This document shows positions 1-64,000 of a DNA stretch of 64,000 nt, one piece after another. A program made the position numbers and the translations under genes. The notes beneath the pieces were generated by a model. The model made no database searches. It worked only from the letters and a program-made list of their open reading frames with translations, and had not been told where the DNA came from. Source of the DNA: Daphnia pulex (Eukaryota > Arthropoda > Branchiopoda > Diplostraca > Daphniidae); the NCBI RefSeq assembly GCF_021134715.1, contig NC_060023.1, positions 9,548,001 to 9,612,000 on the forward strand, written 5' to 3'. How positions within the stretch are numbered: position 1 is the stretch's first letter; every line of letters begins with the position of its first letter.

Positions 1-139
1 CGGGTGCTGCAACTACTGAAACGACCAACTTCTGGTTGACCAATTCAGTCGTATTAATGGGATTAAGATGGGAATCTTCGCCACTTCCACTGTCATCGTC
101 ACTACTTCCATAGTCACGTAATGCTGCCACTGAGGCCAT
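1..139 (-). CDS. CDC40: PRP17/CDC40-like pre-mRNA splicing factor, N-terminal fragment
   Basis: Only the first 46 codons lie in the window; the gene runs off the left edge. The start codon is the complement of 137-139, and the protein begins MASVAALRDYGSSDDDSGSG. An Ala-rich start, then Tyr-Gly-Ser with an acidic Ser/Asp run, then a hydrophobic stretch ending VVSVVAAP resembles the N-terminus of CDC40/PRP17, a WD40 protein that acts in the second catalytic step of splicing. The WD repeats themselves are outside the window, so the call rests on a short, low-complexity segment and is tentative. It is divergent from the mannosidase gene starting at 1010, so 140-1009 may serve both promoters. Confidence 0.45.
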   Translation of the reverse strand, partial: MASVAALRDYGSSDDDSGSGEDSHLNPINTTELVNQKLVVSVVAAP

Positions 140-1009
140 TTGGAAATACTTGTAAAATAAGCTCAAAATCTCAAACTAAACTTGCTTATTAACCGCGAAA
201 AGAAACAACCGTAGTCCAAAACGTCAAGAGCATGTTTGAGGCAGAGTTGCCGGAATGCTGGAGGAGTCAACAAAATAAGAAGGTAATATTTTTTTTTACA
301 TATGTGATAATATGAATTAATGAATCGCCAAAAATTTTTTCTACGTTTTATTTATATGATCGAAAAATTGGATTCTGAGATGATTTATTGCGACTTTTCT
401 CTACTCTGTGGCACCTCTGGACGTGCAATACAGACATGTATAGACTAGCCTCAATATTGAATATACCGTTGTTCTTTTAGAATATTCGAATGGAATGATA
501 TTTCGAAAAAGGCTAATAACTAAAGGTGATCGATTGTCAGTTACAGAAATATTAAATTTATCGTAGGAAGTTTCTAGTTATAACTTAAAATTAAGAAGAT
601 GATGCGGGACTTTTAGGCTTTAGTCTTTACAGCCCGTCTCGCCGTCTCGGTACAGGTGGCGTTGTATAGGAAAGTGACAACCAATGCGTGGCCGGTCTTA
701 TTCCGTCTATTTCGACCTGCCAGCATAGCAGAGCTGAGAGCTTATCAGTTAGCAGTCTGCTTGCCTCTCTGATTCATTGCCACAACAGCATTTGGAATTA
801 ACAGAGAGTTGTGTTAGCATGTCAGTTGTAAGATAGGAATACAAAATACAGTCAGCAGATAAATCATGCTACTTCAATCCGGGTGATTTCAAGTAAACGG
901 CGTAACCAGACCAATTAATTAAATTGGATGGAAATTAATAGATTTGTGTGTGTGCTTCGTCTAGTTCATTCTTGTGCAATTCTTGTTTTGTGGAGAAACT
1001 CGTTTCGAA
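140..1009. promoter_or_regulatory. Intergenic region between two divergent genes
   Basis: The 870 bp lie between the minus-strand PRP17-like start and the plus-strand mannosidase start, so they must hold both 5' UTRs and promoters. I see AT-rich sequence at about 280-600 and a more mixed, GC-richer stretch at about 640-780 that suits a core promoter. No open frame of note or recognisable RNA gene was found. Confidence 0.4.
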
Positions 1010-3660
<2,651 letters not shown>

Positions 3661-4276
3661 AAACGAATTTCGCGCGAGACTTTGTAAATCCGAACAGTTA
3701 TAAGAAGGAGCAAGCAGCATTAACCGCTGAATAATTATTTTGCAATTTGACACTTGTGTGTGACACCTGGTCTAAGGAACGCGTAGCGAGACGCACTTTG
3801 TAATTGTTTTGTTCCGTTCATGGAATGGATTTGTTTGACTGTTCATTTTAATGACGCTGTTATGTTAACAAAGTCAAATGTTGCCTGGCGCCATGCTGTC
3901 TCCGATTTAAATCTATTTTCACTCTTCTACCAGTTAAAAAAGTAGTTTCATTTTGCAATCATTTGTAGGGAAATTTTGTGAGATACGCATCCCTTCGTTT
4001 AAAAAAAACAAAAAAATATTTTTTTCCATTCACTTTAAGATCCGTTGCTAATGACAATTTAAAGACATGCAGTAATCATGATAATTTGTCAATCTGTTTC
4101 ACTTCTAAAGCCGCCTGTACACACGACAAGACTAGTGTTGACCATGTTACACTCCTGTGTTTCGCGCGATGCTCCAACGTGAATGCAGATTTGTTTTGCC
4201 ACTGAATTCCTTTTTGTAATCTTACCATTCGTTATGCATGCGTGTTAAATCAGAGGGTAAATAAAGAGTTTTATTA
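3661..4276. other. 3' UTR region between convergent genes
   Basis: This stretch follows the mannosidase stop and contains no convincing ORF. AATAAA at 4260-4265 fits the plus-strand transcript end, which lies almost at the stop codon of the convergent minus-strand gene (4277). The two 3' ends therefore abut or overlap slightly. Confidence 0.5.
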
Positions 4277-5010
4277 TCACAGTGGACAAAAGGTGGTTGA
4301 CCTCTTATAAATAACAATTGCTTCAAGAAACTTGCTACGCCAGACTGCATGTGTACGCCAGCCTTTACTGTCTTTCAGTTGGAACGGCTGTGGGTCGCAG
4401 TATCGAATTTTGTTTTTCTCATCCGGACCTACAAGAATCACACAGTCGCCTGTGAAGCTATCAAGGTATGCTTCAAAGGCTTTCGAGTCGTTGAAATAAC
4501 AAAATAGAAGAGCAAATTTAGAATTTAGTTCCGGTAATGTAGTTGGTTCAATGCAGCTGATTCCACTTAAAAATTTGGGTGGGCTGTACCTACTTTCCCA
4601 CCAACCTTGGTCTATTTCATAGCCTATTACCGGCAAACCTGTACAATATATATGTGGTAATTTTGTTGTTGTATAAGGAAAACATCAAAAGGGAATTGGC
4701 GTTCTTTCTCACCTGTTGAAGATTTTATGAGCCATTCAAACAGACCACTGCCACAACCAATACTAGATACACCTTGTACTCCAAGTTCCGATAGATTCTT
4801 GTGTAAAAAATTTAAACCATCAGAGTCCGGCTGAAACCAGAGAATTTTTTCGTCAGTAAAACCATTTTCGTACAGTTGAACTATTCCTCGCCAGTCACCT
4901 GTACAGTTGTTGGAAAAAGTATTCAAACACACGGGTCTTCAAAAATTAAAAGATTGAAAATACTAACCGTTTTCATGTAGTTCTCTGATGTTACCTGCGG
5001 AACCTTCCAT
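4277..5010 (-). CDS. SAM-dependent methyltransferase-like protein, uncharacterised family
   Basis: Three exons join in frame on the minus strand: 4968-5010, 4713-4898 and 4277-4638, encoding 196 aa. The product has a glycine-rich motif I (VSSIGCGSGLFEWLI) followed by a motif II-like acidic segment (LPVIGYEIDQGWW), the layout of a class I Rossmann methyltransferase. A conserved-looking YSPPKFL follows. All splice sites have GT/AG ends and the phases agree (1, 1). The protein is short, lacks an obvious substrate domain and may be catalytically divergent. Its substrate cannot be told from sequence. It is head-to-head with KRR1 across about 590 bp. Confidence 0.75.
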
Positions 5011-6687
<1,677 letters not shown>

Positions 6688-6946
6688 AATCCAAACGAAA
6701 TTCCCAACTGACTGAAATAAAGACGGTAAATAATGGCACTATAAAATTTATTCATAGTTTTAAGTATGTAAAAAGGTAAATTTTCGTAAGGTCTGGCACA
6801 AATTTCAAGCTCCATGAATGAAGACGCTGCTCCATCTGCCTATGACTAGAACGTTGTTAATATTAAGCAGGATCATGTGGCGATGGTTGCATTACAGAAA
6901 AACGTTCTTAGATTTCTGATTTGCAAATTGTGAAGGGATTTGATTC

Positions 6947-9290
6947 TTAACGAGTGAAGACGAACTCTTGGGTATCCAGTCTGGGGTGGCATTCTTGCAC
7001 TGTGATCTCTTGAGCATTTCGTGCATCAAGACATAAATTGGAGAGGCGATGGACAACGGTAACACCACGCAACTGGCCTATTTCCAATTTGTCCCATAGC
7101 TGATCGTTGCTAGAGCTGCAGGGCAGTGTAATCACCTGGGCCCCGACGTAAGCTGGAGTTGGAGGAGCCAGACACCATGACCCATGACGTAATCTACCAT
7201 TAAGGTAAGTCCATGCCTGTGGATACAGATAATTTAGATGTAGGTCAGCCTTAAACATTCACCTTTCTTTTTTTGACTCGTACCTGATTGCCACCAGTCA
7301 TATGGCATGCATATAGACCAATGTGGCTTCCGGCACCTCGGCCGTATGTGTCGAAACAGAGCGACTTATATTTTATGGCACCTGAGTTTGTTCCACTTGG
7401 GTCACGCACTGTAGGCAAATGTTTCAATAGCTCCGGGTAAACATTTTCGACGTACCACTTAAAGGGTTTACAATTCAAACTATTGCGTAGAGCAAGGCGA
7501 TCGGTGATGCTGAAAACAAACGTTTTTTTAGAGCGCTGTAAACGCAGTAAAATTTAACAAGTTGATTTACTTTCCAAATGTTACAGTTCTAGCCATCGGT
7601 ACGGCTGCAAAGTAGTATTTTTTGTAGTCGTCCATCCAAACTTCCGCCGCCCTAAATGCGAAATGTCAGTCCTGCATTAAATTTGCTCATTATTATTTTG
7701 TTTTTTTACCTGCGAGTATTTCGGGCAAAGATTGTCCCGGAACCACCTAAGAAATAGCCAATTCATATTTATTAGCATTTCTGTTGAATTAAAATTTTTA
7801 TTGGTTAATTAACCTGGAAAAGAATAAGGATGTTGTTTACGGAAAACGTGTCCCACTCGGCTGCAAGGAACAATTTCCAAGCGACCACCACACTGCCAAG
7901 TGCGGAACGAAATTTCTGTACGTGGGTAAAACCGTAAAATGTTAAGCAGTTTTGTTAGGGATTTATTTTTATTATTTTTTTAAGGAAAAAGTTAAAAATA
8001 GGTTACACCTACCGAGATTCTCACCACCCCAGATATCCATTTGGAGGTCATAAGAACCTAATTTTTGAAAGTACTGCCGGTCAATGACAAACAATCCACC
8101 GGCTATCATCGGTGTCCTGAGACAGGTTTGACAATTTAGTGCTAGCCAAAAGCGTGATACTTTCAAATATTTGTTACCTAATTGGGATGGTAGGGTCGGT
8201 CTTACGGTTAGCCTTTTCTTCGGCTGGCAGCAATTCCCATTTGAACACTAAATTCCAGTCGAAACCTCCTCGTAGTTCAGTTGAAGCTGCAATATATTGA
8301 AAACTATCCATCGCTATTACGTCAATGACGGGACAAACTATTCTAGTTCGATCCTGTGTATATGATTCAAGAAAATGGGATTAGAATAAATTCTCAAGCG
8401 AAACCCTTAACATTAGTACCTCGACTACACGGGCTAAAAGTGGTTCTAACCATCCTTCGTTGCATTCACAATGGGAATCTAAGAATGTTAGAAACTCTCC
8501 TAAAGACAAATTACGTTAGGTACGTGTAAAAAGTAGTACACATTTTAAAAAAATGACCATACCTGTAGCGATTTCAGCCCCTTTAACGCGAGATCTAACT
8601 AATCCTTCTCGTTTTGAATTTCGCACTAATATCACCTTTTCTATCTGGACCAGCTCCCTTCCGTCACTAGCATCATTGCTGAAATCATCTACAAGAATGA
8701 TTTCCTTGATTAGATGTGATGGACTTCTATTGAGCACACTGACAATTGTGCGAAGTAATGTTGATCTGGCTTCATTATGAAAGGTTATGATAACACTAGT
8801 TGAGGGTAAATCCTTTGAAAATTCCAAATCAAGGCATCTATGTAATATTTTGAAAAATATGATTTAGTTATATATTTCACTGGTGTTGTGACATTTGATA
8901 CTGCACAGTGCACACCCACTTTTTATGGCGGTAGTCTGGTATTGCCCTGTTAGACTCTAATGTGTCACTTGCTTCTTGATTGAATTTGTTGTTGTGATAG
9001 GCATCTTCGCCAGGTTTCAGTTTGCCTTTTGAAATGTATGCCTTTTCATTGAAATACGCCAAAGATGAGTTGGAAGCAAGTAGGTCTATCGATGGAATTT
9101 CATCCTTTTTCAACTTCAAGCGAAGAGCCTTGTTTCCTACATCCTTCTGTGGAGGGAGTTAGTTAGTTTGTAACTTTCTAATAGAATAATCTGAATTATA
9201 AATTACCTTAGTTCCTACAACACAGATAAACAAACCTATTCCAATAACCCACAATACGGAATAGACTAGTAGTTTGTATTTACGTTTCAT
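6947..9290 (-). CDS. Polypeptide N-acetylgalactosaminyltransferase, GALNT2-like
   Basis: I could join 11 exons in frame. They begin 9207-9290, 8920-9146, 8563-8837, 8420-8499, 8178-8353 and 8013-8116, with five more down to the stop at 6947, for roughly 553 aa. The enzyme starts mucin-type O-glycosylation by moving GalNAc from UDP-GalNAc to Ser/Thr in the Golgi. Residues about 5-25 form the type II signal anchor. The GT2 domain carries [20 protein letters not shown], the metal-binding DSHCECN (DxH), [23 protein letters not shown] and WGGENLE. The last two exons hold a ricin-type lectin domain (CxD-type repeats such as LCLDARNAQ). IPDYRHKKC before the catalytic domain and overall length fit GALNT2 best. 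The gene is tail-to-tail with KRR1. Confidence 0.93.
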
Positions 9291-11682
9291 TGCGGATCGA
9301 TATATCACTGTTGTTTAGCCGGGGATTGCGTGAAGACCATCCTTTTTGCGCAGGGTCTAGAAACCGAATGAACGTTGTTGGACTTTGGCCAAGCAATTTC
9401 TATTCCCCGGCGAGTTTCTCGTGCAAGATATCTGTCCAGTACCAGGGACTAGAAGACACGCTTTCCATGTACGGGGTTGAAATCTCTCGGAATACTGTGT
9501 TACGGCACACTTTTTCGGTTTCCGTGTTATTCACTTCGTAGCAACAACATATCTAAATATGTTTTGACATTTGACTGTCGCGCCTCTAGCAACAGTGTAG
9601 GAAACCACGAATTCGTCCCCCCCCCCCAATATCTTGAATAAACACGATATTCAGGATATTGTCGACCGAAATACGACATTTGAATTTTGATGTATATAAA
9701 AAAAAGAAAGAAACTATAACAAGTCCAGATCGCTTACAGTGTTAAAAATTTAAAGCATGTCGGCTCGTCAGAGTTTCCTATTCTTGGATGAAATGGAGTG
9801 AAAGTCCGGTAGTCCGCCACAATGGTAATTTCTGTTTGACTAAATTATATAGACTAGTTAGTCTAGAAAACGTAATGGTTACTGGTAAAAAGTAGGTTAC
9901 CGAAAATAAGTTGAACGGGGGGAAACACTATCCTGTTATTCACCTGTGAAATCTGTGAAAAAAGGATGAAGAAATCAGGTCGGCGTAAACGCGACAATTT
10001 TCTCGTGAGCTCTCTAATAATTTTGAACATAAATTAAATAGCACATAGTGTTCTGGGTATACCTTCGCTGAAAAAAATGAGATGTCTATGAAGATGCGCG
10101 CGTGTTCCCGATTTTGAAATTGCAGTTCTTTTGTATTTAAATTACTTCACGCTAATATCGCCCTAAGGTATATAACATAAATCATTAACAAAAACCGCTA
10201 GGCGTACATCTTTCATTAACATTCAAGACTATGTTGTTGAAGACCTGTTTCTTACTTTTCTGTTAAGTTCTGGGAATCGGGAAAGTATTGAATTTTAAAC
10301 TAGTTTTCTAGAAGAAAAAACTGGTTCAGACGTGCACTTACACTGGAATTTGAAAACCACTATTACTTAGAAATGGGACTTAGGTAATACGGTTTTCAGA
10401 GAGAAGAAAAACGACGTAACTTTTATCGCTGTTGGTGTGGGTCGAATAAAATAAATCAGGTTCCTTCACGAATTTAACTTGACTGATGTTTCTTTTTGAT
10501 CAAGGCTGTCACCTCGATCGTCGGGCTTATACCACAGCAATTAGTAATTTGTAGTTGATGATTATTTGTCTTCATTTATTTGATTCGTTATATAGGCTAC
10601 CGGTTTTATCGACTATAAACCAATAAGACGTTTTTATAAGAATAAGTGTTTGTGATCCACACTCCTTTAAGGATCCTAACCAAACAATCTATTCAATTTA
10701 GGTAAGCACTTAACGTAACATAAATTCATAACTTAATTTATCTTGAATTACCAGTGATTTTAGTTACAGATGTCTCGCATTTGTTTGACATTGACGTTTG
10801 ATTTACAAAAAAATATTTGAATCAGTTCGCGCGAAAAGATCGTTTCTTAATGAACTGATTTGGCTTTTCAAAATGTGGTCGTATTACTTGAAAATGACGT
10901 TACGCCTACATGGCGTCATAGGAGGCTATTGCGCAACACGATGCTGATGATGCAACATACCACCTTGAGCTTTTTTTTTCAGTTTGTTTGAAAAATGGAC
11001 TTATCAGTCCTTGATAATTTTTACAGAGCTTTTCCCATTTGCAGCAAATGAAGCATTGAACCGTCTGGTTCTTGGCCAACAGGTTTTAACATGTAATAGG
11101 CCATTCTGAATGCGATCACGACAGAAGATCAGCAAAGGGAATAACTAAAGCAATGCAAATATCAAAAGAACCGGATTCTATAGCTTAAATCCTACCTGTG
11201 TTTACATATAAGGACTTTGGAAAAAAATCAGACGCTTGGCAACAAAGTCAAGCGTCTGAGTTTGCGATGCGTCAAACCTTACGCGGCTAACAATTAACAT
11301 TATCAATCTTCTCTAGATTCAAAATTATTCTTTCTCGACCTTGAAATGGGGCAGAAAGTGTGGACGAGTTTTAGAAGGACGGCGTTGGATTTCAGTTCAA
11401 AGACCTTGAGAGGTATTATTATATGGCTATACGATAACAGCCTCGCCTTCTATAGTAATAAGGGCCAGAGGCGATGATAAATATTCCTTCGACCCTCCTC
11501 ACTGTGCTCCTCCTCTTTGGCTTACCCACTCACTGCCGCCGCGTTCAGAATGCTGTTGTGCAGTCACGATGACTTGACTGCCAGTCCGCACTCAAAAGTT
11601 TCAAGTCACTACTATTATTGTTGCCGTCTGAGTGTCGTTCATCCATGAATTTAGTTCGAAAGAGACCATTACCTAAATCACG
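9291..11682. other. Gene-poor intergenic block
   Basis: About 2.4 kb without a convincing gene. It includes a run of ten or more C at about 9618, an 11 bp perfect-stem hairpin at 11228-11259, and AT-rich filler. The segment 11400-11682 is richer in GC and pyrimidine tracts and probably holds the promoter and 5' UTR of the gene starting at 11683. The 83-codon open frame at 9290-9541 overlaps the GALNT promoter and has no recognisable features. Confidence 0.4.
11228..11259. other. Short perfect-stem hairpin
   Basis: TCAGACGCTTG and its exact reverse complement CAAGCGTCTGA flank a 10-base loop. There is no coding context. It could be a structured UTR element or a small foldback remnant, and it is too short for a typical animal pre-miRNA. 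Confidence 0.5.
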
Positions 11683-14629
11683 ATGGCCGATGCAGTTCAG
11701 CAATCACGCTTCAGGCTGACATCAACATCAGTGCCAAAGACTCGCCTAGGATTGTCCCTCGCCGAACGGATTAAAGTGATTGAAGCTCGACAAATGGGAA
11801 AATCAATGCGGCAGGTTGTAAACAAAATTTTTATTGTTATGTTTCGTAACTCACGTCAATTATTTACCTTTATTTTTAATGTTTTAGTTGGCTACTCAAT
11901 TTGGATGTGGCAAAACTCAAATTCTCAACACTTTGACGCAAAAGGATAGATACATTCACGAATGGGAAGTTATGGGTCGCAATAATCCTTCAATTGGTGC
12001 CCGCAAGCGCTTTCGACATTCACGTAATGAACAGATAAACCGGTCTGTCCATGATTGGTATCAGCAGCAGACAGCCAGCGGTCTCCGAGTCACGGGGCCC
12101 ATGCTGCAAAAGCAAGCCAGGCATTATGCAACTCTCTTGGAAATCTCAAACTTCGGAGCAAGCAATGGTTGGCTAGCTAATTTCCGAAGATTTTATAACA
12201 TCATCAGTGTAAGTCTAAACTTTCTTTCACTTGCTTTTATCAGTGTGAAAACGGGCTATTAAAATTAATTTATCAGATAGAAAATTTTGCAGACTGGTAA
12301 ATTTGCATGAGGTCTTTAAGACGTTGGAAGGTGACCATACTTAGTTAATACCAGAAAAAACCAGTTATATATTTTGGGAGGGTCGCGCAGTATATGGGAG
12401 AAAGGAAGAGAGTGGGTGGGAACAAGTTCCAATTTCAATGCACAACATCCAAGTAAACCAACCAACGCCCTATTTGAAAAGGTAGTTAATTATTGATAGA
12501 GAAATCAGTGAAGTATATCGAATGATTCCAAACAGTAGTATATTAGAAAGACTCGAATTATACGATCGCGTACTCTGTAGCCCTAGGAAAGGCCGGGTCT
12601 TTGTATACAGGTAAAATTTGATTTTCTATCACCTTGACAAAAATGAATAGAAAGGCGTACAGAGACATTTTTGCTGGATTTCCGTTTGATTTTTGAAGGT
12701 CAAATAATATCGTTACGTTTATTTCGTGAATTTCCATAATTCCTTATATGGAGTCTTTTCTTTGGGGGTTATAAGATCCAGTTTATTAACCGCTTTGGAT
12801 TGCGCCAAAATGTATTAGAGATTTGTGTTACTGGACAGTTAATTTCGAAACGAGCCATTAGACTCTCGTTCTGCGTCGCTGAATTCTTATCAGAAACAAT
12901 GTCTAAAGGCAACAAACTATGATAATTTGATTTCCGAGAAAAAGAGAGGAGCAACGTAAGTATTACTTGGTTATATGAACACGTGAACAACAAACAAAAC
13001 CGGGAAAACTAGTTTTTTTTTTTTTAAACAAATATCGTTATTAATTAGGGAAAGTAGATTAGCTTTATCCATTTTTTGTTATTAGTACGCCTGCAGCAGT
13101 CAGTGCAGCCACCAGGAAATGCGTTTATAAAAAAACAATTATTTGTTTGACCTTTGGTGCGATTTTAAAAAAATTCTGTTAATTTTATCTGTGAACCCAA
13201 TCAGTTTGCAAATAGCAAACTCACTTACATAGAAAGAATTATTTATTTCGTTAAATGAGCTGATTGAATAAGGAAACTTCCATAAACTTGATTTCTTATT
13301 GTTATTCTAGAGCTCTCCACATCCAAGAAAACAGAATCTTAGCATCACTTTCCATCAATATCACCCCAATGATAAAAGCAAGGATTGCACTAACCAAGCA
13401 ACCAGCTCATCAAATTATCATCAGCACGAGTTTGTAACGGTAGTGCCAGAGCATGAAACGAGTGATAGAACTTCTTCCAGGTTTCTTAAAACTGCTGAAG
13501 TTGATCCTCTAGTAGATGCAAGCCTACAACAGGCACAACAACCTTTGGAATTAACTTGCAACAACATTAGACAGTGTAGATCTAAAACAACAAATCACCA
13601 TCTGCTTAATCCAATAATGTATTCTATTCCATCCCCAAATTCAACATCAGTAAGTTTTATCTGTGTTAAAAAATATTGATAACATGTTTAAAGTAAATAA
13701 TCATTTATTTTGAAGCCGGAAGAATGTTCAGGGAAAGAAGAGACCATTCCGCAACGTGATAAATATGTGAGCTCGTCACCGACTATCAACCAGTAAGTTT
13801 TTTTTTTTTTTAAATAAGATAATATATAGTATTTGTCTTGACAGAATAAAGAATGACGTTACATTTTAGTCGGAAGCGCCGTCTTCTTCAGTTGCACGAG
13901 GCTGATCGAATCGCAGTTTCCTCAAAAGAAATCATACCTGAAATTTCCAATGATGAAGTACAAATACTAAAAGAAAGGAGAATACCGAAATTGGTGCCCA
14001 TTATGCCAGCTGCAGGTACAACGGTTAATTATTTTCTTCCCTAGGGGTACAAATGAGTTAATGATTTACATAAATCTTTAGATTACCTAACGGAATTTGC
14101 AAATCTGGCTCGTGCAAAAGGTTTGCTCACGTTAACTTTGAAAGACGATTGCGGTCAAGACTGGGTGGAGATTCGACAGTCAGTCGCATTCTACCGAGTC
14201 CCGAAACACGGTTACCCCACACACTTAACCCGGTTGATTGTCAACTCTAGTCTCCAATACTTCCTTGAAGTGCTTGGCCATTGCATTCGAAATGGATCTC
14301 TTCGTTACAATGACAACAGCTACGGTCTCAATTATCAAGAAGCCACGTCAATTTTAAGTGCTGTTAACGGAGACTACATTGTCTGTGCGGGAGTCGAATC
14401 TATTTCACATAGAACGGCTGGTGACTCAAACATGAAAGGCGTACAGGATTTCGGAAATCTAAAAAATATGTACTTGACTCTGCCGGATAACAAGTACAGA
14501 TCAAACGAGTGCGCCAAGTGGATTGATTATCGTTTTGGACCGAAATGCTCAGCATGCGAACAAGCGGCGCTTGAATTTTCTTCTGTTCCAATGGATTTGC
14601 GTCGCATGCCATCACCAAATTGCAAGTAA
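11683..14629 (+). CDS. Psq/CENP-B-type DNA-binding protein with novel C-terminal region
   Basis: Six exons join in frame: 11683-11814, 11888-12208, 13311-13649, 13716-13792, 13870-14015 and 14082-14629, encoding 520 aa. Residues about 24-60 (SLAERIKVIEARQMGKSMRQ, then a turn with CGKTQIL) form a Psq-type helix-turn-helix. Residues about 80-151 form a second HTH, ending in the FGASNGWLANFRRFYNI signature of CENP-B/Tc5/pogo transposase DNA-binding domains. No DDE catalytic domain follows. Instead there is a polar linker with many Gln, Ser and Thr, then about 180 residues (338-520) that I do not recognise, ending with closely spaced cysteines in GPKCSACEQAA. This looks like a domesticated pogo/Tigger DNA-binding module used as a nuclear regulator. 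AATAAA at 14927-14932 may end the transcript. Confidence 0.72.
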
Positions 14630-15927
14630 AATTAATTTAGTTGTAGTTGTTGCCATAAAGTTGTTACATTTTTTTTTGTATTTGGGCATTGCTGCATTAG
14701 ATGTAGTAGTGATGGTTTAGTTTTTGGAACTATTGTTGAATTTTTTATGGAAAATGCATTTATACTGTCATCTGCGGTAATTGTTATGATATTCAGATAT
14801 TGCGTGGTTTTATACCTACATTTACTGTTATTCTACATTGTTTGATTTGCAATTCTTATATCACAGAGGAAGTGGTGTTTCTTGTCACCCTTTTCATGTT
14901 ACGATACTGTTCCATTTCATCAGCTCAATAAAATGCAATGTTCAACCTTTAACGGAAACTATGATTGAAAAATTTTAAAAGGTCAGCCAACAGGTTCGCC
15001 ACAAAACCAGCAGTCGATAGCTCAAATATGCTAAGGGTGCTGACAACTTCATGGAATCTTAAAGCTAACCTGCACCACGTCCGATAAACTTCAGCGGCTC
15101 GTTTCACACAGAACGTCCAAGTATACAACAGCGCAATGATGAATTGGAATTGATCCATTGTAAGCATTCTTTTGTTTATTACTATATATTTTTTAATCGT
15201 TAGACGCATTCCATAAGGTAGATTTTTCTTATCGGTCAGTGCTTCAAGCATCATCAATTTCAAAGTTCAAATTCCAATTTTCCCGATAGGGATTCTTTCT
15301 TACTTAGATCCTCAAAGGCCCAAAGTCCGAAAAGATGACGCCGCTATATTTACCTTTCTGAAATCAAACATTAGACTGAAGTTGGATGAGTGAAAATGAT
15401 GCCGAAATGTGAAAACCCCATGTTTAAATCTTTAGCGTTATATTAGAAATGATTTGCGTAAGAATGAATGGTTCACAATTTAAAATATGTGTTTACATGT
15501 CCATACCTTTGCTTAGGGAAAGAAAAGCGAAATCGTAAAGATGGTGAAAATAAAGTTGAATATTGTTGACTGGTTTTGCCATCCAGCATTCAAGCTACTA
15601 ACAACTTAGCTGAAGGTTGTGTGAGGACTGAGGAATGTGTGGAAACATTTCTAAGTATAGCCATCGAATCCTGGCATTCCCATCCTTAGGAATAGTCTTT
15701 TTCCGATTATCTTTTGCATTATCAGCGATTATTAGTATAAAGCATTGCGTGCCTTTTTGCGAAAACGAACAGCTGAACAAGGTCTTTATAAACTTTTCCA
15801 TTTATGAAACTCTCAACTTCTCACAAAAATTTATAAATTTATCATTTCTACTCAATTCATCTCTTTTTCAACTCTACCTTACTCAGTTGCTATATTTTTA
15901 TGGCAACAAACTTACTTTATATCCATC
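14630..15927. other. Intergenic flank left of the large inverted repeat
   Basis: The first 300 bp are the likely 3' UTR of the CENP-B-type gene, with AATAAA at 14927-14932. A possible minus-strand ORF occupies 14949-15263 and is listed separately. The remainder is AT-rich with opposing short open frames at 15598-15801 and 15635-15991 and no recognisable protein. Confidence 0.35.
14949..15251 (-). CDS. Possible small hypothetical protein
   Basis: A minus-strand frame of about 100 codons starts at an ATG near 15251 (MMLEALTDKKNLPYGMRLTI...) and stops at 14949, just past the polyadenylation signal of the convergent gene. The composition is protein-like, with amphipathic segments and a hydrophobic stretch near FIIALLYTWTFCV. 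I recognise no family and see no clear upstream exon. It could be the last exon of a larger gene or a chance frame. Confidence 0.25.
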   Translation of the reverse strand: MLEALTDKKNLPYGMRLTIKKYIVINKRMLTMDQFQFIIALLYTWTFCVKRAAEVYRTWCRLALRFHEVVSTLSIFELSTAGFVANLLADLLKFFNHSFR

Positions 15928-16330
15928 AACAAAGTCCACTTGTGAAATTTCCGATAATTGCTATTTTTTTTTATCTACTGTCAGTTTCTAAATTCGATGA
16001 TAAGTAAGTGTGTAAATATTCCTGTGACGCCGAAAGGAACCCAACATAATTTATTTTTTTAAATTTTCTTTTCCGTCCGAATCTAGTCGTCCGTGGATTG
16101 CTAAGGGCTGTCACTAGGTGGCTAAATATTTCAGTGTGTTTAGGGATTGAACTATTCGACCCTAGTGCGTCAAAGCCCTGACTGCAGATTCCTGTCTTTT
16201 CTTTCCAGACGGTGTCCGAGAACGTTGGGCGAGGCATTGCGAGGTAATTGTGTTCCTGAAAGTGTTCGTCAGAAAAATGGTAACTACCTGTATTCTATAT
16301 GGTTATCGAAAATGAGATTTTTGTGCGTGG

Positions 16331-17340
16331 TGAATTTACAAGTAACATGTTCATCAACGTGTACAATCCCATCATCATGTGTTCTGCTGTATAATTTCCT
16401 AAAATGTCGTCACTTGCTTTACGTTGCACGTTTCGTCACAAGATGAGGTATTTCCACGCCATTCGTCTTCGATCAAGCTGAACCGAAAGTGAACTAATAT
16501 AAAGCAAGTAAGTATATCGTGGGAATTAAACGTTTCCGAAAAGTCTATGTGAAGATCTAACCTGATCTATTTTGTAAAGCATATCGAAGATCGTGCCTTT
16601 ATCCACGTGGTCGCTGCCGTGTCATGAAGAAGTTGAGAGGGTCTCTTCTTTATTGCAAGACAAATGTGATGAAAAGAAGAAATCTGAGAAGGTAATTAAG
16701 TATTTGTAAGCTTAATCAAGTAGGTAAGTAGTTCAGATGTTTAAGATGATTGTTATTTTTTCATGTTTCCATACAAGACAGCAATTGTGGAAAGATATGT
16801 CAGTTTGTAATCGATCAGAAGAGACATTCCCTTAACTTTTAAAAGTAATCTTAGTGTGATGTAAACTGTAGCCTTAGCCAGAAAATGTTAATTTTTCGTG
16901 TTCGGTTTTCCAAATTTCTTCATTCAGTCGAGATGCACTTGGCTTCTGCAGACATTTACTCGAGCCAATACTTGCTAGAATAATAATCTGTCTGTATGTA
17001 TGGATAAAGTATCTATTAAATAATCTGGCCATGTGGGCTTAAACTGTTCATATTGCATAATAATGTTGTCTATTGTTTCCTGTGGAGTTTCAATGATTGA
17101 TTATATAATTTAATGCCAAGGTAAGATATCCCTTGTAAAGAATTTATCAACATGACCAAGTCTGAGCTTCATTTCTGTCATGCAGGAAGTTTTGTTGCAG
17201 CCAACTGATGAAAGGGAGTTAAAATTAAGTTGAGCTGCAGCCCCTGGAAGCAGTCTATATTACTGGTGTCATCCTGAAGTGGTGAAATGTTACCTGAAGT
17301 TCAACAGCAACAAAGACATCTTGAAATGGTAATTTGATTG
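16331..17340 (+). repeat. Diverged tandem module, copy 1 (left arm)
   Basis: Three blocks here recur in the same order in copy 2 at 17716-18355: a block around 16331-16515 with CCACGCCATTCG and GAACCGAAAGTGAA; a block around 16580-16735 with TGTCATGAAGA, GAGAGGGTC and ATTGCAAGACA; and a block around 17150-17340 with CATTTCTGTCATGCAGGA and GGAAGCAGTCTA. Spacing between blocks differs, so the copies have accumulated insertions or deletions. Block edges often look like splice sites, such as CTGTCATGCAG before and AAATGGTAATTTG after. A mirrored copy is at about 25220-26229. Confidence 0.75.
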
Positions 17341-17715
17341 TGATTATGGGACTTGGAACTGGGGATGTCCCATGAAATCCAATTTAAATGTTGTAATGGG
17401 ACTACAGTATTGTTAAAAAATAGATGCCTGCCTGATCAGCTTGTGCTGAGGTGAAATTTTCTTTGTGATGAAACAAGAAATTCCCTTGGAAAAGAAACTT
17501 TTGGTGCAACCTTGTCACAACGTGACGCATTTTACGTGTGTTGGTAATTTAGGGGCATGTGTCGAGCAGAAGGAAGACGAGTGACATTTTAATTCTTTCT
17601 GGGACGCTGTTCGAGGGCGTTTTTTTTTAAAAGTTATTTCTGGGTGATGTCATCTAAAAGGTGTTTCCTGCTTGAATTCTATTAGGTTATTTAGAAATCA
17701 AAAATGTAACTGTTT

Positions 17716-18355
17716 GGTGTGGTAAATTTACAGGTAACATGTCCTTGGCTCATTTGATCATGTGGCCTGCTGTACATTTTCCAAAAATGTCGTCCCTTGG
17801 TGCATGACACACGTTTTGTCACATGAATAGGTATCTCCACGCCATTCGACCAAACTGAACCGAAAGTGAATCATTTCAAGCAAGTAAGTGAATCTTAATA
17901 GTTCAGACTTTTGAAAAGCCCATTTGCTAATGTACTTCAATCAATATGTAAAAGCATGTTGAATATTTTGCCTTTCTCCATGGGTCCATGGGCTGTGTCA
18001 TGAAGATGGATCTTTGAGAGGGTCACTACTGCATTGCAAGACAGAATGATGAAAAGAGGGAAAATATTAAGGTAAAGTACATGTAAGCTTAATAAAGTAG
18101 GTTAGTATTAATGATGTTAAAGATAAGTTTATCGGTTTATTTTCAGGTAAAAGAATCCTTTCCTTACCTGCTGAAGAATTTGAGAACACAGCAAAGTCTG
18201 GACCACATTTCTGTCATGCAGGAGGTTTTGCTGCTGCAGCCAGCCATTGAAAGGGAGTTTAAATGAAGTTGAGTTGAAGCTCCTGGAAGCAGTCTACATT
18301 GCTGGTGTCATCCTAAAGTTAAACAGCAACACAGATAAGCTGGTAATTTTATTGT
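17716..18355 (+). repeat. Diverged tandem module, copy 2 (left arm)
   Basis: This is the second, more compact copy of the three-block module seen at 16331-17340. It shares CTCCACGCCATTCGACC, TGTCATGAAGATGG, GAGAGGGTCAC, CATTTCTGTCATGCAGGAGG and GGAAGCAGTCTACATTGCTG. A third partial copy of the last block (GAGCTGGTGTTATCCACAAG, then AAATGGTAATTTGATTGTGA) is at about 18705-18800. The repeated AG...GT boundaries suggest reiterated exons of a noncoding transcript, since no frame is conserved between copies. The mirrored copy is at about 24205-24844. Confidence 0.7.
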
Positions 18356-19479
18356 GATTATGTTTTGTAATTGGGGAAGTCACATTAAAATGTTGTAGTG
18401 GGTAAATTGTTTTTAAAAGATAGGTCTTATTGAAAGAGCTGTCTGCTTGATCAGATTGTTTTAGACTGTAATTTTGTATTTGTTTCAACTAGAACAAAGT
18501 TCTTTAAAAACTTTTGATGAAACCTTGTCTTGCAGTTTAAAGAATTTTGCTGCTGCTAGATTGCATTTGGTCTAGATTTTAATTTAAAGTTGACATGACA
18601 TTTCTGTTTCTTTCATTACATGCTTTTTTACATCTGTGAAGGTTAAAATGATAATTAATGAATTTGCTTTTTCTCAGCAGTGTCAATGTGATGCTGCATA
18701 CTGTCAATGGAGCTGGTGTTATCCACAAGTTTAGAAGCAAAACTAGAAGCACAGCTGCAAGAACACATCTCGAAATGGTAATTTGATTGTGATTGTTAGT
18801 TGTAACTCGAGAAATGTAGGCTTTTATTGAAATGTGTTAAGTCACAAGTTAAACTGTTAACCGACGCGTGATTTTAGCAGTATGATTGAAGTTATTGTGA
18901 AAGGATGGTGTATTGCATTATTGACGGAGTTCTAGATTGTCAATTTTCTTAGGAAGAAGTTATCAGATAAATTTCCTCTTAATTCTACAAACTTTTTATG
19001 AAATTTTGAAGTTGTGTTATATCTATTTTTTGGGGTTTCTGACAGGATGGTGGAAATTTGCCGTGGTTTTGCAGTCTGCTGCCTGTTCAAGCTGTTGCTA
19101 TCCTGGATTTTGCCTTAATCCTTGAAATAGCAGATGTTGGTGGCATCCAGATGTTGCTGTGGCAGTGTGGCAGTGAAATTCGGGTTGAAGATTAAAATAC
19201 TTTCGTCTGATAAATGTTTATCGATCCATGTAGCGTATGATTGAAGTAACTTGATATTAATTTGCTATTCCATGTCACATGTTGCAGCCTGTGTTGGTGA
19301 GAGTTCTTTGACACTAAGTTCTATCTGCTGTTGATGTTGGATATGATATTACCTTTATCCACATCCACATGATATCAAATTATTCCTTATTAATTGATGG
19401 CCAAACCTCCTAAGTCAAACCTGCAATCTTGTGTTATGTCAACTTCATTGTTTATATCTTATCACATTTCACTTGTAAT

Positions 19480-19720
19480 CTATATAAATATAAATAATAC
19501 CCAAATTAAAAAATACCAATCAACTGAAATGCTTTAAATAGAATGAAATAAATCTAAATATTTAAATAAATATTGTCCAATAAAATTCAAACAAATTAAA
19601 TTATAATTAAACTTAAATAAGTTAACTTAATTAATTTAAGTTAATGACATTAACTAAAGTTGATGTAATTAAATTAAGTTAATGTAATTAAATGACTAAA
19701 ATTTCCCTGTTTTTAATCAA
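19480..19720 (+). repeat. AT-rich tract built from short TTAA-type repeats
   Basis: An extremely AT-rich stretch with overlapping copies of words such as TTAAGTTAA and AATTAAATTAAG, interspersed with runs of AAATA. It is present in both arms, mirrored at about 22840-23080. Such tracts can melt easily or extrude cruciforms. No coding content. Confidence 0.7.
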
Positions 19721-19770
19721 AATGGTTGTAATCTAATAAACAAAGCGTCCGGTACAAGACAGTTGTTTTT

Positions 19771-19868
19771 CTGTGCAAGTTTTAAAACCAATTATACCCA
19801 AATAAAAGAAGCCTAACAAACTCCTTTTGTTCCATTTGGGTGATAAACTGCTTCTAAAACTTGCACAG
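19771..19868 (+). repeat. Imperfect hairpin inside left arm
   Basis: CTGTGCAAGTTTTA near the start pairs with TAAAACTTGCACAG at the end, and inner segments CCCAAAT and ATTTGGG also pair, giving a roughly 98-base foldback. The mirrored copy is at 22692-22789. Length and stem are compatible with a structured RNA, but the bulges and the lack of a clear 22-base duplex do not support a microRNA call. Confidence 0.55.
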
Positions 19869-20349
19869 GTAGTCAATGAAGACGGGGGTCACACTGCCTT
19901 AATTGACTGTAGCCAGGGAGATCAGACCACAGTAAAGAAGGGAGCCCAGATATACACTTGTGATTTATCTAACAACTACACAATCTATCAGTCTTGAATC
20001 ACAGCATTCTCTTGTCAGCTTTTACCAATTGGATGAAGTCCATTAAAATTAGCAAAGGAGTTACCCCTGTAGACAGAAAGAACTTTTATTATGAGTCATT
20101 TTTAATAAGATTTTAGCAACAGAAAGCCATACCTCAAATCAAGAGGGAGCCATACCTCAGCCATCGGGTTTACCACTGTATTGCCATTGTCCTTTTTCTT
20201 CAAGGACTCATAAATTCTAAGAACCTGTAAATAAAAAATCAAGTCACCTTATTCATAATTTGTTTCATCGATGTGCTTGATGTCTATCATGTAAAAGAAT
20301 AATTAAACATAAACATTAGATAGACGTTAGTGCAGAACAATACTCTACA

Positions 20350-22210
20350 TACATTTGTTCACAATACTCTACTGCAACCAAAATGTTCAGTGACAAGACA
20401 AGTAAACTCTAAACTTACACACGAAACCACTGATCAGTTATTCAAGGTTCTCTAGAAGTAACTTAGGTCCAGACGAAGCCAGACAAGCTGTTGCATTCCA
20501 ATGCTGCTCTCCAATTATTAATGGCCATCGAAACCTACAGAAAAAAAGAAAGATTTATCACAGGTAAGGTAAAGTGCAGAATGACAGGAATAAAGCTAAA
20601 AGGGTGATACAGGTGAATATTAATTTAATAAGATGCCCAGTCCCTGGATCAAATGAGCCAGGAACATGCTGTTGTTGTCAGATAGGGTAGCTTGTGGAAA
20701 GGATTTTTCATCTTCACCATCATTTGTGACTGACTTAATGTTTGCTGTTGCCTTGTAGTATGTAGCCTAGTAGTGTCCTCAATGAATATAAACACATTCT
20801 GGACTACCTTGCAGGACTATTGACAGGACTATTGCAGGACTACCTTGGCCCTGGCAACTGGCAGGTTTAACTTACCAATTGGGTGTTTTCCCTTTCAGCA
20901 ATCCACTGTCCAGCACAGGTGCTGAAACGTCTGGAATCACTTGCAGACAACATGAACGGATATCTGTCTTGAGTGCCTTCTCCTCAGTGTAGAAGTTAAA
21001 GTGGCGTTCAATATCACCTTGGGAATTTCGTCTTTTGTGATGTGTGATGCTGCGTGGTGGCTTACTGGCTTTCTTGTGAAATTTTGCATGGGGAATATTA
21101 CGTGAGTATCAAAGTTATTTGTTACCTTTGTTTGCCAGTTCTTTCAATTGAATGTCAACGAGCTAGAGCGGACATTGTTTTCATGTTACATTTAAACGTT
21201 TATTCTTTCTGACGCTAGACGGCATAGCCTTTATCATTTTTTACCTGTTAGAATCAGTGTAAATACGCTTACTTTGCACATCTCTGAAGAATTTTCTCAA
21301 TGCTACTTAAAAAAAAATTTGGGTGATAACTGTCACTTTCTGTTTCAGCAACAAAGCTCACTTGTTAGAATTTTAATAATGAGTTTTTTTTTCTACTTCC
21401 GGTTTTCAACTTTTCAGTCAGTAGTTCAGTAAATATTCATTCGAGGAGCAAAAGAACCACATATTCATGATCCTCGTTAAATTTGTGGTAAAGTTCATGT
21501 TATCTTTTTTACGTATTCGTACTTCCGGTTTCGAAAATTTTCCTGAACTATAGTTCAGGAAAATTCTCGATTTTGGCCAAATTCTGGATTTCGTTTAAAT
21601 TAGACTTAATCGACCCCAAATTTCACGTAGATCACGAATATTTGGTTTATTTGGTCGGCAGCTCAATGGTTGAGGCGCTATCGACTACTTCCGGTATACT
21701 TCCGAAAAATTTGCATAAAACTAGCAAGTGAGCTTTGTTCTCTGTACAATTCTAAAGACTCCGTGCCCATTTAAGCGAACAGAAATGGTCTTTTTGATTA
21801 CTTTTATGACTTTTTTTACTATCTAAGGCCGGTCCTTTAGAAAGTGGGTTTTGGACGTGTCAAATAGATGGCGCTAAAGAATATTGTGTTGATATGTGCT
21901 TATTATGGCGGCTCGTTATCAACAGTTCAGCTAAAGCTAATTTCTTCAAAAATTACCAAAGAATTCGTAGGTAAATTGGATATATTTTGTGTGTAATTTG
22001 TTGGGCATGTGTTCTTTTCCTTTTATGTGTTTTATAACCTTACTATTTCTCATTAATTTCCAGGAGAAAATGTGAAAGTGGCATGCAGCCTACCTGTCAA
22101 CTATTGTGTTGTAAATCCTGGGATCCTACTGAATGTGTCATCCAAATGCGTAAATGACAGAGGTAACAACTAACACTAGCTTGATCAAGTATTTTGCTGA
22201 AATATGTATT
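20350..22210. other. Spacer between the inverted-repeat arms
   Basis: About 1.86 kb of sequence not palindromic with itself on the main axis. It contains a reversed, diverged fragment of the arm module (about 20637-20675, sharing ATCAAATGAGCCA), small GGACTATTGCAGGACTA-type repeats near 20812-20845, a 390 bp foldback element at 21350-21739, and a TAGATGGCGCTA motif near 21866. No ORF above about 60 codons and no transposase signature is visible on either strand. Confidence 0.7.
21350..21739. mobile_element. MITE-like foldback element with 19 bp terminal inverted repeats
   Basis: The ends are AACAAAGCTCACTTGTTAG and the reverse complement of AACAAAGCTCACTTGCTAG, a 19 bp terminal inverted repeat with one mismatch, enclosing 390 bp. 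Near the exact middle is a perfect 30 bp palindrome at 21536-21565. The element has no ORF, as expected for a non-autonomous DNA element. No clear target-site duplication is visible (left flank AGC, right flank CTC). The terminal sequence closely resembles the outer ends of the 10.7 kb inverted-repeat structure. The superfamily is not assigned. Confidence 0.6.
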
Positions 22211-25200
22211 TGTAGAGTATTGTTCTGCAATAACGTCTATCTAATGTTTATGTTTAATTATTCTTTTACATGATAGACATCAAGCACATCGATGAAACAA
22301 ATTATGAATAAGGTGACTTGATTTTTTATTTACAGGTTCTTAGAATTTATGAGTCCTTGAAGAAAAAGGACAATGGCAATACAGTGGTAAACCCGATGGC
22401 TGAGGTATGGCTCCCTCTTGATTTGAGGTATGGCTTTCTGTTGCTAAAATCTTATTAAAAATGACTCATAATAAAAGTTCTTTCTGTCTACAGGGGTAAC
22501 TCCTTTGCTAATTTTAATGGACTTCATCCAATTGGTAAAAGCTGACAAGAGAATGCTGTGATTCAAGACTGATAGATTGTGTAGTTGTTAGATAAATCAC
22601 AAGTGTATATCTGGGCTCCCTTCTTTACTGTGGTCTGATCTCCCTGGCTACAGTCAATTAAGGCAGTGTGACCCCCGTCTTCATTGACTACCTGTGCAAG
22701 TTTTAGAAGCAGTTTATCACCCAAATGGAACAAAAGGAGTTTGTTAGGCTTCTTTTATTTGGGTATAATTGGTTTTAAAACTTGCACAGAAAAACAACTG
22801 TCTTGTACCGGACGCTTTGTTTATTAGATTACAACCATTTTGATTAAAAACAGGGAAATTTTAGTCATTTAATTACATTAACTTAATTTAATTACATCAA
22901 CTTTAGTTAATGTCATTAACTTAAATTAATTAAGTTAACTTATTTAAGTTTAATTATAATTTAATTTGTTTGAATTTTATTGGACAATATTTATTTAAAT
23001 ATTTAGATTTATTTCATTCTATTTAAAGCATTTCAGTTGATTGGTATTTTTTAATTTGGGTATTATTTATATTTATATAGATTACAAGTGAAATGTGATA
23101 AGATATAAACAATGAAGTTGACATAACACAAGATTGCAGGTTTGACTTAGGAGGTTTGGCCATCAATTAATAAGGAATAATTTGATATCATGTGGATGTG
23201 GATAAAGGTAATATCATATCCAACATCAACAGCAGATAGAACTTAGTGTCAAAGAACTCTCACCAACACAGGCTGCAACATGTGACATGGAATAGCAAAT
23301 TAATATCAAGTTACTTCAATCATACGCTACATGGATCGATAAACATTTATCAGACGAAAGTATTTTAATCTTCAACCCGAATTTCACTGCCACACTGCCA
23401 CAGCAACATCTGGATGCCACCAACATCTGCTATTTCAAGGATTAAGGCAAAATCCAGGATAGCAACAGCTTGAACAGGCAGCAGACTGCAAAACCACGGC
23501 AAATTTCCACCATCCTGTCAGAAACCCCAAAAAATAGATATAACACAACTTCAAAATTTCATAAAAAGTTTGTAGAATTAAGAGGAAATTTATCTGATAA
23601 CTTCTTCCTAAGAAAATTGACAATCTAGAACTCCGTCAATAATGCAATACACCATCCTTTCACAATAACTTCAATCATACTGCTAAAATCACGCGTCGGT
23701 TAACAGTTTAACTTGTGACTTAACACATTTCAATAAAAGCCTACATTTCTCGAGTTACAACTAACAATCACAATCAAATTACCATTTCGAGATGTGTTCT
23801 TGCAGCTGTGCTTCTAGTTTTGCTTCTAAACTTGTGGATAACACCAGCTCCATTGACAGTATGCAGCATCACATTGACACTGCTGAGAAAAAGCAAATTC
23901 ATTAATTATCATTTTAACCTTCACAGATGTAAAAAAGCATGTAATGAAAGAAACAGAAATGTCATGTCAACTTTAAATTAAAATCTAGACCAAATGCAAT
24001 CTAGCAGCAGCAAAATTCTTTAAACTGCAAGACAAGGTTTCATCAAAAGTTTTTAAAGAACTTTGTTCTAGTTGAAACAAATACAAAATTACAGTCTAAA
24101 ACAATCTGATCAAGCAGACAGCTCTTTCAATAAGACCTATCTTTTAAAAACAATTTACCCACTACAACATTTTAATGTGACTTCCCCAATTACAAAACAT
24201 AATCACAATAAAATTACCAGCTTATCTGTGTTGCTGTTTAACTTTAGGATGACACCAGCAATGTAGACTGCTTCCAGGAGCTTCAACTCAACTTCATTTA
24301 AACTCCCTTTCAATGGCTGGCTGCAGCAGCAAAACCTCCTGCATGACAGAAATGTGGTCCAGACTTTGCTGTGTTCTCAAATTCTTCAGCAGGTAAGGAA
24401 AGGATTCTTTTACCTGAAAATAAACCGATAAACTTATCTTTAACATCATTAATACTAACCTACTTTATTAAGCTTACATGTACTTTACCTTAATATTTTC
24501 CCTCTTTTCATCATTCTGTCTTGCAATGCAGTAGTGACCCTCTCAAAGATCCATCTTCATGACACAGCCCATGGACCCATGGAGAAAGGCAAAATATTCA
24601 ACATGCTTTTACATATTGATTGAAGTACATTAGCAAATGGGCTTTTCAAAAGTCTGAACTATTAAGATTCACTTACTTGCTTGAAATGATTCACTTTCGG
24701 TTCAGTTTGGTCGAATGGCGTGGAGATACCTATTCATGTGACAAAACGTGTGTCATGCACCAAGGGACGACATTTTTGGAAAATGTACAGCAGGCCACAT
24801 GATCAAATGAGCCAAGGACATGTTACCTGTAAATTTACCACACCAAACAGTTACATTTTTGATTTCTAAATAACCTAATAGAATTCAAGCAGGAAACACC
24901 TTTTAGATGACATCACCCAGAAATAACTTTTAAAAAAAAACGCCCTCGAACAGCGTCCCAGAAAGAATTAAAATGTCACTCGTCTTCCTTCTGCTCGACA
25001 CATGCCCCTAAATTACCAACACACGTAAAATGCGTCACGTTGTGACAAGGTTGCACCAAAAGTTTCTTTTCCAAGGGAATTTCTTGTTTCATCACAAAGA
25101 AAATTTCACCTCAGCACAAGCTGATCAGGCAGGCATCTATTTTTTAACAATACTGTAGTCCCATTACAACATTTAAATTGGATTTCATGGGACATCCCCA

Positions 25201-26631
25201 GTTCCAAGTCCCATAATCACAATCAAATTACCATTTCAAGATGTCTTTGTTGCTGTTGAACTTCAGGTAACATTTCACCACTTCAGGATGACACCAGTAA
25301 TATAGACTGCTTCCAGGGGCTGCAGCTCAACTTAATTTTAACTCCCTTTCATCAGTTGGCTGCAACAAAACTTCCTGCATGACAGAAATGAAGCTCAGAC
25401 TTGGTCATGTTGATAAATTCTTTACAAGGGATATCTTACCTTGGCATTAAATTATATAATCAATCATTGAAACTCCACAGGAAACAATAGACAACATTAT
25501 TATGCAATATGAACAGTTTAAGCCCACATGGCCAGATTATTTAATAGATACTTTATCCATACATACAGACAGATTATTATTCTACCAAGTATTGGCTCGA
25601 GTAAATGTCTGCAGAAGCCAAGTGCATCTCGACTGAATGAAGAAATTTGGAAAACCGAACACGAAAAATTAACATTTTCTGGCTAAGGCTACAGTTTACA
25701 TCACACTAAGATTACTTTTAAAAGTTAAGGGAATGTCTCTTCTGATCGATTACAAACTGACATATCTTTCCACAATTGCTGTCTTGTATGGAAACATGAA
25801 AAAATAACAATCATCTTAAACATCTGAACTGCTTACCTACTTGATTAAGCTTACAAATACTTAATTACCTTCTCAGATTTCTTCTTTTCATCACATTTGT
25901 CTTGCAATAAAGAAGAGACCCTCTCAACTTCTTCATGACACGGCAGCGACCACGTGGATAAAGGCACGATCTTCGATATGCTTTACAAAATAGATCAGGT
26001 TAGATCTTCACATAGACTTTTCGGAAACGTTTAATTCCCACGATATACTTACTTGCTTTATATTAGTTCACTTTCGGTTCAACTTGATCGAAGACGAATG
26101 GCGTGGAAATACCTCATCTTGTGACGAAACGTGCAACGTAAAGCAAGTGACGACATTTTAGGAAATTATACAGCAGAACACATGATGATGGGATTGTACA
26201 CGTTGATGAACATGTTACTTGTAAATTCACCACGCACAAAAATCTCATTTTCGATAACCATATAGAATACAGGTAGTTACCATTTTTCTGACGAACACTT
26301 TCAGGAACACAATTACCTCGCAATGCCTCGCCCAACGTTCTCGGACACCGTCTGGAAAGAAAAGACAGGAATCTGCAGTCAGGGCTTTGACGCACTAGGG
26401 TCGAATAGTTCAATCCCTAAACACACTGAAATATTTAGCCACCTAGTGACAGCCCTTAGCAATCCACGGACGACTAGATTCGGACGGAAAAGAAAATTTT
26501 AAAAAATAAATTATGTTGGGTTCCTTTCGGCGTCACAGGAATATTTACACACTTACTTATCATCGAATTTAGAAACTGACAGTAGATAAAAAAAATAGCA
26601 ATTATCGGAAATTTCACAAGTGGACTTTGTT
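22211..26631 (-). repeat. Right arm of the giant inverted repeat
   Basis: This 4,421 bp arm is the reverse complement of 15928-20349. It carries mirrored copies of every arm feature: the module copies (about 24205-24844 and 25220-26229), the AT-rich tract (22840-23080) and the hairpin (22692-22789). It ends with the complement of AACAAAGTCC and is followed directly by ATC. Near-identity over 4.4 kb implies a very recent duplication, ongoing gene conversion between arms, or an assembly fold-back. Confidence 0.95.
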
Positions 26632-27028
26632 ATCACAAATAACTTACTACACAGTAACTGTCGATCATTTTTACAGGGATGTCCAAAGTAGCTGAAAGCC
26701 TGAAACTGACTAATTTCTAATTTGACAGCTGAAAATGATCAAAGGCAAAATATAATAAAGCCATCAAGCGTTATTAGAAAAAAGAAACGTAGCAAGTAAA
26801 ACTTTGTTTGCGCGCAAGAAAAGGGGCCTGATATTTGAATTATTACACAGAAACAGAGTTTAACGTAAGTAGATTATTAGTAGATAATAATCTACGGGTA
26901 CCTGGGCATACTCTCCCGTGGTGAGCGACTACAGGTGTGTCATGGTGGATGGAAGCGACCACTGAAGTGATCGCATACGTTGTGTAGCAGCATAAGAAGC
27001 TGGATGAGCGTGCGTCGCGAAAATAAGG
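26632..27028. other. Right flank of the inverted repeat
   Basis: About 400 bp between the arm boundary and the first small ORF. A minus-strand frame at 26843-27055 is open for 70 codons but has no recognisable features. I see no RNA gene or repeat here. Confidence 0.35.
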
Positions 27029-27373
27029 ATGGAGCAAAACGTTGGTGGAAGTCACTCTTCTTTCACGGACAAAAGCCAGTATTGGCTCTACGATCTCCGT
27101 TCAAGGACTACCAAACTGCGTATTGACACTGGCGGCCGACTCGTGATCTCAGGAGACGCAACAAACATTTCTGTAAACGAGTTGGAAATTAAAAGGAAGC
27201 TTAAACAATTTACAGTAAAATTAATTACATCAACAAAACGTACAAATTAAAAAAAATAAAGGACTTACATACATTCTCTCGAGGGAGAAGAATGTAATGC
27301 TGTTCTTCCTGATGCTACGGCTAAAACAAAAGTGAAGCTACAAGGTGACATTAATCCACACCAAGGTGTGTGA
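27029..27373 (+). CDS. Possible two-exon small hypothetical protein
   Basis: An ATG at 27029 opens MEQNVGGSHSSFTDKSQYWL... for about 54 codons to ...KRKLKQFT, where a GTAAAA donor occurs at about 27216. An acceptor near 27282 (CTCTCGAG) would continue in phase with GEECNAVLPDATAKTKVKLQ and stop near 27373, giving about 93 aa. The composition looks coding, but the second exon overlaps the opposite-strand ORF at 27265-27582, so at most one is likely right in that overlap. No family recognised. Confidence 0.3.
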
Positions 27374-27582
27374 TCAACCCATTTGACATGAGAACTTACC
27401 TTACGCATTTTAAAACGAGAAATCATCATCTCTTCATCATCTATACGAATTAAGTTGAGTGCTATAACACGTTGAGTTTGTTTAAACTGTTGAGGTGGGG
27501 TTGTTTTGGTTGTTGACCACAGTGTCGTGCTTCCACCATCACTACTTTCCCTCAACAATAAAGAGTTAGAAAAGCGTGACAT
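27265..27582 (-). CDS. Possible small hypothetical protein
   Basis: A minus-strand ORF of 105 codons opens MSRFSNSLLLRESSDGGSTT and continues with NLIRIDDEEMMISRFKMRK, where a strong donor (AAG then GTAAGT) occurs. The first 60 residues look coding. If spliced, an acceptor at the second AG of CCGTAG gives HQEEQHYILLPREN, after which I could not fix a single continuation. If unspliced, it runs to the stop at 27265. The function is unknown, and it overlaps the plus-strand model at 27029-27373. Confidence 0.3.
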   Translation of the reverse strand: MSRFSNSLLLRESSDGGSTTLWSTTKTTPPQQFKQTQRVIALNLIRIDDEEMMISRFKMRKVSSHVKWVDHTPWCGLMSPCSFTFVLAVASGRTALHSSPSRECM

Positions 27583-27810
27583 TGCGTAAGTTAGTAACAG
27601 AAGTCAATGACATGGGCGTGTACAGTATCTACAACACGTGCTTCGAGCTACAAAATATTACAAAAGAAGTTGCGTTGCGTGCGGCATATTGCTTTCTCTT
27701 TCACTTCAGGTAACTTACTCGCAAGTTTCTTAGTGCGCATAACCAGTTTGCTGTTTGCCGCGATTGAGATCGGTTGGGACGCAAAGCGTTCAGTACAGGC
27801 TGAATTTACG

Positions 27811-28205
27811 ATGCATCTCCACTTTTTCGTAAGTTAACTTCACTTTCCCTTTGCATTTTAATGGTAATGATACTGAGCTTTCACACAGTTGACAGTGATA
27901 TTTGGAATGATATTATTGCAAGCAGGATTGGGTGTCGAAGGTGGTCGCTTTAAACGCGAAGGTAAATCAACTTAAAAATTTTCTGTTATCAGAATATCTA
28001 ACTGAAACATTTATTACTTCCTACAGAACATGCTTTGGTAAAAATTATTAAATCTCATGCCTACATTAGACCTCCACGACAGTTCATTCCGACGGTCTCC
28101 TACATGGCACCAGGACCCTACTACTCCATTCCTTATTACAAAACAGAGCCTTATTCCTCTGGTGGAATTTATCGATCATTCATACCTCACGATGCTTATT
28201 ATTAA
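27811..28205 (+). CDS. Small secreted tyrosine-rich protein, possible propeptide
   Basis: Three exons, 27811-27828, 27889-27961 and 28027-28205, join in frame to give 89 aa. Residues 1-22 (MHLHFFLTVIFGMILLQAGL) form a clear signal peptide. RFKR at residues 26-29 matches a furin-type RxKR processing site. The mature remainder has many Tyr, Pro and Ser residues, including GPYYSIPYYKTEPY and a DAYY end, resembling small arthropod cuticle or peptide precursors. The ATG at 27811 is chosen over the in-frame ATG at 27607 because it places the signal sequence at the N-terminus. No family is assigned. Confidence 0.68.
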
Positions 28206-28598
28206 CATAGATTCCTCTTTGTTTAAAGCATGTCTCTTTTCGTATGTAAGCCATTCTGTTATTCTCAGTTTTTAGTAGGCATCTCATCTATCACCACCTA
28301 TTGAATTAACCTGAAATCAATTAATCAAAGTTTGTATGTGAAGGAGGATTACACTTTAAAGGAAAATAAAAAGATATAAGAAAAATATGATGAAATGAAA
28401 TGTTATGTATTAATTGGAAACGGTGTTGATCATAATCTGAAGCAACTACGTTTTCTTTCCATATTGTTCATTGAATATTAGCCAAAATCGCATACTTTAC
28501 GATCAAGGTTTGTTAGGGAATACTTAATTATATTTTGAAAATTACACGAAAATTTGAAAATTCGCTGCGACAGGGTGCTCAAAATCCCAAAAGCTTCA
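28206..28598. other. Intergenic region between convergent genes
   Basis: AT-rich sequence holding the 3' ends of the secreted-protein gene (plus) and TMEM87 (minus). An AATAAA-type signal occurs near 28365 on the plus strand. No other feature seen. Confidence 0.4.
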
Positions 28599-31037
28599 TC
28601 ACTGCATTTTTGATAATTCAAACCGTGTTGTCATGATCTCCTGTAAACAGTAAAATTTTTATGAAAAGGTTTTCAAACACGGCAAAACTTTACTTTACCT
28701 CTTCTGAATCCAACAACGGGAGACCACTGAAAAAAGTAAAATACAGAAGATGAGTTAAGAAAAATGGTGGGTAATAAAATCAAATTTAGATCTGCTTACG
28801 ATTCCACCATAGATGAAGGGATGTTTTCCTCAACCCACTTCAAGTCGTCCTCCTGGAAATTGGATAGATATTATTAGAACTATACGGATATTCATTTAAC
28901 AAGAATATTTACAATGGAGCCCTGTCCCTCTCGACTTGCACGAGGGGATGGTGTATTGACATTATTAGCCCGGTTGACACGCATTTTCATCCCTAAAAAA
29001 CAGAAACAACACAAGTGACAAAGCAGTTTTCCAATAAAATTCAATGAGGCTAATCTTTACCTAGATTTTCGTTAACCATTACGTCATCTTCTTCCGTCTC
29101 ATCACCAGAGTCTAGTAAAGGTGTGAAAGCGTAACGCTGATTGTTATTGGTTGGGCGCCAGAGAATCATGATCACTAAAAGGAGAAGTGAAAATAGCAGC
29201 TTCCAGAAAGCTTCATCCAACCACAATTCCTTCCAGTCCTATAAATTAGAAAGTCGTGATGATGTTTAAAAAAAAAAACTGGAAAGTCAACATTTCACCA
29301 GGAGAAAGTTTGTTATTACTTTTAGACAAGTATCCATTCGATGGTAATATATGGACCACAGCATAAATATCAACGAGGAAACCACGGCGAAAATGAGCGT
29401 GTTGGTAAAGTGGTTATAGAGGGACAATTTGACAGAATTCCTATATAAAACACTAGGTGGTTAGTTAAACTTATTTGACAATTTATTATTTGTTCTTACC
29501 TTCGAAGTCTAAGGGTACGGGTAGTTTGAACAAGCGATAAAAAGATCCAGAAACATATGGCAGCGTCTAATAATGCCAGCAGGAAGGATGCTGCATAAAT
29601 GTTACGAGATCCGTCGTTCTTTGGCTGTACCAATATCAAGTATGTCTCGACTGCTGACAGTATCATGTAGACAACGCCCACGCCAACAATTCTTTGTAAC
29701 ATCGCGCCTAAGCGAGGTCTTTAAAATAAAGAAATAATTAGGTGAAACGTTACTAGAAATTTCGAGTGCAGTAAAAATTTTACTTGACAATTCCAAATCC
29801 CATTGAAGCGATCAAAACAAGGATCCTGGCCAAGCTTCGTTTAGCACACGATAGGAGCTCGGCGGAGTAATGTGCCGCAGCCGTCAATTCGCCTGTTTTA
29901 TTCAAACTTTCGTATTCAGCTAAATAAACGGCCTGGCAGAAAATTTAATTAAAACAATGAAAATTAAAAGGACGGAGCACACAATACAGATACCGAATAG
30001 CTTATTCATACCATTTCCAGCATTCCAAGGAAAAGGACGGCGCCAATCCACATTTGAATTCTTAAAATATCTTTCAACCGGCATAAAGATATTATTAACC
30101 ACAAGATTCCCATGATGGTGTACAATCCACACATGGTTCCATAAAACTAAAAGAAAAGTCATAAAATTTTATTCAACTGAATTTCATTTCAATAAAAAAT
30201 ATTTACCGGTAATAACGGCCAATCAATCACCGACAAATATCCCACATCGCTCTTCATGTCAATCAAAATTTGAGCTTTGTAAGTGTGATTCCCTCCTGGT
30301 TGTGACTTTGGTCTAATAGTTATGACAAAAAGATAAACTCCCTCTTTGGGAACGACATATTGGGGGTCATCCGAAGAAGTTGAACGTTTTGTATGCTTTT
30401 TCTCCATTGACTGGAATACTGCTGGCTGTTATTAGTGAAATAATGCAAATACAGTCATAGAAGACACCAATTATGGGTAGATTTAATTATTTGTGCTTAC
30501 CATAGTAATAGTGGACCCATCACATGGTGCTATGGATTCTTCTGATGCTACATATTCCACAGCACTATAATTTAACCATTCAGGAATTGTGTGAGGGTTC
30601 ATGTAGTATCCATGTAACAAGCCAGAGCCAGTTTCCTAAGTATTTAGTGTTAACAATGTTTTTTTTAAACTCTTATGTGAGTCACAATAGTTGAATTATT
30701 CAATAGTTACAATATTCTCCAGTCCCAGATACTCTTGCCAACAAGGTGAGTGCCTCAACTTCCATGAGATGCTTAAACTAGTTGAAGTCTCTGATCTGCA
30801 ATTTTGAACTACAAAAAACGATAAAATTATCAGTTGAAAATGTAACCGAACTTGATATGCATACAACTTACTTTTAAAAGTGATGTTGGTGCCAGCAAAC
30901 ATGCTTTTGGAAACACCTACATATTGGATGTCTTGGTTGATGTCAAATGTCCATTTACCTTTCTCGGGAAAGGCACTTATCCCACACACAAGACAAGTCA
31001 ACACAACATACAATAAAAATGGAATTTTGTTTTCCAT
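28599..31037 (-). CDS. TMEM87: TMEM87-like Golgi seven-transmembrane (GOLD-domain) protein
   Basis: About a dozen short exons run from the ATG at 31037 to a TGA at 28599. A signal peptide ([20 protein letters not shown]) is followed by a lumenal GOLD-like domain with [19 protein letters not shown] and [21 protein letters not shown] seven-helix bundle follows, including [55 protein letters not shown] and [20 protein letters not shown]. The acidic cytosolic tail ends [21 protein letters not shown], matching TMEM87A/B. The family localises to the Golgi and acts in endosome-to-Golgi traffic and mechanosensitive or ion-channel function. A single arthropod copy covers both vertebrate paralogues. 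Confidence 0.92.
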
Positions 31038-31635
31038 TTCGAATAAATTTTCAGCTCAAGCTTAGACACAAATCATCTTGAGGCACTTATTTGTTTTGAC
31101 TAGCAGCACAATTTCACGGGCGGTAACGTGACAATTCAATTCAATGTTCGACGTTTATTTCCTTGCTAGGCGATGTTTGACACGAGGGAAAAAGGACTTG
31201 GAGACATTAAAAGAAACTAATATAATCAGAAAGGATATGATGCAACACGAACATGGGAATTTGTTATCTAAGAATTTTCCTGGAGCTGAACGCCAACTTG
31301 GCAGAAGACAAATGTAGACGACATCAATCTTCTAGGATTGTTAAAAGTCTACCGGCACTCGGTAGATGTCTCTTCTCTGAACGGAAAAACTTGTTATGTT
31401 TTATTATTTTAAATAAATTTAAAAGATTTTCGATTGAATAGAACTTTTAAGTTTTAACAGTGCATCTTTGGTTTATTTATTAACATCAAATAATGCATTG
31501 AAAAAAGCAGCAGCATTATACCAGCATTATACAATGAATCTAGTTTTGGATGGATAATCCCAGCCGTTTCCTAGGCAACTAAAGAGCGATGCGTTTAATA
31601 ACAAATCGCGTCTTCCCGCTATCATTCCGTAAAAA
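31038..31635. promoter_or_regulatory. Shared upstream region of TMEM87 and TMEM80/216-like genes
   Basis: About 600 bp between two divergent start codons. A 62-codon plus-strand frame at 31253-31441 shows no features. I take this as two 5' UTRs and promoters. Confidence 0.35.
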
Positions 31636-32110
31636 ATGATTACCACATTAGTTCTGCAGATTTGCCTTTATTTCTCAGGTGTTTACTTGACCCTGTTTGC
31701 TGTCGCAGAATTTTCCCTTCAAATATACAAATGGGTGTCGCTACCTTATTCAGCAGGAACCCTCATCTCCGAGCTCGTCCTCTTTCTGCTACTGATTATC
31801 GTCGAATCTCTCCGCATTCAACTGGGAAAACGTGGAAACTTGACCAATGAAACGGTCCCCTTGGTTGCATCACTGTTGTTAATTGCACCTTCTCTGTTGG
31901 CGGTTTTGTACTGGTAGGTCGTCCCACATCCTGTAAATTTAGAAAAAGGTTATTCTAACAAGATATCCATTTGTTGACAGCTTACTCTGGCAAAGTTACG
32001 TGCTGCGAGCGGAAATAATTGCATGCGGGATTCAAATTGGAATACACTCTTTGACATTCATAATTTTCATAGTCAAAATCATGTCTGTATTGACACAACC
32101 TTCCCTCTAA
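31636..32110 (+). CDS. TMEM80/TMEM216-family ciliary transition-zone membrane protein
   Basis: Two exons, 31636-31913 and 31981-32110, encode 135 aa with four predicted membrane helices. The first exon covers ICLYFSGVYLTLFAVAEF, VLFLLLIIVESLRIQLGKRG and LTNETVPLVASLLLIAPSLL. The second continues LLWQSYVLRAEIIACG. The GNLTNETVPLVASLLL segment and LLWQSYVLRAE fit TMEM80 slightly better than TMEM216, but both belong to one family of transition-zone proteins at the base of cilia. In a crustacean this would act in sensory neurons. It is tail-to-tail with the PAPS transporter gene. Confidence 0.82.
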
Positions 32111-32291
32111 AATAAACCACATATCAAATATACAAAAACTTGTGCTTTTGGTCAGTAAATTGCACCAGAGACAATAACCGTTTTTAAATATAAAGAGTAT
32201 CAAGCAGTTATTATGTTTTTTAAACGTGCCGTAAGCACCGAATAATTTAAGGATCCGAATAGATATGGTAGATTTGTCATGTTGAAAATGC

Positions 32292-34250
32292 TCAAACTTT
32301 GCTAGTAGAGGCATCCGTTGCATCTAACTTGCGTTTCTTGTGTTGCTGTGCGTAATAGATGCGTAGGAAGATGGCAAGGAAGACGATGAATACACCCAAA
32401 ATGCCCATCTCCGAGAGATGATGCTTGTAGAGAAGACACGACAGTAAAATTGATAATCCCTGAACAGGAAAAATTGAACGAAATATAGCTTGAAATTGCG
32501 CACAAAAATTAATTAACTAAATACCTGTCTGACAGTCATGATAATTGTGAACACAACAGGTCCAAATTTTGATATTGTAGCAAAAATGAAAAGTTGTCCC
32601 AAAGCCGAACTTATGGCTGTTAGTAGACAATCCATGATAAAAATCGGATGCTGTAGTAATTGATGACTAGTTAGTTGGCCGAAATACGATTAGTAAAATA
32701 TTATGCATTTTTAATATACCCTTGCAGCAAAAGATAACGAATAAAAAAATCCCCCTTGCTGGATGAGAGAGGCGGAAGTAAATAGGCACGACATTAAGTT
32801 GACACCGCACATCATTTGAATTGAACTCGGTTTGTGTTCTGTCACATTACAAAATTACGAAACAGTTTATGGATTAGTCCACGTAAACGAAAACATTAAG
32901 AGAATGTCAAAGGGAACGTAAATGTTGAAGAGTGTGGTTTACCTTTGAATAAGGCACTCTGCCAGTTGGCAGTAAAACTATCAAATATCAAATAGCCGCA
33001 AAGGAGTAGAGCACCGCTCGCAGTTGTAACGTTATTTCCTGGAAATATGAATGCGAAAGGATCATTATCCCGTGGAAGCTCTCAAGGACAAACAGCGGGT
33101 GAGAAAAGGAAATGGTCTCGTCAATAAAACGATCTAGAAAATGCGCTGTATTTTTCGCCATCTTTAGCATATATAAAGCCTACCTTTTTTATCACCGCCA
33201 GATCCCAATAAAAAGGCAGTCATTCCAACCGATATTAGCACAGCAGTTGCATACTCGTAATTTTTGTACTGTGCTCGCGATACTAATTTCCCCATCAGCA
33301 TAACTGGAATGACCTTGGCACTTTTAGCCAGAACCTAAAAGATTGTCAAATTGAGCCTGAATAAGATCCTTGAATGCATTCAATCGGTAAATTGAACATG
33401 ACTGTAATACCTGGGTTGGAAAACTAACAAATTTTAAGGCCTCATACTGGCACCAAGAACTGAGGGTATTGGAGACTGAGCAGAAACTGTACTTGTACAG
33501 TGGAGTACGGTGAATATTTTGGTGGGTCAACAGCAAATATATACCAGAGAAGAGAAAGGCCAATATGCGATTGACAAACACAAGAAACTGTGAGTCAGTA
33601 AATCTCTCAGTTTTATCACCATCAGCATACTCCCTATTGTATAATATAAATAATCATCAGTATGAATAAAAATAACAATTAAAAACACATCCTACCTTGT
33701 CATGATCTTTTCCTGAAGAATTCCCCATAACAAATAAGAAACTTGCAAACCAACACAACAATAACACAGTGAGATTGCTTTTTTATATAAAGATTTAGAT
33801 TCCGAATTTGATGGCCTTACAGTTCCAGAAACACTGCCATCTGTTTCCGCAACAATTTCTGAAGTGGTTCCTGTCAATATAAGACGTAAGAGTCTCCACT
33901 GACAGCCTCCTGCAGAAAAACAAGAGTAGAAAAGCGGAATTTTCAAAATTCAGTTTTATACTCACCAAGTGTGTGTAAGTTGTGCCTTTGAGATAGGTGG
34001 ATGAGGACGTAACAGGGCAAGAAAACTGTGGCATAACCAAGAATGGTGAAGATGAACCTGAGGATCCACGATGCATCACCATTCTCATCAATGATAATCC
34101 TTACAGCATGGCTGATAATCAAAGAAAAGAGCCATGTGGCTAATCCAGTGGCTATAACAATCACACTAAAAAGGGAAAGTTATTGATGAATGAAAACAGT
34201 TGGAAATCTAATATGAATTACAAGAGAGTAGCTCCTGGACATTTCTGCAT
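32292..34250 (-). CDS. SLC35B2: Golgi PAPS transporter 1 (SLC35B2/slalom)
   Basis: A multi-exon minus-strand gene. Exon 1 (34222-34250) encodes MQKCPGATL and joins at phase 2 to [19 protein letters not shown]. The protein imports the sulfate donor PAPS into the Golgi for sulfation of glycans and tyrosines. Family blocks include [117 protein letters not shown] and [19 protein letters not shown]. About ten membrane helices are expected. A basic [12 protein letters not shown] tail ends the protein. The very short first coding exon is unusual but its phase agrees. Confidence 0.95.
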
Positions 34251-34712
34251 GTCGACTGATGGCCTCAAAAGGCTGGCAATCAGTTCGTCGTCAGTTTGAA
34301 AAAATTGACGACGTGGCTAAACGTCACAGTGCATTTGGTACGAAAGAATGCACTGCTTCATATTTAGCCCTCCCTATGAGTCAGATGGTCAGTATTTAGT
34401 CTTCAAGTTCTGCTGGCAAAACAAGAAGCGGGATAACCTTCAGCTGAATCAAATTACAAGGGATGCGTCGCCGTTCATAGATTAGAACCATGACATTTTC
34501 GGTTTTTTAATTAGCAGTTCGATATCGGCATGAAAATTGATATCGGGTTGAATGGTCTGGTATTTTCTTTGCCATGCGTGGACGCCATCTGCTGACCGAT
34601 GTTGGACTTGTGCAATGCAGGTAATTTGTCCGTGACACAAGCAACACAAAACTTTTTTTTTTATCTGGAGAAGACTGAAATCAAATCAAAGCCGAGTGGT
34701 TTTTTATGTAAA

Positions 34713-34804
34713 CTTGGTGGAGGAACCCAAGCCGCCTTCTCCAGGAAAGAAAAGTTCAGCAGCGGCGTCCGACAAGAAAACGCCGACTGTGCAATTTAAT
34801 CGGG
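34713..34804 (+). other. Possible coding exon
   Basis: A plus-strand frame reads LVEEPKPPSPGKKSSAAASD then KKTPTVQFNRG, a Lys/Pro/Ser/Ala composition typical of disordered nuclear proteins rather than chance sequence. I could not place flanking exons with certainty. It may be part of a transcript in the gene-poor block or a chance frame. Confidence 0.2.
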
Positions 34805-35645
34805 GAATGTGTGCGGTAGAGAAGTTGAACGAACAGTCGATTGCTTTACTGCGCGAGGGTGTTCATTGTCTTCTTTATTCTTAGCCGACGACGAAAAACT
34901 TCTTATCTACACAAAACCGAGAGAGAGAGGAGGATTGACGCATCGTCTTTGTGCTAGAGTCCAGTGTACCGGAATTAATTATTCCCTCCCCATCGAGAGA
35001 TTTGTTCGGCGCAACGGGTTGCACAACCGAAGCCGGTTTTCTCTTACTCGATCGGATTCCATCACGATGACTTGTTTCCAAGCGATTTTTCTTTCTTTTT
35101 TTAGCGTGGGTGAATAACACGTTAAGAGGCCGATTCAAAAAGAAACACACGAGTTTATTGGTACGAAAAATTCATACATAATCCATGACAACATGATTAC
35201 ATTGATGAAACAACGCAATAACAAAAGAGAGAAAAAGATGGATGCAGAATGCACTTTCGCATCAATTGCACTCCAGCAGGTGCCGGGAATATGATTTCCA
35301 GAAAGGAAACGTTCACGTACGATTGACCAGAGCACCTGATGAAGTACAATGAACAACAGGTGCTTCTCTTTTCTCTCTTGGGCGTTGTCGATGTCAAATT
35401 AAGAAATGGCACACGCACACAATGGGGGAATTTTCACTTTTGAGCGAATCGGGAAAAAACAAAAATCTCGAGTTACGTAATCCACCAGACGAGGCCGAAA
35501 AAATATAAAAATAAATAGTTGCAACATCGTCAGATTAAAGGTGATATGGCATTTACTGACATCCTGGATCGATGACGGGTATAAATGAGGCCAATAGAGA
35601 CGGTCGGGAATTCACATAACGAAAAATTGAGGGGGAGGGAGAGAA

Positions 35646-35717
35646 TGGATGTCGGCGGCGGCGGCAGCACCAGTAAAATGGAGATCGTTCCGAGCCACTC
35701 CGCGCGCTACTTCAGGT
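35646..35717 (+). other. Possible first coding exon
   Basis: An ATG at 35646 opens MDVGGGGSTSKMEIVPSHSA followed by RYFR and a GTACCT donor after TTCAG. The composition (Gly run, then an amphipathic segment) and the donor suggest a genuine 5' coding exon of a plus-strand gene with a long first intron. The remainder of the gene was not found in the window. Confidence 0.25.
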
Positions 35718-36150
35718 ACCTGACTCGCAATTATTAACACAGCCGGAAGCACCTGTCGCAGCACGGGGAGTGGCCAGTAATATTGTGAAATGGTTGTCGT
35801 CGTATTCTCGAAGAAGAATTAAAAACAATTTGAAGTCACTAAAACAATTTCAATTCACTAAAACTTAAAAGCCATAATGTTTAACTTAATGCGATAACCT
35901 AAAAGTATTAAGACACACTAGGAATGAGAGAGAAGGGGGGAGAAGCGAGTGTTAACGGGAGAACAGCCGGATGAAGACTGGTTGGTGAATCTGCGGCGGC
36001 TCATGGCTATGGCTAGCCCTCCCCTCACCAACCGGCTCCCCAAGGGGGAAAAAGTGGGCGGGTTTTTAGCCGGTGTGGGAAGCTCCTCCTTTCTCTCGGA
36101 CCCACACACCCCGTCTGCTGTCTGGCTTTTTATTTTCCATCCGCCAACCC

Positions 36151-36165
36151 ACACACACACACGCA
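36151..36165 (+). repeat. CA dinucleotide microsatellite
   Basis: A short perfect run of CA repeats in the gene-poor block, one of several CA/GT runs between 36 and 41 kb. Confidence 0.8.
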
Positions 36166-38398
36166 CAGAAAACGGTTTTCTGTGGAAATCACTGGAATGT
36201 CGGCGAGGCGGAATGACGTCACAACGTCAGGGCCGACCTTCTTTCCCTTATGTGATCTAATCAACGACAGCAGCAGCAGCATTCCTGGAAAAGGATCAAC
36301 CACCACCAGGTGTTTGCATTGTTGCAGACATTTCGACATTTGCGGTTGCAAACTTTTCCTTCTGGTTGAAATGAATCCCAAGGCTGGTCGGAAATAATTT
36401 AGAATTTTCTGGAATGGAAAGAGAGACACACAACACCCCCAGTCATGTAGAAAGTTAGTGAATCACACACTCACGTATACACACGATGGTGAAATCTTGT
36501 CAGCTGTTGACCTATCGGACTCGATTGCTCAGCCGCTGGTGACTCAACAATTTTGGCCGCCTGCTTCTCCACCCCACACATACACAAATTTGTCACTCCC
36601 TCACAATGACGTCACTAGGGGGGGGGGACTGTGTGGGCTGTTCCACCTTAAATAGATATCGAAGGTGGGTTGCTGCTGTACACCAAATCGCCATCTTATT
36701 CAAAAATATCGTGGCCCCTCCACGTGATAAAAGTCTGTTACCCTCCCACCCGTTTCCGTTCCACCTGCCCTCCAGTTCTTCTCCCCTTGGCAGCCATCGT
36801 GAAACTTGAAACCATCTTCTTCTCGATCACGGACGCTCTCTAACTTTCCCCCTGCTGCTGCTGCTGTAAAACCACTTAAAAAATTTCCTTCTTGACTTTC
36901 AAAGAGACGAAAAAACCTTTAGGTTATCGAACCGGTTTCCCACACACGGTTTGGTTTTATTTCTGCTAGAAATAAAATGTGAAGTGAAGGGATTCTAGAA
37001 AATTAAAAACTTTTAAGTGAAACGTCGAAAAAATTAAACATATCTCGGAAATTGTGTTTTTTCTGGAACGGAGGTCGTTCCATGAATGACGGGACGACCG
37101 GCACGTGTGGTTGCTACCTTCATCCATTGGCCGTCGTCGTCCTTGGGGGCATCGGCAGGCCGGTTTGTTTCCATTTCAAGGTCGTTACAAGACGTCGTTG
37201 ACGTGAGAGGGGGGGATGTTTCTTATTTTTTCTCGGCCCAGGTCATCGACTTTTCTCTTATTTTTAGATCCTCCACCCACTTCATCGCGCATAACTTTTA
37301 GCCGCAATATTCTACGCTTTCTAACAAGTCATCCTCAACTAAAATAAAAATGACAGAAATTATTATTTCGATCCGTAAATGGCGAAGGCATTGATGAAAA
37401 AACGAACGGCGAGTTGGGGGCGGAGCTACACAGATTGACGCAAGGCTGTCAAGTCGTCGGCCCCAAAAAAGAAAGAGAGACTCACCCGGAAGCTTTTTGG
37501 TTGGGCTGGCATTTCCGCACCGGAACATTCCTTTCTGTTGTGTCTCTTTCCCAGTTCAAAAACACACGACCTTCCCAGGATCTAGATTTTGATGGAGAAA
37601 GAAAAGGAAGGTGGAACGACGACAAATAGTTACGAAAAAAGGCAACTTCCAAGAAAAATACTGTGTGGGAAACGAGCCAGCGGTTGTCTGCATTTTCCCC
37701 CTGCTCGATGGTGACCCTCACTGTCGACTGCTAGAGGCGCTAGTAGTCGGCCATTTTTCCCCCCTCTTTTTAGTAGGGGTTGGAAAGGGGACGAACAAAG
37801 GGGCCATCCCAAAAAAGTTTTCCCTGGGTTTAGTTCCAACCAACAACCCTGTGCGCCAGCGCGTCCCCACCCCCCTTTTTTGTACCCATCCTCCATCCAA
37901 AAGTCGTTGAACCTATTGCCCGAGTCATGATCTTCAATTCATTTCCGCATTAACTTGAAACATTAATTTCGTTGCCTCATGCAACCAAATGAAAAACTTT
38001 CTGAGCAAAAACTGTCAATTTCCACCGCAACTATTTTTGGCACTACCAACAGTACTTTCCAACTCGAATAGAAACCAGACACCAACTTACTCTATTAAAG
38101 TTTTAAGTTAGTAAGAAAACAGCCAGAAATAATATATAATACCTGATGCAGTTACTAGCAGCTGCTTGTTCTTTTTTTTCCTCCAGGAACGGAAACTACG
38201 ACCGCCATTCGGCAGAGAGATTATAATACTAAAATGTCCAAGACTGCACCCCTCTTGCGTGCGTCTCTGTCTGGTTTTCAGACCCTTCTGTCTGGGTTCT
38301 CTGCTTCTCCTGGGCAGACACACACACACACAGGGTCGTTAAAAGAGAAAAAGGAAGGGGAATGAGAAGGCAAAAAAGGAAGGGGAATTACCCCCAGT

Positions 38399-38420
38399 AG
38401 TGTGTGTGTGTGTGTGTGTC
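38399..38420 (+). repeat. GT dinucleotide microsatellite
   Basis: About ten GT units, with a CA run 70 bp upstream (38318-38332). The two are reverse complements of each other and could pair into a hairpin about 100 bases long. Confidence 0.85.
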
Positions 38421-39671
38421 TACCCTTCAGGCTGCTGCTGCAGCAGCCTTCGGAAAACCCAGACATCGTCCCCCCCCCTTGGATTTCCTCTCGGGTATAC
38501 TAAGAGTCGAGCAAAATTCGCAGCGGCCGCTATATAGTTTCTATACATTAATTGGTGCGTCGTTAAAACATCCGGTCAACCCGATGCAAATCATAATATA
38601 TATACCTTTTTCGGCTTTTTATTTTGTTGTTGTTTCCCAGCCAACGGGTTTCAGTTCAACATATTTTCGTGGAGGGGGACCATAGCCTAAAGCCCTGAGA
38701 ATCATAAAAACCGTTGGGTTTAAACCTAGTGGGATCGAAAGGGAACCGACGTTCGTGTATAATGAGGAACCAACAGCAGGATAGGATGGAAACACCTTCA
38801 GAAACGTCAGCCAGCAGACTATGAAATTACATCTATTACCAAAAAGAATGGACCTTGGTCCTTGTTGTATGTGTTTGGTGTTGGATTCCTCGAAGCTTCG
38901 AACGGAACCGCAGAAACCACTTGGAAAGAACGGGGTCCAGACTACGAAACAAACTGAATATAGTATATAGAAAGTCCAAGAATTTTTTTTTATTTTTACC
39001 ATTTTCTTTCAACCCCAGAAAAGTTTCGAATGATTGACCGCAAATTCTCTCTCCCTCCCCCCTTCGAAACGACCGAAGGGTATATAGAAAATGTCGGTCG
39101 GTCGAGAGAGAGATGGATCACTCGGATAATAATTATCTCTCACACAGCAACGGAAACTGCCCAATTTTCACATGGTCTAATATACTCTCTTATTATAAAA
39201 ATATCCACCCAAAAATGGCCAAGATAGTATACGCGGATATCGCCAATCACAAACAACGTGATCTGTCTCTTTCTAGACCCCCCCGAAAAAATAAGAACCC
39301 GGTTTGGGTTGGTTGAACACGAGCAAGAAGTTCCGGTTACCAAACATTTTTTTCCAGGAGAATTGCGATCGGAATTTTTTCTCGGTTCACTCGACCTTGT
39401 GTCCTGCTTCCTTTAATCGTAAAATCAAATATTATATACCTTTAGATTTGATCATGTATAGGGGGTAGATAATATAATGAATACAACATGGAGCTAGTCA
39501 TTTCAAGTCAGAAGAGAGAAAGTTTGGAGGGGGGCGAGTCTCACGTGAAATGATGGAAGATGTCTGGATCTGCTGGCCAGAGGCGGGTCAAGAGTTCATG
39601 TACCATCGAAGGACAAGGATATGGTAAGTTCAAGAAACATACTGGCTCTCATTGTTTGGGGGGGAAAGTAC

Positions 39672-39700
39672 AACAACAACAACAACCAACCAACCAACCA
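39672..39700 (+). repeat. CAA/CCAA simple repeat
   Basis: Four to five CAA units followed by four CCAA units, just after a G run at 39658-39664. Purely simple-sequence. Confidence 0.8.
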
Positions 39701-41505
39701 AGGCTATTGACCTGACCTACCTTGCACATCTTGATAGTAAGTGAATCTTCCCAAAGGCCGCTGTCTACCAAGAACGACATTGGAAATCAACTCAACGGAA
39801 TAGCGAACTTTGTGCCGGATGACATTTGCTTCAAAGTTCACTTTTCCAAATCCGTCTGCTGCATTCCAAGAGACGGCCAGAAATCTATAGACTCTGGGTG
39901 TGACACATTTCTGTTTGTGTGTGAGACAGAAAAAGGGGGGAAGAAGAAGAACTTTTTCCTTCTTACCAGTCAGAGCCCTAGCAACAGTGGCGGACCAATC
40001 AGCCGACAGTCCTGTTATTATGCTTCTTTTTCACCCCCTCACGAAGACCTCGAGAGTTGATGGCTGACAAGACGAGTAGGGGAAAAAGCTTTTTGCTCCT
40101 CTCGGTATGTGGAAAGAGATGCTCTTTTGTTCCACCCTCACAGAAAAAAGAAGAAGGTTTTTCGGTGTGTGTGTGTGCCAGAGGGTGTTGGAGCTTAAGA
40201 GGATTCTTTTGACTAGCTGCTACTCGACAGTGTATATATATACAGCTAATTCCACCCCTATTTTCAATGACAAAATATAGTATACCCAAACACACAAAGG
40301 TGATGAAGTACATCCAAACCAGACTTCATCACCTTTTAATTGTCGTTGGGAAACTACTAGAAAAATCATTGCAACCACATCAGTGTACAGCGCGGTATGT
40401 CTGGAAACGGTTCGGAGTCCAGACAGCAACAGCAGACGGTTGGTCGTGAAATGTTAACTCGGTAACAAAACATGCAAGTATTTGATGGCTCCAAAAACAA
40501 ACAGCAATGAATAGAGAGAAAATTCAACAGCATAGCCAAGGAAAGCAGTTTTTTGATTCATGGAAAATATAATACACATACGTGGTGGCGGCCATGTTGG
40601 CTTTTTTCGGAGAAAATCGATTGGCCGGTAGAGTAGCTCAAAGAATTTCTGTTTCCCTTGAATCAACAAAGTTTCTCTCCAATAAAATAAAAGTAATGCA
40701 AATAAAAAATGAGAAATCTCTTTTTTATCACGAGTCTTGTTGATGAGTGGCCGCCATATCCTACACTTTGGCAACAATGCAATTTCGTTCGTCGTAAAAG
40801 AAAATTGTGTAATAGACAAATTATGACTTCACCGAAAAAATGGCTTTGAATGTAGGGAGCTCCTGTGTGATCTCGACAGAAATGAAATCTAATCGCAACC
40901 AAATGCTATTTCGGCATCGGTGCGGAACACGACCCAGGAGAATTGAGCTCAATCAGCTAAACGATGGGAATGCAACGAACGTCAACAAACAGCAGCAGCA
41001 TTCACAGAAAATAAAATGATTTTTTAAAAATTGAAAAAAATTAAAGATGGCGGGGAAAAAAGTCAACGCCCTCCAGATACACGTGTGATGGCTTCAATAA
41101 ATTTTAAAAAAAGAATTTACTTCCACCTTCAAGGCTGTTGGGTTTTTTCTTTCTAGAAAAATAAAAGTTGAATGAAAAATATCCAATTGAATCGTCTGCT
41201 GGGGGGGAGTGTCTGGTTCAACAGATTTATCCGATATCGCAGAATTTGATTCGACAGCTGACGTAATTTTCAGGGTTTTGTGTCTGCGGTTGAATAGAAT
41301 TTTGAGGTTTCTCTCTGTCGTCCACCGATTGGCCATCATCAAACATTTTGCTAGTGACAAAAAAGTCTGGCCAATAAAACTTTGGGGTCAGACGAGAGTA
41401 TGTAGAAAAGAAACTCTTTATGGGTGTGGTTGCCGATGGAGCTATTGCGTGCGCTTTGAATTCATCGGCCATGTAGAGCGTCGCGACGCCTGCAAAAATC
41501 CCAGA

Positions 41506-41520
41506 CAGCGCCCCCTCTCG
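41506..41520 (-). promoter_or_regulatory. CTCF-like motif
   Basis: The minus strand reads CGAGAGGGGGCGCTG, close to the conserved CTCF core (AG-GGGGCGCT). Arthropods have CTCF with a similar core motif. A single motif match has limited weight, but it lies in a long noncoding block where boundary elements would be expected. Confidence 0.3.
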
Positions 41521-43119
41521 TTTCATTTTTCGCTCGCCAAAGTGGAACACACATCTGCCATTGGGAGACATCAAAGTATACCAATCAGACTCTTCTCTAG
41601 CTCTCTTTGTCGGACATGCTCCCAAAATAAGAACGCCAGTTATATTTTGTTTGTGTCATATCGTCGGCGGCAGAGTTCTTCCTGTTTGCCGCAGAACCCC
41701 CAAGTCCGTGGATGTTGTATCGATCGGTCGCTTTCGTCGACGACGTCAGTAACCTCTAGACGGGCACAGTCACGTGATCGATACACGAAGGAACACTTTT
41801 ACAGCCGAGCGCTGGGGCTTTTCGGCCTTGACGAGCGTTGAGGCGGTTCCAACTCGGCATTCCCGTTTCTTTTCTTTTCTTTTTTTCCAGACGATGGACG
41901 CCGACGACGAGGTATAGAAGAAGAAGAAAAAAAGAATATCTTTTCGTTATTTTATCTTGGACCATGAAGAAGAGCCAGACGCATTTTTTTCCCGGTCAAG
42001 GTCGGATCAATGACGCTCGGTGCTATCAATTCACGCATCGTCCCGAATGGAAAAAAGAGAAAAAATTTGTGTAGCGCATAAAAAGAGATGGAGGGGGGAG
42101 ATCAGACAAAAGAACTATAAGAAGACTTGTCGGGTTAACTTTCCCCCCTCTTCTACCCCAACGGACCCCTAACATTCAAAGGGTCAGGCTCCTATTTATG
42201 ATTGAGAGGGGGGAGAGACTCCTGACGTAAAACCGTTGCTGTATTTATTTAAAAAAGAAATAGAAAAAAAACCCTACAAAAGTGTGTAGGACTGTAACTA
42301 GGACCCCTAATGCTCCTCCTCTATGTCTGGCAACCGTCTAGACAGTCCCTCTACTGTTCCATCCGCGCTATACGTACTAGAAATAACACAGGCGACTCGG
42401 AGCAATTTGACAAAAAAGCTCTTTTTTTCTTCCTATTTTGGCTCGTTTCCAAAGTCATGCTTTTCCTACCACCATGGAGGAAAAGCAGGAACTCTACTAC
42501 CCTTCTGGCTGCTCCTATTCTATATTTGACGTCGTAGCCCAGGACGTGTTATTTGCACATTTGTTTTTTTTTTTTCGCACGCAGACGCCATTAATGCCGA
42601 AAAGTAGGCCATCGAATAATACGCAATCTCATTGAACAATGAAAACTTTACAACTTATATAACAGAAATCATACATTCGTGATCCTTTTGGCCCCGAGTA
42701 TGGAATTTCGTTTCAAGTTCTCTCAAAAGTTTTCAGTTGTCTTCGTTGCAATGTGTTACGCGACAAGCCCATATTTTAACTGTAGAACAAAAAAGCAAAA
42801 GGTATATACACACTCTCTCACCTGTAATCGGATCAGCTGCTCAAGGTCCTCCCCCCTTCTAAACTAAAGGGATTTCTCTGCCCCCATGTTCCGTAATTAT
42901 TTCTATTCCTCCAAGGAAAGCCAAAGCACAGGGCGCTGAAACTTTATTACGGCATAACTCGATAGAGCCCTCTATGATACAATTTTCAATAGAGATATTG
43001 ATCGCTTGCATATACACAGGAAATGCAATTCGGCTTCATTTGGGTTGATGGAATAGGAGATAAGATATATATAGAGATAACCACCTTTTAGGAGCAAGAT
43101 GGCCATTAATGCAGTTGAC

Positions 43120-44878
43120 TCATCGAACCGCATCTGAACGCAGAACCAACGGATTTGAGACACGAAAGACACCAGGAAGCATAGCGGCTAAAGCGTGAAA
43201 CACTTCGTCTGCAGCGTCACGAGGAAGCAGGAATTGCAGCGTTGGCGACGAACCGCTACCTCGGCTATCCACGCCAGCTCCGTATGAAGCCGTTTCCATC
43301 ATGAAACCCTGTAAAAGCCCCAAGAATTATTTATTTATTTTTTTTTGACAAATGATGTGCGTTTTTGTTGTTGTGCTCTTTTATCCCCTTAATTATTCTA
43401 ATACTACCTTGACGCATTTGAAGACAAGCTCAGCTCGACGTAAACACCACGGCACAGTCATTTCTTCGCTAAGCTCGTGAACTAGAAGCAAAGGAATTGT
43501 CAAGGTCGTGATATCGGAAACGACAGCTGTCCGCAGAATGTGACGAAGTCCCAAAAGAACCGGGTGACGTGAATTGATTTCGTTCGATCGAACGCTATCG
43601 TCAGAGACCAAATGGAAAACGACGTGCACCTAAAAATAGATTTCATATCAAGCTATATATATTTTTATTATTATTTTACAAATAAAAGAATTACCTGGGC
43701 CAGATTTGAGTGCCGGCTCACGTACATGTCACCTAGTCGAGGAGTTTTCGTTTTAGGTTGTCCACCGTTTGATTCCAATTCATTCATCCGGCGATTTGAA
43801 ATCTAGATAATGAAATCATATTAAATACATACAAGAAAATATGTGATATAAGAATAGAACCTGTTGTCGCCATTTAAAAGCGTTGGTTGAGAAAGTGTTT
43901 CGAGCATTTTCAAGCTGTAAATCGGCCCGAGGAAAATGGAGTTCGGCCCCTCTGCGACAAATTCGAAGGAATTCTTTCTCCATTCCTGTGTAAGCTGACA
44001 ACCGATCATCTACTAATAGAACCAGCCCACTCTGGTTACTCGAATAGAGCGAGAGTGCCATTTGAAGACGTTGTGGATCATTACGACTCGTCAACGGCAG
44101 CCTGCAGAGATCTAATACGTCAGCAGATATCAATCTCAAGTTGTGGCTTTGCTTCATTTGAGCCCCTAGTTGAATGGTAAAGCTCTCTTCTAATCGGAAA
44201 ACGCTGGGAATATCGAGATTCTCGGGGTCAGATGCAACTTGTTCGAAATCGTCTTCAGGGCGTATTGGCAACTGCCCTCCAGTTTCAACAATTTCAGCCA
44301 TACCAAGTAGCCATTCTCTGAAATGGATTTTTTGGGTTTCTTGAACATTTACGAGCCTGCTTTCCCACCCACTTTCAAAGATTTGCCTCTCTTCACAGTG
44401 ACGAACTGAAATTTCATTGACTTCTACTTCCGTCAATTGATCAACCGCATAGCACAGTTCTTCAGTCTGTCTCTGAGTCAAATATTGCCATTCTCTCTCC
44501 TGCTCATCAACAAGATCTTGCATCTGAACAGAGAGTTCATACTCTTGGGTTAGAAGCGATTCAACTGCTGGTGACAGAAGAACTCTTTGATATACATCAG
44601 CCATGACTTCCTCATCTGAAACTTGCTCACTCGATGCATTGGCAAGAATTTCCTGAAAAACAAAAAGGGGGTGGCATTAGACAGATGAAGATGTCATTAG
44701 ATTCAAACATACTCACATCTTTGAATGCTTGTTCGAGTTGTTTGGCAACTAATTCGGTGTCAATTATACTAGCTAGTGCTTGATTAATTACATCAGTGCC
44801 ATCCATGACACACCGAAAATCTGTTAAATCGTTTAACAGTTCAGCAGGATTGTTCTCAGACTCGGTGTTTGTTGACAA
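43120..44878 (-). CDS. FERRY complex subunit 3 (C12orf4 homologue)
   Basis: At least five exons on the minus strand. Blocks matching C12orf4/FERRY3 include [40 protein letters not shown] with [67 protein letters not shown] and [22 protein letters not shown] is a Rab5 effector that carries mRNAs on early endosomes. The open frame extends past the first clear ATG (about 44806) to 44878 and on to a possible acceptor at 44893. The vertebrate N-terminal 80 or so residues are not found before the next gene, so the start is uncertain or the protein is shorter here. Confidence 0.88.
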
Positions 44879-45086
44879 TTTTTCAGAGTGGACTAAAAAT
44901 AGTGACGTGAATATTAACTACTGCCATCTATTGGTTGCGAAATAACGACCACTTTTATTTTTCAGGGGGGTTGGGGATGGGGAAAGTAACAGAGAACAGT
45001 AGCGCAAGATAAACGGGTGAGCGAAATATTATTATACGAACATAAACACGAATTTCAGCTAAATTGAAAAAAAAAAAAAATGTTTT

Positions 45087-48380
<3,294 letters not shown>

Positions 48381-48513
48381 TTTGCCTTTTACTCCTCCAA
48401 AGTTTTTGACAGGGTTACTGCTCTATGTTTGAAGCTGCTCTAGTTTGTTTATTGACAACACATTTATCCGCCATTTTCAACTGCTGTTGTGTTTGTGTTG
48501 TGACCGGTTTGTC
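48381..48513. promoter_or_regulatory. Short bidirectional promoter of KAT7 and the coiled-coil gene
   Basis: Only 133 bp separate the KAT7 start (minus) and the ATG at 48514 (plus). Both promoters must overlap. The segment is AT-rich with a CCGCCATTTTC word (GCCAT core) near 48468. Confidence 0.5.
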
Positions 48514-49644
48514 ATGAATTTCAATGTCGGAGGCTTTAGCGAAAGCATTAAATATTCTTATCAGCAGTTTTGCAAACAAGATGCAGAAGGAAGAGAGTCC
48601 AATCGTCGATTGTTAGTGAAACTAAAGAAATTTGAAGCAAAATCATTTGATTTGGTAGCCCAAACTCAAGTTGCCCAACAGATGAGAAATCAATATGAAA
48701 GAACACTTATGCAACAGAATCCTGTTCTGTGGGCTCAAATTCAAAGAAACATTGCCATAGACATGACAGACTTTGAACTTGAACGTCCATTAACTGGTCA
48801 CAGCGGCAGAAAACACACAAGAGAAATGGCAATGAACACTTCACATAACTCTTCAACTTCAGAGCAACATTCTTTGCATGAAGAAGGTGTTTGGCCTCAT
48901 ACCCCATCTCCTTTCCCTGAATTGGATGCCCAGCAGTTTGCAAGTGATCAGAGCACACACCTCAACATTCGTTCTTCTACACTTGCTGTGCCTCATTCTC
49001 AAGATACTTTAGAGAGTCTCAATAAAACTAGAGATAGCAAAGTTTCAAATAGTCATTCAGCACTTCAAAATGAATCATTGAGTCATCATCAAGGCCATAT
49101 TCAGGATAAACATCCCCTGACGACTTCAGTTCCAGACTTTCAACAGCCAGCTCAAAATATTGTTGCATCTCCACAAGTGGATGATTTTATTCCACCAAGT
49201 AGTTCTACTCCCAATGTCATTGCAAAGCAAAGAAAATCTTATCCAAATCAACCTTCTATTGCTGTGTCAAATTTGGAATTATTAAAAGAAGAATCAATTG
49301 GAGTCCTTGAGAATAACTTGGAACAAGAAAAAGATGTCAAACTTACAACAACCATCGAACTCAAAACTCCTTTGAGCAGCGTAACGGAAATCCCGGCAGC
49401 AAATCCTATTACTACTTACGATGAATCTCAGAAAGGCAGCAACGACGAAGATTTCCGGAAGCTACAACCTATGGAAACAGTTATTAGTGATGAAGCCGCT
49501 CAACACGTTTCCCCACATCAATCACCACAAAAAATAAAGCCTTTCTGTTTAGATTCCGAGTCCGATGGTGCTGATGATCCCATATCTGGTCCGCTAAGTG
49601 GCAGAAATGTAGGCGACGACGATTCAGACTCTTTTTGGAATTGA
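48514..49644 (+). CDS. Coiled-coil protein, possibly kizuna-like centrosomal protein
   Basis: A single-exon ORF. The ATG at 48514 gives 376 aa and is preferred over the upstream in-frame ATG at 48445, which would add a hydrophobic, Cys-rich leader inside the presumed promoter. Residues 1-65 form a coiled coil (YSYQQFCKQDAEGRESNRRL, LVKLKKFEAKSFDLVAQTQV). The rest is disordered, rich in Ser, Gln, His and Pro, and ends in an acidic DDDSDSFWN tail. The RESNRRL...LKKFE pattern recalls the N-terminus of kizuna (KIZ), but the match is short. Intronless structure in a gene-dense, intron-rich neighbourhood is notable. Confidence 0.72.
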   Translation: MNFNVGGFSESIKYSYQQFCKQDAEGRESNRRLLVKLKKFEAKSFDLVAQTQVAQQMRNQYERTLMQQNPVLWAQIQRNIAIDMTDFELERPLTGHSGRKHTREMAMNTSHNSSTSEQHSLHEEGVWPHTPSPFPELDAQQFASDQSTHLNIRSSTLAVPHSQDTLESLNKTRDSKVSNSHSALQNESLSHHQGHIQDKHPLTTSVPDFQQPAQNIVASPQVDDFIPPSSSTPNVIAKQRKSYPNQPSIAVSNLELLKEESIGVLENNLEQEKDVKLTTTIELKTPLSSVTEIPAANPITTYDESQKGSNDEDFRKLQPMETVISDEAAQHVSPHQSPQKIKPFCLDSESDGADDPISGPLSGRNVGDDDSDSFWN

Positions 49645-49806
49645 GCAATTAACGTTTATTTATTTTCCTAATCCCCTTAATATCATTGTATGTAGTTAAC
49701 TTCCGCAAATAAATTTTTAAAATATCAAGCACCAACTGTAAGCTTACATCATTAGTTAAAAAAGAAAAAGCGTAGCAATAATGTACTTTGAGAATGCAAA
49801 ACAGGT

Positions 49807-52800
49807 TTAACTAGAAAAAATATCTTTCATTAAATTGGCAGCTTCGACTTTGTGAATGGCTGAAACCCCGACAGCAGGAGCTGCCAATACTGGGCGACCG
49901 GAGTAGCGTAAATTGATACCCACTACGTTACGGAAACGGGGCTCAACAAAATTCCAAGCTCCTCCATTACGGGGCTCTTCTTGACTCCAGATAAATTCTT
50001 TAGCGTTTGAATATTTGGTTACTAGTTTCTGGACCTCAAGAGCCGGAAAGGGACACAGTTCTTCCAAACGAATGATGGCCACGTCTTTCACCCCTTTTTC
50101 TTGGCGTTGCTGATTCAGTGCGTAGTAATGTTTGCCACTGACGAAGATTACTCGTCGGACATTGGCAGGAGATTCCAAATTGTCATCTAAGACCGATTTA
50201 AATGAAGTACCAGGAGCTAGATCTTGCAAGGATGAAACGGCTGCTGGGAAACGGAGAAGTAGTTTTGGGCCAGCGACGATGAGCGGTTTGCGATACGGAC
50301 GAATAAGTTGTCGGCGAAGTAAGTGAAACATTTGGGCAGGTGTCGTAGGATTAACTACCTGGCTCACAGAATATCGGAAAAGTTTAGTAGCGTGGTAAAT
50401 GTTTCATTCACAAAATGAATATACCTGCATATTGATGTCGTCACAGTCAGCAACATCTTCTCGACTATCTGTCAGTTGCAAAAAACGTTCGATTCTACAT
50501 GTAGAATGCTCAGGTCCAGCACCATCAAACCCATGGGGCAATATCATCACTAGTCCACTTTGGAGCTGCCATTTAGCTATCAAGATTCATCATTATTTTT
50601 ACATGCAAATAAATACGTTGGAAATTCAATAATTTACTCTCTCCAGATGTCACAAACGTATCGATGATAATTTGAGCTCCTACGTTCGGAAAAATTAGAT
50701 ATTTCGGGAGTTGAAGAGTATATTTAAAATAATAATAATTAAAAAAATTAATACAGACCATTGAAAAAATCTCCGAACTGAGCCTCCCAAATGCACAAGG
50801 CGTCCGGACGACCAATGCTATTACCTTAAGAAGTAAACAACCAAAAATTAACAAATGATTTTTCTCCAAATCTGTACGCGTAGAAATACCATATTCGAAT
50901 GCCAATACGGCTTCTTCCGATAAAATGCTGTTTGCAACCTACCAAAATGACATAGGATGATGTTGACCATACATTTAACATTGAACGTTGTCACGTACCT
51001 CCAGATGACCCTGAGTGCCATCTGTACTAAGGTCGTTCATAGGAATATAAATTTCGTTCGATTGCTGGTCTACTAGCATGCAATGACGCTGAGAGAACGT
51101 TCCACGGCCAACATCCTGCCCACTAATTCGACAGTCGTATCCTGTCATTAAAAGAAGCATTTATTTTTAAAATATATTTCACAAACATTTTAACGAATAT
51201 TTAACAAAAGAACCTTGATAAAGCAGAGAAGCAATCGCCAAGGATTCAGCAGTTGACCAGTCCAAGTTAGTTCCAGCCAAAAGTTTGTTGAGACGGGCGT
51301 CTACGTGACCTCTCTTCAAGGTCGGATGGAGCGAAAAATTACTAGGTATGTGAACAGATCTAGCCCCCACCCATCGTAAAACATCGAGATTTACACCAGT
51401 GTCCCAGGACGTCACGTCTCCAGTTGCCGTCTGCTGTACCAAACAAGAAATAAACGTAATCGCTTGTGTTTAAGTAACCATTAAATGAAACAACCTTGAG
51501 TGATTTCGACTGTTCTTCTCCCACTTGGCTATAGGTCGGTGTTGCTGAGGGGGAGTATGAATCGGCTTCTTTGAAGGCGAAACTCATTTGGTTCGAGTGA
51601 TTGGTTAACAAGTTTTGGTTAGCTTCTTGATCCATGACTCCTTCCTCAACGAGTCTATACAATAGAAAATTCCATCATGGTTTAGTAATCTTAAACATAC
51701 TTATCTTTGTCGCATTTTAATCATACTTTTGACAGTAGGCTTCGGGGATGGAGCAGCTGCGAGAATGAATAGCTGAATACATGACAGGGTTCGTGAACGT
51801 TGGCTCGTCCATTTCATTGTGACCCCATCTGCGATTAAAATATCATTTAGTTTAAAATCTTAAGAACAACAAATTGAATTTCGCACAAACCTTCTATAGC
51901 ATAGCACATCAACGAAAATATCGCGTTGGAAAGTTTTCCTATAATTCCATGCCAATCGAGCGGCACGTACAACTGCTTCGGGATCACCTCCATTTACATG
52001 AATAACCGGCACTCCAATAGATTTAGCGACATCACTGCAATAACGAGATGAACGACCACGATCGGCAGGTGTGGTGTATCCAACTTGATTGTTGACAATT
52101 AAGTGTAAAGAGCCCCCGACATTGAAATGTGGAACTTGACTAAATGCGAGTGTTTCTTGCACAACTCCTTGACCTACAAAGAAAAAAAGATTGAGCAAAA
52201 GGATAAAAAAACATCGTTTAAAACAACAAGGGAAAACCTGAAACGGCAGCATCTCCATGTACCTGCAGACAAACCACACGATCACCCATATTTCCAGTAC
52301 CATAGTCACCCTCTCGAATTCTGTTTCAAAGAAAATTAAAATTAAAAATTCATTCAAAAACCGAAATATTTATATTTACTTTTGTTGTTCAGCGCGAACT
52401 CTTCCAGCGGTAAAAGGATTCGCAGCCTCTAAATGAGACGGATTTGGAAGCATGGTTACAGATACAGTTTTCCCATCGAAATTTAATTTTGTGACACTTG
52501 TTAAGTGAGACAACACATCTCCGATTCCTAAAAATGAACAAATGCAATAAATATCAACTTTGTACTTCAATTTTTAAGAGATTTTACCCTTAGTTCCAGC
52601 TGGAAGTTCGTTTCGGCCTTTCATTTTGCTAAACATGAGTTCATATGGGCAATTTAACATTCCCGTTAGCAGATTTAATCGTCCTGTTTTAATGAAACAC
52701 ATTATGGAGTGAATGAGATAATACCAAATGTTTCTATTTTCAAACTTACCGCGATGAGCCATACACATAAACACATGATGCGCATCGAAAGATGCCGCCA

Positions 52801-53590
52801 ATTTGAAAATTTCCCTGTAAAAAGGTATACAGCTCTCCGCGCCTTCACCACCATAACGTTTCACTGTTGGGAATTTAGCTCCAACAAAGTTATCGAAATT
52901 TTGAGAAAGTATCATTGCTTCTGCAATTTCCTTCTTGGTTACAGCGTCAACTTCTTGGGAATTTATAGCTTCATATTCATTGACTAGCCACTCTCTTTCT
53001 TCAATGGACTCTATATGCATAAATTCAATTCCTGTTGAACTACAATACAATTTTTCCAATTGATCCACAACATCAGAAGTTGAAGCATTTGTTTTCCAGC
53101 CATTAAGGATCCCATTAAGATTGTGATCAACATCAGGTAATCCATAGAATGATGGGCACAGTTCAGGTACATTTCTGGTAATTAAGATAACAATTTAAGA
53201 TAATGACAATATTTTTGATTTCTTTGAATTGATTACTGTGCTTCATGCAAATTAAGTGGATCAATGGCTGCTTTTAAATGGCCATGTCTGCGGTATGCTT
53301 CAACTAATCTTAAAAGGTTAGGATTCTGATTTCGAGAAACAGATGTAAGGCTTTCATCAAATACTGAAAGGATACAAAGCGAAACGGTCAATACAAAAAT
53401 GTAATTGGCAAATGTTGTAAATTGCAACAAATACTTTACCAGCATTGTTGGATGGAGGACTATGAATTTTGGGTTTAAAACCAAAAACTCCCTGCTTGCT
53501 ATGATAATCTCGAAAAGAAGATATGGGGGAAAATAAGTGTTGAAAATATTTAAGATCTAGCAATCGCTTATAACTAATTAAATTCGACAT
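49807..53590 (-). CDS. DHTKD1: 2-oxoadipate dehydrogenase E1 component, mitochondrial (DHTKD1)
   Basis: A minus-strand multi-exon gene from ATG 53590 to stop 49807, roughly 900 codons. It is a thiamine diphosphate-dependent E1 that decarboxylates 2-oxoadipate in lysine and tryptophan breakdown. An N-terminal mitochondrial presequence ([20 protein letters not shown]) precedes [80 protein letters not shown] (ThDP site), [27 protein letters not shown] and [16 protein letters not shown]-type [20 protein letters not shown]. It lacks the N-terminal extension of OGDH and resembles DHTKD1 throughout. It is head-to-head with the cardiolipin synthase gene. Confidence 0.95.
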
Positions 53591-53813
53591 TATTTTTCAA
53601 TCGGACCGTGATTTACGTTTTTGTTTATAGATTTGTTCTGTCTGCTAAACATGGAATTCATTTACCGACTAAGTACTAGAAGTAGTCGTCAGGTGGCACT
53701 TTCATCATGTCATCGTTATTCGTTAATAGATGGTGTTGTCTCGACAACAACAACAGCAAATTGTTTCTAAAATTGTACAGTTCTATTTGCATGTATTTTA
53801 TGCTTGAAAGTTC

Positions 53814-54977
53814 ATGCAAAGGCATGCTACAATTTTTAAAATGAATAACCATTTGCTCAGGCTGTCTACCATATTTAAGATAAGCAATCAAAGGTGCCCA
53901 ACGTTGATTGCACGCCATCGATTTGTCCCAATTATGGTGTGTCAAGTTCAACGTTTTCGTCATCTGGGACACAACCGGATCCGACAAATAGAAATGGAGA
54001 AATTCACGCCACTTTCTAGTGCGTTCGAAAATGTAATGAGCTTTAAAAACTTCTGCACACAAAATGTTCCTGAGAAAAAAGATCGGACTGAGAATATTCT
54101 GACAGTGCCAAATGTTCTCACCGTTGGCAGAATGGTCATGTGTCCCTTTCTGGGCTATCTAGTCATCCAAAATGATTACTCAATGGCATTCAATTTGTTT
54201 GTTGTTGCAGGAATAACAGACTTGGTATGTTTGCTTGATTAACATTTTGTTCACACTTTAATATTATTCATTAACTTTTTCATGTAGCTTGATGGATGGA
54301 TAGCAAGAACATTTCCCAGTCAGGCATCATTGGCTGGATCTTTCTTGGATCCCTTAGCTGATAAACTACTTCTAGGGACACTTTTTATTAGCCTTACATA
54401 CAGTGGACTTATTCCATGTAATATATATCATCCATTGCAAAAATTTATTTTGAGGGAAGTTGAATAATTACCCATTCTTATAGTGTTCAATCATTAATTT
54501 ATTTCAGTGCCACTTACCTTACTTATTGTAGCAAGAGATGCTTTACTTGTTGCTGCTGGGTTTTACATACGCTACATTTCTCTGGAACAACCAGTAAGTT
54601 TTGCTATTTTACCAAGTTTTCAAAATCCATCAATAGTTCTCGTCTCCCATTTTATAGCGAACTTTGAGTCGGTATTTCGACCCTTCTTTAGCTACGGCAC
54701 AACTTGCCCCGACCAATATTTCAAAGTTCAACACTGCCATACAGTTATTACTTGTCGCTTGCAGCCTTGCAGTCCCGGCGTTCAATCTTGACGAATCAGT
54801 ACTTCCATTTTTATGGTAAGATAATTCCCTCGTGTATAAGGGAAATCATGAAGTGTGTATTAACACGACCGAAATAATTACAGGTATGTGACAGGAACGA
54901 CAACCGTCTTATCGGGACTCAGTTACGTGTTTGCTAAAAACACTTATCGCATCATATCGCGATCGCGTGTAAAATGA
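53814..54977 (+). CDS. CRLS1: Cardiolipin synthase, mitochondrial (CRLS1)
   Basis: Five exons: 53814-54224, 54288 to about 54419, 54508 to about 54592, from about 54659, and a last exon from about 54884 to the stop at 54977. The enzyme joins CDP-diacylglycerol and phosphatidylglycerol in the inner mitochondrial membrane. The CDP-alcohol phosphatidyltransferase signature spans the first intron: [20 protein letters not shown] then FLDPLADK, fitting D-x2-D-G-x2-A-R-x8-9-G-x3-D-x3-D. The N-terminus is basic and hydroxylated, as for a mitochondrial presequence, and later hydrophobic helices include [20 protein letters not shown]. An in-frame ATG at 53841 is an alternative start. Confidence 0.93.
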
Positions 54978-55068
54978 AACATCACTGATGCAGACAAATA
55001 TATGTGAATTTAGTGATTCATCCAACATTTTTCCTTAATAAAAATCAACATAGGTGCATCAACAATTA

Positions 55069-58000
55069 CTATACATCGGAGTTTTTGGGGGGTGGTGGTT
55101 GGGGTGGTGCGACAAGTCTAGCTACAAACGCTGGTTTGGGTTGCTGCCCAGATTGTTGCTGCTGTTGGGAGAGGGTAGCCATCCGAACACCGCGAATATT
55201 GATTGTGCCACCTTGGAAGCCTGCTGGCAAAAGGATGGACTGAGCCCCTTTGACGTTCTGCAAAAGAACGGTTGTGGGTTGATTCGTCGATGACGAGGCT
55301 CCAACGTTCAGCCCCGCAATGGCTGATAAAGGTAACTGAACTACCCCCGTTTTGCCTCCTCCTTTATGATGGGCATTGGTTAAGGACAGCAAATTTTCTA
55401 AGGTTATCACTTGCTGTTGAGTTCCGCCACCGGGCCCCGTCACAACCCTAGCTAGTACCGGCCGGGCTACTCCGGTCGTTGGACTAGATGGCACTGCTTT
55501 ACGTACACTGGCCATGTTGACAGCGATATTGGGTCTCATCATACGGGTATTAGGGCCCATCTGTCCGGCAATGGACGTTGAACTCAGATTAATTAGTTTG
55601 TTGTTAACCATCACAAGTCTTGGAGCATTGGATGTCGATGGCATAGTCCCACCGCCTGCGGTAGTCGGTGTCGGAGGTCGTATGAGGAAAGTTTGAACAG
55701 GAGACGTGACTGAAGAACTAGTTCCAACAACTTGTCGCCCTGCTAACCGCAACGGGCTTCCAGGAAGTCGTGCTCTCACTGTGTTAGTCATAATTCCTGA
55801 CATCGTAGCAGCAGTAACAGGAATATTTAATCTTATTATGCTCGAAGCCGACGATGTTGGCACTGAGATTGTTGTAGGCGGTACAGTTGGAGCAGCTGCC
55901 CGTGGACTCGAAAGCAAAGTTGAATTCGTTGCCTTCGATGTTGGGGATAGAATAACCTGCGCAAACAAATATTTTAGACTTTATGCCTTTAAAAAAAAAT
56001 TTACTTTTTCGGTACCTGTTTGATAGTTGAGTTTCCGTTGACAAGGGTGGGAGTGCCGATAACTTTCTGTCCGTGAAGAGCCCCTTGCTGCTGGGCAGAA
56101 ATCTGTAGAGTTCTGGCCAAAAGCGCTGTAGGCAAATTTGCAGGCGCTGCCACCCGTATAGTTTGTATTCCAGTCGACGTTGTAATTTGGAACGTTTGGA
56201 TGGTGGCCGGGCCAGCCCCAGTACTTGGAGTAATCCCTGTAACAGTTACCGGAGTGGTGATGGTCGCTGTCGAACCAGAAGGTGAAGCAACTACCACTGG
56301 CGTTGTTGTTGGTTTGCTGAGGAAAAAGGAAATCATTGTAGAAAAAAACAAAAAAAAAAAACAATAAAGACCAATAAGTAATTATTGCTATACCTTATCT
56401 CTTGCCGAACTGTTACTATAGATGAATTGTTCAACTTGACTGGAGCGCTTTTCAAAACGGTGACAGGGACAGGGACGGGAGCAGGAATCGAAGGAGGGAT
56501 TTGAATCTCTGGAACAGAACACGGCTGTGCAGTAGGTGTCGGCAAAATGGGACTCGTGGCTGGAATCGGAACTGACACTGTCGTTTTGGTCATTTTTGCC
56601 GAGGCTGGACTAGTCCCAACGCCAGACGATCGACGTTGCTCACTTCGAGGTTTCTTTACTCGACTTGGCATTCCTTGATGTTGTTTGTGGAGTTGTTCTG
56701 TTGTTTTTAAAAGAAATTTTTGACTTCAGAAATCAGAAAAACAAACAAGCATATGCTCTTACCGAATTCGGATTCAGATCGATGGCGGTGTAAATAAATC
56801 CAAACTTTCCGTGCTGAGTCGTACTTGACGCAAGGATCTGCTTCGTAATGGAGTCGGTCGAGTGCACCACTTACAACAGAATGAAGGGAGGCTTCAGCGC
56901 CGGACGCAAGATATTGTGATTCCTTCATTAACTCGCAAATCTCTGCACGTGTGCCTTCTCCGTTAGGCAGCCGCGCTGCAGCATCACGAACCAGCGATAG
57001 AAGAGTGACGCAAGCCGGGCGATCAGGAACCATCAAATTATGTCCGCGCACTTTCGTTGATGGTTGGCCAACTCCTTGGCCAGGAGTGTAAACCCCTGGA
57101 AACGGATACAAGAAATCATTTGTATGAGATATAAAGAGACGAATATGTTGACAGGAATAATAAATCACCTTTAACAGGTCCCACGATACTTTCGTAACCA
57201 TGCTGCCGAAACGTAAAAGCTTTATGCGGTTGACAGTATCTCAGACGTTCTTGTTCCTATAACGATGGAAAGTATCAATACATATTTGTAATTAATTTGA
57301 TGAAAAAATAAGTATGGCTTACAATAAAATAATGATTCTTCGTGTAATCAATAAAAAGTTTGGTGAAAGTGAAAACTTACTTGATAAATAGCCTTCTCTT
57401 CGGTTGTGCTTGGTTTCACCGTCCATGAAGTAATCGATCGTGGCGGATGAACCACGTCTGCTGAATCAAATAAGCAGGAAGATCCTACGTCTGAAACGTC
57501 CTCGCTGAGGTCAAGAGCTGAGCCCAGGTTCATTGTTGGATCTGGTGGCGAACTGAGCATAGAATCGTTCAACTCACTGGTGCCCTCCACATCAAGCTTG
57601 CTGTCTAAACTGTTGTCCTGTTGTTGCTGGAGCCATATTCCGGACAGATCTTGCAGGAGAGCATCGCTGTCTCTACCTTGGCCCACCCAAGAGTGCATGG
57701 CGGTCAGTTGGCCAAGATCTTGAGACACAGAAACTAGTCCATGTTCTATCAAAAATTCGAGAGCAGATTGCACTAAACTCGTCCATCCATTTGCCCTTTG
57801 ATGTACCAGCATTAATTGAGAATACCTAACAATTAAGAGAGAAGGAAATGTTAGATTTTGCACTTTACAGTGGAAATATATAATTATTTACCATTCATTC
57901 AGAGGGGATATTGGAGAGCTACTCCAGATAACAACAGAGTCCGTGGTCTGCTTCAAGGTTGCTGGAACTTCGTTGTTTATTAGAACTTCGCGCAGAAGCG

Positions 58001-59676
58001 TGAAGAAACTTGAATGAGTGTCCTGGGTCAGACTAGGAGGCGGAGGAGGGGGAATAGGTGGTGGTGGCGGTGGTGGTGTAGGACATGGCTCTAGAGGGGA
58101 AGGTGTCATCGGACGTGAGGTTTCAACTGGTTCTTGTTTTACTTCAGATTCGCTAATCATTGACATGCTGTTACTTTCCCCTGGTTCGACCACAGTCAGA
58201 ACTGACTCCGTTCGTTCCGGTCTGTTCTTGACATTCTTCGTCTTGGTCGGTTTCGACACAGGGACTGGGATGGATTTCTTAGCTCTCACTTTCTTTGGTG
58301 TATCGGTTTCCGATTCCTGTTCTTCGGAACTACTGCTTGCACTCACCACAGGCTAAGTAAAAATTAATAAGAATTTTAGGAAAAATACGGGCAACTTGAA
58401 GACATACTGAATTACTTTATTTCTTTTGGGAGATTCCAGGACTTTCGGAGCAGGAGGCCGTTTGTTTAAAATACACATGCGAACACGTTGGCCGATATCT
58501 TCCAGATTTGTGTCTTTTAGACCTGCATCAAGTGAGAGTTTGCCTTCTCGTTTGGATGAGCGGTGCCGGCTCAACATGATTTTATATGTTTCTTCGTTCA
58601 CTTCGTAAACATTCTTCGAGCAAGAAACTCGTGACGCTACGTCTAAAACGGGTTTGAAGTCTTCGTTGACACGCCTGGCGTCGCCGGATCTCCTGGAATA
58701 GCTATCCACTGACAACTTACTACCAAATAAATCACTGCTCGGGCCGGGGATTTTGTTGCGGGTTGGCTCATCGTCCAGCGTCTTGTCTAACTTATTTTCC
58801 ACAACCACAAGATGATTATAGATGTTTTGAGTAAAAGTAGATTGAATAGGTTTGATATCACAGCTCAAAGATCCTTGAATTGAACCTAAGTGACGTCGCT
58901 GTTTTTTGGAGAGAGGCGGAGGTGGACCTTCGGGATAGTTATCATCTTCCGAACTGCAGCAATCAATTGCTTTTAATTCGTCAAAGTATCGTTTGCGGAC
59001 TCTTTCGTCTGTGAGGAAACTATTTGTTTTGGCACCAGCCAATGATTTATTATTGCCCTGTAATGATAGTGCACGAACAGCTTGGCCTTAAGGGGGAAAA
59101 AAAGTAAATAACTTTGAAATGAAATTTTTTTTGAAAATACAATTTACCAGGTGGAAGTTGAGAGGCAGCTTCAATTAACTGTTGTCTTGACATGACAACA
59201 CTCTGAAGTAAATTAAAATAATAATTTCTCTGCTCCCTTTTCACATTCTTTTTCTGAAGTTTTTGGAAGAGGTTCCGTGTTTGAGCAATATCAGGATTGT
59301 AGAGGCCACACTCCATTTTTCTGCTGAAGTGTTCAACAGGGTTTCCAAACATGAAATTCTGCTTTGAAAAAAGCATAGCCCATGTTTTCTGCCTTTCAGT
59401 TTCCAGGTCAGTCTTAAAGACGGGCAAGTATGAATGTAGGTGTTGCACATCTTCAAGTGTTAAAACTTCTGATAACAATTCAGAGCTAAGCATTTCCGTA
59501 AGCACAGATGCATTTTCACAAATTTGGGTTGGTAACACAATTGCCTCTCCTTCAATTGAACATGTCTCAAAGAGTGACTGAATGTAGTGAGGATGTTGAT
59601 TTTGGAAAGGAGAATCAGTTAATCCATTTTCCTGGGCCAAGACATCCATAGATTCATCTTCAAACAGTGGATCCAT
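55069..59676 (-). CDS. NFRKB: NFRKB, INO80 complex subunit G
   Basis: A minus-strand gene of at least nine exons from ATG 59676 to stop 55069. It binds the INO80 chromatin remodeller and the deubiquitinase UCH37. The N-terminal DEUBAD-like region contains SSELLSEVLTLEDVQHLHSY, LPVFKTDLETERQ and FGNPVEHFSRKMECGLYNPD, typical of NFRKB. A winged-helix domain follows after a Pro-rich linker (PPPPPPPIPPPPPP): CVTLLSLVRDAAARLPNGEG, TRAEICELMKESQYL, VWIYLHRHRSESEF. The C-terminal third is low complexity, rich in Ala, Thr, Val, Pro and Ser, with VVVASPSGSTATITTPVTVT-like stretches. It ends with QQQQQSGQQPKPAFVARLVA. The gene is tail-to-tail with CRLS1 (91 bp between stops). Confidence 0.92.
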
Positions 59677-60354
59677 GACATCACATCAGCAGAAGCTGCA
59701 AATAGAAAGTTAAATCCAGTCACTTATTTTGCATTCCTAACCAGTATGATGATTATCATATCACTAAAGCATCTGCCGCCGATTGTGCACTACCTGTTTT
59801 GTGATGAAAACTCCGTATTTGATATTATCACTCTTAAGTTGATTTCAAACAGTCATCAAAATATCCGTGTGTCGGTTTCTACTCGTTCGGCGGAACCTAG
59901 TAGTAAATTTTTCTATTGGTATGACTTAATACGTAAACCAAGCGTTTCTTTCCCCAGCCAGTTTCTTTGCACATAGCTTTTTCTATGCGATAAAAGGCTA
60001 TATGTATTTTCCATTTAACACTTTTTTTGGTAGATCGTTCTGTTGAGCAGTTGGTACTGAAGCCTGCCTGTTGGCTGTTGCCGGATGTTTTTATTAACTT
60101 TATTTCGCTCTACAAAATTTATTTATCTATCTTAATTGATACAAAATTTTAATCTTCTAATTTTGATTGCAATAAATGTAACAAAATTAATTATGTATCA
60201 ATCAAAGTTAGCTGACAACTGAGGATTTGTAGCAGACATAATACCGAACCATCAAGGTTCAAACTCTTCAAAAGCTAGCAGACAGCAGTCTGTATGTGAT
60301 GGTAGTTCAAACTTCAAACTTAGGCTTGCACACGTTTATTTAAATTTAATTAGA
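59677..60354. promoter_or_regulatory. Shared upstream region of NFRKB and PRORP
   Basis: About 680 bp between divergent starts, AT-rich in the middle. A 76-codon plus-strand frame at 59746-59976 has no family resemblance and is probably leader or chance. Treated as two 5' UTRs plus a bidirectional promoter. Confidence 0.4.
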
Positions 60355-62055
60355 ATGAATCGAGTGTCACTATTGAAATACCTCGTTAAATCGAGTTCAG
60401 CTACTTGTTTCAGATCAACCTACGCTACATTCAGTAATAAAAAGTTTTTGAACGAAAACAAATCTATGACAGTGAAAGGGAATTTTAAGTTTAATGGATT
60501 TGAGTCTGAATTTTTACAGTTCATCAAAACCACGAAAGATTTGACGAGTATTCATCAATTCAAAAAAGATGTCATACTGAAATATAAAACTGTGTTATTA
60601 ACAGAGACTAGTTTTGACGCAGTTTTTATGCGTATGTGTATAGCATGCCGCAATTATTCATTAGGTAAACAGTTTTTGGACCACATTAACCAAAGTGACC
60701 ATCAAGTAAACACAGCAACTTTGGCTAGATACTTAGAATTGTGCTACCATTGTAAGGAAGAAATTATGGATACAAGTGAAGTGGAAAGACTGTGCCATGT
60801 GGTTAAATCTAACAGCCTATATCCAAGTCCTAGCATTCAACAAAGTCTTATACTAGGATTCAGTATCACTGACAATTGGAGAGAAGGTTATAAGTTACTC
60901 AGTGAAAGTGAAGGGACTTCCACTAGTTTGTCCATGAATGCAATAATTGATTGCCTCTTCAAAAGTGATCAAATTGATACTGCTGTATCTTGGATAAATA
61001 AAATTATCACTTCAAAAGGAAAAAAAGTTCATGATTTCACTTATGAGCATTGGCTCAGAAAATGTGCAGATCAGCAGATTGGATGTAACAGTTTCTTTGA
61101 TTTTTTGGTGAAAAGTGGCGTTTTTCTGAATGCATCGATTATCCAACAGTTTAAAGACTTAATAGAGAATCGACTTATCGATCCCTTCGTTGGGCATTTT
61201 ACAACCATCGACGAAGGAACCGGAAGATGCCGTTCCTGTGAAAAGTTTTTGCCAAATTCAGAAATAAGCGACGATGAGTTTGCCGACCTCAAAAAAGGTC
61301 TCATGGAAAAAGTACTGCTAGGCACGGATGTGTACCTAGGATCGAAACCAGACGAAATACGGCGATTCCAGAATTTCATTCAAAAGACTGCGCCTTACGA
61401 TGTTGTAATAGACGGATTGAACGTAGCTCATCAGGGGAAGCAAACTTTCAAGTATCCAGATCAAGCAGTAAGTGACGCAATTATCGAATTACATGTCGGA
61501 AAATTACTAACCCTCAATCATTTTATTTTACACAGCTTTCCTCCGTGGTAAAACACTTCACGAACCAAAATCTACGAGTTCTCGTCCTTACAAGGAAGCA
61601 CCTACTTCGAGGAACAACATTGAAATCAGCTTTGGTGTTCGCTACAGAAAACTTGTATGTATTCCCTATTAAATGTATTGATAAAAACTAACGATTTAAA
61701 GAAAAAAAAAACATGCAGGTCAGGCGACGACCCTTTTTTGTTGTGTTCAGCAGTCCAAAGTTCGCACACAAAGTTTGTGTCTGAAGATGTTTTCCGTGAC
61801 CACCTTTTCCGTCTAGGTGATTTTCGGCTTCAAAACATTTTCCGGCGGTGGCAGCACAAAGCGCAAATGCAAATCGTCAGCTTTGATAAAAACGGTAGAG
61901 TCAGATTTCAACAACCTCGCAAGTACCGCACTATATCTCAATTTTCGGATGGTTGCTGGCACATCCCTTACGATGACGGTACACCTCGCTACAGCTACGA
62001 ATTACCTACCACTTGGCTCTGTTTACAGCCTAAAACTAAAAAAAAAACTAAATAA
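60355..62055 (+). CDS. PRORP: Mitochondrial RNase P catalytic subunit (PRORP/MRPP3)
   Basis: Three exons, 60355-61467, 61536-61654 and 61719-62055, encode 522 aa. PRORP is the protein-only RNase P that cuts mitochondrial tRNA 5' leaders. The N-terminus resembles a mitochondrial targeting peptide (MNRVSLLKYLVKSSSATCFR). A helical PPR-like region follows, then the central zinc motif CRSCEKFLPNSEIS, whose partners WHIPYDDG and TWLC are at the C-terminus. The NYN metallonuclease domain has VVIDGLNVAHQGK and SGDDPFLLCSAV, holding the metal-binding aspartates. The length is close to human PRORP. It ends convergently with the dynein gene. Confidence 0.95.
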
Positions 62056-62238
62056 TAATGATTATCTAATAAGTCAAATGTTTGAAAATACATGGATTGT
62101 TAAGGAGATGCCGCTGTATTTCAGTTTAGCTGAAAAGTTTAACACAGCGACGCAAGAATTAAGGGATTACCTAAAGCTCCCAACCACCAAACACATCAAA
62201 CAAAACAAAAATTAAAATAATTAGAAAAAAAAGCTCGG

Positions 62239-64000
62239 TTAGTTCAACGATGTCGAAGCCATTAAGGCAACTCCCCTTTCGTAGAAACTCAATTTCTCCT
62301 CTGGATTAGCGACATTAAGGTCTACAGTGAATAGGATTTCCGTTCGATTAGCGTTTAGATAAACGGGCAGTGTCACTGTTCCAGCTTCTACTTGTTGAGC
62401 TCCTTGCACGCGAGTCCAGCGTAGACGCGTCAACGCTAGATCAGTCATCATTGCGGACGTCAGAAGAAGTTTGTTTCCCCTGCTAACGGCACCTTGAAGC
62501 TTCAAACCTTTAAGGCTGAAGCAGCGATCTTCGTATGCCGACGACGCTTGATCTTCAATGGTCACTTCGAGGATGAGCTCTTCCAAAGACCAACTATTTG
62601 CCTGCCAATTTAAATAATTTAAGTAAAGTTATGACCATTTTTTAAACTCATGATTGCCATCGGAAATATACCTGAGCAACACATTGGCGAGTAGCCGTGA
62701 CATAAGCCTCTGGGTTGAAGAGACCACCAAGCCAAACGGTTACAGTCTGAAGCTCACGAGCACCACCTTGTGAAACTATTTGGGATACTTGCTGAAGTTG
62801 TTTAACTCTTAGACTGAAATCAGTGATCCATTGAATGACAGTTGTGCCAACAGGAATCGTATAGCGGCGCCACGATCGCGGCAGAATTCCCTTTACCAGT
62901 TCGCTGAGCATCTGCCGATGATAGTTGGTTTGCTTCTTCTCGCCCTTAAAAAGAAAAGAAAAAAATATTAGTAAAAAGCGAAATGATTCAATATAGACAA
63001 ATGAAAATGTTTACCTGGCAAATGTGAACAACGTCATTCAGATCTTGACGTACATCAAGCAAAAGTTTCGAGCCACTGTTCACTTCACGTTCGAAGAAGC
63101 GATAGAGCGGATCCTTGATGTTTTCCACCGTACGTCGTAGCGTAACCAACGAGTCGGGCAGTAGACCCATCCAAGTCCGTGCAGATTCCAGCAAAGAACG
63201 CATCCAAGCAGGACGGCCGTCACTGCGTTGAGCGGCAGCGTTGTCCTTGTCGCGTTGAGCGGAGGCCAAATAAGCCGAATCATCTTCATCGTCGTCGTCA
63301 TCCTCGAGCAGCTGCATCTTCAATAGCTTGGTAACCATGTCGGTGCCTCGAGTTGTCAAAAGAACCTTTTCGGCATTGTTCGGTAATCCAAGCCATGCTG
63401 GGTACTGGCGGTCTGACAGTGCCTCAATCCATTGCAAGAACTGGTCGCGGCGGATTCCCTCCGGCATTACAATACGGCAAGAATCGCCCGATTGTACTTC
63501 TTGACTGGAAACCAACAAGAAATCGGCTTCGAAACTTTTAGGTGTGAAAAGCTTAGCGAGGAAAGAGGCCAAAAGGCGCTGGTCAAACTCGTTGTCAATC
63601 TTGCCACCATAAATGCACTGCGACAAAAGAGTGCTAAGTGCGTCCCACGGCACTTTTTCTGGGGGTAGATTAGTTCTTCCTAAAGCCATCGTATCGATCC
63701 AAGTGTCTAGGGTATCACAGGCCACCTTAAGATCCGATTCATTGAATTCGTAATATTTAGCCCAACCTACATGAAAAAGAAAATTGTTGACAAAGAAATC
63801 AACAAAGAATATTACAGTAAAGCCAGTTTTACCTAGAGGGCAGTAACGCAAGCGTTCTTGTACGACGGCATGGAACCAAGCCAAGAGGAAATAGAGACGA
63901 GTTCGTTCATTTGGTGGTTTCATCATACGAGCAGCCGGCACAGCGCTGAAAGTCCGGAGCAGATTGGCTCGGATGCCTGGGGGTGGTTCGAAAACCAGCA
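62239..64000 (-). CDS. Cytoplasmic dynein heavy chain 1, C-terminal part
   Basis: The 3' end of a minus-strand gene whose upstream exons lie beyond the right edge. Recognisable segments are [156 protein letters not shown] and [20 protein letters not shown]. These match the C-terminal domain of DYNC1H1/Dhc64C, the retrograde microtubule motor, rather than axonemal dyneins. At least five exons are seen, with the stop at 62239. The C-terminal domain is complete; the motor ring is not in the window. Confidence 0.94.

Follow-up and report, generated by a model that had tools for sequence, protein, structure and literature searches.

Background

Most discussion of self-homogenising palindromes concerns non-recombining sex chromosomes, and concerted evolution is likewise familiar from the inverted Hsp70 gene pair of Drosophila, where inverted duplicates are homogenised within a locus. 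Two papers describe how the arms of palindromes on mammalian X and Y chromosomes undergo gene conversion with each other (PMC8981503, PMC7953838). The latter also discusses gene conversion for palindromes in Adineta vaga and Folsomia candida, which were found from gene annotation, and leaves Daphnia pulex unscreened because annotation was lacking (PMC7953838). Among the open-access titles and abstract openings listed, none concerned Daphnia palindromes. The palindrome analysed here, from a window of 64,000 nucleotides of the D. pulex genome (contig NC_060023.1), resembles the mammalian palindromes, as those sources present them, in its long inverted arms of more than 99% identity, in its unique spacer and in arms that appear to evolve together. 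With the Adineta and Folsomia cases it has in common that these are invertebrate palindromic blocks for which gene conversion is discussed (PMC7953838), and with the Hsp70 pair the homogenisation of inverted duplicates within a locus.

The palindrome in the window

Comparison of the window with itself by BLASTN yields one large inverted match, between 15928-20364 and 26631-22194, so the 10.7-kb inverted repeat described in an earlier note is real. The match spans 4,440 columns at 99.75% identity (6 mismatches, 4 gap openings, bit score 8133) and encloses a spacer of 1,829 bp (20365-22193). The earlier note was right that the arms are almost identical and separated by a spacer, though its count of only four differences was slightly low and its spacer size of 1.86 kb slightly high. 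The remaining inverted matches, among those listed, are arm-internal repeats seen across the pair (at most 388 columns, 74%) and one 40-bp self-match inside the spacer, which excludes a chance origin. We refer to this palindrome as A, and to its C7 relatives as B and C7C. Its arms and flank comprise the following features.

15928..20364, + strand: left arm (self-BLAST, 99.75% identical to the right arm)
22194..26631, - strand: right arm (self-BLAST), with an outer flank, 26641-26843, common to B and C7C
20365..20458, + strand: innermost left-arm segment without right-arm counterpart; at the right arm's inner end in most aligned relatives
26641..26888, + strand: outer right flank, with homologues in the right flanks of B and C7C and next to the C3a cores
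15928..16066, + strand: half-core homologue at the left arm's outer end (mirror 26493-26631), identified by alignment with the left half of the palindrome in the spacer
16072..16170, + strand: second conserved arm block, 84-98% identical in at least 32 other places beyond C5 and the C7 group (scoring covered 40 of 116 candidates)
19927..20147, + strand: third conserved arm block, which also occurs alone at other loci

Differences between the arms lie towards their ends. A MAFFT alignment places substitutions at 16060, 16478, 16729 and 16975, all in the outer 1.05 kb, a one-base indel at 15964, and, within the last 35 bp of the inner end, a substitution at 20330 and a messy stretch at 20349-20361; the homogenised interior, 16976-20329, contains zero differences. 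The left arm extends to about 20458, its terminal piece of about 93 bp being absent from the right arm, and the counterpart of this segment is also missing beside the spacer in B.

A dispersed family of palindromes

Seven more near-identical palindromes of the same family lie on five contigs, making eight loci including A. The earlier note had called the structure unusual in this genome, which is half right, A being one of a palindrome family here. Arms are about 3.5-6 kb long where measured, those of the loci p1 and C7t being lower bounds as they extend to the edge of the retrieved sequence, and an outer C12 palindrome has arms of 9.8 kb at 95% identity. Between loci the arms are 54-92% identical (97.0% between two units within a single C12 cluster), against 99.7% within A and 95.0% within B in the same alignment. 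Single-arm or decayed-arm copies are common among family loci, and the arms of the loci C7t and C2t hold ORF-like repeats.

Three further readings of these loci were considered and set aside. The flank common to A, B and C7C reaches only about 150-225 bp beyond the arm, and a large segmental duplication was rejected. The spacer of B is opposite in orientation to that of A, suggesting a spacer flip; since the canonical flank stands on both sides of B, a reversed locus and a flipped spacer are indistinguishable there. A transposon end seemed to be marked near 15922, where eight other places stop matching, but the right flanks of A, B and C7C stay alike, so the stop shows only that the left flank of A is unrelated.

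The codon test on the arms and the Rfam and domain scans gave neither a coding signal nor a known family above cut-off. Silent change was more than 1.8 times replacement change in 17 of 178 open 40-codon windows (six arm pairs, both strands). One interval on the minus strand of p1 (3661-3781) was flagged in two arm pairs and, given a 19-base insertion in both, was not taken as coding. Frame-breaking indels separate the spacer copies (alignment of seven copies), and the two Rfam matches in window positions 15001-27500 are both below the gathering score. The twelve ORFs scanned, in the palindrome and at its right edge, gave one sub-threshold match to DUF1231 (E 0.0049).

The spacer and its core

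The spacer is itself conserved, with these nested features.

20458..22193, + strand: conserved spacer unit, main stretches 80-93% identical with self excluded (7 copies aligned; 40 places scored out of 710 candidates)
21185..21804, + strand: core module of about 0.6 kb, 77-80% identical to the loci C7t, C2t, C7u and C6u
21349..21738, no strand: imperfect palindrome of about 390 bp, with two inverted halves starting AACAAAGCTCACTTG
21540..21561, no strand: 22-bp perfect palindrome TTCCTGAACTATAGTTCAGGAA at the spacer centre (genome-wide exact and mismatch search)

The core module is the sole part found in common with the core loci of another arm type (C7t, C2t, C7u and C6u). Across the genome searched (133.2 Mb, 13 contigs) the 22-bp palindrome has 339 exact copies and occurs in 413 places within three mismatches, against 0 and 1 respectively for the reversed control. 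All family members examined have it, most of them having been found through it. Adjacent core pairs within 12 kb are inverted in 20 cases out of 22. At eight core-bearing loci (six from match lists, two chosen as lone cores) a near-identical palindrome is absent, so the core alone does not imply a palindrome. A role for the core as promoter of the repeat ORF was rejected: in C7t and C2t it sits beyond the 3' side of that ORF.

The 22-bp palindrome, exact in 339 of 413 places, makes a strong candidate for a binding site that has so far gone unrecognised, and the core is probably a protein-bound regulatory element maintained by selection. A bolder proposal, which we consider unlikely, makes the 0.6-kb core a protein-bound chromosomal element under selection. 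Its 339-413 copies, perhaps at even intervals along some chromosome arms, would promote inverted duplication of the DNA around them and sustain gene conversion between the resulting palindrome arms. If true, one cis element would seed a whole class of self-homogenising palindromes genome-wide.

Arms of shared palindromes group by locus

Two pairs of loci allow the history of the arms to be followed. The palindromes p1 and p2 (both C5) are collinear across both arms, the junction and the spacer (6,779 columns, 91.4%), and their junction occurs in two places genome-wide within 3 mismatches (control 0). With gapped columns dropped, 137 sites unite the arms of one locus, 0 unite arms by side and 0 crosswise. 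The AU test gives p 1.1e-143 against uniting the left arms, for a clade chosen after the tree had been inspected. Close to the junction, within about 60 bp, both left arms keep a 6-bp stretch that is also present in the single-arm relative C5s and absent from both right arms; this split by side indicates that the old relationship survives at the arm edge.

The second pair, C7t and C2t, is homologous over 9.4 kb including the centre, with C7t reversed; crosswise grouping here means corresponding sides. In the outer 3,936 columns the counts of sites grouping by locus, same side and crosswise are 297/0/0; over the following 451 columns they are 7/1/7, and in the centre 2/4/25. A change from grouping by locus outside to grouping by corresponding side in the centre is the signature of arm-to-arm gene conversion. 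Arm identity also drops in steps, from 99.8-100% to 92% in C7t and from 99.6-100% to 91-93% in C2t; B has 99.8-100% inside and 80-94% at its ends. A homogenised interior with unconverted edges is thus found at all three loci. These results show two pairs of loci, each pair descended from a shared ancestral palindrome, with arms homogenised within each locus. We infer that gene conversion, and not repeated duplication anew at the same site, is the mechanism.

History of A

The left junction of A is unique in the genome and unlike that of p1 and p2, which leaves A without a counterpart for the decisive junction test. That A shares their junction had seemed likely from BLAST coordinates and was rejected once the junctions were aligned. 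The breakpoint of B is in its left flank, at a different place from that of A. The outer ends of B are 78.7% alike, whereas its right arm and that of C7C (B_R and C_R) are 97.6% alike, which places the C7 inverted duplication before the split between B and C7C. C7C keeps left-arm relics that are 63-76% identical to its right arm. These relics and the half-core at the left end of B are pieces that also occur alone elsewhere, and so could be independent copies. Relative to B and C7C, 251 substitutions are common to both arms of A. Among changes common to both arms, GC bias, which has been reported as a sign of conversion in mammalian palindromes, is not seen (85 AT-to-GC against 94 GC-to-AT), a point that counts against conversion at A.

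Judging from these C7 relatives, the arms of A have probably had the same history as those of the two pairs. We consider it likely that A is an ancient palindrome, a member of a dispersed family, whose arms are kept identical by arm-to-arm gene conversion. Each family palindrome would be an inverted duplication of a unit with the conserved core and the 22-bp palindrome; the inverted arms would pair with each other on the one chromosome and overwrite one another again and again by non-crossover gene conversion. Differences would be erased everywhere but close to the arm ends and to heterologies, at which conversion tracts would stop. The arms would therefore appear newly duplicated although the duplication is old.

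Alternative explanations

Of the four options raised by the earlier note, comparison with other loci supports a palindrome maintained by gene conversion, directly for the two pairs of relatives and indirectly for A; assembly fold-back, young duplication and a giant terminal-inverted-repeat (TIR) transposon fit worse. It is unlikely that the arm at A was copied in inverted orientation too recently to diverge, each family palindrome being an independent recent event. The unique junction of A agrees with such an origin, and the 251 substitutions in both arms would also be expected from a recent copy; the differing breakpoints of A, B and p1/p2 imply that palindromes arose more than once, and the prevalence of inverted core pairs suggests that inverted duplication is frequent here. 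Yet p1 and p2 have one junction, and C7t and C2t one centre, while their arms group strictly by locus, so young duplication alone fails for these pairs. Nor does it fit B, with outer ends 21% apart and an interior about 100% alike, or the left-arm segment of A that has been lost from the right arm and from B. At A itself a recent re-duplication may nonetheless have taken place.

A giant TIR or fold-back transposon would account for a dispersed, high-copy family, for half-core sequences at both outer ends and for the block near the outer arm end that is so widely conserved elsewhere. We regard it as quite improbable: no transposase-like or other domain exceeded the cut-off in the 12 window ORFs, no target-site duplication is evident by eye at A, and copies without a second arm are common. 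Moreover, arms differ by 8-46% between loci (3% for the two C12-cluster units) and are 99.7% alike at A and 95.0% at B, opposite to the pattern that insertions of a single element would give; the short outer blocks are nonetheless conserved. That A is a putative hairpin-RNA locus, its arm identity kept because an RNA duplex is the product and is selected for small RNAs, is very improbable. The arms could pair if transcription crossed the spacer, and splice-like GT/AG positions can be picked out by eye in arms and spacer, but loci with one arm or a decayed arm are common, and the C7t and C2t arms hold ORF-like repeats instead. An assembly fold-back or mis-join as the source of the second arm is scarcely credible. 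Scaffolding errors are known to carry a risk of artificial palindromes (PMC7953838), but the arms of A differ at specific places, its outer flanks differ, the 1.8-kb spacer between the arms recurs elsewhere and the same kind of structure stands at eight loci. A fold-back predicts neither an identical junction at exactly two loci nor steps within arms from about 100% to 80-94% identity.

Comparison with known systems

Gene conversion between the arms would place A beside the systems named at the outset, from which it differs in several respects. Set against the mammalian X and Y palindromes, the related family here is on at least five contigs of one genome, arms are about 3.5-6 kb where measured, those of A show no coding signal, and the members examined share a conserved 22-bp palindrome. 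GC-biased arm substitution is reported for mammalian X palindromes, though a gene-converting palindrome need not show it, and it is not the pattern at A. The Adineta and Folsomia palindromes were recognised through annotated genes, whereas the test used here relies on sequence, and the window's unit is, to the extent tested, non-coding. The Drosophila Hsp70 pair consists of coding genes at one or two loci, without a genome-wide core element.

Daphnia pulex is a cyclical parthenogen; given that, sexual and asexual lineages could be used to measure conversion with and without meiosis. Whereas self-homogenising palindromes have mostly been discussed in the setting of sex chromosomes, here a related palindrome family occupies several contigs of a small genome, and two natural comparisons within it show the limits of conversion.

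Structure of the palindrome in the window

The two near-identical inverted arms proposed in an earlier note are real: the window (C7:9548001-9612000) contains a single long inverted repeat (A), whose arms share 99.75% identity over 4,440 columns around a 1,829-bp spacer.

15928-20364: left arm of A
22194-26631: right arm of A, inverted
21185-21804: core, a module within the spacer
16072-16170 and 19927-20147: two more short blocks, each conserved alone in dozens of places

Substitutions between the arms fall at positions 16060, 16478, 16729 and 16975 or within the innermost 35 bp, and 16976-20329 is free of differences. The left arm runs on to about 20458, a piece missing from the right arm. 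No convincing coding signal was found in the arms, and a Pfam scan of eight window ORFs (one without a match) returned ordinary domains outside A: GH47, KRR1, family-2 glycosyltransferase, TMEM87 GOLD, Fy-3, 2-oxoglutarate dehydrogenase C-terminal and PRORP.

A family of palindromes sharing one core

Searches of the 133.2-Mb genome (13 contigs) gave 59 matches to a 1-kb arm piece of A (40 of 237 candidates scored), 130 to its spacer (40 of 710) and 104 to its inner arm (40 of 422). From 26 stretches of 10 kb plus the window we obtained 16 assessable core-bearing loci, besides one further C2 locus with its core at the stretch edge and a C9 stretch lacking a core. Eight of the 16 have arms that reach both 3 kb and 97% identity. 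The sample is not random: p1, p2, C7t and C2t were picked since their matches looked paired, and B, C3a and C12 were taken off the arm-piece match list, where pairing was visible.

Core-bearing loci whose palindrome arms reach 3 kb and 97% identity (C plus number, contig), with arm identity
A, window: 99.75%
B, C7 9.28 Mb: 98.2%
C3a: 99.4%
C12: 99.94%
p1, C5: 99.1%
p2, C5: 99.3%
C7t: 99.1%
C2t: 97.2%

No such palindrome occurs at the other eight, namely C7C, a locus named C5 and C3b to C3e (from match lists) and C7u and C6u (chosen as lone cores). Short, decayed left-arm pieces (63-76% identity) remain at C7C, and the C3d core lacks the exact central bases. In one alignment, arm identity between loci is 54-92% (97.0% between two C12-cluster units); within loci it is 99.7% for A and 95.0% for B. 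C12:8972567-8996378 has 5.2-kb arms (99.94%) nested within 9.8-kb arms (95.3%). The three cores clustered at C3:265001-305000 are accompanied by several repeats, inverted as well as direct, that overlap one another and are mostly 92-99% identical.

The core is the part common to both arm types, that of A and that of C7t, C2t, C7u and C6u. In its middle, two inverted halves form an imperfect palindrome some 390 bp long; a half also occurs at the outer arm end. The centre of this structure is occupied by the perfect palindrome TTCCTGAACTATAGTTCAGGAA, with 339 exact genome copies (control 0). Allowing three mismatches gives 413 places (control 1), 82% of them exact, where independent drift at 80% identity would leave about 2% (binomial, by hand). 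Oriented 32-base versions occur 31 ('...ATC') and 258 ('...WTT') times. Among 131 sites listed (all '...ATC'; 100 of the 258 '...WTT', up to C7 1.52 Mb), 20 of 22 adjacent pairs within 12 kb are inverted, and all 15 pairs within 5 kb are divergent. Listed sites also seem regularly spaced over C7 0-1.5 Mb (19 clusters, median 65 kb, minimum 51 kb; CV 0.40 against 0.76 expected, P 0.0008), this being the best of seven segments picked post hoc; seven clusters on C2 0-0.9 Mb lie mostly 108-133 kb apart (P 0.04), and the other five segments gave P of at least 0.058.

The core is not linked to any one gene: different loci have repeat ORFs, a cuticle exon or no convincing coding signal. ORFs at C7t, C2t and C6u are rich in YYTEAPKYYT-like repeats, and at C7u a cuticle-protein exon with a Chitin_bind_4 match (L033 1977-2397; C7:409.8 kb) lies about 2.2 kb from the core. 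Core-linked units L031, L032 and L034 carry ORFs of Tyr/Pro/Thr-rich repeats (YYTEAPKYYTTKAPEYYT); the L034 copy appears frame-broken, and the one such ORF scanned had no Pfam match. Our best guess is that the core is a putative regulatory, protein-bound site. It shows a resemblance to nuclear-receptor half sites (AGTTCA) and, in its ACTTCCGG repeats, to ETS sites.

Arm-to-arm conversion or recent duplication

Arm-to-arm conversion at A is likely, the main rival being recent re-duplication. As the junction of A is unique in the genome, the case for conversion there is indirect. One inner segment is kept in the left arm of A and lost from its right arm and from B. The outer arm ends of B are only 78.7% alike despite 97.6% identity between the right ends of B and C7C, so inverted duplication within the C7 group of A, B and C7C would predate the B/C7C split; these ends and the C7C relics are, on the other hand, short stretches also present by themselves at other places, and may therefore be independent copies. 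Substitutions common to both A arms relative to B and C7C (251: 85 to GC, 94 to AT, 72 neutral) show no GC bias.

On C5, p1 and p2 match collinearly through both arms and spacer (6,779 columns, 91.4%; spacer 97.2%). Because of this collinearity, and because their left junction differs from those of A and of single-arm copies and occurs at two genome places (up to three mismatches allowed), they most likely descend from one palindrome. Their arm sites nevertheless group by locus (137, with none uniting corresponding arms and none crosswise). In a 17-row tree the arms of A, p1 and p2 grouped by locus with full support and those of B with 99/96. Forcing the left arms together cost 543 log units (AU p 1.1e-143), for a clade named once the 17-row tree had been seen. 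A 6-bp stretch at most about 60 bp from the junction is kept in both left arms and missing from both right arms.

The clearer case is C7t and C2t, which lie on different contigs and align, mutually reversed, over 9.4 kb including the centre. Across the outer 3,936 columns, grouping by locus is supported by 297 sites and any other grouping by none, with arm identity, gaps aside, of 100.0% and 99.8% within loci and about 91% between them. The next 451 columns have seven sites by locus, one same side and seven crosswise, whereas the centre, where the two halves of a locus share only 75-80% identity, has 25 crosswise (corresponding sides), four for the other sides and two by locus. The palindrome is thus older than the divergence of C7t from C2t, and homogenisation ends at the inner edge. 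B has this identity step too (interior 99.8-100%, ends 80-94%).

Comparison with known systems

The palindrome is real and of more interest than one lone repeat. Searches of the open-access literature listed no report of this palindrome family with its one conserved core. The process itself is of a known class: arm-to-arm conversion in palindromes is described for mammalian sex chromosomes (PMC8981503, PMC7953838).
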